A stretch of 64,000 bases of DNA, taken from the NCBI GenBank assembly GCA_004519485.1, contig CP038125.1:124001-188000 (forward strand). The letters are read 5' to 3'. Origin of the DNA: Nannochloropsis oceanica (lineage: Eukaryota; Sar; Eustigmatophyceae; Eustigmatales; Monodopsidaceae). The notes under the pieces were generated by a model. It was not told the DNA's origin and did no database searches. It saw only the letters and a list, made by a program, of their open reading frames with translations. Below, piece after piece: positions 1 through 64,000 of this stretch (position 1 is its first letter; each line of letters starts with the position of its first letter). The position numbers were made by a program, and so were the translations under genes.

Positions 1-568
1 TGTCTTATCGTTAGTTATGGGAATGTCTTCATCTAAGTTGTTAATTATGGTGATGGACGGCATTACTTTGTAAGTGGCACGATAGAAAAGAAAAGAAGGG
101 GAGGTCAAGGGATCGGGGCCCATGTGGAGTGGAAGGGAATGAGAGAAGGGTCACGTCGGAGCTCCTCCAGGCAAAACACATATGTTCTATGAAGCAACAT
201 AACCAAGGCCTTGCTTGACTTTCTTCATCAGGGAAAATTAGTTCAACCTTTGCAATTTTTCCAACCCTCCGTTGACGTAGGGGGTTTTGCCACCCCTGGC
301 CATGACAGTTATGTACACAATCGATAAATCACATAGAGTTCAAGAGTCACGGTCGCGAAAAGAAAAAAAGATGGTCGATGCGCAGCTGAACGATGTGATG
401 TGATGTGATGTGTGGGCATGGTATGAATAGGGCGGGTCCTGTCCTTTTCTTGCTGGCGGCCCTCCAATAACCGAAACCTTTCTTGAAGCTGCTTGCAACG
501 CAGTTCGCATCCTACCACTTCGCATAAAACATAGACCTACACACTCTCCACACAGGCACGGCACAACC
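1..568. other. 5' flank of the YgfZ-like gene
   Basis: No coding region, RNA gene or repeat that I can support. The final 100-150 bases directly precede the start codon at 569 and should hold the promoter and 5' UTR. A short GATGTGATGTGATGTGATG microsatellite lies near 393-411. Confidence 0.5.
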
Positions 569-2010
569 ATGACACTACTGCCGATCTTGGGCCTTGTGTT
601 GTTGGCTTTATGCCTCGACTCGACCGTCGGCTTTTTGCAGCCTCATCAACCACCCCACAGCAACAACAGGTGAGACTTCCATTCTTGCACTTGGAGAAGG
701 AAGCTAGGACCAAGACGCTCATCCCACTATTACACGACCACAGGGGTGCGCAGAGAAAATGTGGCTCCATCTTAGGCATGCTGTCTGTGGACGAAGCCAT
801 GAACATGAAAGAAGCTTGCGGTCAAGCGCAAGGTGTCTTGCTTGACCTCACTGCCGGCGAGTGGGGCTTACTTTCCGTGACGGGGGAGGACCGCTTACGC
901 TTTTTGCACAACCAGCTCACCAACAGCTTCACGGATCTCAAACCTGGGCAAGTGTTGGAGTCTTCTTACACTTCTTCAACCGGTCGGACCATAGATCTTG
1001 TGACGGCCTATGTGCTGCAGGACGAGGTGCTGCTTCTGTCCTCTCCGTCCCGGCATGAGCAACTCTTGGGAGCGTTCAACAAGTACATCTTCCCTTTGGA
1101 CAGGTGAAAAACGCAAATACTGCAGACACGAAGGTCTCCTGGCTATGCATTCTTACATAATATCCAAAATACACCCAGGGTGGAGGTTCAAAGGAGGGAC
1201 CTCTCAGGGCTCTTCATTTGGCTGGGCCCTGCTTCTGCGGCCCAAACCGTGCTCCCCCAGCTCCTCGGTAACGACGACACCCTCGCTCCTCTCCCTGGTC
1301 CCAGCCAATGCCAGTACTGCTCTTCCTCTTCGTTTAGCATGGTACTGGCAGAGGGGACGGGTGTGGCTTTGTCGGGATACACCATCCTCGCCCTGCGCGC
1401 TCGGGCCGCTAGCATACCAGCAGGCGATGTTGCTGCTCATGTCGGCAGGGGTGGTATGGAGGAGTGGCAAGCCCTGCGTGTCTTACAAGGTAGGCCGTAT
1501 CCAGACAAGGAACTCACGATGGACGTGACCCCTTTAGAGGCGGGGTTGTGGCACACTGTGGACTTAAATAAAGGGTGCTACCTGGGTCAGGAAACGCTAG
1601 CGAGGCAGGCGAACAACAAAGGGGAACGCCAGAAACTCTATGCCGTCCGAGGGAAGGGGCTAAAGGAACGAAAACGCGTCATAGATGCGGAGGGAAACAG
1701 GGCGGGGGTCATTACTTCCTGCATGAATGACATGGGGCTTGCGTATATTCGCAAGACAGTGCTGAACCCAACCACAGACATGCTATTCGTCGACGGCGAA
1801 GCACAGAGAATTCAGGTTTTAGACATACCCTATGCTACGCGGGCCGCCACCTTTAATAAAATGACGACCCCAAAAGAGGCAGCAGCAGCTGCTGCAGCTG
1901 TTAATACTACCGCGGCGGACGTGGCGGCGGAGGCGGAGCGGAAGGCTAAGAAGCTCGAAGAGATGAAGCGAAGATTGGAGGCGTTCCAAGCAAAAAGTCG
2001 ACAGACATAA
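569..2010 (+). CDS. Plastid-targeted YgfZ/GcvT-like (COG0354) folate-binding Fe-S assembly protein
   Basis: Three exons: 569-669, 744-1103, 1179-2010 (430 aa), separated by GT-AG introns of 74 and 75 nt whose phases match. The signature KGCYLGQE, hallmark of the YgfZ/IBA57 family, lies in exon 3 near 1573-1596. Family members bind tetrahydrofolate and help mature or repair 4Fe-4S enzymes. Exon 1 encodes MTLLPILGLVLLALC followed by DSTVGFLQP: a hydrophobic signal peptide with Phe just after the probable cleavage site, as in heterokont plastid precursors, so I infer import into the plastid. A start at 610 also gives an open frame but lies inside exon 1 and loses this leader. The C-terminus is an Ala-rich then charged helix (last about 50 residues). 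It converges with RAD17. Family assignment is firm; the substrate proteins are unknown. Confidence 0.86.
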
Positions 2011-2583
2011 AATGTACCATGTGTGTTGTGTGTGCGTGCGGGGCCAGCAACAATGAGGCAGATTAAATTGATGAAAATTCAGAAATGAAACAGTAAGAGC
2101 AATGATGACGCTTACAGAAATGATTAAAGCGCTTTTTGTTTTCCATGTGGTAGCTGTTCATGCGCTGGGTTATGATATCCTCGAAGTTAGTGCTTGTCAT
2201 TTTTTTCATTTCCCCCCCTTGTGCATACTTTTCAACCTATGTCACAACTCATGACCTCGTCTACATCTCGTCTTTCCTCATGTACACCACCGCGCCCGTC
2301 CTGGCAGGCGCATTTGTGGTGGTTGCTGCCTGCTAGGCATTACAAACCTCTTCTACGGCAGGTGCTGCTGTTGCTGATCTTTCAAAGGGGCTTTCAAGCA
2401 TTTCCTCTCGCGGCTTCCAGTCGTTCTTCTAATAATAAGTATTCGTCATGCTCCCCTAATGCTTGCCCTTCCCAACCCTCCATCTACCTTTCGCCACGAC
2501 TTTCCCTTATCCGACCTGCCCACGCACTGTCTCTTCGCTTCCTCCCTCTTTTCCTCTCCCCCCCTTCCTATTTTCATCTCATC
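2011..2583. other. Convergent 3' intergenic region
   Basis: This is the 3' space between the YgfZ-like gene and RAD17. The plus strand is strongly pyrimidine-rich (CT) from about 2200. Open frames here are low-complexity Ser/Pro/Leu products of that bias, with no recognisable domain. Confidence 0.5.
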
Positions 2584-5500
2584 TCAATCCTCCTCAATAT
2601 CATCTACCCCCAAATCCGACAGCTGAGGTCCCACTTCTTCCCCTCCCTCCCTCGCTCCTCCAGCTCCTCCTTCCACTCCGCTGCCGCGTCCCTCAAAAGG
2701 ACACACTCGCTGGTTGAAAAGCCGAAGAAAACTTAAGGCACTTGCCAAAGACTCCGCCCCTCCCTCATCATTCTCTACCCTTCCCCCCTCTCCCCCACCA
2801 TACGTCTGTCCTCCCTTTTGAGGGCCCGCCAGTCCCATCATCTGTTTGGCGAACGGAATCAACTCCCGCACCATCTCTGCCGTTGTCACCCTCACCGTTA
2901 CAGGCGCCCCTCCCTCCCGCCCCCCGCCCCCTACCTCCCTGAGATAATCCTCACAAAGCAATGTCAACCTCCTCCCCTTCTCCCTCCTCTGCCTCAGACT
3001 CTCATAAAATCTCGGGGCAGTCATTCCTCGAAATTCTCCACCTCGTCCTCCTCCACCCTTGCCGCCGACGGGGTGCACATTCGTACAGGCAACAGTGCGG
3101 CCCAAGAGGGAGAGCACATACTCGTGGGGAAAGGCCGCGTCGGTCTGGTCTCGTTGCTTGCGAGGAAAGAAGGGAAGGAGGGAGGGAGGGAGGGAGGAGG
3201 ATCAGTATACGAGTACTTCAAGGTAAACGATGAAGTGTATGCATATTACAAACAACTTGACATTACAAACACAACCTTTTCCCTTCCTCTCTCTCCCTCT
3301 TTCCTTCCCCCACTTCCGCCCCCCCTCCCTCCCTCCCTCCCTCGTCTCACGAAAGCCGTGCTGAAGACCCTCGCCAGCAACACGTCTGCGTCCGAGAAGA
3401 ATCCCAACGCCTGACTCAGCTCGTTCATGCCCCCAAAGTGGGGCACGCAATGCGCCTGAATGAACGTCGCCAGACCATCCACCTCCATCTCACACTTCCC
3501 AAGCACGTCTTCCGGAACGAATGCCAGCCTGCCCCTCGCTTCCTGCCCTCCCTCCTTGCCTTCCACGTCCCGATAAAGAGGGCTACGCCGCTTGGCGTGG
3601 AGGACCTTGCCGATCGCATGGAAATTGGACGTATAGGCATCTTTCTGTTGCTTCTCTTCCTTCTCCTCCTCCTCCTTCTCACCCTCCTTCCTCCCCATCC
3701 TCATCTCTCTCCTTCCCTCCCCTAAACCCCTTTTTGTACTTTTCCTCCACTTCTTTCCCAGCCCTGCCCCATGGGACAAAATCGAAGAGGAGGAAGGGAG
3801 GGAGGATCGACGACCCTGTAGCTGTAGCTGCAGCGTGAGGATAGCGTGACGGAGGTCTCCTCTGCTGAACGCCACAATGCCCTCCACCTCGTCCACTGCC
3901 CAGCCCATGCCCTCCGCCGCGGCGATACGGGTCAGAATCCTGCGCATGTTGGCTTGAAGGGGAGGGAAGCGTTCATACACCATCAGACTTCTGGTATAAG
4001 CACAACATTTTTTCTCTTTCCTTTATTAAAGTTCAATCACTCCCTCCCTCCCTTCCACCCCCCCCTTCCAACTTGCCGTCTGTGACTGGATTGACGTGAA
4101 TCTGCTGCACGCCCTGCGCCTGAAGCAGTCCTCGGGACAGGAACTTCTCCAGCTCACCGACCCCTGCTCTATCCTCGTGCTCTTCCGTGAACATGACGAT
4201 GGCCGGGTGGACCGACTCCGAGAGGAAGGTCGACAGCGCCGCTAGGAAGTGAGAGGACGCGCGCCCCGATGCGTGGTAAGGCATTTCCTCCATGACGAAC
4301 AGCAAGCGACCCCCTTCTTCTCCACCACCTGTTTCTGCTTCTGCTCCTGCTCCAGCCCCTCCTCCTTGATGCCGTCTTTTGCCCTCCTCCTTTTGTGTCC
4401 CCTTTGCAACTGCTCCTGCTGCTCCGGCTGCTGCTGTCGCCTCCACCTCCAAAGGCCTGTAAGCAGCCCCTCTCAGAAACATCCGAAATTCCTTCGCCTG
4501 TGATACATATGGCCCTCCTTCCTTTCTTCCTCCTTTCCCTCCCCCTCCCTTTTCGTCTCCTCCCCCGCTCTCCCCTTCCTGATACTGATAAACATACAGA
4601 GGCGTGCTTTCCGTCCACGCCAAAACCTGACATTCCTCCTCCTGCGCCAACACCGAGACCAGGGCACTCTTGCCCACCCCTGGGGGTCCTCTCAAGATTA
4701 GAAGCTTTTCCCGCGTCCCTCCTGTCTTCGTGTCGCGGACACCAGGGCCCCCGCCGGTGGAAAGGGCCACGCGGAGCCAGGCGCGGATTTCGTAGACCTT
4801 TTTGGGGGGAATTGAGAGGTCTTGGGAGTGTAGGGGGCGGTGCTTCTCGATCCAGAGGGAGGAGGGGGAGGAGGAAAAGGGGTGTGTGTGTAAGGGAGGG
4901 GGAGGATGGGAGGAAAGGGGCACTATTGGTAGCCGCGAGGAGAGGGAGTGGAAGGAGGATGCAGAGGAGGAGGAGTGTAACGGCCTCATCTTTCTGCGCG
5001 CGGCCTTGCCGGCGACAAATTGCAATATACCGCCTCCATCATCTCGGCCATCTCCACCACCGACACCAGCAGCATGGCTGGAAGCCGCAGCTCCCCCCTC
5101 CAACTTAGACCGCTTGGTCCTACCGCTTCTGCACCTCCTACTGTCACTACTGTCACTACTGCCAGTGAATGAGGACGAGGCAGCAGCGGTGGTGCCTATG
5201 GCATTGCGGAAACGGCGACGTTGGATCAACAGTCGCTTCCGCCATGAGGCACAATCCTCATCGTCACTGCTTAAGACAAATTCTAACTCCTCCTCCGCCT
5301 CCTCTTCCTCGTCCTCCTCTTCCTCTTCTTCATCATCTTCTTCTTCCTTATCAACTTCAAATGAACGTGATGCGCTCTTCGGCATTTTCCCCTGTCTCCT
5401 TTTGTTGGACCCCGGTTTACTCTTACCGTTTTGTCGCCTTTTTCGCTGTTGCTGTTCCTCTTTTTCCTCCTCCTCCTCCTCCTCCTCCTCCTCCTCAACC

Positions 5501-5943
5501 TCCTCCTTTTCCTCATCCTTCTCCTTCTCCTCCTCGTCGAGCAGCAGTATCTTCTTCCTTTTTTCCCTGAGCGCCCACTTACTCTTTCTGCAACGGCGTG
5601 CTTTACCCTCCTCCTTTACTTTATTTCCCTTACACCCCTCCGCCTCATCCTCCTCCACCTCTTCCTCCTCGCTACTGCTGCTACTACAGGCCAGCGCTCG
5701 GTGCACGCGCTTTTTTGATGTCGTCTTCTTTGTCTTGATCTTCTTGATTTGCTGCTGCGGCATCAGCTGCTGCTGCTGCTTCTGCTGCTGCCCCTGCCGC
5801 GGCCGTCGCAAGCATACTCGGGGCTTCTTTTGATAGTGCCTCGTCATATGCTGCACGAGGTCATGACTCTCTTCAGACGAAGACGAGGAGCCGGAGGAGA
5901 AGGAGGAGGAAAGCTCAATCACGCAACCAGCCGCCATTGCCAT
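2584..5943 (-). CDS. RAD17: Checkpoint clamp loader RAD17
   Basis: Three exons on the minus strand: 5943-4073, 3990-3351, 3156-2584 (about 1027 aa); introns of 82 and 194 nt, the second with a long polypyrimidine tract. RAD17 replaces RFC1 in the clamp loader that places the 9-1-1 ring at DNA damage, acting in the nucleus. Residues 1-360 are low-complexity, with alternating acidic (Glu/Asp runs), basic and Ser-rich stretches. The conserved region opens with WIEKHRP (about 362), then Walker A GPPGVGKS (about 417-424) and a Walker-B-like LFVMEE. Exon 2 has RGDLRHAILTLQ and FHAIGKVLHAKR, typical of the RAD17 lid region; exon 3 carries the C-terminal helical domain. The opposite strand of the acidic tract gives long poly-Ser shadow frames. 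The long N-terminal extension compared with animal RAD17 is the main oddity. Confidence 0.88.
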
Positions 5944-6225
5944 GCCTCAATAAGCTTGCCTCGGTGCCTGTGCTTGTGACGATGGGATATACGGATTGTG
6001 ATTGAAAATGTGTTGAAAGGAACGAAGGCGGAGAGAAGCGCGGCGGCTCTTCTGGCGAAAGGGCGAGAGAGTTGAGGCTGTCTACCTCTGTTGGTTGCCC
6101 GTCATATGCAAAGTATACCCCTCATGCCACTCCTCCGCATACCTACACAGCTACGGAAAGTGATATAGAGCGACAATTAAGGAGGACGGCACGTCAACGA
6201 CGCAAAGACAGCACAATAAGCCAAG

Positions 6226-7368
6226 ATGAGTTGCAACAGGCGCTCATCACCATCAGCGGGGCTATCTTTGCTCGCCATCGGTAAGTCACACAATCTGAAA
6301 ACCAGATAAATTGCGTACAGAAATTATTACAGAGAGCGAGTGAGTTGGGTGTCGTGTCTCTGCATTTGAGCGGGGCGTCGATGTGGACACAAAAAGGCCC
6401 AGGGGAAAAACGGAGCGGAAGTTGACGTTGGGCCTCCACACTCACCCACCTCTCCCCCCATCCCCCAATTCACAGGAACCTTGCTACTTCTCCTGTCCCC
6501 CGTCCCATCCCTTGCCTTTCTAATAGTTGGTCTACAAAAAAGAGGAGTGGCCGTGGTAGGAAGTGGTGGTGCTCGTATTTCCACCACCACAAGCACTGGC
6601 AGCACCAACAGTAGAAGACAGACAGATCGAAGTATTAAGGCTTTGAGTGTGCTCTCAGCAGCCACCAAGGCAGGAAAGGACGGGGAAGGCAGCAAGAAAA
6701 AGGTTCCTCCTACTCGCAAAAAGACCACGACACCCAAAAAGGGCAGCAGCAAAGCCAGCGCTTCCTCCCCGGCTTTTTCCTCCTCCTCCTCCTCCTCCTC
6801 CTCCTCCTCCTCCTCCTCCTCCTCCTCCTCCTCCTCCTCCTCCTCCTCCTCCTCCTCCTCCTCCTCCTCCTCCTCCTTCCCCGTCTCTGAAAAAGCTATA
6901 TCTGCAAAACAGCCGGCAAAGCAACAACACAAAATCAAGGAAGCGATGGAAGCACCCTTCTATGAAGAAGCCCTGCTGGACGGGAAGCAAGCCAGCGAGA
7001 TGTACACTGGCGAGAAGGTCTTCAATCTGAGGGGGCCGAGTGAGGACGTAATAGCGCCTTGGAGTGTGGATGGCTTTGAGATCGACATCCCGGACTGGCG
7101 CCCGCAGCCGGTGCAGCACTACGAGATTGTGGACCCGTCGGTGCTGGAGCAGCTGGGGAAGATCGAGAACATGTTTGGGGCGAGCTTGAAACTGGTATCG
7201 ACGCATAAGGGTGTGTGGCGGTTTCTTTACTTAGGGAACATTCGGAATCTGATCGGGGCCGAGGCCTGGACCAAGCTCTTGCTGCAGGAGGACTTGAGGA
7301 TTGAGGGGGTGAAAGAGGTGCGGTTTGAGACCAACTACGTAAGAGATTGGCCGGACGATCACAATTAA
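6226..7368 (+). CDS. Plastid-targeted protein of unknown function with a poly-Ser linker
   Basis: Two exons: 6226-6280 and 6476-7368 (315 aa), with a 195-nt intron (GTAAGT donor, CACAG acceptor). The join gives a hydrophobic leader ending SPVPSLA-FLIVG, that is, a signal peptide with Phe at the cleavage point, so I infer plastid import. Residues about 50-110 are basic and Ser/Thr-rich, followed by an uninterrupted run of about 35 Ser encoded by (TCC)n. The C-terminal 150 residues look like a folded domain rich in W, Y and charged residues (motifs SVDGFEIDIPDW, KGVWRFLYLGNIRNLIGAEA, VRFETNYVRDWPDD). I do not recognise the family. It is transcribed away from RAD17 across a 282-bp spacer that must hold both promoters. 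The coding call is strong, function none. Confidence 0.75.
6778..6876 (+). repeat. (TCC)n microsatellite coding for poly-Ser
   Basis: About 33 uninterrupted TCC units inside exon 2 of the unknown plastid protein. Codon use is purely TCC, so the run looks like recent triplet expansion rather than selected serine content; unit number is probably polymorphic. Confidence 0.95.
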
Positions 7369-7399
7369 TCATTAACTTGGGGGGAGGGAACAAGGGAGG

Positions 7400-9400
7400 G
7401 AAGGAGAGAGCGGTGCGAGAAAGTACAATATACGCGGTAGGCAAGCACAAGATGGAGAAATAAGAAGAGCAAGAAGAAGAAAGTGACGGAGAAAGATGAG
7501 CAGGCTGGAAGTCATCCCACAGAGACACATAAGGTAATTGACACGCCCATGCATACGCAGATATAATCATGACATTTAATGTTTGTTTTGCAGTTTCTTT
7601 GTAACTCTCAGATTTGCATTAAACATGTATGTACGGATATGCATAAAAGGCTCACCAAGCACGCATGCCACTTTCCTCCCGCCGTCGTTTCATCCTCCCC
7701 TCATTTCCTCCCTAACTATCTCCTGGCACTTGAGCACAAGTCATGAACCACCTCTATTTTCTATCTATCACGATCCCTCCCTCATTCCTTCCTTCCTTTT
7801 TTGGGATATTAGGACACAAGCCATGCACAATGGCGTGGTACCTTTTCATCAATAGCTTCTTTGCGTAGTGGAACGTAATCGCGTCTGTTGAACAACAGTC
7901 AAGCCCGAACTTGAGCCCCCAGTCCTCCGTGTACGTCGCATACCAAACATCGCTTATCGGCGGGATCCGATAACGGAGATGACTGCCTGGGGACAAGGGC
8001 AAGAAGCGCTCCCTTCCCATCTCGTCCTGTGTCCCATTGAAGACTTTAACCCCCCCCTCATTCAAACAGTAAGCCACATTCACGTCCTCCCAGGACGCGA
8101 CTTGATTCGGCCGACACTCCTTCCTACTCTTTCCCTTTCCTAGCAACTCCTTAACAAGCACGTCCACGGCTGCCGTGTTCAATACGAAGCCCCCGCCCGA
8201 GTTAAATGGAATTCTGTCGCCCGGGACCCGGAGAGGCCGCCCTAGAAAGATAGGCTCAGTCTCACCCGCGGTGGCCGTCAGAATCTCTTCTGATAGCAGG
8301 TACTTCCTCAAATTTTCGACGACAACAAAAAGGTCATCGCCGCCCGACACGAAGTAATCGAAGTCATGCAAGTGGTGCTTGTGGAGATACAACCAGATAG
8401 ACCGGATTTTCTGCCACATGTTGTCATACGCCTCGGGGCCTTTATGCTTGATATCAATGGAGGGGATAGAAGGGTCAGTCAAATTGCTCATGGCTAGGTA
8501 CCCGTCGCAGCGCTGCGCCCAGGTCATCCGGAGGCTCTTCACGGCCGTATCGTGGGCTTCAGAGAGAGTGTAGCTGAAGCAAAGGATGCGGGGCTTGCCC
8601 CTTTCGGCGTCGGGCCAGACATCTACGCGCGCGAGGACCGCTTCATCTCCATCATCGGTATGGGCACAGAGCTGCTCCATGTCGTCATGTTGGAACGGTG
8701 GGGGGTTACGAGCTAATGTCGTCGGGTCCACCAGTGGCACAGGGCTTGTGTCACTGTCGTATTTTTCCTCTTGCCCTAATGCGTCTTGCATCGGCTGTCG
8801 GGCGCCTGTGTACTTGGGTTTTCCTTCTTCCGATTTTGATTGATCAGACACCGTCACATGGGCTGGTGCAGCCTTCTTTGTGTCTGCAGCAGCAAGATCC
8901 TTCGCAGCAGCGGCTGCCGCATCATCTGCTTTCTTTTTCTTTCTTTTCTCCTCCTCTTCCTCCTTGGCTCTATCTCCAGCTCTTCTTAGCTTGCTCACGG
9001 CTTCCTCCGCCTCATTTTGGGCCACGACATCCGCCTGGTCCGTGTGCTCATGCTCCACAGCTGGTATCGGCACGGCTTCTCTCCTCCTCTCTAGCTCCTT
9101 CAGTTGCTCGCCCAGGTCCTCCACCGCGCGCTGCAACGTTTGTTCCTCCGTCAAGGGCATCGTCGTGCCTTCCCCCTTGCCACTCCATGACATTCCCAAG
9201 AAGGAAGACGGTTGATTGCCCCCCTCTGTATTGACTGCTGGCCTGAAGGCGGAGGTGGCAAAAAGCACACGCATTGAGAGGCACAGCGCGACCAAGAGGA
9301 CGAGGAAGGCCGTGGAGGAGGGACGACGAGGGCTACTACACGGCCCGCTGTAGCCCATGGCGTCACGCCGCCTGGCTGAGAAAAACGACGGCATTGGCTG
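7400..9400. repeat. Tandem duplication, copy 1 (GT31 gene plus 3' flank)
   Basis: This is nearly base-for-base identical to 10215-12300 with an offset close to 2889 bp. The left edge is blurred: similarity starts around the shared GAAAGTACAATATACGCG, and the second copy then has about 70 extra bases before the two realign at GGCAAGCACAAGATGGAG (7439 and 10328). Confidence 0.9.
7754..9394 (-). CDS. GT31 beta-1,3-glycosyltransferase (C1GALT1-like), copy 1
   Basis: Single exon, 546 aa. It belongs to the GT31 group of core-1 synthase-like galactosyltransferases, type II Golgi enzymes that add beta-1,3-Gal. An N-terminal hydrophobic segment (about residues 27-48) is followed by a coiled, Glu/Lys/Ala-rich stem (about 90-190), then the catalytic domain from about 250: VKSLRMTWAQRCDGYLA, DFDYFVSGGDDLFVV (DDL is the metal-binding DxD-type motif), LGRP, NSGG-GFVLNTAAV, and SWEDVNVAYCL. 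Compared with its tandem copy it lacks one codon in the conserved SGGAG(F/Y) motif. Residues after the hydrophobic segment read ATSAFRP, which resembles a plastid signal-peptide cleavage motif, so location is open between Golgi and plastid. Its 3' neighbour is the convergent unknown plastid gene. Confidence 0.85.
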   Translation of the reverse strand: MPSFFSARRRDAMGYSGPCSSPRRPSSTAFLVLLVALCLSMRVLFATSAFRPAVNTEGGNQPSSFLGMSWSGKGEGTTMPLTEEQTLQRAVEDLGEQLKELERRREAVPIPAVEHEHTDQADVVAQNEAEEAVSKLRRAGDRAKEEEEEKRKKKKADDAAAAAAKDLAAADTKKAAPAHVTVSDQSKSEEGKPKYTGARQPMQDALGQEEKYDSDTSPVPLVDPTTLARNPPPFQHDDMEQLCAHTDDGDEAVLARVDVWPDAERGKPRILCFSYTLSEAHDTAVKSLRMTWAQRCDGYLAMSNLTDPSIPSIDIKHKGPEAYDNMWQKIRSIWLYLHKHHLHDFDYFVSGGDDLFVVVENLRKYLLSEEILTATAGETEPIFLGRPLRVPGDRIPFNSGGGFVLNTAAVDVLVKELLGKGKSRKECRPNQVASWEDVNVAYCLNEGGVKVFNGTQDEMGRERFLPLSPGSHLRYRIPPISDVWYATYTEDWGLKFGLDCCSTDAITFHYAKKLLMKRYHAIVHGLCPNIPKKEGRNEGGIVIDRK

Positions 9401-9832
9401 GTCTCCTACTTTGTTGCGAATTAAGTATCTGGGCTTTTCCTGTGCATGGCCGGCTGGCTCTTGTGGAAGCAGTCATAATTGAGTTAAGAGGTTGATCAAA
9501 CCAACGGTCGCTCCTGTCCGTTTCACTGTACTCAACTATGGGCCTGAGCGAGCGAGGAGCCCATTTTCAAAAGAAGCTATCAGGTGTTTTGATATCTGAT
9601 TCTGTGGTTCTCAGACTCAATCCACGCCAAGATTGTGAGTAGTTGGGGGTGGATCTTTAGAGGTTGGTTATATTGTTGACTTTCTCAACGCTCCCAAATA
9701 AAGTGGTTGTATTCAGGCCAACAGAGATTCATCGGAAACAGACATCGGCCCCCGGCACCACCTTAAAACGAAACAAAAAGAAACGATGAACTTCGTAAAA
9801 GCAACAAAGCGTGACCGCCAACAAGCCTCCCG
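9395..9832. other. Junction between the duplicated GT31 gene and the CRAL-TRIO fragment
   Basis: Upstream flank of GT31 copy 1. I see no gene. It does not obviously match the upstream flank of copy 2 (12300 onward), so one copy has been replaced or rearranged here. Confidence 0.5.
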
Positions 9833-10105
9833 TTGAAAAGCCAGATGGTCCTCGCGACCATCAAAGCTTCTTCGTACATGCCTGAGCGGGAACGGAGACA
9901 TTGCGGGAGAAAGCCGCGGGGGAGTGGTGGTTTGGGGGAGGGAGTAGACCGTGCGGGTAGCTTGGGGCAGAGAGGCATCATCTGCTTGCAAGGTGGCTCG
10001 CATGCGGTCCGACAGCACTGTAGTCTCTTCGTCGGGGAAATTGAGCGGAAGGGTGATGCCTCCGTCGCGCGATGAATAGGTCATGCTCACGCTAAGGGGT
10101 AGGTC
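9833..10105 (-). pseudogene. Broken fragment of the CRAL-TRIO gene
   Basis: Clearly related to 14028-14290 inside the complete CRAL-TRIO gene: shared stretches include GACCATCAAAGCTTC, CCTGAGCGGGAACGGAGACA and GTAGCTTGGGGCAGAGAGGC. It matches only the N-terminal part (DEEATILVDRMR through the helix SRSGVYDEALMVAR) and is frame-disrupted. Divergence is much higher than between the two GT31 copies. It is best read as the leftover of a CRAL-TRIO copy that was duplicated together with a GT31 gene and then mostly lost. Confidence 0.75.
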
Positions 10106-10642
10106 ACCTTAGGCACTACTGTGAAAGATAAGGGAAGGGCCCCAGGAAAGCGGCATCCGCGTGCGACCTTAGTAAGTGGGAGAATTATCACGAGAATAGA
10201 GCAAGTTAGAAAAGGAGAAAGCGGCGCGTGAAAGTACAATATACGCGTGGTTTGGGGTAGGTTTAATGGAGTGGTAGGAGATGGCGGAGTGTGGAAGGTA
10301 CATCATCATGCATTACGTTCCATAGACAGGCAAGCACAAGATGGAGAAATAAGAAGAGCAAGAAGAAGAAAGTGACGGAGAAAGATGAGCAGGCTGGAAG
10401 TCATCCCACAGAGACACATAAGGCAATTGACACGCCCATGCATACGCAGATATAATCATGATATTTAATGTTTGTTTTGCAGTTTCTTTGTAACTCTCAG
10501 ATTTGCATTAAACATGTATGTACGGATATGCATAAAAGGCTCACCAAGCACGCATGCCACTTTCCTCCCGCCGTCGTTTCATCCTCCCCTCATTTCCTCC
10601 CTAACTATCTCCTGGCACTTGAGCACAAGTCATGAACCACCT
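10106..10642. other. Spacer leading into duplication copy 2
   Basis: No gene. From about 10215 the sequence is the 3' flank of GT31 copy 2, homologous to 7400-7753, with about 70 extra bases (about 10250-10327) absent from copy 1. Confidence 0.6.
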
Positions 10643-12300
10643 CTATTTTCTATCTATCACGATCCCTCCCTCATTCCTTCCTTCCTTTTTTGGGATATTA
10701 GGACACAAGCCATGCACAATGGCGTGGTACCTTTTCATCAATAGCTTCTTTGCGTAGTGGAACGTAATCGAGTCTGTTGAACAACAGTCAAGCCCGAACT
10801 TGAGCCCCCAGTCCTCCGTGTACTTGACATACCAGTCCGGGGTCACCGGCGGGATCCGATAACGGAGATGATTGCCCGGGGTGAAGGGCAAGAAGCGCTC
10901 CCTTCCCATCTCGTCCTGTGTCCCATTGAAGACTTTAACCCCCCCCTCATTCAAACAGTAAGCCACATTCACGTCCTCCCAAAACCCGGCTTGGTTCGGC
11001 CGACACTCCTTCCTACTCTTTCCCTTTCCTAGCAACTCCTTAACAAGCACGTCCACGGCTGCCGTGTTCAATACGAAGCCCGCCCCGCCCGAGTTAAATG
11101 GGATGACACCTCCCGGGGGCCGGAAAGGCCGCCCTAGAAAGATAGGCTCAGTCCCACCCGCGGTGGCCGTCAGAATCTCTTCTGATAGCAGGTACTTCCT
11201 CAAATTTTCGACGACAACAAAAAGGTCATCGCCGCCCGACACGAAGTAATCGAAGTCATGCAAGTGGTGCTTGTGGAGATACAACCAGATAGACCGGATT
11301 TTCTGCCACATGTTGTCATACGCCTCGGGGCCTTTATGCTTGATATCAATGGAGGGGATAGAAGGGTCAGTCAAATTGCTCATGGCTAGGTACCCGTCGC
11401 AGCGCTGCGCCCAGGTCATCCGGAGGCTCTTCACGGCCGTATCGTGGGCTTCAGAGAGAGTGTAGCTGAAGCAAAGGATGCGGGGCTTGCCCCTTTCGGC
11501 GTCGGGCCAGACATCTACGCGCGCGAGGACCGCTTCATCTCCATCATCGGTATGGGCACAGAGCTGCTCCATGTCGATATGTTGGAACGGTGGGGGGTTA
11601 CGAGCTAATGTCGTCGGGTCCACCAGTGGCACAGGGCTTGTGTCACTGTCGTATTTTTCCTCTTGCCCTAATGCGTCTTGCATCGGCTGTCGGGCGCCTG
11701 TGTACTTGGGTTTTCCTTCTTCCGATTTTGATTGATCAGACACCGTCACATGGGCTGGTGCAGCCTTCTTTGTGTCTGCAGCAGCAAGATCCTTCGCAGC
11801 AGCGGCTGCCGCATCATCTGCTTTCTTTTTCTTTCTTTTCTCCTCCTCTTCCTCCTTGGCTCTATCTCCAGCTCTTCTTAGCTTGCTCACGGCTTCCTCC
11901 GCCTCATTTTGGGCCACGACATCCGCCTGGTCCGTGTGCTCATGCTCCACAGCTGGTATCGGCACGGCTTCTCTCCTCCTCTCTAGCTCCTTCAGTCGCT
12001 CGTCCAGGTCCTCCACCGCGCGCTGCAACATTTGTTCCTCCGTCAAGGGCATCGTCGTGCCTTCCCCCTTGCCACTCCATGACATTCCCAAGAAGGAAGA
12101 CGGTTGATTGCCCCCCTCTGTATTGACTGCTGGCCTGAAGGCGGAGGTGGCAAAAAGCACAAGCACCATGAGCCACCCCCCGGCCACCAGAACAAGGAAG
12201 GCCGTGGAGGAGGGACGACAAAGGCCACTACACGGCCCGCTGTAGCCCATGGCGTCACGCCGCCTGGCTGAGAAGGACGACGGCATTGGCTGGCCTCCCA
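10215..12300. repeat. Tandem duplication, copy 2 (GT31 gene plus 3' flank)
   Basis: Partner of 7400-9400. Long stretches, such as the stem-coding region, are identical including silent sites, while substitutions cluster in a few short blocks. That indicates a recent duplication or ongoing gene conversion. Confidence 0.9.
10643..12286 (-). CDS. GT31 beta-1,3-glycosyltransferase (C1GALT1-like), copy 2
   Basis: Single exon, 547 aa from the ATG at 12286. The frame is open further upstream but only with a TTG, and the ATG aligns with the start of copy 1. Domain order is as in copy 1: signal anchor, charged stem, catalytic domain with DDL. This copy keeps the complete NSGGAGFVLN motif. Differences from copy 1 are concentrated in three places: the hydrophobic anchor (LVAGGWLMVLVLF against LLVALCLSMRVLF), the LGRPFRPPGGVIPFNSGG loop, and the FTPGNHLRYRIPPVTPDWYVKY segment near the C-terminus. 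The last two surround the conserved SGGAG motif and the probable acceptor side of the active site, so the copies may differ in acceptor preference. That is inference; no substrate is visible in the sequence. Confidence 0.86.
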   Translation of the reverse strand: MPSSFSARRRDAMGYSGPCSGLCRPSSTAFLVLVAGGWLMVLVLFATSAFRPAVNTEGGNQPSSFLGMSWSGKGEGTTMPLTEEQMLQRAVEDLDERLKELERRREAVPIPAVEHEHTDQADVVAQNEAEEAVSKLRRAGDRAKEEEEEKRKKKKADDAAAAAAKDLAAADTKKAAPAHVTVSDQSKSEEGKPKYTGARQPMQDALGQEEKYDSDTSPVPLVDPTTLARNPPPFQHIDMEQLCAHTDDGDEAVLARVDVWPDAERGKPRILCFSYTLSEAHDTAVKSLRMTWAQRCDGYLAMSNLTDPSIPSIDIKHKGPEAYDNMWQKIRSIWLYLHKHHLHDFDYFVSGGDDLFVVVENLRKYLLSEEILTATAGGTEPIFLGRPFRPPGGVIPFNSGGAGFVLNTAAVDVLVKELLGKGKSRKECRPNQAGFWEDVNVAYCLNEGGVKVFNGTQDEMGRERFLPFTPGNHLRYRIPPVTPDWYVKYTEDWGLKFGLDCCSTDSITFHYAKKLLMKRYHAIVHGLCPNIPKKEGRNEGGIVIDRK

Positions 12301-13379
12301 CTCTATGGCTGAGAAAGGACAAGGTTTGAAAGAGTGAAAGTGAAAAAGCGATAATTCAATTTCGTCTCGGAAACTTGACTTAGACTGACAGAGCAGCTGT
12401 CGTCGTGTTCCGTCATGGACCCGCAGGGCCGATTGCTCAATCGGGCCGACTGCTCAATCGGTCAAAGTGACATTTATTGGGGGCAGCGCACAATCCACGA
12501 GGCGCCAATGTTAACCCCAAAACGTGCTGAATACGTGTGTATAAGCTGCTTATCCGATATCGGTCGTGTCGTACTTAAATTACTACTAGGGTCTGAAGAA
12601 GAGAAGTGGGGGGATGATTTTGTGGGTTTCACGTTATTTGTCTGCCCTGGGGGTCCCGACGCTTGCATGCGCTTGCATACACAAGCCCCTTCAAGCACGT
12701 ATGACAGCTTGATGATGCCTGGTGATAGCGCCGTTTGGATTTCGACTCATCCATCCTCCTCTCGGGGTCATCCTGGACTCGGAGACAGGTCTCGAGGTTA
12801 TGTGTCCTCTGCAAGAGGGAAAAGGCTTCCACAAGACCCCCAATGCATGGACTCTATCAGGATTCTATCAGCAAGCCCCGGCGGGCGACTATCTACGGTA
12901 TGACGACGGGCACCGCTGCTAGGCTCCTTAAGCGAAGCACTAAAACACCTGCACACGATTTCTTCCTTCACCTCCCTTACCAAGCAAGAGCAGCAACACA
13001 ACAAAACACGTAACAGTCACTGATTTCGCAGCGATTCTCTTGAAATTGTATTTCTTTCTTCAGTTTTCGCGTGTCTTTCTGTCTTGTGTTCTCTTTACCC
13101 ACAATACACGCGATCGCCAAAGTGAAAACATACAGTCAAATCAAATCAAGAGTGGAAGACAAGCGGGCATGCGCACTGCCCAGGCTCTCATGGACACTAC
13201 CCTCCCTCTAGACAGGCTATTTTTACTCTTCATTGTTGACAAAATTGTGACGGAACTTCTCCCTGACTTCCGTCTGGTATCCTAATATCCTAATGCGAGA
13301 CATACAAGAGATTCTTCTCATTTTCCCTTTCCGCTCTGTTTCCTCTCCTCCGGATAGAAAAATAACTTCTGATTTATAC
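12287..13379. other. Intergenic region upstream of GT31 copy 2
   Basis: No gene I can support. Open frames in 12415-13010 lack conserved motifs. A small tandem duplication of GATTGCTCAATCGG/GACTGCTCAATCGG lies at about 12431-12462. The right end is the 3' flank of the CRAL-TRIO gene. Confidence 0.5.
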
Positions 13380-14387
13380 TCAAAATCGTGGACAACAATC
13401 CCCCTCTATTACATCTATCTGCCTGTCTGTCCATACTGGATCCTTTTCCTCTCTTTCATGAGCCGCCACCTTCGCCACCCACTCCCCCCACTCAAACCTT
13501 TCCAAGCTTCCACCCAAACAAGGCGGAATATTGTCCCTGTCGACATCCCGGTGCAACGCCTCCAAATGCGGCAACACCCTCACTCGATTCTGCAGTTTCT
13601 TCCCCAGCATCGCTACCACCAGTCGCATTGCCCGTAGCAACCACAAGGAGCCCCCCACCACGTAAATCCGCTTCAACTTACACGGAAACGCGTCCTGCCA
13701 CATTCTGATCCCCCTCTTGGCATCTTTCAACGAAACCAAGGCTCGGCATAACCCAAACGGGACCGAGGCCAAATTAACAATCATGACCAATCCCGTCCGC
13801 TGCATTTCCTCATCCCTTGTGAACCTCTCAACCAAATAGGCGCCCACCTGCTGGTATTTCTCCAAGCTCGCCTTCCGAGTGTCAATTTTCCCCACATTGA
13901 AAACGAAGATCCCCCTGCCTTCCTTATCCCTGCCCGGCAAGATCCAATGAGCTCCTGACTCTAGGGGACCTCCCATCACGTCCTTGGCCTTCAGCCGTAA
14001 GGGCCAACCGGCCCCCCGCCGAAAAGCCAGGAAGTTCCGCGCGACCATCAAAGCTTCGTCATACACGCCTGAGCGGGAACGGAGACATTGCAGAAGAAAG
14101 CCGCGGGGGAGAGGCGGTGGAGGAGGGCATGCAGAGCCCACGCGGGTAGCTTGGGGCAGAGAGGCATCATCGGCTTGCATGGCGACTCGCATGCGGTCCA
14201 CCAGAATTGTCGCCTCTTCGTCGGTGAGATTGAGGAGGGGGGTCACGCCTTCGTCGAACGATGAATTGGCCGTGCTCACGCTAAGAGGTTGGCCACCTTC
14301 GATATTACTGTGAAAGGTAAAAGGTGGGGGAGAGGAGGGGGGCGTCTGCGTGGGGCCGTGCTGATATTGCTCCTCCCATGTGCCCAT
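13380..14387 (-). CDS. CRAL-TRIO (Sec14-like) lipid-transfer protein
   Basis: 335 aa from the first in-frame ATG (14387); the frame stays open to about 14560 without another ATG, so an upstream exon may exist. Residues about 75-130 form a CRAL-TRIO-N helical region (LLQCLRSRSGVYDEALMVARNFLAFRR). The lipid-binding domain follows: HWILPGRDKEGRGIFVFNVGK, VMIVNLASVPF, FPCKLKRIYVVGGSLWLLRA, then LHRDVDRDNIPPCLGGSL, the characteristic C-terminal lid pattern of Sec14/alpha-TTP proteins. These proteins extract and present single lipids (phosphoinositides, tocopherol, retinoids) between membranes in the cytosol. The ligand cannot be told from sequence. A broken copy of the N-terminal part lies at 9833-10105. 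Confidence 0.82.
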   Translation of the reverse strand: MGTWEEQYQHGPTQTPPSSPPPFTFHSNIEGGQPLSVSTANSSFDEGVTPLLNLTDEEATILVDRMRVAMQADDASLPQATRVGSACPPPPPLPRGFLLQCLRSRSGVYDEALMVARNFLAFRRGAGWPLRLKAKDVMGGPLESGAHWILPGRDKEGRGIFVFNVGKIDTRKASLEKYQQVGAYLVERFTRDEEMQRTGLVMIVNLASVPFGLCRALVSLKDAKRGIRMWQDAFPCKLKRIYVVGGSLWLLRAMRLVVAMLGKKLQNRVRVLPHLEALHRDVDRDNIPPCLGGSLERFEWGEWVAKVAAHEREEKDPVWTDRQIDVIEGDCCPRF

Positions 14388-15177
14388 GCTGCAGCTGTTG
14401 CTGCTGTCGCCGCTGTTCGATGAGGTGGACGTGGACAACGACAGCTGGGCGGCAGAAGCCGACAAATTTTGTGTATTTGCGGATGTGGTGGCCAAATTTC
14501 GAGGTGGTCGCTCCACGGTGCGTGGTGAGTGTCGACGGCCAAAGTGCGTGCTCTATCTTGCGGTGCCCGCTGTGGGTGGGAGCAGCAAAAGTGGATTAGA
14601 TTGAGGCATGGGCGGACCACGGGATGTGAGGCATGTCAGCATCGTTACTCAAGTGAGACATGGGTCAGCATGGATAAAAGGGGGAAGGAGAACGACATGC
14701 GCTCTCGAGTTCACAGTGGGACTTATTGTGGTCCCCATTTGGGACACCCCCCCGGGATGTGTCTTCTGCTTTTGGTTCCAGTTGCTTGATCCTTGAGTAC
14801 CATTCAGATGTCTCAGTGGATCTCGGGGATCTCGTTGATTTAGTTCAATATCCCCCGCTTTTATTCTGGGGCGATGTATGGAAGAGGAGGGAAAACCGGC
14901 AGGGGTAGGTAGCTTGGGGAAAAACCATTGAACCTTTGCGTCAGAGACGCCAATAGCATCATCTCGCCGATAGAAAGCAAGCCGTCGCTTGCTTAAACGT
15001 AAAACGCCCACTCCAATCCCTCCGCACACCAAATAAGCACAGGGCGACCGGAACCACCATCAAGCAGCGTACTGACTGGAGGGGTTTGCGGGCTTTCAAC
15101 AGGAGAAGCCGTCGTCATCAAGACTCCTCCAGGCGCTACTCTCCTTGTCCCGCCTTGGCCCCATTGAAACAAATCAC
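14388..15177. other. Divergent region between the CRAL-TRIO and coiled-coil genes
   Basis: It holds the 5' ends of two divergent genes. The CRAL-TRIO frame is open up to about 14560, and acceptor-like AG dinucleotides precede it, so part of this may be an unplaced first exon plus intron. No other feature is visible. Confidence 0.45.
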
Positions 15178-16983
15178 ATGAGCCGATCTCCTTCACTATC
15201 GGAAGGAGACGACGATGGCCTTAACAACGGTGGTTATCTCAGTTTCGGTGGCAGCGGATTACAAAAGCATTTTGACCGCACTTCCAGCCCATTGAGCTTC
15301 TTCTCCTCCTCCTACTCTCACTCCTCCGACATCAGCGCCGCCCTTTACGTCGACGTTGCCGTGCCCTTTCAAGTCAAGTTGCGAAATAATGAAGTAGAGA
15401 CCATCCTGCTCACCGTCGATGACGACGCCGAGGTGCTGGCGTCCAATTTTACACAACACCAGCACGCCCTCCCTCCCTCCCTCCAGGACGCGTTGGCCCA
15501 GCAACTTCGCGTACGGCAGTTGGACATGGCTCGCGAAATTATCAAGGCTCTAGACCAAGATGCGCGGGCAGCAATGCGTGCCCATGTCGCGGCATTGGAA
15601 GATAAATCAACATCAGCAGCAGCAGCAACAGCAGCGGCTGCAGCATCAACCATGGCAACGATAGGAGGGGTTCAGAGAGATAAGGAGGAGGAAAAGGAGG
15701 GGGGAAAGGAGGAGGGAGAAATGGATAGCACCGAAAATCGTCGAGTGCAGGAGGCTGAGTACCAGGGATTAGAAACACAATTGATTCGGCGATCAGATCG
15801 AATTATTTTGTTGGAAGAAGGGGCGTCAACGACCGCAGCCGAGTCTCAGGACGTGGTGAAGCATCTGAAGGAGAGGCTGCGAGAGTCAGAGGTAGCGCGT
15901 GGGAAAGTGGCTGGGAAGTTGAAGAGGACGGAGAGGGATGCGCGGAGGTTAGAAGAGCAGGTGGTGGCGACCATGGCCGAGTCGAAGGAAGAGGCGTCTT
16001 GTCTGGAGCAGAGGCTACGAGACGCCGAGGTGGAGCGCGACGAGATGGGGAGGCGCTTGGCAAGGAGGGAGTGGGAATTGCGGGTGCTGCAACAGGTGGA
16101 TAAAACCCACGAGGATACGGATGAAGGGTTGACAATGGTCGAGGAGATACAGAAGCGCAGGCACGTTGAGGCGGCGTATGGAGAGATGAGTAAGAGATTA
16201 AGGAGGAAGGAGGAGCAAGTGCGCTGGCTGGAGGGGGTGATGGCGAGTCAAGATTTTCAGCGGAAACCCTTGAAGAAACTGAGAGAGAGACTGCGGGAGG
16301 TCGAAGAAGCGTACTCAGAAATGAGCAGAGAATTGATGAAGAGGGATGAGGAGGTGCGCATGCTGGAGGTGAGGGTGGCGAGTCAGGATTTGGAATTGAA
16401 GGTGCTGGGGGAGGTAGTGAGGAGGAGGAGGAGTCATTTTCATGGACAGGCGCGGGGTCTGGGCAGCGTCTTGTTGTGGAGAGAGGATGAGGAGGAGGAT
16501 GTGGCTGAAAGGGAGGGAAAGCAAGGAGGAGAAGGAGGCAGTCAAGAGGGAGGGACTAGGGCGAGCGACTCACCTTCATCTTGGCAGAAGCAGCACGCCA
16601 CGATTTCCGCGATCGAAAGTGCTTCGTGCGCATGTAAGTCACCAGCATCGCAGCAACAAAAGCTTCAGCATCAGCCGCCGCCGCGAGTACAGGAGAAGCA
16701 CGCGGCTAAGTCAGTGCGGCCACATCGGGAAACCCGCGCGTCAATGTCATCTCGCTCTTCTTACTCCTCCTCCTCCTCCTCCTCCTCTTCATCTTCTCTG
16801 TCTCCTCCTCCTTCTTTTGCTTCGAAATCATACGGCCCCGACATTCGCCGCATGGTTCATCTACCGCATTTTGAAGAAATGATTGAAGCAGAGGAGGGAG
16901 ACGAGACAGACGACATTTACCCCATCCCGTCTGAACGAGCAACCTGTCCGTCTTCTACTCCGGCGGCCGCTTTCATTGCGTGA
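15178..16983 (+). CDS. Coiled-coil protein of unknown function
   Basis: Intronless, 601 aa from the ATG at 15178. Residues about 55-115 form a compact domain: VAVPFQVKLRNNEVETILL, then DDDAEVLASNF and LPPSLQDALAQQL, with a beta-hairpin plus helix pattern. Residues about 180-430 are long heptad-type coiled coils with two internally repeated blocks (LRRKEEQVRWLEGVMASQD and LMKRDEEVRMLEVRVASQD, each followed by a LREVEEAYSEMS-like segment). The tail is Ser-rich, including a (TCC)n-encoded Ser run near 16764-16797, and ends in an acidic patch (EEMIEAEEGDETDD). No catalytic motif. A cytoskeletal, centrosomal or trafficking scaffold would fit the layout, but I do not recognise it. A transposon end begins about 20 bp past the stop. 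Confidence 0.7.
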   Translation: MSRSPSLSEGDDDGLNNGGYLSFGGSGLQKHFDRTSSPLSFFSSSYSHSSDISAALYVDVAVPFQVKLRNNEVETILLTVDDDAEVLASNFTQHQHALPPSLQDALAQQLRVRQLDMAREIIKALDQDARAAMRAHVAALEDKSTSAAAATAAAAASTMATIGGVQRDKEEEKEGGKEEGEMDSTENRRVQEAEYQGLETQLIRRSDRIILLEEGASTTAAESQDVVKHLKERLRESEVARGKVAGKLKRTERDARRLEEQVVATMAESKEEASCLEQRLRDAEVERDEMGRRLARREWELRVLQQVDKTHEDTDEGLTMVEEIQKRRHVEAAYGEMSKRLRRKEEQVRWLEGVMASQDFQRKPLKKLRERLREVEEAYSEMSRELMKRDEEVRMLEVRVASQDLELKVLGEVVRRRRSHFHGQARGLGSVLLWREDEEEDVAEREGKQGGEGGSQEGGTRASDSPSSWQKQHATISAIESASCACKSPASQQQKLQHQPPPRVQEKHAAKSVRPHRETRASMSSRSSYSSSSSSSSSSSLSPPPSFASKSYGPDIRRMVHLPHFEEMIEAEEGDETDDIYPIPSERATCPSSTPAAAFIA

Positions 16984-17001
16984 GTTGAAGTTGGTTATTT
17001 A

Positions 17002-17173
17002 ATTTTCTGCCGTTCCTACACTCATATAGAACTATCGCATGCAAGCTGACATCCTCTAGGACTTGCATGCGTGGGCAAGCTTTCCAACAAAAAAATGTTG
17101 CATATACTTACCCCTATTCTTGTCCGAGTTTTTCTAGCGATTTTGACAGGTTTTTCATCAGGCAAAGTCCCCG
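17002..17173 (+). repeat. Solo end of the Fanzor-element family
   Basis: Homologous to the outer 170 bp of the Fanzor element at 59173. Shared blocks are CCGTTCCTACA, AGAACTATCGCATGCAA, GACTTGCAT, GTCCGAGTTTTTCTAGCGA and GGCAAAGTCCCCG. Its outer edge is preceded by TA (17000-17001). It contains a perfect 9-bp palindrome GCATGCAAG/CTTGCATGC (17037-17045 and 17062-17070) and AACA/TGTT arms (17086-17099). No nuclease sequence follows inward, so the rest of the element is lost or was never present. Confidence 0.85.
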
Positions 17174-17680
17174 TTATTCAGGATGTGAAGAGGAAATGGG
17201 AGAGTGCGTGTGGGAGGTGGACAAAGCTTGAGTAGTGAAAAGGGTGTTTTTCTAAAAGATAAAAAATGTTTAGGCAAAGGCAAGCTGGAGGTGTGTGTGT
17301 GAGTGAGCAACCAGGAGGTACATGGCAAGAACTAGTACGGTTACAACTGCAGACCCATAAGGGAAAAAAGAAAATTTATTAACATCCATACCTTTGTCGT
17401 CTCGATTGTATTGCCTTTTTCAATATTGTCTCATGTCTTCAAACTTTTGTAAACGAGTACGGTCCGTCGCCATTTTTTTATGATCACGAAACATTCCTCG
17501 TCATCACACGTAGAGGAAAAACGACTGTACTGTATATACACTGCACCGCACCACACACACTGCACCTTTAATCATCACATGCACGCAAATTTTTTCCCAT
17601 CGTAACCTTCCTTCCGTGCTCTTTACCGTTACAAACACATCGTCCGTCACGCCCTTTCTCTGTCCTCTTACCCTTCTCAA
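17174..17680. other. Intergenic, no gene seen
   Basis: Space between the solo transposon end and the 3' end of the GPC acyltransferase gene. AT-rich for this genome; no conserved open frame. Confidence 0.5.
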
Positions 17681-19610
17681 TCATGACGCCTTGCTCTTCA
17701 AACCTCCTCCTCCTCCTCCTCCTCCTCCCGACGCTTCTCCCAGCCCATCTCTTGGGCTTGTTTGGTTGAGGACGGGGACCTTGCCGAGGCCGAGGGGGCG
17801 CTCGTGCGGGTACTTGGACTGGTAGCGCACCGAGAACACGTCGATGTAGTAATTAGCCTGTGTCCACGAGTGCGTGTTTTCAAATGACAGGGATAAAACT
17901 TGATGGTGAGTAGATGTCTCATACGAGAAAGCAAGGCGCAGAATAGCGAATGGAGGAGAGTTAATAGCAGGCGCTTGCCCTGAGCCCCCACCCTCCAGTG
18001 TCCTCCCACCATCCATCCCCTTTCCGCTACCCCTAATCAAAAGAAGACCGACGACTTACCCCATTGAAAACGGCAACCGTGAACATCCCCAGCCCGTAGA
18101 CCACATGCCACGAGAACGAGTCATAGGTCACCAAGGCGGGTAAACAAGTCAAGAGCGTGTACACAAACTGAGTCAACACAAAAATTGCCTTGGTTTTATG
18201 CGACCGGTGGTCGAAACTCTCCTCAGGGGCAAGCACACCCACGGCCCTCGTGACTTTCAACACCAAACGATGTAAGACATTTTTCTGATCTTTGGCTAAC
18301 CACCGCAAGCTCGTCTGCAAGCTAGGGTCCGCGTCAAGTCGTGCTCGATCCACAATTTCAATTTTAATGTAATACATCAGCTGCCAGACCAGGTAAACGA
18401 CAGCAGCAGGCAAGAGGTCATTGACGCACATGGGGCCACACGCCTCGAGTGTCGCGGCGGCGGAGGTTGAGGAAGGATACCAGCGTAAAGCGTAAAGGAG
18501 GAGGCCGGGGTAGATGTGAATGTAGAGGGAGGTGATTTTTTCCAAGTCGTGGAAGACGAGGCTGTTCCGCCAGACGGGCACGGCGAAGGCGAGTGGGCCG
18601 TTGGTCAGTAGAAAATTCGACTTGAGGAGGGGACAATTAAACGGGAAAGCATAGAGTTGCAAAATGCACATGATTTGCACATAGTAGCCTTTTCAAGGGT
18701 TGGTAGGGCAGAGGAAGAAAAAGTAAGCAGTGGGAAGGGAGGGGACACTTAGTGAGTGGGGTTTGTCAGTTCTTAAAAGACGACGGGAGAGCCGCTGAAT
18801 AAAGAGATGGGAGAAGGGGGAGAGCCCATCGTCATATAAGTCCTATCCACCCCCATTTCTATTTCTATTTTCTCGCGCACCCGGCCTTACTTACAGAAAT
18901 CAAGGAGAAAATAAGACCACCGCAAAGACTTGTAGTGCGGAATGCGAAAGAAGATTAAGACGGGGACGACAGCCATGTACCATGCCCAAAAGAGGTGGGG
19001 CATCTTAACCAGCATAAACTCACTAACTGTCAAATTAAGCACCCCAAAGGTGAAGGCCATCTTGTCGATGCGCCGGGCCACGGGGGGATGTCGAACGAAA
19101 TCCCGTACGCGTTTTGTCTCGTCGCCCGTCACGGCCTTGCGCCATCGTTTTTGCACGTTCGCCTTCATCAGCTCTGTCAACTGGCGTCTCTGCTCCGCGA
19201 TGCCGACCTTGACAGAGCTGCTTGCGGCCTCCCCTTCGAGTTCCTTCAAGTCCCCAATCACTCGTCGAAGCACCTCCCCGCTTATCGTTGCCACCTCGCT
19301 CGCGGCCGCAACCGTGGACACCGCATTCGCTGAAAGGTCTTCGTGCCCTATACGAATGTAGTGTGATACCAGAGAAACGGGAAAAGGGACGTGTATGAGA
19401 GTGATTGCGTGCGTAAAAAAGGTGATACGAGGGAAGTGTGCACTTACCGGCGAGTAGGGTAGTGCCGCCGTCGTTCGTGTTTTCGTACATAATCGTATCC
19501 GGGCTGACGGAGGGAGACGTACCCCTCAACCTGGTGTCGAGCGCTGTGGCTACTGCTCCTGCAATGGCGCCCTCACTGTCGTTGTCGCTACTGCTCATCG
19601 TCGTTGTCAT
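17681..19610 (-). CDS. GPC1: Glycerophosphocholine acyltransferase (GPC1/DUF2838 family)
   Basis: Four exons on the minus strand: 19610-19448, 19347-18895, 18688-18060, 17857-17681 (473 aa). All three introns (100, 206 and 202 nt) have GTAAGT donors and consistent phase. The family transfers an acyl group from acyl-CoA to glycerophosphocholine to make lyso-PC, allowing PC re-synthesis at the ER. Family hallmarks: DKMAFTFGVLNL and YFLLDFCYYVQ in exons 2/3, then NGPLAFAVPVWRNSLVFHDL and SLYIHIYPGLLLYALRW, closely matching the yeast/plant Gpc1 core, and the final helix region FNGANYYIDVFSVRY. The N-terminal 65 residues are Ser/Thr-rich and poorly conserved, so an upstream start (frame open to 19868) cannot be excluded. 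The C-terminus is a Gly-run encoded by GGA repeats. It lies in tandem with a sterol-desaturase-like gene on the same strand. Confidence 0.88.
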
Positions 19611-20724
19611 TGTAGCAGGAAAGTCGGCAACAGAGACGACGGCGGGGTGCTGGTTGCGGCTTCCTTTCTCTCCTTCCCTTTTTGAGCCTTTCTCAACCAC
19701 CAGTGACCAACCGAAGTGGATGTTACCAAGCTCTACGCCTGTGTACGTGTGCCGAGAGGAAATTGGTGGATAATGTGACTGCCTTTGCCCCAGGTCATGT
19801 TCATTCGGAGTACACAAAGGCGGCAACAGGAGCTCGCTAAAACTGCCCACATTTACATCAAATTCCACTCCTCGTTGCTCTTTTCGTTGCGGTTTGGAAG
19901 CGATGTTCGTGTGTATGTGGATATCAGGGTCTTGGCCGCGAGAGGCACAGAGCGAAATTTGATGACGCTCAAAATACTATGTCCATCAAGTGTTTTAAAG
20001 GATTTGGGCCAAAGTTTAGGTTTAACTATAAGTCGGGTAGTTTCAAGAAAGAATCGACTCTACTCAACTGTACGCGAGTAACTCAGTGTCGGATGTGGGC
20101 GTGACTTGCCCCGAGAACCTACTATTGCACGCATGTTATCAAAGTCATCAAACGCCGAAAGGACTTCAGTATCCCTTGAAGGGAGAAAAGCCAGCAAGGC
20201 TTTAGCCCCGGGAAAAGAGTTCAGAGATTATCAGCTGCAGTGGTGCTTCCAGACCCCGCTTTATCATATCAGCCAATACAGCATGTGTTTCAACAAAAAA
20301 TCGTCTGTTCAGAAAAACAGGTTTTCGGTCGACACGGTTTCTGCCAGTCGACGATATAAAATAGAAGCAAGCAAATAAAAAGTTTACAGTTTTTATCTTC
20401 TCCGCTGTTTTTTTCATGTTCTCTCTACTACACATCTATCTGTGCTCGCCTAAGTTTTTGAAATAAGGTGCGCCAATCGCCCACCGCTATGTCCCCAAAA
20501 AATGTATAGTACTTTCCTCTTCTCTGCTTTTCCTCTAGCATTTGGCTCTCTCATTGGATGCCAGATACTGCCCTCCACCTGGCCTCGTTGTCGTCACCCT
20601 CCCCGTCCTTTGATAGGTCACACTTCAGTGCCTCCTCTTTCCTTCCTCCATAGTACACACTTAGACGCTGCTGCCCCTCCTATCCTTTTATCACACACAC
20701 ACCACTGGTACCTCGCCCTGACCA
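19611..20724. other. Intergenic region upstream of GPC1
   Basis: No supportable gene. It must contain the GPC1 promoter and the 3' flank of the sterol-desaturase-like gene. Open frames (for example 19785-20081 and 20106-20378 plus) have no recognisable domain. Confidence 0.5.
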
Positions 20725-22907
20725 TCACGACCACGGCTTAGCTTTCGGGGAGTCGGCGAAAGAGAAGGGGTACGCAGCATTTTTTCGGTCGTATGATTGC
20801 GTATCGCTCTCTGGTAGTTCCCCCTCCCGACTTCTACTGCTGCTCTTACTGTTAACGCTATCATAGCAGTTGTTACTGTTGCTGTTGCTGCTGCTGTTGA
20901 TACTGCTCTCTACTTGCGTGTTTGGTCTTAACTGTTCGTCTTCAGGGAGGCACACGTCGGGTGCTGACTCGCCATCAACGCAATTGCAGGTCTCTCTTTC
21001 CTCTTCTTTCCCTTTTTGTTCTTTTTCCACCTCTTGCCACCGTTGCTGCTGCTGCTGCTGCTGCTGCTGCGTCTCCACTTTATAGTCACTGCTCTCCTTC
21101 TTCTCCTCCTTGAGTTGCCGATGCAGTCGCTGCTGATCTTCGTCGAGCGCGTGTGGTTGCTTACGTCGGCGCAGGCGGGGTGACTGCTGCAGCTCGACAG
21201 CGGCCTTTGAGGAGAGGAGGGGATGGTGGTGGGTGTAAAGTGTCCCGAACATAGAGTCCAGAAACTCCAGCTCCGAAAAGTTGTAGTCGATGCGCAGGTG
21301 GTGATCCCAGTGGTACCTAGGGGAGGGTGAAAAGAGAGGGGGGGAGAGGTAAATGACAAAGGGCGCTGTCGAACACTTATTATCCACTCTAAAGTTATCT
21401 TGCCGCTACTTGTTCTTCCTCCCAGACCCTTTGGTATTATCCCTTTTTATTCAACCGTACCTGCCATCGATCAAGGTGCCGGGGATGTAAAAAGCCGAGT
21501 GATCTATCGCGGCACCAAGGCCGTTGATGAGGGCGAAGAGGACGTGGAAGTGCCAGGGCAAGGGGTTGAAGAGCTGGGCAAAGAGGAAAACGCCGAAGAC
21601 CTCCATCAGCACGAATTCGAGTGTAGAGTCCTGCCAGGCAGACAAGGCGCAGAAGTCGCGGATCTGGCAGTGGTGCCGCTTGTGCACGGCCCGATACAGG
21701 ATCTTGCTCTCGTGCATGAGCCAATGCACGCCCATGGCCCAGAGGCGGTTGATCACATTGTTTATGGTTGCCCCGCCCAAAAGTGCAGCCACGCGCACAC
21801 CGTCCTGTTGCCAGTCCCCGTGCGGCAGCAGCGGCTCGTACAGCACGGCATCGTAGGCGTACCCGAAAACCAGCAGGGCCGGGGCCAGGAGCACGCCCAC
21901 GTCAAAAAAGAAGGACGGCGCGTGCTGCGCATACGTCCTCCAGCTGCTGCGCTGGTACTTGAGGCTATACTTGTCCCAACGGCCCGAGATGTCGTGAAAG
22001 GCGATGAAAAGCACCATCAACAGGTGGCTCACCACCAGGGACACGCACACTACACCCGAAAACCACACGGCGCGCTCCATCTCCGGCGAGGCCAGGAGCG
22101 TCGACACCCATTCCCAAACTTTTTCCGCTCTTCTTCTTCCTTCCTCTCCTCCTTCATTCCCTCTTTCTCCTGTCGCTTGACAGCCTCCGTCATAGGTCCC
22201 CAAGAGGAGCTCGGAAAGGGGCAATGCATGTGGCCATTGCCGCAGCCATGCTGCACCCATATCCATGGGTGCGGGAAACCCCCCGACTGGGCAATCGGGG
22301 TCTCTTTCACCGCCAGGAGTCCACCTGTTGTATGTAGTAAGGGAGGGCAAATAGTGGGAAGGGTGTGAGTGTGTGGTTAGCTGTAGCATATGGGCGGTGC
22401 GAGATGTCCCATACGCCATAGCCAGATCCCAGGGAAGTAGTACTTCGCGGTTTTTAATATGTATCGCAGTTGCCCTTGAATGGAAGACCTGTGGATAGCA
22501 TTGATGGTCATGAGGAGTCGTGCTGTAGTCCTTTAGGCCAGCGGCAGTCTGAACGGCGAGGCTAATTAGGTGGTGTACCGTGATCGGGCGTGGCGTACGT
22601 GCTGAAAGTATGTCGCTTCTTCGCTTGTCTTCGCTGGCTTTCTTCCTCCTCGAGAGAAAGCTCGACGACGAGTCGCCGTTGGCAACCCCCTGGGCCGCCG
22701 CTGCTCTCAACAGACAGCCTTCCATCACTTAGTAGGTGCTGACACAGACTTTCCCCCTCGTTCTTTGAGGACGCAAGAGCGTAAGTGAATCACAGATACC
22801 TGGTTGTGAAAAAGGTGCATTGACACACAGCCAAAGAACATCACGTATGACAAAGCGATCCAAAATGACTTATCAACCCGCCGGCCAGTGGCGGCTTTCT
22901 TCTTCAT
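20725..22907 (-). CDS. Sterol desaturase / fatty-acid hydroxylase superfamily protein
   Basis: Likely three exons on the minus strand: 22907-22800 (tentative), 22689-21461, 21316-20725 (about 642 aa). The last intron (144 nt) is certain: its join restores LIDGRYHWDHHLRIDYNF. The superfamily is an ER membrane di-iron oxygenase group, here with the three His boxes HWLMHE, HKRHH and HWDHH. Hydrophobic segments lie around FWIALSYVMFFGCVSM (exon 1), AVWFSGVVCVSLVVSHLLM and FFFDVGVLLAPALLVF. The C-terminal 170 residues after the catalytic domain are low-complexity (poly-Gln, Lys/Glu, then Ser/Asn). Candidate roles are C-4 methyl-sterol oxidation, C-5 desaturation or fatty-acid/alkane chemistry; I cannot choose. 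Exon 1 rests on a CAG/GTATCTG donor, a TACTAAG branch-like site and phase agreement. A Helitron sits 138 bp upstream of the start. Confidence 0.8.
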
Positions 22908-23193
22908 TCTTTCCCTCAATTAAGGATGGACATGTAACGATTTCTTCATAGCTGTTGACAGCAAGTCCTGTGTGAGCTACAACAAGTGATATTGTCTTTG
23001 TCTTGGCCAGCCACTTTGGCTGGAGGAAGATCATTTCCACGCTACTAGCGGGTACGCCCGCCCTGTGGGCAGCCAGGGGTGTGTTTTTGTTGTAAGAGTC
23101 TTCGGGAAAAAGAGGGGTAAGTGAAGGAGGAACCAAAGGGGGAGCATGTATGCCAGGTGTACACCTGGGGGAGTGACTTGTGTGATGATGATG

Positions 23194-23225
<32 letters not shown>

Positions 23226-23298
23226 AGGAGGCGAAGACCAAGAGAGAAAGAGTCCGTCTTGAATGTTGTTATCTTTTATTTTTTGGGGGGTTAAAAAA

Positions 23299-23490
23299 TC
23301 CCAGGGTCAGAGCTTTCAAAAAGTCGCAATCTACTTGACGTCCCCGGTATTTGCCCACGGCCAATTCTGCGTCGCGCTCTCGAGAGCGAGAGGGATCTCC
23401 TATCGAGAGCGCGACGTAGAGTTGACAGTGGGCAAACACCGGGGACGGGATGTAGATCGCGACTTTTTGAATGCTCAGACCCTGGGATTT
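23299..23490. repeat. Inverted duplication of a helicase segment inside Helitron A
   Basis: Two arms of about 90 bp (23299-23392 and about 23400-23490) are diverged inverted copies of the helicase motif SPVFAHGQ(F/L)xVALS. They could fold into a long imperfect hairpin around the near-palindrome CGCGCTCTCGAGAGCGAGAG. The plus-oriented arm is also present in Helitron B near its 3' end, so it predates the two insertions; the minus-oriented arm is only in copy A. Confidence 0.8.
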
Positions 23491-24120
23491 GTTGACCTCC
23501 GAAACGTTGTTAGGTGTGGCCGTGCGCTGTTGTGGTAGTCTGTACTTCCATCATGTCTTGGGGTTGCGGTGGTGGTGACTGGTGGTTTCATGTACACGAA
23601 CACTTGCTTATGGACCACATTGGGTGTGGTAAGTGCGGGAGGGTGCTGGCCGTGCAGAGGAGGGGGGGTGACCATCATGGTGATGTTGGTGGGGTCTCCT
23701 ACTTTCGAAAGCGCGACATAGAATTGACCGTGGGCAAATACCGGAGACGGCAAGTAGCTTGCGATTTTTGGAAGGTCTGTCCCCGAGATTTGTTTATGGT
23801 CATGGCGAATGCAGGCTGGACCGGGTACTGACGTCGGCGGAGAATGAACGGTACGCCCTTGGTGTCGTCGTTGGTGTCCATGTTGATCCTGGGAAGGCAG
23901 TCAACATGACCCACGTGGCTCCCCGTCAGAATTTTGGCCTGGATGACGCGAGGACAAAGATGCATGATGAGCAAACGTGTCCCATTGGCGAGGCCTTGTG
24001 CCGGGTTTACGTTCCGCAACAGGATAATAAGTATGCCTACTTTCAACCATAGTTGGCGCGGGGCGAAGCCGGGCGGGTTCATGGAGTTTAAGAGCTCCGT
24101 GGGGTAGCCTGTCTGCTGAA
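23480..24120 (-). pseudogene. Helitron Pif1-like helicase, C-terminal remnant
   Basis: The minus-strand reading gives YPTELLNSMNPPGFAP, LKVGILIILLRNVNPAQGL, NGTRLLIMHLCPRVIQAKIL, FAMTINKSRGQTFQ, then after a frame change SPVFAHGQFYVALSKVGD and TPNVVHKQVF. These are the last motifs of the Helitron helicase, including the conserved NVV tail. The N-terminal helicase motifs and Rep are missing. The frame change after the KSRGQTFQ block shows the sequence is no longer coding. Confidence 0.82.
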
Positions 24121-24709
24121 AGGTATGCCTTTTCTCACCGCTTACATTACCGTTATCGTCGTCTTCACCACAATTCATGTCTCCGACGGTACACAATAGA
24201 CATGGCGGTACTGTGCTGTGAGTGAAGGTGGGAGAGTAGGAGTACGGCGTTAAGCTGTGTTGCAAGGGGGAGCGGTATGGGGGATGGCCCATCGCCAATG
24301 CCCATACTTGGAATACGTCATCACCAAAACCACCCTCCACCCTCGATAAACATGGAGAAGGGCAAAGGAGGGAGCTACGCTACTCAGTGCATGGTCAGTG
24401 TACGGGAGTGCGCTCTTAAGACGCTTGTCTCAGTTGTGCCCTGGTCGAGGGAAGAGGAAATTGACTCGAGGGGAGTTGAAGGGGGAACGATGATTTATGG
24501 ACCCGTGGGCCGCAGAACACTCCAAATTGAGGCACGGGAAGTTCAAAACCACACAAACCACGGGAAGACGTCACAAAGATTGCATGAAGTCGTGTGCATT
24601 GTATTTTTCTCCAGGTGCATTGCTAAGCGTGCATGTGCTTTGGTGGTTAAGGAAAGAGAAGAACGCGGAAACCATCGTTTTAAGTGCGCGACAGACAGAC
24701 AAAAATCGA

Positions 24710-25135
24710 TTAATACTTTCGACAAAAATCGATAATCGATGATTGAAATACTTTAGATTAGATTGGCCATTTATTCATACTCCTATGTCTGGCATGTACT
24801 GTGTTGTGGTCCCTCATTTTATCCTTTTGCATTCTTGTGTATGCGAGTCACATATTGAATTGGTTGTAAATGTGGCCCTCCTGCTTACGTGGTTCATGGT
24901 GATCTATGTCCTGATTTCTTTTGTCTATGGAAAGGGTGCAGATGCCATTTATATTTTTCTCTCTGCATGTCAGTCTCAATTCGCCCTCTCCCGTTGTCTA
25001 TTCGTGGTAGGTAAATCGTCACAAAACCTGAACATGTCCTACAAATCTTCTGAACACATTTAGTGCTTTTTAAGTGTTCTCCCCGGAATCGCATAAGCCC
25101 AAAGGCGTTGGTCCAGTTTTCACTTTCCTAATTGA
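24710..25135. other. Intergenic, no gene seen
   Basis: Between the Helitron 5' end and the 3' end of the qRRM gene. AT-rich, with overlapping ATCGAT motifs near 24705-24740 just outside the element. Confidence 0.5.
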
Positions 25136-27265
25136 CTAGACAGTGAGGGTGGCTCCATCGGCGGCCGCGGCGGCCAGGTCGTCTTCGTCGTCCTTCTTGA
25201 GGAAGGCTTCGTTATTGTCATTGATGTTGCCAGCACTGCTGGAGCTAGTCGTCGTGTCATTCGTCTCGCTACGGGTACTGCTAGTGTTGCAAGTCTCCAC
25301 GGTACTGCCGCTATTGCCAGCAGCCGTTGCCCCCTGCTGCTGCCGTTGCTGCTCTTGCTGCTGCTGCTGCTGCTGCTCCTGCTGATGGTGGTACTGCTGC
25401 CCGATCATGGACCGAGCTAGCTCCTCGGGCGTTGTTCGAAATAGCTCTACGTACCGGCTCCCGAGCGTGGACCGGTCCTTGGCCTTTTGGGCACTGCGGG
25501 CCTCCATGGCGCTCGCAAAGGAGACGAAGGCCTCCCCCGTCATTCGGCCGTCGGCGCGCAGGACCACATGGATGTTGTCCAGCTGCACATTGAAGTCTGC
25601 GGAGGAGGGAAGGGAAGATGGAGAGTGAGTGATACCCCAGCATTGAGCTCACCACTTTTCTACGTGTTTACCTTCAAAAAAGACCTGGACATCAAGCTTG
25701 GTGGAGGTGAAGGGCAGACCGCGCATCTTGAGGATCTCAGAGTTCTGCGCCTGCTCCGTCGCGGCGATGGCGACTTCTCTCGAAACACCCGGCGTGGCTG
25801 CGGCTTGGCCTTGTAAGGAGTTTTTGTGGTGGTTGTTATCGTTGTTGTTTTTGTTCTTACTGTTGGTGCTACTGCTGGGGGCATGGTGTGCGTTGTGGGC
25901 GGCGTGACTCTGGCTGCGGCTGTGGCTGGAGGAGACAATGCCCTGTTGCTGTTGGTGCGGTTGCGGCATCTGGACATCCTGCTGCAGGAGCTGATGGGGA
26001 AGGCAGTGGACATGTGCGTGCTGTTGCTGCTGATGAGGGTGCTGGTGGTTGTGGTGGTGGTAATGCTGGTGGTACAGCTGGGCAGCATGGTACTCTTGAT
26101 GCACACCCTCTCGTTCCCCGCCGGGCGCTCGTTCCGAGAGGGCATCAGGGTGGTAGTGATGATGCGGCCTGTATAAGGAGAAGAGATTGCGCGAATCAAA
26201 AGCAATAGATTTTCACATCCATCCCTTTGACTGGGCTCTTACCGACGATGTCGACCGACCTCCCAATTTTGGGCGATGGCGTTGTAGTAGTCGAAGCGCT
26301 TGGCGATGAAGATCTCGATGTACCGCCGTCCCATGTTTTGCCTACAGTGCCAATGAGGAATATTGAAGAGAGAGAAAGTAGACCGAAATTAACGAAATTC
26401 ATGTGTGGACGAGCAAATTTCTCCCCTTTCCTTTGTAGAGCAGCTGCCTTACCTGTCCCTGCCCAATGCGAGCTGCATGTCCATGACTGACCTAAAGAGG
26501 ACCATGCACTCACCCTTGTTCATCATCACCACGTCCAGCACCCCGATCCCCTGTTGTCGTGTGTTGAGTGAATGTGCAGACATGAGGACTAGTAAATTCC
26601 CAACCAGTCTTTACATGGGCCACACCACTGCTGACCTGGAAGAAGAGGATGACGTCCCGGACTTGCGCCTCGAACGGTAGACCACGCAGGCGAACGACTG
26701 GGAAGGGCCCCAAAAAATCCTCCAACATCTCCTGGCCATTGCCGCTGCTTGATTCAACGTGTCCACTGGCCGCCGATGTGCTCGGGGAATTCCCTACGCA
26801 GGCAACAAGAGGATGGTTGGTGAGACCGCACATTTGTATGGGGGGAGGCACACACCCAGCAGCCTGGTCGAAAGTGCGTGCAAATCCTTCCTGATCATAC
26901 GTCATACCTCTCCCAAAACATAGCCTGCGGTGTCACTTACCAGCTGCAAGGTGGAGAGCGTGAGTCTCGGAGGGCCAGACATGGGGGGGCATGCCTTGGA
27001 CGGACACGAGGGCAGACCCCACTATATGCTGGCCGGGTCCCGTGCGGTACTGTGTTTTGGGGAAGGACGTATAAAGGACAGGTGAGGGGGTGAATTTGTG
27101 GCTAAAAAAGCAATTCATCTGAGGGTCTCTGCGTACTACATGACATAAATGGCCGAAGGATTCGCTCGCATTCTGACTCACCACCATTTGCTCCTGGAGG
27201 GAAGTATAGTCGACAGCGCCGTAGTCGGAGGGGTTCACAACACTATGAGCGTAATGGCGTTCCAT
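25136..27265 (-). CDS. hnRNP F/H-like RNA-binding protein with two quasi-RRMs
   Basis: Seven exons on the minus strand: 27265-27182, 27049-26941, 26793-26636, 26550-26453, 26341-26243, 26168-25672, 25596-25136 (501 aa). Introns are short (about 65-150 nt) and all phases close. qRRM1 spans exons 3-5: VVRLRGLPFEAQVRDVILFF, IGVLDVVMMNKGECMVLF, then QNMGRRYIEIFIAKRFDYYN. qRRM2 spans exons 6-7: ILKMRGLPFTSTKLDVQVFF, LDNIHVVLRADGRMTGEAFV, TLGSRYVELFRTTPEEL. The RGLPF and GxRYIE patterns are diagnostic of hnRNP F/H quasi-RRMs, which bind G-tracts and control splicing in the nucleus. The linker and C-terminus are His/Gln/Asn-rich, prion-like low-complexity sequence, partly from CAG/CTG repeats. The most exon-rich gene here. 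Confidence 0.88.
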
Positions 27266-28050
27266 GATGAGCAGTCGAAGGGCTGAGGCTGCCTTGTGCC
27301 CTGCTGGGGAATGTGCCGCTGCGGAAGCAACCCCTATTCTGAAGACGGTGGTTTCGGAAAGCGTATTTGGTCAAGGGCGGGACGGTCAAACACAGGCCTC
27401 ATATTCATCATATTGTTCCAAGTTGTCACGAGAAGACAGGGTGGAAGCAGGTCGCCCTGGGGCCAAGTGGCCAAATTATTTAGCAATGCGTTCGCCCGAT
27501 CGCACCGGCGATCCTCACAACGTGCGTGCTCGGAATCCGGGGGAAATTCATAAGGAGAGAAACTACTTAATTCGCCAACAAGAACGGCTCAAGAACGGCT
27601 CTTTCATCTCCTCTCCTCGTGCACAGCTCAAAAATCGAACAAATGGAACCTTGTCGAGTCAATCCCCGTTGACGCAAGTCCATTCTCCATGCATTGATGA
27701 CCTTGTGGAGGAATTAGTCTACCGGCGCTGGCATAGTTTTCATATCATGGTGGACAGCTTGTGTCACACGGCGAAGGAAATGGCGACCAGACCTGCCTCT
27801 CAGCCTCCGACGTGGTGAAAACGATACCCTGCGAGGCTGGCATTATCGACCTCCATGAGTCCCTCCTCAACGATAAGCCGACAGCACTGCCTCTGAAACA
27901 GCTGATGTAGAGCCCAGAAACAGTATTCCCATAATGAGGAGCAAATGTGTGTATGTGTGAATGTGTGAAATGTGTGATGTGTGATATGATGTGATGTAAT
28001 GTATGTGTATATGTGATATGTGATAAATATATATATGTATTGGTTCTTTA
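27266..28050. other. Intergenic region upstream of the qRRM gene
   Basis: It must hold the qRRM promoter. A 184-codon plus-strand open frame (27264-27818) has no recognised motif or splice context and is not called. A TG/TGTA-rich microsatellite occupies about 27945-28035. Confidence 0.45.
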
Positions 28051-28208
28051 GTTCTTTTTGCCGTTCCTACATCCCTCTAGAACTATCGCATGCAACCTGC
28101 GTCCTCTAGGACTTGCATACGAGGGGGAGCCTTCCAACAAGAAATTGTTGCCTATTCACCCCTTATCCCTTGTCCGAGTTTTTCTAGCGACTTTGACTGG
28201 TTTTTGGG
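28051..28208 (+). repeat. Second solo end of the Fanzor-element family
   Basis: Homologous to 59173-59330 and 17002-17173, in the same orientation, preceded by TA (28049-28050). It carries GCATGCAA/TTGCATAC (28088-28095, 28113-28120) and AACAA/TTGTT (28136-28149) palindromes and the invariant GTCCGAGTTTTTCTAGCGACTT block. Homology stops at about 28205 in front of unrelated sequence, so only the end survives. Confidence 0.85.
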
Positions 28209-29625
28209 TGCGGCGGCAGTAAACAAAACAGCTACGTGCCACGCACGCTTGCCTCAGCGCCCCCCTGTTCCTTTGGTGTGGCCACGATACTGTCGTACAC
28301 CTCCAGGTTGACGCGCGGGTGGATCAGCTGTGGGCGTGTGGGTGTGGGGCGCAGTGAATGGGCGGGTAGGAAGGAGGGAAAGGAGGGGGGGGGGATAGGT
28401 GGATGCGGCGGCAGTAAACAAAACAGCCGCGTGCCACGCACGCTTGCGTCGGTTCTTGGGAGGAGGGGAAAGCATTCTACTGCACCTGGTAATCTACCAT
28501 CATGGTAGTGTAGCAGCTGTTGTCCAACATGTAACAACTGGCCTGGACTAGCCTGAAGCCAATGCCCAAATACGCATCCCTCGTCCCAGAATGTCACAAA
28601 AAGCTTGTCAAACTATTTTTTTGTAGAAGAAGAAAGGAAGAGTCAACGAATGCACTTTCCTTGGGAGGAGCTCGGCGACTCGTTCGGATTTGGGGCGGGA
28701 TGTGCTTACTTTATCTGACGCACAGGCCAGATTTCATACCATGCTTTGTTTCTGCTTGGCTTCCATCCAAGACCGTATACGTGAGTTGTTGACTTAAAAG
28801 ACGACGGGTAAAGGGACTTTCCTTTCTAGGACTTTCGGGTAGCGCCTGCCTTGCCGAGGGCGCACATACCACCCAAAGGAAAAGCAGATGCACGCACGCA
28901 CGCGCTGGAATCACCGAAAGATTCGACAACTTCGAGCCTGGCTTTTCCGTACTCCCCAAGGGATCATGAGAATGTGCGGCCTAAAAAGCAAGATACCATC
29001 TTTTGCGTCCAATTTTATCGTTGCTATCATGCAAAAATGATCACCTGCCAATTAATCATTGCCTGGTGTACTTTTTGGTATATTTCCAACACATGGTATG
29101 TGCCCGTTGGAGGGAACGGGCACATACCAAAATATTCACGGTTTTCACCTTTGTGTTTTTCCCAAGCACCACCCCACCAATTGACCTGTCGCACAAAAGA
29201 TAAAGAAGAATCAGGTCTACATTTTTCACTACGTGACTTGGTGTGTCTTTTTCCTTTAAATTGGTTCTTTAGAAACTATCCTTCCTTCTCGCCCAAAAAT
29301 GCCCTCCCCCGCCATCCAAATGTCTCCATACACCGTATCGCTATTTCGCCTCCATAGTCTCTGCATCAGGGACCTTTCATGCTATCTCCTTTATTCGTAA
29401 CGCTATCTTCATACGTAATGCAGAAACTTCCATGTTCACGAAGAAATCACCACAACATGCATTAGAAGACGGTGGTGCCTATTCGCCGGTCCCTATACCC
29501 TAGTCTTTGCTTGCAAGGATGGCCAGCAGTGTGCGTGGAATCACTCCACAAGGTTTGGTCCCAGGCCCACATCAGTTTTTACGAATCAAGCACCAAGCAA
29601 AGATGTTCACGCTGCTTTTTACTCT
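28209..29625. other. Intergenic stretch with a 45-bp direct repeat
   Basis: No complete gene. Two direct repeats (28208-28253 and 28402-28447; core GCGGCGGCAGTAAACAAAAC and GTGCCACGCACGCTTGC) bracket a minus-strand open segment LIHPRVNLEVYDSIVATPKE preceded by a good polypyrimidine-AG acceptor. That could be an orphan terminal exon, but no partner exon is visible. A 15-bp perfect inverted repeat lies at 29094-29129. The plus-strand frame 28851-29357 has no recognisable domain. Confidence 0.4.
29094..29129. repeat. Perfect 15-bp inverted repeat with GGAGGG loop
   Basis: Arms TGGTATGTGCCCGTT (29094-29108) and AACGGGCACATACCA (29115-29129) pair perfectly across a 6-base loop. No U-run follows and no gene ends here, so it is not an obvious terminator or histone-type element. 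Confidence 0.9.
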
Positions 29626-31551
29626 CTATCGGCGCTGTTGTGTCGAAGTTGTTGCCGGGGCAGAGGAAAAGGCGGCTTGGTATGGTGCTGCCCCTGTCAC
29701 ACTCGTATAGGCTCCCCCACCACCGCCACCCACCCTATTGCCAATGCCTGGGAAGCCGCCCATGCGCAAATACACTCCGAAAGCTACCCCAGCGCTGACA
29801 AGCACTAGGAGCAACAAAGAGCCAAAGATCCAGCCGCCGGCGCTGCCACTGCCTGCCATGCCACTTCTTTTGGCGCCCCCGCTGCTCTTGTGACGGTAGG
29901 TGGGGGGGATGACGGACTCGTCCCCCGCACCGGTGTCTGCGCTGGCTATGGCTGTGCCAGCCCCCAGCTTTTGACCCAGGACCTTGGCCGTGCCCTGCCC
30001 GGGCTTCTGCCAGACGCGCACGGACTTAACCTGCAGCGCAGAGTCCCGACCGGCCCATGTCGGGTACCAGACATCCTTGGCCTTGGCGAACAGGTAGGGC
30101 GCGCCGGTGCCCGTGTTGGTCCACGGCTTGCCGTCCTCACCATCCACAAAAAAGTTGGAGAGGCCACCCACAGCAACGTTCAGGATCAGATAAAACGGCT
30201 GGTCGAAGGGCGCGGCGTTGGAACGGCCCTCCCAGGGGTTATGCGTGCCGGGCACGTCGGCGAAGGCGCCCCGCGAGAAGAAGGGTTTGTCGAACTTGAC
30301 CTCAAGGATCTTTTGGTCCTCCGTGTCCAGGTAGGTGAAGAGGCCGTGCTCGTCCCAGGCCAGACCGAAGACATGGAAGTCGTCATTGAAGGTGCCTGTG
30401 CCTTTGGGGAGCGTGTACGACTGGCAGGTCATCTCGAACTTGTCAAGCGCAAAGTAGGGCCCCCAGTGCATGCAGCTGCCGAAGGAGTCGAAACCACCCT
30501 TACTGTACCCTGGTTTATTGCCTCGCGACTCCATCAAGTCGATTTCGCCCGAGGCTGGCCACTGCCCGTAGGCATTCTTCTCGGGTAGCAGCCAGATGGC
30601 GGGCCAGAGCCAATCCCCGCGCGGCAGCTTGGCCTCCACCTCCAGGCGACCATATTGAAACGTGAAGGTGCCCGTGGTACGCAGGCGCGCCGACTGCACC
30701 GGGTTAATCACCAGCTGCGCGCCGGCATCTGCCATACGCTCGCAACCGTAGAAGGCGTTGGACGTGCAGGCGTCGGACGGCCACATGCCCCACATGTCGT
30801 AGCGGAACGGCTTCTCGCCCAGCACGTTCTCCTCCCCCAACGTCTCGGCCGTCAGCGTGGGCTGCAGGTAAAGCACGCCGTCTTCCACGAAGCTGTTGGT
30901 GCGATTGTTGGTGTAGTACTGGAACTCCCAATTCCCGCCGCCGGACATGGTGATGTCATGCTCCCAGATGTCCATGTCGAGCTCCTCGAACGTATCCTCG
31001 AATACGAGCACTTCCGCCCCGGCCCCCTCCACCGCCAAACCCGTGACCAGACTCTTCCGCCAGCTGCCCGTCGCCACAGTGCGGCCCTTCCCCCCCCCCA
31101 GCACCTTTTCGCCCAGCGCCTTCTCCCGTGCTCGTAGCTGTGCCTCACGCTCCGCCAGCTTCAGGAGGGAGAAAGGGAGGGAGGGTGGGAGTGGAGCAGG
31201 ATTAGTGCGTGCTGAGATGCATTCCATAAATATTCACAGAGATAGAGGCCGACAGATGACAGCTACAAACATGCCCTTGTCGCCTCCAATTCATGTTTGA
31301 TCCAAAGTCCACACTCCAAAAATATTCACGGGTTCCTATTGGTCTATGCATGGTCCAGCGCACCAGCATGGACCAGGGCATCCCACCAAGCCATTACATC
31401 CCTCCTACGCGCTTACCTTACTGCTCCATTGCTCTAACGCCTGGCGCTCTGCATCCAAAGACGTAGCGGAAGCCTGACTGGTAAGGGAGGCGGCAGATCC
31501 GATGGTCAAACTAGCCGTGGCCACGGCCGCGCCGATGAATGCTCTCACCAT
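29626..31551 (-). CDS. Membrane-anchored GH16 beta-1,3-glucanase (laminarinase-like)
   Basis: Two exons on the minus strand: 31551-31417 and 31158-29626 (555 aa); 258-nt intron with AAG/GTAAGC donor. Exon 1 encodes a secretory leader (MVRAFIGAAVATASLTIGSA). A short charged helix precedes the GH16 jelly-roll domain (about residues 95-420). The catalytic motif is GEIDLMES (nucleophile Glu250, acid/base Glu255), with upstream WPAIWLLPE and downstream WDEHGLFTYLD. The ESRGN extension is typical of the laminarinase / beta-1,3-glucan-binding branch, so the storage glucan chrysolaminarin or a wall beta-1,3-glucan is a plausible substrate (inference). Near the C-terminus GWIFGSLLLLVLVSAGVAFG is a transmembrane helix followed by a Gly/Ala/Ser-rich tail, giving a type I anchor with the enzyme on the luminal or outer side. 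Confidence 0.88.
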
Positions 31552-32282
31552 GAATACCGCTTGGTACGAAAATCACACACAAGCGGTGCCTATATAGAGG
31601 GGAGAATGGTTGGGAGCACTTAACTGGACTGAAGAGCACAAGCCACACGACTGAGCGGAGGAGCAAGATGCGAGCCGTCCGGTCTACATATCATTATACT
31701 ACAAGTATATTATTATATCTGATCGTCGCCCAAAACCAAATCGGCGACCGAACAAGTCCCCCACACAGCTCACACACAGCCACCGCACACCACAACACGA
31801 TCCTAGCACACGAACATGGCAAGAAGAGACCAGTGGGACTTTCAATTTTCTGCCGTCTGGTCACGGGGATTTGTTGCAGCTGGTGAGCCGTCGTTTTGAC
31901 ACACACACCAATAAAGCTCTCGACTATGGCCCGGAATAGGGAAAGACCAAGCGCGCCAGCCATTGATCAACACTTTTGCCGCCTGCGATGAAATCGAGTT
32001 GTGTCTAGGGGAAACTAGTGCAAAGGCAACAGCGTGAAAACGTTAACACAACACGTCCCCCAGAAATCGTGACTCACACCGACATCTTTTCCCCCCACTC
32101 TGCACGCCGCTACCACAGCCTCTCCCTCCAGTTACCCAATGCAGCCGCCTCCACCATCGCTTACCTGTGCCTGAGGAGAAAAGGTATGCGAGAGAGTGTG
32201 CCTGGGACGACCTCTTCCCCACATGCCTTCTCTCTTCTCCCCTGAATCACATGACCTCCACCAAACCACAGTCACCTCTATC
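31552..32282. other. Divergent region between the GH16 gene and the mitochondrial carrier
   Basis: It contains both 5' flanks. A possible non-coding 5' exon of the carrier ends at about 32183 (AAAAG/GTATGCG donor-like). No protein-coding feature that I can support. Confidence 0.45.
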
Positions 32283-33619
32283 ATGACTCCACGGACATCG
32301 ACGCAACCAGATCCAGCACCGCCTCCACGGCACGCGCTTACGCCCATATTGGCGGGTGGACTGGCAGGATGTACGTGGGGATGGGAAAAGTAATTCTGGT
32401 CCCACTTACATACACCAACTTTTTTCTACTTCAACCCGCTCAAATGCATACCGTTCCGACATCCAGGGATTGAAATCTGCATTACATTTCCATGCGAGTT
32501 CACAAAGACTCAGGTATGTCTCATTATCAGAAATCAATGTATTTTTCATTCCCTCCTTTCTGCGTTCCCCTCTTTTGTGTTTCCCGTCTCATTCAATAGC
32601 GCACGCTGATTACACTCCCCCACCTCTCTCTCCAGTGCCAACTTAAGCAGCACTACCAACTCAAAAAATTTACGGGCCCCTTGGACTGCGTGCGCTACAC
32701 TTTGCGGACAAAAGGCCCATTCGGATTGTACAAGGGCTTGATGCCATGGCTGGTTTTTGCTTTCCCACGTTCCGCTGTGCGCTTCTCTACCTACGAGTAT
32801 GCCAGCCACGCGCTCCAGAACGGCTGGGGTCACAATGATGGGGGGGGGAAAAAAGACCCGCTCTTGACCATGACTGCCGGCACATTGGCGGGCGCCAGTA
32901 CGTATTTAATGTTGGGGACATAGGAAAAGGTCTTTGGTCTGGGGATAGGAACAAAGATCGACAAATTATCGCTTCCGTCATCGTCACGCATCGCGTCCTG
33001 GCACTCTCTTCTTCCCACATTTTACACAGTGGAGTTTTTGACGGTTGGCACACCTATGCAGTGCATCCAGATCAAGATGGCACAAGACTCGTATTCCCTG
33101 AAGCCGCGCTTTGCGGGGTTTGCCGACGCGGTTGTGGGCATCGTGCGAATGGAGGGTTTTTGGGGCGGACTTTACGCCGGTACCGGTCCCACAGTGCTCA
33201 AGGGCGCGCTTAATAATTGTATCCGCTTCTCGACTTATTCAGAATTAAAGCATCTCTATCAGCAATTCAAAACCGGGGATATCATCATCAGCAGCAGCAG
33301 CAGCAGCAGTGCCACCACCACCGTCTTCGTGGAAAACTTGGCTCCTCTCAACGCGGCCGAGTCCATGCTTTTAGGCGCAATTTCGGGAGGCTTGTCAGCA
33401 GTGGCAACACACCCCATAGACACCGTGAAGTCCAACATGCAGTCGATAGGTGGGGGCGGCTACAGCACTTCCTGGGACTGCTTCACGAAGATCCTCCAGA
33501 GTCAGGGCCTGCTGGGCCTGTACCGCGGCATGTCGCCCCGCTTTATTCGCGTTTGCCTTGAGATTGGTCTTCACTTTACCATGTACGAACGTATTGCTCG
33601 ATACTTGGACAGCATTTGA
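32283..33619 (+). CDS. Mitochondrial carrier, tricarboxylate (citrate) type
   Basis: Four exons: 32283-32370, 32467-32513, 32636-32897, 33030-33619 (328 aa), phases consistent. SLC25 carriers exchange metabolites across the inner mitochondrial membrane. Three repeats are visible: signature 1 FPCEFTKTQ, split over exons 2/3 after LAGWIEICIT; signature 2 TPMQCIQIKM; signature 3 HPIDTVKSNMQ. The GIEICITFP-type start and LGLYRGMSPRFIRVCLEIGLHFTMYE ending resemble the citrate/tricarboxylate carrier. In repeat 2 both matrix-gate salt-bridge residues are Gln (P-M-Q-C-I-Q against the canonical P-x-[DE]-x-x-[KR]). A Ser-rich insertion encoded by AGC repeats sits between repeats 2 and 3 (33289-33310). 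Exporting citrate for fatty-acid synthesis is a likely role, by family only. Confidence 0.86.
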
Positions 33620-34503
33620 TAGGAAAGCTGAAAAAAGGTATGTGGGGATTAGGGTGTCGCCAACTCAAGAGAATTGCAAGCGCAGTATGGGTCGTGTTAT
33701 ATCTCATGGGGAAGACTGATAGGTGTAAACATCAAGCAGTTCTAAGGTCATTGCAATCGAATGCATATGCCCACGAAATTGGGAGGAGTCGCCGAGGGAG
33801 TATGAGGCACAGTGCAGTGCCTGCATGCACGCAATAAAAAGCCCTCCCCGAGGATGCACTCTATAGAAACAATTCGAGTCGAGTCATCCTTTCCCAAGCT
33901 TTCTTATCTACACGTTTCTTGTTGGCTCTCCCGCGGGCGAATCGAAAACTTACTCGCATCAGGCCGACGAGTACAATTCCTTAGCCTGTCGCTTACACAA
34001 GGTCAGTGGGGTCGTGAAAAGTATATGTATGTGAGCGGTCAGAATGAATCAATGGAAAGGACTTCAACAGCGACGGAAACCGCAATTAAATCTTGTGGTG
34101 GTCGCCAGAAAACGAAGAGCAGAATCATCAATAACAGGGTGAAACACCTTTGAGAGGTAACCGACACCATGCACTTTGAGAAGGAGAGAAAGTGACTAAA
34201 CAATCCAAATAGTAGAAAGAAATCAGCGTAAGTGTGATGCGCACAAAAACAAACTAATTCTTTAATTTGCTATCTCGCTTTTTTCGATGACATCGGTGTG
34301 TGCGGCATGGCAGATTTTTTTATCTCTGCCTCCAGAGGTGACACATGCAGGACAACGGTAGAGCGCACAGTCGTCTTTGTCCTGTGCCCTCAGCCACGTC
34401 CTCTTATCTGCTCGTGTCGCTCGTGCTTCATTAGAACTTGTCATGGCATATCAATTACATCAAAGGTACAACAATATCCCCTCCTTCACTTTCTTCACTT
34501 CCT
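33620..34503. other. Convergent intergenic region
   Basis: 3' flanks of the carrier (plus) and the aldo-keto reductase (minus). An AATAAA motif at about 33833 may be the carrier polyadenylation signal. No gene seen. Confidence 0.5.
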
Positions 34504-35658
34504 TCATGCCATCGGCGCCTTGCAGCTCCCAAAGTCACAAAACCCGACGGGCACATCCACACCCAGTGGCGAGCCGAAGGTATTCGGGGAGTCGTTGGCC
34601 ACGTCATGCCACTGCCCATCGTTGAGTTGCTCCCACCGCTTGAAGTTCGCCACGGCCGAGGCCCCCATGATCTGCGTCCACTGCGCCCTCGTCATCTTCA
34701 GGTTCGTGGCCGCCGCCTGGGCTTTCAGCCGGTCTGCCCTCACCGTCCCAATCACTGGCACGATGCGCGTTGGGTGCCGCAGCAGCCATGCGATCGCCAC
34801 TTGGTCGGGTGTGACGGCCGGGCCCATCTGCGAGGCCACGTCCTTGAGGGCCGCCAGAATACGACCTTGCCGGGCACCCTCGGGGAAATTAAAAAGACGG
34901 TTGGCACCGGCCATCGGGTCCCCGCCCAGAGGCCCCCAGGCTAAGGCAGCAATGCCGAGCTCCTGGAGCTGGTCGAGGCGGCCGTCGAACAAGGCCGTGG
35001 GGGTCAGGACAGAAATTTCAAGTTCGGCCGTCGTCAGGCTCATCTGCTGTTTTTCCATAGCGGCTTGCAGCAAAGCAAGTTTGCTTGGTGGAAAGTTGGA
35101 CACGCCAAAGTAGCGGACCTTGCCGCTAGCCTTGAGCTTCTTGAAGGTCATGGCTAGCTCGGTCGCGTCCAGGAGCGGGTCCGGGGCGTGCGGCATGAGC
35201 ACGTCGAGGTAGGTGGTGCCAAGCTGGGTCAGGGCAATGTCGACAGCGTGCATCATGTATTCAGCCCCATTGTCCAGGTACTGGACGGGCGCGTCCGGAA
35301 AGACAATGCCCGTCTTGTACACAATCTGAAACTTCTCTCGCAGGCCTGGCTGTAAGGCAAACGCCTGCCCCACCAACTCGGCGCTCGCATTGTAGGCGTA
35401 TATGTCGGCCAGGTCCAGCAGAGTGATCTTGTTCTGCAGAGCCACATTCAGCAAGTCCTTGAGCGCCGCAGCCCCGCCGCTCTGCGTTAGCTCCGCAAAG
35501 TGCAGGGCACCCAAGCCCATCTGAGAGGTTTCCATGCCGGCCGGGCCGGGCGCCAGCTTGATGCGCTGCACTTCACCAAGCGCGAAGTGGGGAGCAGCAG
35601 CCAAAAATATCACGGCTGTCGTCATGGTGGCGACGCTTCCCGCAATATAAGGCTTCAT
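34504..35658 (-). CDS. Secreted or organellar aldo-keto reductase
   Basis: Intronless, 384 aa. Residues about 1-28 (MKPYIAGSVATMTTAVIFLA then APHFALG) form a signal peptide, unusual because aldo-keto reductases are normally cytosolic. The TIM-barrel domain resembles the bacterial YdhF-type branch. The catalytic tetrad is complete: Asp82 and Tyr87 in DLADIY, Lys115 in VYKTGIV, His157 in MPHAPDPLLD. The NADPH phosphate-binding region near the C-terminus is recognisable (RIVPVIGTVRADRLKAQ). The tail ends GFCDFGSCKAPMA, two Cys five residues apart that could form a disulfide in an oxidising compartment. No Phe at the predicted cleavage site, so ER/secretory location is likelier than plastid. Substrate unknown. 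Confidence 0.85.
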   Translation of the reverse strand: MKPYIAGSVATMTTAVIFLAAAPHFALGEVQRIKLAPGPAGMETSQMGLGALHFAELTQSGGAAALKDLLNVALQNKITLLDLADIYAYNASAELVGQAFALQPGLREKFQIVYKTGIVFPDAPVQYLDNGAEYMMHAVDIALTQLGTTYLDVLMPHAPDPLLDATELAMTFKKLKASGKVRYFGVSNFPPSKLALLQAAMEKQQMSLTTAELEISVLTPTALFDGRLDQLQELGIAALAWGPLGGDPMAGANRLFNFPEGARQGRILAALKDVASQMGPAVTPDQVAIAWLLRHPTRIVPVIGTVRADRLKAQAAATNLKMTRAQWTQIMGASAVANFKRWEQLNDGQWHDVANDSPNTFGSPLGVDVPVGFCDFGSCKAPMA

Positions 35659-36367
35659 GTCAAGAAGAATTGTCTGTGGTGTTGGAACGAGGAAGAAAAT
35701 GAAAGTGAGAGGATGAACGCAGCTGTTGCAGGAGCACTGGGGGATGTGAGAAACAGCCCGGCCACAAAAATATTACATACAACTGCGGCCTCCCAGCAGC
35801 GTGGAAGAGTGCGGAGTTGCCTTAAGGCCGGCTTTGGCTGCGGCCGAGAGGATGATGGTTCCTTAGCTAGTTTTTTTTTTTTTTTGATTATGTGGCTCGC
35901 GAAGGCTTTTCATGAGACGAGGGGATCACACGCGGGGACTGAGATGATGGCCCTGGCTTTCGAGCAAGCCATGAGCGCAAGCAAAGCCCCGATGACCCGC
36001 TCAATCAAATTTTCTGAACATGGTTATAGGTGAAAGTTTTAAGATGTACGACAAAGTCCGTTTCCTTCTCTTCCCCTTATTACGAAAGGGGTTGTCGGTT
36101 GTGCAATTTTTAATGCAACTCCAGGGAAGAGCGGCATCATCAAAGTTCAACCACCCGATTCCCGCATGGGTTCCCGACTTGGCGCATCCCAACCCGTAGA
36201 CACACTGTGCATCCTTGAGCAATGATTTAAGCCCGTCGAAGAAGCTGAGAAACGTCGCCCTCTTTTATTAAATTATATGTTGATTCTTTTTACAACACGT
36301 GTTCCACTCATCCCCTCTTTCTCTCCTACTCCCTCCCACCCTTCCTTCTTCCTTCTCTAGTACATGA
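35659..36367. other. Intergenic, no gene seen
   Basis: AKR promoter side and 3' flank of the LYR gene. Contains a run of about 17 T at 35869-35885. Open frames lack conserved motifs. Confidence 0.5.
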
Positions 36368-37382
36368 TCAAAAGATGCCGCCCTTGGCATGTCTGTTATT
36401 CCGGAACCCCATCCGGCTGAGTTGGTGTTGGTGCCGACGAACATTGTCGGGGTCCATGTTGCTGCCGTCCCAGTTGGAATAAGCCAATTTATCCCGTCGC
36501 GCAGCCTCTTCCGTTACCCGCCCCTCGCCGTCCTTGTACACCAGATAGGTCCGTCCCCCTGTCGCTCTTCCTTCTCCGCCGTCGCCCGAGGAGGCGTTTG
36601 CAGTGGCACCTATCCTTCGCTTTGGAGTCACCATCTTTAGATACCCGAGCGTAGAAGAAGCCTGCTCCAACAGCTTGCTCACCCTGTTTTCCGGGGGGGG
36701 GAAGGAAAGAAGGCAGGTAGTCTTAGGCATGCGTAAAGTCGAGAGATATTTTCGAGCGCCTTCTATTTTCTCATAATGATAGATATCTATTCGTTTGTGG
36801 TCGTAGGAGCTCCTCGAGGCTATCAGTCCTCTCATTTATGGTGATAAAAATTGAGGAATTCTTCCCCTTATTTTGATGCCAAAACCGTTGGAGTGAGTTA
36901 GGAAAAACAACAAAAAGTGAATCGCTGTCCCCGTCGACGAATTCGAGCTTCCTTAATCCTCGCGGCGCTAGGAAGGATTGAGCTAGCTACCGACCCTTAT
37001 GGATCCGTTTCTCACCTTCGTACAAAAGGATCTGTGGGGGAAGCTCGGTGGTAGTAAGCCCCCGCATATAGAGGGGAGATTAACTAGTACCTTCAACAAA
37101 TACCACTGCCGTATCTGAATGAAAACTACCGTCGCATTGTCCCCCGGCATCTTGTGCCCGAGTCTGTCCCCTGATAGTCCCCCTCCCCCGGCCTTCGACA
37201 CTCACTCACCTTTGCGCGTCCGTCTCGCCTGCATGCTCTCGAAAGCCCTGACGTATTTGCTCAAGTGCCGACGCCTGCTTGTCCTGCGGCAAGTTTTTCG
37301 CCATGCCCAACAAGCGACGGTAGACCCTCAAAGCATTTGTACTCGAAGCAGCGACAGCAGCGGCAGAGGACGGGGTGGCCAT
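36368..37382 (-). CDS. LYR-motif (Complex1_LYR) protein, probably mitochondrial
   Basis: Two exons on the minus strand: 37382-37210 and 36683-36368 (162 aa), joined across a 526-nt intron with matching phase. The N-terminus has the LYR-type core ALRVYRRLLGMA (residues about 17-28), then IRQGFREHAGETDAQRVSKL and LGYLKMVTPKRR, the second and third helices of the fold. LYR proteins bind acyl carrier protein and the Fe-S delivery machinery and act in assembling respiratory complexes or as subunits. The C-terminal 75 residues (GGRTYLVYKDGEGR, WDGSNMDPDNVRRHQHQLSR, NRHAKGGIF) are an extension I cannot assign. The specific LYRM orthologue is undecided. It shares a 420-bp divergent promoter region with NUP160. 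Confidence 0.78.
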
Positions 37383-37802
37383 TTTGAGAGGAGGGTGCGC
37401 GGGAGGCTAAAGAATCGCAGGCTCTGCTCGTGGCGCGAGCCTTTGCCTGAGAACCTTTGGCAGGCTTTATCTGCGCACTAGGTGTGGTTTGTGGTATATA
37501 TGTGTTGGGCCGCTTTGGTGATTTTTCCGCGGGTCAATTATCTCTCGTCGTTGCTTTGCCTTCATCGCCAGCTTCTTCCTCACCATCATCATATATGCCT
37601 TTGCCATTGCCTACCCCGCAAATCGTCTTTAAATTGCTTTCCACTCTCCCAAATACCCTTACCTCAGGCTGTTCTGAGTATTCTTGAGTTCTACGGGGCT
37701 CCTGGCGTGCTAGCGTCGCCGGTTGCTCCTCAACGAGCCTTCGCCGCGGGTTTCTCTCCGACCAGCCTCCTCCCTCCGTCCTGAACAATACGACGCAAAG
37801 TT
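37383..37802. promoter_or_regulatory. Bidirectional promoter region between the LYR and NUP160 genes
   Basis: 420 bp separates the two start codons on opposite strands, so both promoters and 5' UTRs must lie here. I see no clear TATA box at a fixed distance from either start. Confidence 0.5.
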
Positions 37803-40800
37803 ATGGAGGTAGAAATCGAGGCCACGGTGGCGCTTTTTGACCATGTTGATGGGTGGCAGGGCCGGCGACGCGTCCTCCCGATGGATATCGATCCGGGGTT
37901 GGAAGAAATGCCCCTGGCGGAGGAATGGGTAGGAGGCGGTCAGGTGCTTCAGAGCGGCCGAAGGCTGGTGTGGCGGTCCCGGGGCCCCAAACTGGAAATT
38001 GCGGAAGTGTCTGGGCAAATTGACATTCAGGGCCCGCGCAATGGTATGGAGCTGCCATTCTCTGTTCTCTCGCGCGATGCCATTTGCTTCGAAGAAGTTA
38101 CCGACTCGCGGGACGAATGCCTGGTCCTGTGGGCACTCACACGAAACCTGGTGCTGCATGCCGTGCCTTTCAGGCCACCCACCGCATGTGGGGTCGGGCA
38201 ACATGGGCGTGGAAATTTTGACTCCAGCAACAGCTCGGCTGCTTCCTTACTGGCTTCGTTGCCCACCCGCGAAGCATGCGACGGTGTGGCCCTGAATCCT
38301 CCCGCCGGCTCCGAGTACCCGACATGTTGTTCCTTCGTCTCGCCTCGCGATCTGTTGATTGGCTACGGGACAGGCAGGCTGCAGATAATTCACATAACTC
38401 GACAGCGCGCTAAAGCGGGTGTGGGCGTGGGGGAGGGACCGCACATTGTGCAGTCAGAGGTGGTGCGGGAATTGCCGGTCTCGGGTTACCTATCGTACCT
38501 GAATCCCCTGGCCTACCGCCAGGCAGCGCAGCCACCGCCCAGTCCTGTGGTGGCTTTGGGCGGCTGGGCAGCGGGCGGTGGTGAGCTGCTGGTGTTCTCC
38601 CTGCACGCAGACCGCAGGGTGCGGGTGTGGAGTACACGGTCTTCCAAGGGCGTTATGCTGAGCGAGCTGGCGCTGCCGGGGGCGGTGGACAGGGGCTTGC
38701 TCTACGCAGACTGCAGCAAAGTCCTGGTGCACAGCGACGCTGCTGTCAATCGCCTGGTGGTGAGCTTGACGGAGCCCTCGCACTCCCGCGTCTGGGTGTC
38801 AAAGCCTTTCTCGACCGCCGCGGAGGTAGAGGGATGGAAGGACACGCACCTGGCCGCGCACTGCTTTGAGGAGAATCAGCTCCTGGCTGACGTGTGCCTC
38901 GAGGCCACTGGCGACGGCGAGGAGAAAGTGTTGGCTAGAGGGAGGGGAAATCCGCCAAGAATAAGCCCGCAACAGCGGCCACCACGACGACTGCGGCTGT
39001 GGGCGGCGTTGGCGAACGATGGGTTGGCGTACGCGCCTCTGGAGACGAAGAAGGGCGGCGCGGACCTGACGAACGGGAGTACAGGTGGTAACGCAGCGGA
39101 TGGCAACGGAGGTACAGCGTCGTTTATTCGATTGTGGCGAGCGCCGCCCTCGGGTCTAGAGGACGTGGGCCTGCTTCTGGGCTCCGCGGCTGGTGGCGGA
39201 GGCGAGAAGGGACAGGGTTCCAACCGGCGGGACGCCCTCCGGCAGAGCCTGCTTGCGCTGCACGAACGCTTCGGTCCATGCTGGAAGGCGACCATTCGGC
39301 ATGTTGAGGCGTCCTTCCTACGCTTTCTGGCGGCCCCCGCATCGAGATTCTCCTCCATGGCCTTGGTCAAGGCGATGACGCGCATTAGATCGGCGCCCTC
39401 CCTGAGCGGTGCAGGCGGCCAGGGCTGGGGCGGTCGGGGCGGCAGATTAGGGGGTCACGAGGACATAGATCGTGACCCCCTGCCGAATGGCGAGCGGCTG
39501 TGGGAGATGGTGGCAGATGTGGTGCGGAAGGAGGCCGACCATGCCTTAGCCGAGGCGGTCCAACATCAGCCCCGATATCAGCACCAGGACGAGGAGGAAG
39601 CGGTGATGGTGGAGGATGAGAAGCGGGCCTTGGCATTGCTCTCGACCTGGGTGCATTTTCTGGACCTGGCCGAACAAAGCCGCGAAGTGCTTAGCCATCC
39701 ATTGGCCCTCCTGGCCGGTGGCGACACCAGTGCTAACGGCGGCGGAGCCGTGGTGGCCGTGCGCGTGGACCGATGCTCCACGGCAGTGCCGGTCCGTCTT
39801 CCTATGACACAGCATCTCACCTTTCTCGACGCTTTTGACGAATGGATGTGTGACTGCGCGCCCGACGCGGTGAGTGATGTAAATCGGTGCCTTTTGGAGG
39901 CGCTTGCTACCACCGGGCAGCTACCCGACCCTGTGCTGCTCAAGGCCAGGGCCGCCGAGGCGCTCCAACGGCGGCGGCCAGGGAGGCGTTTGGACGCAGG
40001 GCTAGTCTTACGAGGGACGGGTGAAAACTGTCAGACGCCAATCGATCTGTCTACACGAGGGTATCAAGTCGTGGAGGAGATTGAGGAAGTGCTTCACGCC
40101 ATTCGCCCCCTCCTGCAGGTCCTGGGCGAGACCATGGAAACCACGGCCATTGGTCGTCGGAGCTCACGAAGGAGCCAGCGCAGCGGGGCGGCGGTGTCCT
40201 CGATCAAGATGACGAGTTCCCGAGATGGAGGCATCAATAGCAGCAACAGCAGTAGCAGCAGCAGACGGTCCCCTTCGCTTGCGACGGCACAACTGGCAGC
40301 CTCAGCCATAGGAGAAATTTTGGTGCTCTGTCTGGCTCGCCTCCGGACCAGCCTCATGCTCTTAGTCCACCTGGAGGCGGCAGGTATGCAGCAATTCATT
40401 TTTCGAGACCCATCCGAAGCGCCACTGACCCTACAAGTTGCCACGGCACTAAATGTTGCCTGGCTGCTCCTATACTCGGGTTCCCAACCCCTCCTTCCCC
40501 CTGCACCCATTCGACCCCCTTCCGTGGTCCTCTTGAGTGCGATCCCCCGTGCTGATGCCCGCGCATTCTCCATTCTGGAGGGCCTTATCCTAGATCTAGC
40601 AACCCCCCCACCCTGTGTGGACGCTGTGCAAGAGGTCATCCAAGCGCTGTGTCAAAGCCTCCCTCGCCGGCTGTTGGCGTACTTGGTGAAAATGGAGCAG
40701 TACCGCTACCTTCTTCCCTGGGCCCGCGGCCTCTTGAGCGGGGCCTTGCTGCTGCCATTTTCTTCATCGGCAGAAGGAGGTTATGCGGAAGAGAAAGCTC

Positions 40801-43214
40801 GTATGGTTGCGACGCGGCGGTGGCAGCGGCTTGTGGTGTACGCTTTTCTTAGCGAGGCGCGTCGGGTGAGTCGGCGAGAGGGGCAGGCCAAGGCGGCGGG
40901 GTCACTTTTTACGCGCGCAATTGAGGCCTTGGGAGAGTGGGACACCTGTCTGACACCGCCCTTTGTGGACAATGAGGAGCAGGACGAGGAAAGGAAGGAA
41001 GAGGGTATGCACTACATGAATGATGGAGAGGGCGGGGAGAGCGGACTGGTGCCACGGCTTGCGCATTACGTGCAGGCTGTGGGTCTCCTCGAGCAGAGCG
41101 TTGGACTGCCGGGGTGTCCGCCACGACGGCTGGCGGACCTGGCCTATGCGGGATTGCAGCATGTGCCTGCCCTCCCAGACAGTCTAACCGAGGGAGAGCG
41201 GACCGAGCGGGAGCGGCTCAAGTGGTGCCTCCAACAAGCGGCCGCGCTCTGGGCGACTGTCTTCCGGGCCTGCACAGACCATACCGCCGGGGGTACGTGG
41301 CAGGGTTTGGAAGATGAAGAGGACAGCACCACCGACACTCTGGCAGCAGATGCGGAGGTGTTTGAAAAAGCTTTCCTTGCCATGCGCGCTGAGCTGGCCG
41401 TGGCACGTGACTTGGAGGAAGTGACTGCGCACGAGGACCAGGAGGAGGAGGAGGAGGCACCGGTCGGGCCGGTGGCGAGTCGGCGGAGCAGGAACAGCAA
41501 GCTGTCGTATCTGGTGGTGGAAATGTGCGAACGCGGCCGCATCGACCTGTTGTGTTCGCTGCCGTGGGCTCAGGGGGACGCGGAAGACGAGGTCTCGGAG
41601 GTCGAGATTTGCCTGCGTTCTTCGGCGCGCTTCTCCACGATTGAGGAGGGCGAGGAGAGCGACGAGGCGATGGATCTGGCTAGCGGTGGTGGGGGCGGGG
41701 ACAATGTGGATTATTACAAGGCGGCCTTTGCCTATCTAGTCAGCCAAAGCAATTTCCGGATGGCGGCGCTGGAGATGTACCGGCTGGCCAAGCGCTTGGA
41801 GGATGCCACAGTGTACGAGGACAACCTGGCCCGTCTGGACCGGAAGGTTGAGGCACTCGCCGCTGTGCACAACTGCCTGTGTATGGTGCGGGATGCCGGT
41901 GAGTATCCATTTTTGCTTTGGACCTACGATGACAAGTCCCGCCCCCCGTCGTCAGCCTTGAACTCGACGCCAGCAGGCGCGGGGTCGAAAAAACAGTATG
42001 TGGTGACACTGAAGCGGGTGGAGCAGGAACTGACCTATGCTTTGGCCGCGCGGCAATATTTACTTGTGGCTGGACCCACTGCCTCGCCTTTGCGGGCCCT
42101 GAGCCTCTCCCAGGCGCAGGCGCAGCCCGGTGCGGGTGAGGCCTGCGGCAAACTGAACAAGGCCGCCGTGCATCAGGTGGAGGGCGCTGAGGCCTTGCTC
42201 TGCGGGTTGGGTCTGTTCGAGTCTGCTGTGGCATTGGTCCGGGCATTTGGTCTGCCCATGCGCAAAGTGGTGGCATCCTTGGCAAGAACGTTTGCGGTGC
42301 TAAGGGGTGGGCGGACTGATGCCCCCATGGTGTTGGAAGACGGCCCTCGGTGGAATCTGGGCGACCCTGATGAGATTCAAGACGGGGATAGCGACAAGGA
42401 AAGGTCGGCTCGGCTGCAGGTATACATCCGCCTCACCAAGACGCTGGCAGAGGAGGGGAAGGGGGCTAAATTGGTGGCGGAACATGCTGAGGCTGCTGGC
42501 TGGCTGCTGAAGGACCTAGTGCAGGGTTACGATTGGGGACATGCCTATGATCTGCATACTGAAGCGGCACGTTACCTGTTGGCCTGCGATTCATTCTTGG
42601 AGCCTCCACGCTGGCTTACTACAGCATTCACGCGCGGTGTGGACTCTCGCCTGGTAAAGACGCCACAAAGGAAAGACAAGGGTGGTAATAGTGATCAGAC
42701 TAGAGCTTTAGGTGCTTGGCTGGACACCGGCTCTTCTTTGTCACCCGTGACGCGCGTCCCTGTCACAAACAGCGGCGCATTTTTGCAGATGCTCGTGGAC
42801 AAGGCCATGTACATTTTGCCTTCTCCCGGCGGCTCGAAGAGCAAGGTGGCGGGAGGTAGGCGGGCGGCTGCAGTGGCCAGCCTTCCCTCCGAGACCGTGC
42901 TCAAAGAGAGTTTACACCTGCTGGTACGGGCCCTTCGCTACGGGGAAGAGGTGGTGGATACCGCCACCAATCAGCTACTGACGGGCAGCCCCAATAAAGT
43001 CTGCCTTCCCCGACGCCCACTCCTCGCCCTGCTTCGGCGGACGCAAGAGGTCCTGGAGCTGCGAGGGGGGACCGCGGTGGGCGACCTCGCGGCTCTTCAG
43101 CACCAGGCCGAATTGGGCCTGAAGAACCTAAGAGATAGAAAGCTGCCCATCTTTGACATGCAGTTGAGGGACAAGGAGCGAATGGTGGCCTTGATGCTTC
43201 AGCAGCCAAGGTAG
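37803..43214 (+). CDS. NUP160: Nucleoporin NUP160/Nup120-like
   Basis: Intronless, 1803 aa. NUP160 is a scaffold of the Y-complex (NUP107-160) on both faces of the nuclear pore. The N-terminal third is beta-propeller-like with the family pattern: LVLWALTRNLVLHAVPF, CCSFVSPRDLLIGYGTGRLQII and LLVFSLHADRRVRVWSTRSS (the last is the most characteristic NUP160 strand pair). The remaining two thirds are alpha-helical solenoid with acidic low-complexity inserts near residues 1050-1090, 1200-1220 and 1280-1300. YYKAAFAYLVSQSNFRMAAL and EMYRLAKRLED match the helical module conserved in NUP160 C-termini. No strong low-complexity expansion interrupts the frame over 5.4 kb. The name rests on pattern recognition across a divergent family; another Y-complex scaffold is the main alternative. 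Confidence 0.78.
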   Translation: MEVEIEATVALFDHVDGWQGRRRVLPMDIDPGLEEMPLAEEWVGGGQVLQSGRRLVWRSRGPKLEIAEVSGQIDIQGPRNGMELPFSVLSRDAICFEEVTDSRDECLVLWALTRNLVLHAVPFRPPTACGVGQHGRGNFDSSNSSAASLLASLPTREACDGVALNPPAGSEYPTCCSFVSPRDLLIGYGTGRLQIIHITRQRAKAGVGVGEGPHIVQSEVVRELPVSGYLSYLNPLAYRQAAQPPPSPVVALGGWAAGGGELLVFSLHADRRVRVWSTRSSKGVMLSELALPGAVDRGLLYADCSKVLVHSDAAVNRLVVSLTEPSHSRVWVSKPFSTAAEVEGWKDTHLAAHCFEENQLLADVCLEATGDGEEKVLARGRGNPPRISPQQRPPRRLRLWAALANDGLAYAPLETKKGGADLTNGSTGGNAADGNGGTASFIRLWRAPPSGLEDVGLLLGSAAGGGGEKGQGSNRRDALRQSLLALHERFGPCWKATIRHVEASFLRFLAAPASRFSSMALVKAMTRIRSAPSLSGAGGQGWGGRGGRLGGHEDIDRDPLPNGERLWEMVADVVRKEADHALAEAVQHQPRYQHQDEEEAVMVEDEKRALALLSTWVHFLDLAEQSREVLSHPLALLAGGDTSANGGGAVVAVRVDRCSTAVPVRLPMTQHLTFLDAFDEWMCDCAPDAVSDVNRCLLEALATTGQLPDPVLLKARAAEALQRRRPGRRLDAGLVLRGTGENCQTPIDLSTRGYQVVEEIEEVLHAIRPLLQVLGETMETTAIGRRSSRRSQRSGAAVSSIKMTSSRDGGINSSNSSSSSRRSPSLATAQLAASAIGEILVLCLARLRTSLMLLVHLEAAGMQQFIFRDPSEAPLTLQVATALNVAWLLLYSGSQPLLPPAPIRPPSVVLLSAIPRADARAFSILEGLILDLATPPPCVDAVQEVIQALCQSLPRRLLAYLVKMEQYRYLLPWARGLLSGALLLPFSSSAEGGYAEEKARMVATRRWQRLVVYAFLSEARRVSRREGQAKAAGSLFTRAIEALGEWDTCLTPPFVDNEEQDEERKEEGMHYMNDGEGGESGLVPRLAHYVQAVGLLEQSVGLPGCPPRRLADLAYAGLQHVPALPDSLTEGERTERERLKWCLQQAAALWATVFRACTDHTAGGTWQGLEDEEDSTTDTLAADAEVFEKAFLAMRAELAVARDLEEVTAHEDQEEEEEAPVGPVASRRSRNSKLSYLVVEMCERGRIDLLCSLPWAQGDAEDEVSEVEICLRSSARFSTIEEGEESDEAMDLASGGGGGDNVDYYKAAFAYLVSQSNFRMAALEMYRLAKRLEDATVYEDNLARLDRKVEALAAVHNCLCMVRDAGEYPFLLWTYDDKSRPPSSALNSTPAGAGSKKQYVVTLKRVEQELTYALAARQYLLVAGPTASPLRALSLSQAQAQPGAGEACGKLNKAAVHQVEGAEALLCGLGLFESAVALVRAFGLPMRKVVASLARTFAVLRGGRTDAPMVLEDGPRWNLGDPDEIQDGDSDKERSARLQVYIRLTKTLAEEGKGAKLVAEHAEAAGWLLKDLVQGYDWGHAYDLHTEAARYLLACDSFLEPPRWLTTAFTRGVDSRLVKTPQRKDKGGNSDQTRALGAWLDTGSSLSPVTRVPVTNSGAFLQMLVDKAMYILPSPGGSKSKVAGGRRAAAVASLPSETVLKESLHLLVRALRYGEEVVDTATNQLLTGSPNKVCLPRRPLLALLRRTQEVLELRGGTAVGDLAALQHQAELGLKNLRDRKLPIFDMQLRDKERMVALMLQQPR

Positions 43215-43545
43215 CGGATTCGGGGTTGGGGTTCGGTGGCAGCAATTTTAGAGGTCAAAAGTAGATCGGAACGAAAATCAAGTCGAAGGGTAAAAGCGTA
43301 TCTCGCAAGGTGTTCCATTGCTATATTTTATGGAGATGCGCGTCAGAAAGCTTCACCCCTAATTTCTGTCGATGTACATGCTGTGTGTTAACGTTTAATT
43401 TCAATTTTGATAAGGACCTAATTTTTCATTTTAACCTTTGCTTTAATCACGCAGCTGCCAGTTCACTTGTTTACCGATATAATAACATTGCGTAATATAG
43501 CAAAACATTTGAAAGCGTTATACTGCTTGCATTCTTCTCGCGCAT
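43215..43545. other. Convergent 3' intergenic region
   Basis: AT-rich 330 bp between the stops of NUP160 and the carboxylesterase. No gene. Confidence 0.55.
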
Positions 43546-45390
43546 TCAAAGGTTGGACTGAATAGTCTTTTCCGTGTCGGAGCCTGAAGGTGGCGGGCGG
43601 TGGAACCAAAGGGCGCGGGCATTTTCGACTGTCATCTTCCAGAGCTCCGGAAAGACTTGGTGCAGCGCCACTTCCTGGATGCGACAAGAAGACAAAGGAA
43701 CGTCCAAAATCATGGTCTGATGGGCCTCCGCGGGGGACAGGACGGGCCATATCGGGAGCACATGAAGATCATCTTTCTTGTCTTCACTGCATGTATTGGG
43801 GTCTCCCGTCTTAGCGAAATTGGCCCATGCCCGAGTTACGGCACAACTCAATTCCTCGTTCGCGCGAACATCTGCGGGACACATGGCGCCTGACATGGCC
43901 TTGACCCCCCCGAATACGTACGGCAGGTCGATAGCGTGACAGGCGCCGTTCATGAGCGGGGAGTGTACATCGAAGCGGCACAAGTAGACGGACTTGGAAC
44001 GGCCAGGTGCCTTCACCAGCGTGTTGGCTGCGAAATGGCTCGGAATTGCAAATTTGAGCATCGAGCAAAAATCAATGGCCTTGTATGTCCAATAGTCGGC
44101 ATGTGTAGGTGGCGTGGCCCCGCCCTCCCAGGCCTTGATCTCGTCCAGGGCCAGCTGAGCCGCGGTCTGATACTCAGGCACATCCATGACAGGCGGGCTC
44201 AGGTTGAAAGTGATTCGTTTTAACAATTTTTCCTCTGAGTCCGACACATACTTTTTGTTAAAAATCTTCAAAAAGAGCAATTCCTCGTGCCGCGTGTAGG
44301 AAATCAGAAAGTCCAAATCCTTGGCCGAGCCTGCCTTCCAGCGACTGACGATGCGATCCTCAAGCAGGTCGCCGTCCACCACGGGCTGGTAGGGCATGCC
44401 ACCACATCTGTTGCCTCGGATAACCAGGTTTTGCGCCGCCAGAAGCGCGGCCGCGGACGTGCTGCCCATTGTGGCCAGGGAGCAACTCGGAATCTCCAAT
44501 GCCCGCGCCGTTTCCTCTGCCAGCCAACCAGCCTCGTCTCGCGTTAGACCAGTCTGCATGGTCCCCGACTGCAACACGACGCGGTGGAAGAGCTGGCCAG
44601 CAAACTTGGTAGCCGAAAGGAAACCGCAGCTCATGCCGCCCGCCGATTCCCCAAAGATGGTCACGTTGTTCGGATCGCCTCCAAATGCCGCAATGTTCTC
44701 CTGCACCCATCGCAACGCCGCCACCTGATCCCACATGCCGCAGTTATAGTCACCACCTTCTACCTTGCAAAATCCCAGCACGCCCAGGCGGTAGTTGATG
44801 CTGACCACCACCACATTCTGCCGCGCCAAAAAGGATTCGGTAGGCTGGTATAGGTACTGAGAACTAGCACCCAGCTGAAAGGCACCCCCATGTATCCAAA
44901 CCATGACCGGGAGCAGTCCCTTTGCCATCTTTTTTGGCGCGGGACCGTTGCCGTTGTTTTGGTCGCTCTCGTCTCCTGGTAGCATTGGCGATTCTACATT
45001 CAAGTTCAGACAGTCGGCCTCCGAGCAGGTCCCTGGCAGCGACATGGGCCTCTTAGGGTGGTAATTGTCGACAGGGTTGGAGCCTGTCAGCCATAGCCCA
45101 CCCCACACCAGTGCGGCCACGAATTTGGGCAAAAAGACCAGCACCACAATGCTCAGGTTCTGCACGGCCGTCTTGCCAAATTCCTTGCATGCCCTGACAC
45201 CCTCCCAACCTGGGTGTGGCACAGACTTCTTGAAACGTAGAGCTCCTACTGGTGGAGTAGCAAAGGGAATGCCACGGAAGACGTATACCTTGGTGTCCCC
45301 CCTCTTCACTCCTTCCACCTTGCCTTGCTTCGTCTGGACTATAGCTGGCGCATCGCCCTTGCCGAATCGTAAAAGCGAAGTTATGCCCAT
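43546..45390 (-). CDS. Type-B carboxylesterase / cholinesterase-like
   Basis: Single coding exon, 614 aa. Alpha/beta-hydrolase of the carboxylesterase-B family: FRGIPFATPPVGALRF, EADCLNLNVESP, VMVWIHGGAFQLG (oxyanion hole), and the nucleophile elbow GESAGG with Ser249. Candidate Glu lies in SYTRHEELLF and His in NGACHAIDLPYVFG, completing a triad. Residues about 79-103 (LSIVVLVFLPKFVAALVWGG) form an inserted hydrophobic segment that looks membrane-spanning and is not typical of the family. There is no N-terminal signal peptide. The C-terminus is QSNL, only weakly like a peroxisomal PTS1. A CACAG acceptor 12 bp before the ATG suggests a 5' UTR intron. Substrate unknown; acyl-lipid or carotenoid ester hydrolysis would be guesses. 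Confidence 0.85.
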   Translation of the reverse strand: MGITSLLRFGKGDAPAIVQTKQGKVEGVKRGDTKVYVFRGIPFATPPVGALRFKKSVPHPGWEGVRACKEFGKTAVQNLSIVVLVFLPKFVAALVWGGLWLTGSNPVDNYHPKRPMSLPGTCSEADCLNLNVESPMLPGDESDQNNGNGPAPKKMAKGLLPVMVWIHGGAFQLGASSQYLYQPTESFLARQNVVVVSINYRLGVLGFCKVEGGDYNCGMWDQVAALRWVQENIAAFGGDPNNVTIFGESAGGMSCGFLSATKFAGQLFHRVVLQSGTMQTGLTRDEAGWLAEETARALEIPSCSLATMGSTSAAALLAAQNLVIRGNRCGGMPYQPVVDGDLLEDRIVSRWKAGSAKDLDFLISYTRHEELLFLKIFNKKYVSDSEEKLLKRITFNLSPPVMDVPEYQTAAQLALDEIKAWEGGATPPTHADYWTYKAIDFCSMLKFAIPSHFAANTLVKAPGRSKSVYLCRFDVHSPLMNGACHAIDLPYVFGGVKAMSGAMCPADVRANEELSCAVTRAWANFAKTGDPNTCSEDKKDDLHVLPIWPVLSPAEAHQTMILDVPLSSCRIQEVALHQVFPELWKMTVENARALWFHRPPPSGSDTEKTIQSNL

Positions 45391-46098
45391 ATTTGTTTGC
45401 CTGTGAAATAGGTGTTAGAATTGGGGTAAAGGTGGGTGAATAAAGAGAAAGAATAAAAGCCAAGTACGTCTGTGTGATGACGACCCGTTGATGAGGGCGT
45501 TGCCTGGGCATATTCCGGGCCTCAAGCTGCGGTTCCCCTTCGGTCAAGGCCATCATCTCCCACGACCATCGCACATCGTCCATAATAGGTGCTAGAATAG
45601 TGGAGAGATACGAGAGGAATGTCCGCATAATATGTCTATGCTCATGGACATCTCCAAGGCAACATTTAAAATGCACGTGTCCCCAGGTTACCGCAGGATT
45701 GTGGAAAGGGCATGTGTCACAAGAGACTTCTCCAGCGTTGCAACGGAGGTAAATTGCTCTGTCCGAGACCGGTGCCTCGCTTGCTCTCATGGCCAAGACT
45801 GCGAGGGAGGGGAACATGAAAACATATGGAAACTATGAAAACTATAGGGCAGAAGGTTTCGGGTGTGGTTCGTGCAGAGAAAGCAGAGAGAAGCAGAGAA
45901 GGGTGTGACGTCGTTGATCTTCTCAAACCGTCCCTACACGCCTGCACCAGCGCTGGTGCCAGCGTTCCTAGCTTCTTTGAGTCTTGACGGTGCTTTATTG
46001 TCTGCCAAATACTTGAGAAAATCGTGTGCGTTATGATGATAGCATTCCTCAGGTAGAATTTCCTGTCTTACACCCATGTCGCTCGACGTCCCCACAGC
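45391..46098. promoter_or_regulatory. Divergent promoter region between the carboxylesterase and GH5 genes
   Basis: 708 bp with the 5' ends of both genes, probably including a non-coding first exon of the carboxylesterase. An imperfect palindrome CACCAGCGCTGGTGCCAGCG lies at about 45944-45963. Confidence 0.45.
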
Positions 46099-48106
46099 AT
46101 GCCCAGGCGGCCTGTGCTTGACATGGCCTTGGGTCTCTTGTGCCTCGCAAGCAAGACCCATGCGCAGGTACAGTCGGCTGGTTTTGTGCTAGCTAGTGGT
46201 TTCGGCATCAATTCGCATTCCCTTTCGATCGAAAAAGTGCTGGCCACAGAGGATATAATCAGCGCGTTGGCAAAGCATTACGTGCGTTTGATTCCACCGC
46301 CGCCCACGCAATCCGCCTATTTGTCCCATGACCTTGAGTTCCAGCAAATCAGTCTCGACTCTCCTGTATCTGAGGCGACCATCTCTCCAGATTGGTGCGT
46401 TGCGCCTGGGGAGGCGTACAAGTATACCTCGGAGAAGGGGTCTGTCATGCTGAACGGGCACCCGCTTTACCTGAAGGGTTTGAATTGGTAAGAGTTTCAG
46501 GGGAGAATGGGATAAAGGAATAAAGGGGATGGGAGAGTGGGAAAGGAGACGAGGATGGTAGGGCTTGGGAAGGAGGCGAGGACGGGAGGGCGTGTTTGTG
46601 TACCGGTGCCTGCCTTTGCTGTTTGGTCTGCACCAGGGCTGCTAGGTCCTTATTGCACCACTTTCTGCCGAGACAGACGACTCGCAGATGACGTAAAGGA
46701 ATGAAAGAAGAATAAAGTTGTAAGGACACACATCTGCATGGATATTTTTTATGATACAAAAAAATGTGCTTGGGTGTGAAAAATTGTCCCGTGTTGCTAA
46801 TTCCGCTCATGACATCACTATCTGACCTTTCTCACCCTCATCTTTTCAGGTATGGCTTCGAAGGCGATTTGTATGTTCTGGACGGGCTGGCCGCGTGGTC
46901 GATCGAGCACTTCATGCTCTTTCTGGCGACGCACCACTTCAACGCTATACGCCTGCCCTTTAGTCTGGAGTGGATTGCACGTGGTTTGGATGCACCACTC
47001 ATGAATATTTATGTCGTGCAAGAAGATATTCGGAAGCTGACGCAGGGCCAGGTACTGGAGCGGATCTTCGACGCAGCAGCCGCTCAGGGCATTGTGATTC
47101 TGCTAGACCTGCATGTGATCCAGGTTAAGGAGGGGATCAAGGACCTTTGGTACGACAACACGGCCAGCCCCGAACGCGTCATCGATCTGTGGACCACGAT
47201 GCTGGAGCGCTTTGCGGGGCGATGGAATCTATTGGTAAGAGAGGAGTGGAGATAGGCGATGGGGTGAAGGAGAACCTCTGACAGTTACTCCCTCTCACGC
47301 GCTTATCCTCTTTACCATCCCTTACGCAGGGGATCGACTTAAAGAACGAGCCCCACGGTATCGCCACCTGGGGCAAGGGCCACCCCAAGACGGACTGGAA
47401 CACCTTCGTCACGCACGCCATTCAAACTCTGGCTACGCGCGTGCCTTTCTTCCAGGGCGTGTTCTTCGTAGAGGGTGTGGAGGGCAACCACTGGAACAGC
47501 AAGTACCATAGCTGGTGGGGAGGGAACTTGGACGGTGTTCGACGCTATCCTATCGCCACGGGCAACGAGGCGCTCGACAAACGCGTAGTTTTTTCGCCGC
47601 ACATATACGGGCCTGAGGTATTTTCTGGCCACACTTTTTTTCGAGACCCACGCTTTCCCGAGAACATGATGGGCATCTGGAATGCGCAGTTCGGCTGGAT
47701 CGAGAAGACGACGGGCCGTGCAATGGTGCTGGGCGAGTGGGGTGGTACCATCGCGGGGGACAGTAAGGCGGCTGCCAACCAGCAGAAGCTGGCCGAGTGG
47801 CTTGTCAAGGCATGTGTTCCCGACAATTTTTGGTGGTGTCTTAACCCGGCCACCCAGTTCAATGGAAGCTTGTTGGGCAAGACGTACCAAACGGCAAACG
47901 AGAACGTGTTGCGCATCCTCGACTTCGTGCAGCCCCAACCCACACGCTTCCATCACGACATCGCCGAGGGCGGGTCCTTGTGCGTTGTGGACGGCGCCTT
48001 CGCCAATACCCGTTGCACCGTTAGACTGGGCCTGAACATGAACTCGAGTCAGGCAGCCCTGAAGGCTGAGAAGGAGTATCAGCATAAGTATTTTGGTGCG
48101 GGCTAG
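46099..48106 (+). CDS. Secreted GH5 glycoside hydrolase (endoglucanase-like)
   Basis: Three exons: 46099-46487, 46850-47234, 47330-48106 (516 aa), GT-AG introns of 362 and 95 nt, phases consistent. A signal peptide MALGLLCLASKTHA is followed by an N-terminal segment of about 100 residues without known motif, then the GH5 barrel: LYLKGLNWYGFEG, FNAIRLPFSLEW, GIVILLDLHVIQ, DLKNEPHG with acid/base Glu265, FSPHIYGPEVFSGHTFF, and LGEWGG with nucleophile Glu394. It ends in a short helix without a carbohydrate-binding module or anchor. GH5 members cut cellulose, mannan or other beta-1,4/1,3 glucans; a role in remodelling the algal wall is plausible but unproven. Both introns sit at family-conserved turns (before YGFEG and before DLKNEP). 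Confidence 0.88.
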
Positions 48107-48778
48107 GGAAAAAAAGGTAAACAAGGAAGTGTAAATTTGCAGGAAGGGCAATAAGCGAACAGATCAAGTGCGTGAAAGAGGTAAAAAGGGTAGAAGAAGT
48201 TCCTTCAGTGCTTTGAAAGTACCATTTGATTGGTACTTTCTTGCATGTATGAGTAAAATATGTTGTAAAAATGTTGAAATTCTTCAAATTGCAAAGATTT
48301 AAGTAAAAATTGTAGTAGCGTGAGCACTTGATTGCATTTAGTTTACTTAACCCACTTTCGCTTTCCTCTCCTCTCGTTCTTCTCCCATCACACACAAGCT
48401 CTTACGCTCTCCCTTCTCGGTCTTCAGTTTTCGGTTGTCACCTCGTTGATTTTTGGTCAAGAGGGAGGATCTGATTATGTGTAATGTAATGCACTTTGTC
48501 AGAGCAATACGTCTTTTGATAAAAACCTGGTGTGCGTCTCTTGTCTTGTTTCTTTTGAGTGTACCCTCGGGGGGGGGCTTTTTATGGCGGTATCTCCAAA
48601 AGTCTCTTCCAAAAAGTATGAGTGCCGTCGTCGTCCCGATCCCTTTTTTTTTTAGTCGTGACCGAAATTGGGCACATCGCATGTTCGATTAGGTTGTAAA
48701 GCAGGACCTTGCATGAAAATTCTTGTTTCCCGGAGTCGTTGCATCCCGTCGGCCGCTCCAAGAAAGCAATTATATATA
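48107..48778. other. Intergenic between GH5 and Helitron B
   Basis: AT-rich 3' flank of GH5, with a GGTACTTTC/GAAAGTACC palindromic pair at about 48216-48241. No gene seen. Confidence 0.5.
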
Positions 48779-49011
48779 CTAGCGGGTACGCCCGTCCTGT
48801 GGGCAGGCAGGGTGGTGATTTGTTGTGAGTCGTAGGAAAAGAGAGGGGTGGGGAAAGGAGGAAGTAAAGGGGGGGCATGTAAGCCAGGTGCACACCTGGG
48901 GTAGTGACTTGAGTCATGACACGGGTGTTTGGTGTGTGAAGCAGGGGAAGACCAAGAGAAAAAGAGTACGTTTCGGAACTTCTTAATTCTTTTTTTTGGG
49001 GGGGAATCAAC

Positions 49012-49230
49012 AAATCCCATAGGCAGACCTTCCAAAAAGTCGCAATCTACTTGCCGTCCCCGGTATTTGCCCATGGTCAACTCTACGTCGAGCTCTCGAG
49101 AGCGAGAGTAGGAGACCCCACGAACATCCTCATGATGATCACCCACCTTCTTCTGCACGGCCAGCCACACTCACCACACCCAATGTGGTCTATCAGCAAG
49201 TGTTTGTGTACATGCAACCACCACATCCAC
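49012..49230 (+). pseudogene. Inverted helicase tail in Helitron B
   Basis: Plus-strand reading FQKVAIYLPSPVFAHGQLYV then LSRARVGDPTNI and an HPMWSISK-type tail corresponds to the end of the Helitron helicase, antisense to the element's expected coding strand. The same inverted piece is present next to the 3' end of copy A (23299-23392), so it is a shared feature of this non-autonomous lineage. Confidence 0.75.
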
Positions 49231-49426
49231 CACCATAGCAACTCCCAGAAAAAATGGATGCATAGAATACCACTGCGGTGAGGAGAGTAAAGGATATCGG
49301 AGGGCGTCTACGAATGGGTTGCAGTTGCTGATTTATTGTAGTCCCCAATTCCTCAAATGGACCCTGATCTCTGTCGATTTTACGGGCATCGTTGTTCCCT
49401 CCCTAAATAGATCCCGGGATGCCACT

Positions 49427-50076
49427 TCAGATCGACCGGTGGGCAGGTTGTACCGACGGGCATCGGCGTCTTTTCCAGGAGGAATGGACAACTTCCGGAA
49501 TATTACCAGGCGCTGGTGCTTCATTCTCTCGGGCCCCGTCAAATGTCTGTACATAAGCCCCTGCCGCGTTCCGAAATTCGATGATCAAGGGGTTGATCCT
49601 AAACAGGAGTCGTTGCAATGGCCGAAGTGTGCCAGGTCTGAAGATGACCGAACGGTTGGGCCGTGAAGGCATGAGGGCGAGGCGTGCGTCGTGCTGCTCC
49701 TGGGAGTTGTCGAGTATGTACGGCTGCGCAAATCTGGGCTTGTAGCCCCGTGTGCGGTCGGGTATCAGATGCCCCATTTTGTGGTGGACCTGTCCATTAA
49801 TCCTCTCACTGCTGGCTCGACTCGATTTGGGACGCCATCTGTAACTGCTGGCTTGATGTTCGCTTCTTGCGAGCTCATCGATTGCACCGAGTTGTAAGCG
49901 CGGATATTGGAGTTGAACTGGCGGCCCTTGCGCGTGTTGGGGTCAAACAGGTGTTGCATCTCAGGTGGTGTCTCCGACAATTTGTTTAGGCTCGCCCACC
50001 CTCTATTGCAACAAATGCTGAAAAGACGGTCGGCGGAGTTACGATGCACCGTCTCAAAAAGCCGCAGTGCTGGCAA
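49427..50076 (-). pseudogene. Helitron Rep N-terminal region, remnant
   Basis: Two overlapping minus-strand frames read HLFDPNTRKGRQFNSNIRAY and then MGHLIPDRTRGYKPRFAQPY and RPLQRLLFRINPL. The NIRxYN and H(K/R)xGxLxP...PxFAQ(I/P)Y patterns are typical of the Helitron-like N domain that precedes the Rep nuclease. The reading frame is not continuous, so this is a relic. Confidence 0.7.
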
Positions 50077-50162
50077 GCCACTCGATCACCCAAGTGATGT
50101 GGTTGTCGGGCTCCAGGAATTTGAGTTTGTACGTGGGCACGGTGCTCACGCGGTGCTGTTCG

Positions 50163-50320
50163 CGCCGCTCTCGACGGGCTTGCTGGTCAGCTGCGCGCTC
50201 GGCTGCTCGAACCTCTGGCTATATGCGCCGCTCTCGACGGGCTTGCTGGTCAGCTGCGCGCTCGGCTGCTCGAACCTCTGGCTATACGCGCCGCTCTTGA
50301 CGGGCTTGCTGGCTAGCCAT
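50163..50320. repeat. 63-bp tandem repeat inside Helitron B
   Basis: Two nearly identical 63-bp units (50163-50225, 50226-50288) plus a partial third to about 50320. The unit is a multiple of three (21 codons). It lies in the region encoding the charged, repetitive N-terminus usual for Helitron proteins. Confidence 0.9.
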
Positions 50321-51565
50321 GCTTTCGGCTGCAAGTATTTCGGGGTTCAAGCGCCGGCGTTGTCAACCCTATCGGTTAGCCTCGCGTTCGACTTGGTTGC
50401 GTGGCCTCTGTACAGAATTGTTACGCAGGTGGCCTGAGCCCCGGCCTCGGTTACGGCCCCGGCCCCGGCCCTGCCCTTGCCTGCGACCCCAGATGGGTCA
50501 GGTTGAGTTGTATCATCGTCGCCATATGCGAATTTGCTGCCAAAATGTGTCGTGCGTTGAAAACGACCACGACCCAACTGCTGCGTCTTGCTCATTGCCA
50601 CTTACATGGCCGTTCTCGTCGTCTTCACCACCATTTATACCCCCGCACAGGTGGACAACAGGCGTGGCGGTGCTGTGCTGTGAGTGAGGGTTGGAGAGTA
50701 GAAAGAGGGCATTGAGCTGTGTTGCAAGGTGGATCGGCCTGGGGGAAGGATGATGATGATGATGATGATGCATTAAGACGCATCCCCCTTGGCAAAGAAT
50801 GCAATGGTATGGATAGCATGGGAGAAGGAGGAGAGGAGTAGCACGGTGCAAGGGGTCTGTTGTGTGTTATGAAGGCCCATGGCCAATGCCCATATTTTGA
50901 ATGCGTCATAATCAATATTACCCTCCAGTCTCCACCCTCTCCCCTCAATAAACCATGACAAGAGCAAAGAAGGGAGCTACGCTACTCAGTGCATGGTCAG
51001 TGTACGGGAGTGCGCTCTTAAGACGCTTGTCTCATTTGTGCCCTGGTCGAGGGAAGAGGAAATTGACTCGAGGGGAGTTGGAGGGGGAACGATGATTTAT
51101 GGACCCGCGGGCCGCAGAACACTCCAAATTGAGGCACGGGAAGTTCAAAACCACACAAACCACGGGACGACGTCACAAAGATTGCATAGAATCTTGTGCA
51201 TTGTATTTTTCTCCAGGTGTATTGCTAAGTGTGTATATGCTTTAATGGTTTGTGGAAGGAGAAGATCGCGGGAAACCATCGTTTTAAGTGCGCGACAGAC
51301 ACGGACAGACAATAATCGATCAGTCTTAGACCTTGTTCAATCAAGTTCAATGACTGCTGCCATGATCTTTTGTGCCTCCTCCTCTTTCTGTTGATATATC
51401 AACGTGGCCGCCCGGCTGAGCATCCTGTCTTGTCTGTCTGAAGAATGTGCTTTAGGAGGAGCTACTGGAGACCATAGGTGTCGCTCCAGCTGCTCCGAAA
51501 TATAAATTGTTCTGCTTGTGCCATCACCTCACTTACCCTCCGACAGACTCGCCCTTGCACATAGG

Positions 51566-53396
51566 ATGAAAACACTGGACTCCTTGACAGTGGTGACATC
51601 CACCATCCCCGTCACATCCGTCTCCTTGGCGTTCTTGGCGCTCTCAGGCTTGGTGGCTGTGGTCATCCATTATGGGCACGGAGGACCCAAAAGCAGACAG
51701 GGCGCCTTGCCTGGACCTGCGGGGGATGGTCCCTTACTGGACAATAGCCTGGAAGTCCAGGCGAATCTGCCACGCTTGCTTGACTGGTTGCTGGAACAGT
51801 CGCTGAAGTACGGGGGGGACGACGGGCTGGGTACGTGGAGCTTCAAAATTTTCATGCAACCAAACATGATCTTGACGCACAATCCGGATAACGTGCGGCA
51901 TATCCTGACGAACATCAACACCTACGGAAAGGGGCCTGTCTGGCGCGAGAACTTTTACCCCATCCTTGTACGTGCAGCGGTGCCAACACGGAAATGATGG
52001 GGGGGGAGGGAGGGAGATTGGCACCCTGGGGGGAAATAGGGATGAGGCAGTACCTACACATCCATTTGAAGGTTCTATGTTGCTCCTTTTTCTTTGACCA
52101 CATTACTAACAAACTTTATCTCTTCCTCTTATTCCACCCACTTTGCATTTTTATAAGGGTGATGGCATCTTCTCGGCTGACTTTGATAACTGGCTGATGC
52201 AACGGAAGAGGGCTGCCAACATGTTCAAAGTGACCAACTTCAAGAATTCCATGCTGGAGGCCGTGCGGAGCAAGTGCCTGAAATGTTTAGATTTGATCCG
52301 TGACCAGGTCAAAGAATCGACCGCCTCCGCTGCGGCGCCTACGTCGGTGGTGGACTTGCAGGAGTACTTCTTCAAGATGACGCTAGACACGATCGGGGAG
52401 ATCGCCTTTGGCCAGGACTTGGGGGCGCTGAGCGGGAAAAACCTAGACTTTATGGAGGCATTTGATTACTGCCAGATGTATATCAGTGACCTCTTCTTCC
52501 GGCCGGGCCCCGCCTGGCTGTGGAATTATTTTACCCCTGCGGGTTGGTGCTTTCGAGCCAAGACTAAGGTATTGCAGCAATACGGTTCGTCGCTCGTCAA
52601 GGAGATGATCGCGCGGGAACTGGAGGACAAGAACGAGGAAAGCGAGGATGTGGATGGGGGGCACGAACATGGGCACGAGAGGAAGGAGACCATCTTGTCT
52701 TACTTCTTGCAGAAGGAATCCCGCGAGTCCCTGAAGCATGATCCCCGCACGGTGAAGTTCCTGGCCGACGTAATTATGAACTTTCAGCTCGCGGGCCGCG
52801 ATACTGTGGCGCAGGCATTTTCCTGGGCAGTGCACCTGCTTTCCCTTCATCCTGATATCCAGGAGAAGGCTTACCAAGAGGCCCAAGCCATGCTGGGCTC
52901 GCCAACGGCCGCGGCCAGTGCCACGTTTGACCAGATTCAGCGATTAGAATACCTGCACGCCGTGGTGACCGAGGTGCTCCGCCTGTATCCGAGCGTGCCC
53001 AAGGAGGGGAAGTGGGTCTTCAAGGACGATGTCCTGCCCGACGGCTCGCATGTCGCCAAGGGCTCCTGGGTTTTGTTCGTGCCCTATGTCATGGGTCGCC
53101 TCGACACACTGTGGGCGGATGCGGGTGCCTTCAAGCCCGAGCGGCATCTGAACAAACCGAAGCCCTCCAACTTCATTTTCACAGCCTTCCAGGGCGGCCC
53201 GCGCATATGCCTGGGCGTGAATCTGGCCTACATGCAGCTGCAGTATGGGCTGGCTTTGCTGCTGCTCTCCTTCAAGCTTGAGCCCGTGAATGGGGGAAAG
53301 GAGGTGCTGCCCCTGCAACACTCCACCACCTTGCCCTCCCAGAAAGGTGTCCGCCTGCAGGTCACGCTTCGGCACGCGACAGCCGGGGGAGGCTGA
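51566..53396 (+). CDS. Cytochrome P450, CYP86-clan-like
   Basis: Two exons: 51566-51967 and 52158-53396 (546 aa), 190-nt intron. N-terminal anchor SVSLAFLALSGLVAVVIHY, then the Pro-rich hinge LPGPAGDGPLLDN. P450 motifs in order: WLMQRKRAANMF (C-helix), AGRDTVAQAFSW (I-helix), EVLRLYPSVP (ExxR), FKPERHL (PERF-like) and the heme loop FQGGPRICLG with ligand Cys about 485. The I-helix AGRDT and heme loop GPRICLG are typical of CYP86/CYP704-type fatty-acid omega-hydroxylases, so ER hydroxylation of fatty acids or cutin/algaenan precursors is a reasonable guess. An acidic/His insert (EESEDVDGGHEHGHER) sits before the I-helix. The 5' end of Helitron B lies 247 bp upstream of the start, so it may overlap the promoter. 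Confidence 0.88.
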
Positions 53397-54169
53397 AAGA
53401 AGATGTAATCAGAGCAGTGATTGGAGGGGGAGAAGTGCGAGAAGGAGTGGGCGTTTGGCGCGAACGACCGAGAGGAGGGGAGGACGGGAGAGAGACAGCA
53501 GATAGGCCAGGACATACATAGAAGGGCGAGGTTGTGCAGTCCGTGAATTGAATAGTGTTTTGTTATGTTTGATAGACGATGATCTAGCCCAGAAACGTAT
53601 AATCATGAACAAAGTTGCGGTAATAAGAATGCAAGAGGGAACAAAGCAGCAGCAGCAGCAGCAATGACAAGAACAAGACTTGGTTGAATGCAAAGCAGTT
53701 AAGCGCGTCCTTGTCCGTAGTTAGGCATGCGAGTGGCGAGTGACACAAACGAACGAGGACGTGCGAGGATAATGCTCGTATAATTGATTTTGCTTTGTAC
53801 TTCCGTCGTGGGCTAAGGCAATTTTGTCAATCTTCACAAGAAGGAAAAGCCACTCGTTCGGCCATAAATTCATTCTGCTTATTTATATTTTCATTCTGGA
53901 TTTCAACACCGACCGCAACTTCTATATGCTCTACCGTTCTTTATAAAATGGTAGTCCACATTGATCATGCAGCTCGGAGAGTGTGTAACTCAGCTCATGA
54001 CAACCTGTGGAGCGACAAAGGAGGAAGAACAGGTGGAGCAGAAGTTTGTGTTGAGCATTGTTCGTTAGTGACGGAGGGAGGGAGGGAGTGAGGGAAAAAC
54101 GGTAATGACGTAGGAGAGGATAGTATCAAAAGGGAATGGGCAGATTATTTTTGCTGATACTCAAACGTA
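53397..54169. other. Intergenic downstream of the P450
   Basis: P450 3' flank. Contains a (CAG)n run of five or more units at about 53647-53662 and a GGGAGGGAGGGAG tract near 54074. No gene seen. Confidence 0.5.
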
Positions 54170-56560
54170 CTAAGGATTGGATTTGGTGCAGTGCATCTTC
54201 ATGCTCAGGCCATTCAATCTGTCTGCGTTAGGCACAAGGTCTTCGGCGCGGATCAAATCCACCTCAAATTTGTCTAGATTTTTGTGCACGTCAAAGCTCG
54301 TGACTGAGTGCGATGCCTGGTGCTGAAATAGCGACGATGGGGAGAAAGTGTGCCGCCACACTTTCGCCGATACTGCCGCCAAACGAATGCCCGCTCAGCA
54401 CCACCTTTCGATCAAGAATATTTTCCAAATAGCTCTATAATAGTGTAGGGAGAGCTGCCGGTTGGCAGGCATGGAATTAAATTTGAGCTTGAGGTGCAGG
54501 TGTAAGAGGTAGAGGTAGAGGAGGTTCGCAGTCCACACGGAGGGAAGGCATTGGACGAGCGGCACCAACATACCGACCACCAACAAAAGGCTCTGTGAGT
54601 GGATTTAGTTTGTGGGAAAGAATGCGGTACGAAGTATGTACTACGCACATACACGCGCGCGCCTGCCGCTCCGTCCCCAATGCACGCGTACCCATCAAAC
54701 ATAACCATGTCTTGAAAAACGTCGAAGAGATTGGTGGGATTAGTCCCGGAAGTGTTGAGGCGTCTACTGTACATGTCGAGAAAAACAACGCCCTGTTTTT
54801 TCCCGGACTGGGGGCTTGTTTCACTTTTCACTTGGCCGGGTCGGAAGCAGCGGAAAGGCGGACAAATCTCGCTTGAGGTAGGCCAAGAAACAGAGTCCGG
54901 CATAGTCCAGAAGAGGCAATTCGTAGAAATTGAGGTCGCACAAAGGGTAGTTTGGAGCAGAGGATGCGAAGCCGGAGGAGGATATGGAGGTTATGGAATA
55001 AAAAGGGTGCAGCACGATTGACCCTGGCCCAAGGCCTGAGGTAATATTGAGATGCCTACTTAAAAAGCTGGACGCGGAAGATACTATCGACTTGGTTCTG
55101 GCTCAGGCCGTCTGTCGCTGGCTGCAGATGCCGGTCGCCGTGCCACACCTGGTACAGAGCCATCAAGACAGCGAGGCCCGTCAGACCAAACGCCCACACG
55201 TCCTCATAATGCCACCGTCCTTGAATCTGCCAGTCCAACAAAGCAGACGTGGCAAAGCGTGAGTAGAAGGAGTGCATCAGATGGTGTACGGGTGGCCAGA
55301 GCGTAGGTCAGAAGGATAAAAAGAACGCCAGCGGTGTGCTTGCGGACCGACTCCCAAAGAGACAAGAGTGTGCACCTCGATGCGCGCCCAGGGGGTGATC
55401 TTGGAGAGGCTCAGACTGTTAAAAACCACCAGCAGCGTGAAGAAGGAGGGTAAGTTGCAATACCGATGCATGCTCACACTGTAGGCGAAGCCGGTGAAAA
55501 TCTATGAGGCTTGTCGGCTGTGGGCAATGGAGGCCGTCCAAGTCGCACGGTCTAGGAGGTGAGTGCCATTCGTCAACGCCTCGTATGTGAACATTCCAAA
55601 GGCGGCCAAATTGGTTATTACGAGGGCCAGGCTATTGAACGCCACCCTCTGCCTCTCCAGCTCGTCGTGTTGGGTGTCTTGTTTCAGCTGGAGCAGTTCC
55701 CGGCCTTCCCCACAGGTCAGGTAGTTTCGCATCGAATGAAAAAGCAGAAGCACGTCCAAGGTCGCCACGTAGTAGATGATGGCCTTGCACACGTGTCGAC
55801 GAGGCTGCGGATGTCGCTTGCGGCCGTGGCGTGGCGTCACTGAGGGCTTCGGACAGCCATCCTTGACTGGCGTGGCGTCACTGAGGGCTTCGGACAGCCA
55901 TCCTTGACTGCCACTGCTTTCACCCCTTGTTGGTAGCATTCATACAGCCGCCATGCAGAGAGCTCAATGGCTGTGTTGACGCCAAAGATGTGGCAACGGC
56001 TCAGCCAGACAATGGGAGGCTACCTTGTTGGATGACGAGGAGGGTGAGGCCGTAAAGATTGCTGCAGGAAGTGAGTTGCAGGACGGCGATGAGACGCTGG
56101 AGACCGTGCGGACGAACAGCAATAATACTTCGAAGACGACTGTAACTTCGTGCGCAGGGAGTGTGAAGAGAAAATGGTTGAAGCAAAAGCTATCCGACAG
56201 GTCATTAAAATTCCATGGTAGTTAAGAGTTTCATCAGCCAAATGTCAGGTCAGGTTCAACCCAACCTTGTTTCCTCTCACTTCATTCAGCAAGCCGGGAT
56301 TGAGCAAGGATGACTATGCCGTCGAGTCCAGTACCAGCTCGCAAATGGACACCAAAAAGTTGCGCAAAGCAGCCCTGGTCCCGATAGTGGAGAGGCATAA
56401 ACGCACCCAGTCCGCCCAGCCCTGGAGATGTGGCACGTCACCAACGTCCTTGAAGAGGATGCCCTTGGCGGTGTTGGACCAGGCAGTAGCAACAGACATG
56501 AAACGAACAAGGATAAAAAAACTAAAGCCCTGTAAATATGTGGACCAGAACAATTCTTCA
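54170..56560 (-). pseudogene. Multi-membrane-span class-3 lipase (DAGL-like), probably decayed
   Basis: Minus-strand segments in different frames together resemble a lipase with several N-terminal transmembrane helices. Membrane part: FSFFILVRFMSVATAW and ADWVRLCLSTIGTRAALRNF (about 56550-56310), AIIYYVATLDVLLLFHSM and NSLALVITNLAAFGMFTYEA (about 55800-55580), then SFFTLLVVFNSLSLSKITPW and DVWAFGLTGLAVLMALYQVW (about 55460-55140). Lipase part: LCDLNFYELPLLDYAGLCFL, VFQDMVMFDGYACIGD, the nucleophile elbow VVLSGHSFGGSIGES (about 54400) and the end DLIRAEDLVPNADRLNGL. Some breaks can be introns, but others fall inside conserved blocks: within the segment after TPWARIEVHTL, just after APGIALS, and a 41-bp tandem duplication (not a multiple of three) at 55828-55909. 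I judge it a pseudogene; sequencing error is the alternative. Confidence 0.6.
55828..55909. repeat. 41-bp perfect tandem duplication
   Basis: GGCGTGGCGTCACTGAGGGC... (41 bp) occurs twice head to tail inside the decayed lipase gene. The two units look identical, so the event is recent. Confidence 0.92.
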
Positions 56561-57495
56561 GACTATATATATATCCTACCACACCACATGCTTTGGTGCA
56601 TGGATTGGAGGTTGTGGAAAGACTCCCGGTACCTCGACGGGGAGAGGCTAAGGCATAAGCACTCTCACCCTGCGCCATTCTGTACGCACCGCTTTGATCT
56701 ACCATTCAAGCGGCAAATATTGCGCTGCTGCTTTCCATTTGAAGTAGAATGCCCGTTGTCTGTCCCACCGTTGCTCTGAGAGGTTTCATACCAGAAAAGG
56801 ACGCGTTGAGATGCTGGACCGAGCGGAAGAGCGGAAGATATTGGGAAGTCATCGTCATCGCCAAAAAACCTGGCAGAGGAGGAGGCAATATGGCAGTGGA
56901 ACCAAACAGAGGCCTGTGTTCCAGTAGTAGGTAGGGTAGGAGTGTAGGGGGGAAGACTTGATGCTTGATGCCTACGATTCCTTTCCTATCTTGTCGGCCG
57001 CGGCTGCACGAGGCTTCGGAAGTTTCCTGGTGTTATTTGTCCCAGGAAAAAGATGTTAGAGGCCAGTAGCGTGAGACTAGAAATTGGTAGAAGTGAGATG
57101 CAACATGCACGGGCTCGGACATATCACGACTTGATGACGCCAGCAAGCTGCGGCCAAAACCATCAAATCAGTTAGCGTGCAACTCAGCGTCTTGTCCTCA
57201 AGCAAATCAACACGCGACTTGCCTACGAACATACCCCCGCACTATCTCGTGCCGTTATTCTCAGGATTATCTATTTGTGAGTGCGGAACGTGCAGCGACT
57301 CTACAGTTCAGCCCCTCTGCCCGATACGCAAACGAAGAAGCAACACGCCAGGGCCAGTTCCAGCGAAGTCTTCTCACACTGCCTTCTCATTACGCCCCCG
57401 GACACAAACACAGAAACAGGCAGCCAGGCGATTGCATCCAGCAATCACACAGAAGAAGACTTTCGAGCCGCCGGGCCCTCTTTTCGTTCTCAGTC
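56561..57495. other. Region between the lipase relic and PSMB3
   Basis: 5' side of both divergent units. The PSMB3 promoter must be here. Open frames 57177-57660 plus are not conserved and are interrupted by the start and splice sites of PSMB3. Confidence 0.5.
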
Positions 57496-58984
57496 ATGGT
57501 ACGTACATGTGTGCGCTCCAGCCCTCCCCCTAACCTCATATCTCCTCGCCAAATCGATTCTCCATCGTCCGGCAAGGCTTGGGCGCGGCCAAAAAGGCCA
57601 CCCCAAGCAGTCACCCTGGACTCATCTCACCTGCACCCACATGCACACACAAACAGTCCATCTTAGAGTATAACGGCGGTGCATGTGTGGCCATGGTGGG
57701 CAAGAACTGCGTGGCGATTGCCAGGTAAAGAGAGAGGGGGATGATAACGAGTACGGTAGGTTTGGAAGTGTTGGCAGCAGAGGGTTATGAACGCACTGCT
57801 CGGTTATGCTTCATAATTGTTATCGCAGCTAACAGTCGGGAGTTATTAATTGTGCCTGTGAAAAAACATGTTCAATAAAGTAATCTCTCGGACAGCGGCG
57901 GCAAGTGTAGAATTCGCTTCGCTTTCTAGCTCTTGAACTTCCACACTCATACGTGCCTTTACTCTACCCCTTCCATCCCTCTCCACGCAGTGACTTGCGT
58001 TATGGTGTGCAGGCACAAACGGTGTCATGCAATTTCCCCAAGGTATGCCTCGCTCCGTCTTCTCTTTCGCCATGTCTACAATTTGTGTCAGTGTCTACAT
58101 GCATGCTCCACTGCCCTCCCCGCAAGTTAAGGCCCCCAGTAAATTGCAGAGGCTTCCCTTTCACTCAGCAATCGCTAGCTGCGGTTGCTGAACTCACCAC
58201 CCGTATCTTCTACTTTTCCTTCTCTTTCCTACTCCCATCCAGGTGTACAAAATGAGCGACCGCCTGTTCGTGGGCCTGTCAGGCCTTGCCACCGACATCC
58301 AGACCTTGGAGCAGCTGCTGCGCTTCCGGCTGAATATGTACAAGCTACGTGAGGAGCGGGACATCAAGCCCGAGACCTTCTCCGCCCTCCTCTCCCACAT
58401 TCTGTATGAAAAACGCTTTGGGCCCTACTTCGTCGAGCCCCTTGTGGCGGGTCTCAAAACCGAGGATAACACGCCTTTCATCTCAGGCATGGACCTGATA
58501 GGTGCCCCTGTCTTCGCCAAGGATTTCGTGGTGGCGGGCACGTGCGCAGCCAATCTGTACGGGCTGTGCGAGTCCATGTGGAAGCCGGATCTGGAGCCGG
58601 AGGAGCTGTTCGAGGTGCTGTCCCAGTCACTGCTTGCCTCCGTAGACCGCGACGCGCTCAGTGGCTGGGGCGCAGTGGTGCACATCATGTATGTTTCTTT
58701 TGGCGGGGCAGAGGACAAGAAGGAGTCAGGAGGGGGTTTGGATTCGAATTGGTGGGGGAATGAGGAAGAGTATGGAGGGGGATGAAAACGTTTCACTACT
58801 TTGGCCGTAGAGTTTATCGGTTCCTGGCCCGCTTACATGTTGTCACATAACAAGTCTTACGCGCAGTGTTGATTGCATGCCGCTTGCCGTAACTTCACCC
58901 TTTCGCCCCTCTTTCCCTCCCACCCCGAATCACAGCACCCCTGAGGGAGTCACCTCGCGGACACTCAAGACCAGACAAGATTAG
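57496..58984 (+). CDS. PSMB3: 20S proteasome subunit beta-3
   Basis: Five exons: 57496-57498, 57657-57724, 57991-58042, 58243-58688, 58936-58984, giving 205 aa, the usual beta-3 length. The first coding exon is the ATG alone; the donor GTACGT follows directly, and exon 2 continues SILEYNGGACVAMVGKNCVA, matching the animal start MSIMSYNGGAVMAM. Later: DLRYGVQAQTVSCNFPKVYK, MSDRLFVGLSGLATDIQTLE, LLSHILYEKRFGPYFVEPLV, AGTCAANLYGLCESMWKPDL, and the end TPEGVTSRTLKTRQD. Beta-3 is a non-catalytic ring subunit; consistently, no processed Thr1 is seen. A retained fourth intron would end in a low-complexity GGGLDSNWW tail instead of the conserved end. Highly confident. Confidence 0.95.
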
Positions 58985-59119
58985 AGGGACGGAAAGAAAA
59001 TGTCACAAGGGTGTACACACACTCTGGGATAGTGAGAAGCATGGGAAGGTTGAGGGTTAGGGGGAGGGGAGGGTAGTAGACCGAAAAGAATCAGACTAAG
59101 TGCCAGGCGGAAAACGCGG

Positions 59120-59155
<36 letters not shown>
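59120..59155 (+). repeat. Poly-A run (36 A)
   Basis: Uninterrupted A from 59120 to 59155, 17 bp outside the left end of the Fanzor element. On the minus strand it is a T-run directly downstream of the nuclease gene end. It could be slippage or an old retroposed tail; no body of a retroposed copy is apparent to its left. Confidence 0.95.
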
Positions 59156-59157
<2 letters not shown>

Positions 59158-59172
59158 GTGTTTGTACGCCTA

Positions 59173-59409
59173 GCTCTTTTGAGCTGCGTTCCTACATCTC
59201 TCTAGAACTATCGCATGCAACCTGACGTCTTCGAGGACTTGCATACGAGGGGGAGCCTTCAAACAATAAATTGTTGTCATCCCTTATTTCTCGTCCGAGT
59301 TTTTCTAGCGACTTTAATAGTTTTTTTGACCTGGCAAAGTCCCCGGACGGCCCACACAGGGCCAGGAGGAGAAGGGGGAGGAAGATAAAAGAGGAGGTCA
59401 GCGGGAAGG
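59173..59409 (-). ncRNA. Candidate omega (guide) RNA region downstream of the Fanzor gene
   Basis: Lies between the Fanzor stop (59410) and the element edge, the place where TnpB and Fanzor elements make their omega RNA, whose 3' end runs into flanking DNA as the guide. All four copies of this end in the window keep two palindromes although their bases differ: stem GCATGCAA.. and stem AACAA../..TTGTT (AACAAT/ATTGTT, AACA/TGTT, AACAA/TTGTT). The outer boundary is fixed by the TA junction. The RNA itself is inference; TIR function alone could also conserve the palindromes. Confidence 0.4.
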
Positions 59410-60128
59410 CTACATATAGAGTGTCCGCATGTCCTGCCGCGGTTGACCAAACCGAAGATCATGGGGACGAGCTTCTCCACGGACCATACTCCTGTACACC
59501 CGCAGGATGTTGCGTGCCCCATTGCCGTCCCGAGACACGAACTGTTTACAGGTGTTACACCAATACAGTCCTCGGATGGCCCGCCCATGACCTCCTCCTC
59601 TGCTTCGTCCTCGTTCTCCTCCGCCTCCGCCTCGTTCTCCTCCGCCTCCTTCTCCTCTAATTCCTCCGCCTCCACCCCCTCCTCCTCCTATGCCTCCTCC
59701 TCCGCCTCCTCCGCCTCCGCCTCCTCCGCCTCCTCCGCCTCCTCCTCGTCCTCCTTCTCCTCCTCCTGCTCCTCTGTCCTCTCCTCCTCCTCCTCCTTCC
59801 CCTCCTCCTCCTCCTCCTCCTCCACCTCCTTCTCCACCACCTCCTCCTTCTCCTCCTTCTCCTCCTCCTCCTCCTCCACCACCTCCTCCTCCTCCTCCAC
59901 CACCTCCTCCTTCCCCTCCTCCTCCTCCTCCACCACCTCCTCCTCCTCCCACCACCTCCTCCTCCACCTCCTTCACCTCCCCCTCTTCCCCCTCGTCGGC
60001 GCGCCCTCACTATCTTTCTCTTTCCCTTCTCCATTCCTCCAGCAAGTGCCGCACGAATTCTACCAATGGTTGCTAGTGCTCGTGCTGCCTGTTCTCCGGG
60101 TAAAGAGAGTATAGTGGGGATTCCTCTC
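59173..60128 (+). repeat. Left inverted arm of the Fanzor element
   Basis: Pairs with 61767-62682. It contains palindromes GCATGCAA/TTGCATAC (59213-59220, 59239-59246) and AACAAT/ATTGTT (59262-59275), the GTCCGAGTTTTTCTAGCGAC block, the antisense of the Fanzor C-terminus (59410-59590), and a CCT/CTC tract (59590-59990). It is 40 bp longer than the right arm, mostly through indels in the tract. Confidence 0.88.
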
Positions 60129-61684
60129 ATTCCCTCTCCTCCTCCTCCTGTTGCCGCTCCGGCCGCCCCGACTCCTCCCACTCCTACCCTTCCAGGATCC
60201 CCTCCTGTATCCATCCTGCTATCCCTTCCCCCTCCTCCTCCTCGTCCTGCTGCTGCCCGGGCTCGTGCTTCAGCACGTGCCACCTGTATGGTCAGCCGCC
60301 TCTGGGCGGCTGCTGCTGCTTCCGCAGCCCGGGTTCTTTTCCCTCTTCTTCCTCCCCCTCCCCTTCCTCCCCCTCCCCTTCTTCCCCCTCCCCTTCCTCC
60401 CCCTCCTCCTCCTCCTTCCCCTCCCCCTCCTTCCCCTCCTTCCCCTCCTCCTCCTCCCCCTCCTTCCCCTCCTCCTCCTCCCCCTCCTTTCCCTCCTCCT
60501 CCTCCTCCTCCTCCTCCCCCTCCTTCCCCTCCTCCTCCTCCTCCTCCTTCTCCTCCTCCTCCCCTTCCCCCTCCTTCCCCTCCTCCTCCTCCTCCTCCTT
60601 CTCCTCCTCCTCCCCTTCCCCCTCCTTCCCCTCCTCCTCCTCCTCCTTCCCCTCCTCCTCCTTCCCTTCCTCCACCTCCTTCCCCTCCTCCTCCTCCTCC
60701 ACCTCCTTCTCCACCACCTCCTCCTTCTCCTCCTTCTCCTTCTGTCCTTCTCGCAATTGGGTTCAGGCGCTGCCCACAATCGAGGTGAACCTTTGTCGTC
60801 AGGTGCTCGGGTACATACACTGTTCTGTAGTACCTTTCGCACACCCGGAGCACCCTCTCCACCGGAACGCTCACCTCTCCCTTGCCTGTGTGCGGGAAAA
60901 TCCCCGCCCCATATGCGATAATGGGCTTCGCCTGCCCTGGCCCCGTCAAGCCCGCATAAAAAACATCCAAGACCTTCTGCTTCCCCGCATACACCGCCAT
61001 ATGCGCACGCGCCCGTTTCTTTTCACACCTGGCATCCCACAATCGGTGGTAATGCCGTACGATCAGCTCCCTGTGAGCGCCACGCAAGTCGGGACAGCAG
61101 GACTTCATCGTGGTCCTCGAAAAGGCGGCATTGATGTCACCGAGTGCGTCCTCCCAAGAGCTAAACTTTCTCTTGCACTCGTTGATCCGCCCCTTTTCGT
61201 AGTACGCACGACGCGTCAAGGTCTTGATCTTACCCGTCTGCGAGTCCAACGCCGTGACCAGGTTGACGCGACCGGGATCGATCGCGACAATGCGTCGCTC
61301 TCTGACTGGCTGCAGGTTTTCCTGTCCCTGCTGACGTTCCAGCATCTCCTTCTCCTCGTCCTCCTTTTCCACTCTGACCCTCTCCGCTTTCTCCCTCTTC
61401 AGTCTCTCCTTCGCCACGTGAAAGAAGACCGACACCGAGACACCATCCGTGGAAACCCGATTATGAAACACCCGCTGGTTTCGTAGATTCCCAACCTGAA
61501 AAGTCTCGTCCCACATCTCCTTCACCGAAACCGCATCCTGGCAAAACTTTTTGGTGTCCATCCCTCCCAGTCGCTTCAACCAATCGGGGCATGCTTCGCT
61601 CCATGCCTCCTCGGTCATCGCGGTGGGTCTGCGCCGCACCACGTTCTTAAGCAGATCACCAAGAGCTCTGGTATCGAGCGTCAT
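59410..61684 (-). CDS. Fanzor: eukaryotic TnpB-like RNA-guided endonuclease, frame not continuous
   Basis: From ATG 61684 (open to about 61762 without ATG). Residues 78-90 read STDGVSVSVFFHV, a Fanzor/TnpB wedge motif; RuvC-I is RRIVAIDPGRVNLVTALD (Asp136). At the usual RuvC-II place IIAYGAG carries no Glu, while VPEHLTTK has Glu293, fitting the shifted Glu described for Fanzors. Zinc ribbon: HLDC (about 300-303) and, about 400 codons later, YWCNTC (about 59557), followed by RuvC-III SRDGNGARNIL. The stretch between the two knuckles is Gly/Arg/Glu-rich (GGA repeats) with an interposed Ala/Arg-rich part (QVARAEARARAAA). The core and the C-terminus are in different frames; both are open through the GGA tract 59657-59976, so an indel or an intron lies there. 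Likely nuclear if expressed. Probably damaged in this copy. Confidence 0.8.
60320..60756 (-). repeat. GGA-rich low-complexity tract inside the Fanzor gene
   Basis: About 430 bp of imperfect GGA/GGAGGGG repeats (CCT/CCCCTCCTT on the plus strand). Open in all three minus-strand frames as Gly-, Arg- or Glu-rich peptides. Together with 59590-59990 it explains the large separation of the two zinc knuckles. Confidence 0.9.
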
Positions 61685-61766
61685 GAAATGACGCTCGATA
61701 CTGCAGATTGGAGCGATGGTAAACGCCCGATAGCCAGGATTCCCTCCGTGCTCGGCCTGCAACCCA

Positions 61767-62682
61767 GAGAGGAATCCCCACTATACTCTCTTTACCAGGA
61801 GAACAGGCAGCACGAGCACTAGCAACCATTGGTAGAATTCGTGCGGCACTTGCTGGAGGAATGGAGAAGGGAAAGAGAAAGATAGTGAGGGCGCGCCGAC
61901 GAGGGGGGAGAGGGGGAGGTGAAGGAGGAGGGGGAGGGGAAGGAGGAGGAGGAGGGGAAGGAGGAAGAGGAGGGGAAGGAGGAGGAGGAGGGGAAGGAGG
62001 AGGAGGAGGGGAAGGAGGAGGGGGAGGTGGAGGAGGCGGAGGAGGCGGAGGAGGAGGGGGAGGAGAAGGCGGAGGCGGTGGAAGCAGAGGCGGAGGCGGA
62101 GGAGGAGGCGGAGGCGGAGGAGGAGGAGGAGGAGGAGGAGGCGGAGGCGGAGGAGGCGGAGGAGGAGGCATAGGAGGAGGAGGGGGTGGAGGCGGTGGAA
62201 TTAGAGGAGAAGGAGGCGGAGGAGAACGAGGACGAGGCGGAGGAGAACGAGGACGAAGCAGAGGAGGAGGTCATGGGCGGGCCATCCGAGGACTGTATTG
62301 GTGTAACACCTGTGAACAGTTCGTGTCTCGGGACGGCAATGGGGCACGCAACATCCTGCGGGTGTACAGGAGTATGGTCCGTGGAGAAGCTCGTCCCCAT
62401 GATCTTCGGTTTGGTCAACCGCGGCAGGACATGCGGACACTCTATATGTAGCCTTCCCGCTGACCTCCTCTTTTATCTTCCTCCCATTCTCCTCCTGGCC
62501 CTGTGTGGGCCGTCCGGGGACTTTGCCAGGTCAAAAAACCTATCAAAGTCGCTAGAAAAACTCGGACGAGAAATAAGGGATGACAACAATTTATTGTTTG
62601 AAGGCTCCCCCTCGTATGCAAGTCCTCGAACACGTCAGGTTGCATGCGATAGTTCTAGAGAGATGTAGGAACTCAAAAGAAC
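61767..62682 (-). repeat. Right inverted arm of the Fanzor element
   Basis: Inverted partner of 59173-60128, 916 bp. Inner border at about 61767, right where homology to GGTAAAGAGAGTATAGTGGG ends. A few substitutions separate the arms (for example CCTGTAAACAG against CCTGTGAACAG), so the duplication is recent but not brand new. Confidence 0.88.
61861..62451 (+). pseudogene. Duplicated Fanzor 3' end in the right arm
   Basis: Plus-strand copy of the Fanzor C-terminus: MEKGKRKIVRARRRGGRGGG, a Gly-rich GGA tract, then GLYWCNTCEQFVSRDGNGAR and the end RQDMRTLYM. Unlike the left-arm copy joined to the core, this one is open in a single frame from 61861 to the stop. It has no RuvC-I/II and so cannot be a nuclease by itself. 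One residue differs (Glu for Lys in CNTC(K/E)QF). Confidence 0.82.
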
Positions 62683-64000
62683 TACTGAAAGGTTAGGGTT
62701 CCTTACAGGAGAGACTAAGTGTGTCCTTGTCCGAGTCCTGAGTCTGTGACCCAGGGGCGGAGCCGGAGCACGGAGACCCACCTGCCCCATACCGTCTGTC
62801 ACGGAGCCATCAATTCCCTCCCTGGCACCTGAAACGATGCTTTCAAGTAATTTAAGATAAATTCTTTGCATACTTTCTTCTATCTAAGAGGAGTTTGGAC
62901 GAAAACGAGAAGCCTGGAAAATCAGGACGGCTTGCTCTTCTCCCTGGTACCACAACACTACACTGACTACCACAAACACTACTACTACATCAGTGTTAAA
63001 ATAGTTGCATCCGAGGAACTTCGAGGTCTTGTGGAGCGTGAGGCCTGGAGCGAACGTGACCTACCCTCGAGGAAGCGCCGGATGAGGGCCTCCGAGTCCG
63101 AGTCCTGGCGTGGGACTTGAGGCTCTTCCATCTGGTGTGTAAGTGAAGGCCAAAGTACCTGTACATGGGCGTTGGACTACACACAGTGAATAAATCAACT
63201 TCATCAACGTCAAATAAAGCTGTAGGGACTACAGTAGGAGATGCTGCATTTGTGGTATGTTCATCGGAATAGTCCAGTGGTGGGAGTACAGCACGGTTCC
63301 CGATAAAAAGCCGCAGACGATCCGATACAGGTTGTGCACCGGTACAAAGGGTTCATGGCTTAAACAACCATGCTACTGTATGTCATTAGAATTTGAGTAT
63401 GGAAGCCCGGTCGCCTGAATTACTGCCCACATCCCGCCCCGACTTGGTATGAATACTAGACCACCAAGAAAAAGAATGAAGATCGAAACCCTTCGATGAA
63501 TGATGATCGTCTTGAACTCCCCCCCCATCCTTCCCGTGGTCGATGTATGGACCCATTCACCAAACCTTTCGAGAAGCCTCCTTATCCTACTCAATATTTT
63601 CAAGCAAGCAGAGCAACCGAGCCAATTGCTTAAGAAATGAACCTTTCGCCACATTACAATTTCACTACCAGTATTGTTTACTGTGGCTCACTCGGTGGCT
63701 GACTGTTGCAACGTTGGCGGTCGTTGGCAAGCAGTAGTAGTAGTATGTCATAGCTTAAAGGGGAGATTGGTCTCCTCCTTGATAAGGCGTGCCTTTTTGA
63801 CTCGCTAGGGCATGGCATAGGGCTTTGGAAATGTTGCCCACATCGTGTGCCATGCATTGGCTTACTTTCTGGAAGCCCCTTGGTACCTGCTGGGTCCTAA
63901 AGCTTGCTCTATAGCAGGCGGGCATTGATGGGTGCAAATCCGGCTCAACTTGATTATGAGCAGCATGACGAATGGAGACCTGATTGGTACACACGCACGT
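62683..64000. other. Window end, no supportable gene
   Basis: Short GC-rich open piece at about 63005-63120 plus (ELRGLVEREAWSERDLPSRK) ends in a stop and could be a terminal exon, but no partner is visible. A minus-strand frame 63373-63654 has a hydrophobic stretch but no known motif. Three GTA/TAG repeats near 63735-63745. Confidence 0.4.

Follow-up and report, generated by a model that had tools for sequence, protein, structure and literature searches.

Fanzor proteins are Cas12-like, RNA-guided nucleases. Among their described carriers, the Fanzor1 elements CRe-1, CRe-2 and CRe-3 of Chlamydomonas keep an intact 3′ end in nearly all copies, show 5′ truncation and internal deletion, and are flanked by duplications of ~7-19 bp, found mostly on truncated copies and preceded by fixed bases (family descriptions in Bao and Jurka, 2013; PMC3627910). 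The family described here resembles them in all these features but differs in its target, which is YC|TA instead of TTTT, and the ends of the Chlamydomonas elements match known Helitrons. The MCi-2 Fanzor of Mucor likewise joins a common 3′ body to several 5′ regions that differ from one another and has 11-12-bp duplications with the fixed start ATAATTNNNN; its variant MCi-2A holds part of a Crypton transposase, whereas the longest ORF in the four screened 5′ modules of our family has 271 aa (PMC3627910, same descriptions). SPu-1 of Spizellomyces, the carrier of SpuFz1, shares the many short copies without the gene, but its accounts describe terminal inverted repeats at each end and, for ordinary copies, putative TA duplications (PMC3627910; PMC10432273).

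Fanzor genes in TA-flanked elements have long been described, in mariner elements and in SPu-1 (PMC3627910). The descriptions in that paper do not mention a head-to-head double insertion, and the word 'foldback' has 0 occurrences in its text. Its table lists one Fanzor1 family for Nannochloropsis oceanica, NOc, which is possibly the family studied here. We analyzed 64,000 nucleotides of this alga (contig CP038125.1, positions 124,001 to 188,000; hereafter the window), for which a sequence-only reading had proposed a Fanzor nuclease in a TA-flanked transposon with 0.9-kb inverted arms.

Coding content and classification of the element

The element at 59173-62682 is best read as two copies in opposite orientation. 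Copy 1 (59173..61767, minus strand) is 5′-truncated, with its 3′ end at 59173 and its homology to the family copy L031 ending at 61767. Copy 2 (61767..62682, plus strand) comprises the 3′ part only, with its 3′ end at 62682. The core coding stretch of copy 1 (60755..61684, minus strand) carries RuvC-I (IVAIDPG) and RuvC-II (GKGEVSVPV) in the same frame, lacks the N-terminal region present in relatives, and is 98.8% identical to the L031 core. The zinc ribbon/RuvC-III block (CNTC..SRDGNGARNIL) is found in each arm, so that both arms include the 3′ part of the nuclease gene: in copy 1 at 59410..59589 (minus strand), out of frame with the core, and in copy 2 at 62269..62451 (plus strand), inside an ORF starting at 61861. 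A mostly low-complexity tract coding for Gly, Glu and Arg (59590..60754, minus strand; less repetitive in its middle at ~60000-60350) lies between the zinc ribbon halves; its equivalent in another copy, L035, is in frame and much shorter. The sequence-only reading had named RuvC-I and the CNTC block, which are present, besides a putative Fanzor wedge motif, but its translation from 61684 to 59410 is not a single frame: core and ribbon lie in different frames and the core frame runs into stops after 59657 without reading the zinc ribbon. The compound does not encode an intact nuclease.

Searches with the window core alone gave 0 Pfam or NCBIfam matches and no Fanzor among the best 60 of 267 PDB matches. 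Zinc-ribbon pieces matched TnpB, all below threshold, and PDB matches of queries containing the glycine-rich tract were set aside as low-complexity. With L031, the family copy with the longest ORF, as query, 21 relatives were retrieved, 6 of them with PF07282. A 13-row profile of 12 relatives plus L031 matched SpuFz1 of Spizellomyces (8gkh) with an E value of 6.3e-7, aligning to its RuvC half, and also the TnpB-like L79 (E 4.3e-5).

The published Fanzor/TnpB pattern is D-X(125,275)-[TS][TS]-XX-C4 finger-X(5,50)-RD (Bao and Jurka, 2013; PMC3627910, pattern as given there). Since core and ribbon frames differ in the window, the pattern was read on L035, where both stand in one frame: D is followed after 159 residues by TT and later by CNTC, 5 residues and RD. 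In L035 and in 10 of 12 aligned relatives, a single Cys stands in the first finger half, where P0018 and P0019 have at least two. Among viruses, 71 pattern stretches in IMG/VR yielded 0 relatives by tblastn. Judged by the relatives of L031 and the profile, the assignment of the window element to the Fanzor/TnpB group of RNA-guided nucleases, as first proposed, holds.

Copies of the family and their fixed 3′ end

The family has at least 74 distinct 3′ ends in the 29.3-Mb genome, as found by pattern and DNA search. The exact terminus ..AAAAGAACTA gave 64 pattern matches (reversed control: 0) with a pattern that itself demands the final TA; among 33 end rows chosen without this demand, 31 end in ..GA(A/G)(C/T)TA. 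Single-ended copies dominate. Tail-to-tail pairs occur at L054 (16-bp TA..TA spacer) and L029, and inverted duplications were seen inside two other copies, L036 and L037.

A duplication of 7-13 bp, starting with TA after YC, flanks 7 of the 15 copies whose 5′ break could be located, a set that leaves out copies whose 5′ break lies outside the fetched stretch (most of 31 rows, no duplication) and partings within 5′ modules (L069/L070, L031/L044 and L072/L027). Exact duplications were found in L050 (7 bp), L066 (8 bp), L035 (9 bp), L032 (12 bp) and a second, internally deleted copy in the window (28051..29259, minus strand; 12 bp, TAAAGAACCAAT at 29260-29271 and 28039-28050), while one mismatch interrupts the 13 bp of L056 and one indel the 11-12 bp of L071; the final 5 nt in L050 and 3 nt in L056 fit the element as well. 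YC precedes TA in all seven and likewise on the left side of the window element. A duplication is absent in another seven (L049, L051, L054-left, L059, L068, L054-right, L039), and L045 has one of 5 nt only. In a wrong-pairing control, the longest exact match was 6 in 110 pairings of 11 copies; the breaks for this test were chosen with the duplications already known, and 4 of 4 checked lay within ~4 nt of the homology edges. At the 5′-module parting points, where either member of a pair could be the truncated one, L069, L031, L072 and L027 showed 0 duplications. A 12-nt match with one indel, 5.5 kb upstream of L031 and away from its homology break with L044, is prone to chance and was not counted.

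The family therefore shows the one-ended pattern of CRe-like Fanzor1 elements, namely a constant 3′ end, 5′ truncation and variable target duplications, and is best read as one whose normal insertions are single copies that share a fixed 3′ end. The ordinary copies have neither the inverted repeats at both ends nor the TA-only duplication of Tc1/mariner or foldback TIR elements, and a TA-only duplication does not fit the 7-13 bp carried by 7 of the 15 located copies.

Two inverted arms at a single locus

The inverted arms of the window element span 59173-60128 and 61767-62682 (0.92-0.96 kb), copy 2 matching the reverse complement of the first at 95.7% identity (869 matches, 39 mismatches and 47 gap columns, measured on 59173-60127 versus 61775-62682). 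The outer 0.4 kb reach 98.5% (406 matches, 6 mismatches). Read from the sequence, the outer boundaries are a TA at 59171..59172, preceded by GCC, and a TA at 62683..62684, and the right flank is unique in the genome. The copies meet at 61767 with a 1-bp overlap, and the junction sequence and arm alignment show no duplication of the kind expected for copy 1 or copy 2. Chimaeras of hairpin reads look alike in layout, but a chimaera of one molecule would have near-identical arms; because these differ by 39 mismatches at 95.7% identity, besides the 47 gap columns, they are not a read-join artefact, and an inverted join in the assembly is hardly credible.

The inverted ends and the precise TA on each side could also be those of a genuine foldback or TIR DNA transposon, moved by a TA-duplicating, mariner-like transposase, for which Fanzor-bearing, TA-flanked mariner elements offer a precedent (cases described in PMC3627910). 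Against this, among the 74 ends the window locus is the only outward-facing pair within 6 kb (a second pair, on C6, has ends 6.9 kb apart), and no second compound copy was seen. None of the 6 other near-full cores, read with at least 4 kb upstream, shows an inverted arm on its 5′ side; single-ended copies predominate and longer duplications occur in 7 of 15. We thus regard a foldback transposon as improbable here: the arms and TA flanks of the sequence-only reading are real, whereas its transposon unit, a layout found at one locus in a family with longer duplications elsewhere, is not supported, nor is foldback structure a trait of the family.

From the single-copy layout elsewhere and the 7-13-bp duplications it follows that the locus would be two truncated copies sharing one TA. 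The reading we prefer, with roughly even confidence, is a dead compound insertion in which two 5′-truncated copies are joined head-to-head. The family would insert by its fixed 3′ end at YC|TA, the other end being lost to a variable extent, and often leave a 7-13-bp duplication starting with TA. Here the break may have fallen on the palindromic TA, and for this reason both of its sides could have accepted a 3′ end; two 5′-truncated copies would then have entered from opposite sides, probably in a single event and with the 3′ end laid down first, and joined in the middle. The site before insertion would have held a single TA (..GTACGCCTACTGAAAGG..; spelled out, ..GTACGCC-TA-CTGAAAGG..). Several observations speak for the compound insertion: a 3′ end that does not vary, truncated copies, the single-copy layout at other loci, duplications in 7 of 15 copies, one TA beside each outward end and a junction free of internal duplications. 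Against it, another seven of the 15 lack a duplication, the spacers inside the 3′ ends of the arms differ, searches for a LINE-type reverse transcriptase gave nothing above cut-off, and the head-to-head event was seen once.

Two separate insertions, in which an opposite copy arrived later beside the 5′ end of a truncated one and a deletion or duplication-free insertion left no internal duplications, are a possible but doubtful alternative. Copies do land side by side (the tail-to-tail L054 and L029), duplication-free insertion is common (7 of 15 located breaks), and a comparison of 245 sites in the 3′ region found 6 differences between the arms. Copy 1 is equally close to L047 and to copy 2, and a tree has no clade for the arms, which counts against a joint origin. 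On the other hand, the junction has no remnant of TAGGCGTA or TACTGAAA, both outer ends have just TA, and the arms are close kin: one variant common to both is found in 0 of 31 other ends, and a second in 1 of 31. A single insertion whose 3′ part was later duplicated locally in inverted orientation, through fold-back replication or template switching, has parallels inside L036 and L037. A fold-back copy should not end exactly at the 3′ terminus beside TA and a right flank unique in the genome, though, and the spacers inside the 3′ ends of the two arms differ, which makes this course very unlikely.

The 3′ region and the mode of copying

The constant 3′ regions of copy 1 (59173..59409, minus strand; ending ..AAAAGAGC before TA) and copy 2 (62452..62682, plus strand; ending ..CTCAAAAGAAC before TA) are candidate guide-RNA scaffolds. 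The region can be aligned out to L040, L041 and L046 and had no match in Rfam. A fold of 15 rows gave 32 pairs, 2 with compensatory change, and a covariation term of -0.42. Comparing exact 9-12-nt words of 32 3′ flanks with the 60 bp upstream of 11 insertions returned one 9-nt match. By eye, TAGTTC..GAACTA can pair at the 3′ end. An RNA ending at ..AAAAGAACUA would fit a retro-intermediate, and one running into the flank a guide RNA.

Copying may go through RNA, by target-primed reverse transcription, or through single-stranded DNA, in a one-ended, Helitron-like way. A constant 3′ end with 5′ truncation and target duplications, a trait of target-primed non-LTR retrotransposons, is present in 7 of 15 copies. 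No LINE-type reverse transcriptase scored above cut-off with PF00078 or PF14529, in searches whose controls included no known LINE-holding genome. PF00078 had two matches below cut-off (C23 and C11; controls positive 3/14), of which that on C23 reads by eye as a decayed gypsy-type fragment; PF14529 had 0 (controls positive 3/14), and PF14214 (Helitron Rep/Hel) had 0 as well, but also in 0 of 14 controls. A spliced retrocopy was considered for L031, in which ~570 bp are missing relative to L044 and L033; because this gap is not bounded by GT-AG (by eye, TGG stands at both edges), it does not prove, by intron loss, that the intermediate was RNA.

Breaks made by Cas12-type nucleases have 5′ overhangs. 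It is conceivable, if unlikely, that a Fanzor-only element multiplies by 3′-end-primed copying without a recognizable LINE reverse transcriptase, a staggered break giving the 7-13-bp duplications and TA on both strands priming head-to-head doubles. If so, the end that moves would be the guide-RNA-like 3′ region.

These observations touch on the question why so many unrelated transposons carry Fanzors. The family offers many similar copies, a sharp 3′ end and, in YC|TA, a defined target; no partner enzyme is evident for it, and the part of Fanzor itself in the spread is therefore testable. If the compound arose in a single event, it would be a natural record of one break that received a copy on both sides.

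Two copies of one repeat family form the segment at 59173-62682

The segment at 59173-62682 is made up of two members of a single repeat family that run in opposite directions. In copy 1 (59173-61767, minus strand), a Fanzor-like core is accompanied by a long Gly/Glu/Arg-coding tract, a zinc ribbon and 0.24 kb of 3' region; copy 2 (61767-62682, plus strand) comprises only the 3' part of the element. Their 3' ends point outward, with TA directly after each, and the CNTC..SRDGN block is found in both arms, in line with the inverted arms, flanking TA and zinc-ribbon coding sequence at both ends described in the sequence-only reading. An arm-to-arm alignment resulted in 869 matches, 39 mismatches and 47 gap columns (95.7 % identity); because the arms diverge to this extent, the read-join artefact considered in that reading is strongly argued against. 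Similarity of copy 1 to its relatives ends at 61767, and that of copy 2 begins at this same base, giving a 1-bp overlap, and the target duplication expected of either copy is absent from this junction. The right flank of the compound is single-copy in a genome search. The Gly/Glu/Arg-coding tract (59590-60754, about 1.1 kb) splits the zinc ribbon into halves and is absent from the 12 aligned relatives.

The family is related to Fanzor nucleases

For protein comparisons, the query combined the core with the N-terminal part of L031, the family copy with the longest open frame, whose core is 98.8 % identical to that of the window. Among the 7999 candidates scored (those with the most words in common), at least 21 related proteins were found, the best with E 3e-110 and 42 % identity, and 6 of the 21 relatives listed carry a precomputed PF07282 annotation. 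L031 and 12 of these relatives were aligned: they share RuvC-I and GKGE blocks, and the relatives also have the CNTC..SRDGN block, before which the L031 row stops. The profile built from this alignment matches the Fanzor of Spizellomyces whose structure has been solved (8gkh, E 6.3e-7) as well as a TnpB-like protein (E 4.3e-5), which confirms the proposed Fanzor identity. The core scanned directly against Pfam and NCBIfam gave no match, and zinc-ribbon pieces gave TnpB-type matches only, all sub-threshold.

The family copy L035 has a short tract, and its core and ribbon are read in the same frame. Here, D-159 residues-TT and CNTC-5 residues-RD agree with the published Fanzor motif, but the first half of the finger contains a single Cys, a state found also in 10 of the 12 aligned relatives. 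Because the ribbon of copy 1 lies in a different frame from its core and the N-terminal part, present in the copies L044 and L033 and in the relatives, is missing from the window, neither window copy encodes an intact nuclease. Five more PF07282 (TnpB zinc ribbon) matches above cut-off (G000:C1:1034208, C8:749907, C4:174104, C8:721866 and C11:980306), three of them with an internal stop, apparently represent other Fanzor lineages. The 3' region, alignable as far as the copies L040, L041 and L046, folds into stems with a compensatory change in only 2 of 32 pairs and is a candidate guide-RNA scaffold.

The 3' end is constant and the 5' end variable

Searching the genome (29,264,788 bases, 32 contigs) with a 3'-end pattern yielded 64 exact matches versus 0 for the reversed control, and a DNA search with the end region at least 41. 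Together these give 74 distinct 3' ends, a lower bound since no more than 40 out of 172 candidates were scored in the DNA search; the other copies of the ends sought by the sequence-only reading do exist. The end is built from GTAGGAAC, then a spacer that varies and reaches about 20 nt at most, then CAAAAGAAC or a similar sequence, followed by TA. Exceptions are ..GAGC before TA in copy 1 and the left copy of L054, ..GAAT in L049, TT after L028 and a missing terminus in L067 and L040. The spacer varies just inside the constant terminus, even between the two arms (59173-59192 vs 62660-62682). Near-full cores occur at seven places including the window; other bodies belong to an internally deleted class about 2 kb in size or are short and 5'-truncated, and five distinct 5' modules sit on one shared body. 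The copy L049 lies near a long (CTAACCC)n telomere-type array. In the accessible part of Bao and Jurka (PMC3627910), the table gives one Fanzor1 family for Nannochloropsis oceanica.

Fifteen copies could be scored for target duplications, having a 5' break placed by homology and a readable 3' flank. Directly past the constant 3' end, seven of them carry a duplication, exact in L050 (7 bp), L066 (8 bp), L035 (9 bp), L032 (12 bp) and a second, internally deleted family copy in the window (28051-29259, minus strand; 12 bp, TAAAGAACCAAT), and imperfect in L056 (13 bp, one mismatch) and L071 (11-12 bp, one indel). All seven start with TA preceded by YC; the last 5 nt in L050 and 3 nt in L056 fit the element as well. 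L045 shows 5 nt only, and no duplication was present in L049, L051, L059, L068, L039 and both copies of L054. Among 110 wrong pairings (11 of the 15 copies), the longest exact match was 6, with breaks chosen after the duplications had been seen; independent homology edges lie within about 4 nt of the breaks used in the four copies checked (L032, L035, L071 and window 28051-29259). Judged from these flanks, the family behaves as an element whose 3' end is fixed and whose 5' end is lost to varying extents.

The compound is probably a one-off insertion

A foldback transposon, as initially proposed, is not borne out: an inverted arm is absent from the 5' side of all six other near-full cores. L033 has a 61-82 bp zinc-ribbon piece inverted at its 3' side, and L034 no end match. 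Among the at least 74 ends, the window pair is the only outward-facing one within 6 kb; the ends of another such pair, on C6, are separated by 6.9 kb. One facing (tail-to-tail) pair occurs on C11 and a second at L029:539-937. We conclude that the compound is probably a one-off, defective insertion rather than a novel transposon architecture. At L054:558-1259, tail-to-tail 3' ends are separated by 16 bp, with TA at both edges of this spacer.

The arms have in common one variant absent from 31 other ends and one present in a single other; they differ at 6 of the sites compared. Copy 1 is equally near to L047 and copy 2, and the tree has no supported clade for the two arms. As the simplest account, to which we give an even chance, a single break at a palindromic TA would have received a copy on each side. 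Two sequential insertions are a possible but rather unlikely origin, made more plausible since insertions without duplication are common in this family. Inverted duplications within the copies at L036:1554-3397 and L037:3957-5394 suggest template switching during copying.

Discussion

According to the accessible text of Bao and Jurka (PMC3627910), CRe-1/2/3 of Chlamydomonas show the same fixed-3'/lost-5' behaviour as this family, interpreted there as one-ended Helitron2 transposition. The insertion pattern is also similar to that of target-primed reverse transcription. For PF00078, the genome has two matches, both below cut-off, and for PF14529 none; controls for each were positive in 3 of 14 genomes, none known to hold LINEs. 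One of the two PF00078 matches, the best RVT_1 match (L082:1627-2450, minus strand), lies, by eye, within a decayed gypsy-type reverse transcriptase fragment. A Helitron search of the genome gave no match, with controls equally empty.

A head-to-head Fanzor insertion was not found in the available text of PMC3627910 and PMC10432273; by title and abstract, PMC3627910 was judged the only paper on elements of this layout within the mostly openly accessible literature on Fanzor mobility. What deserves attention is how the family spreads without an evident partner.
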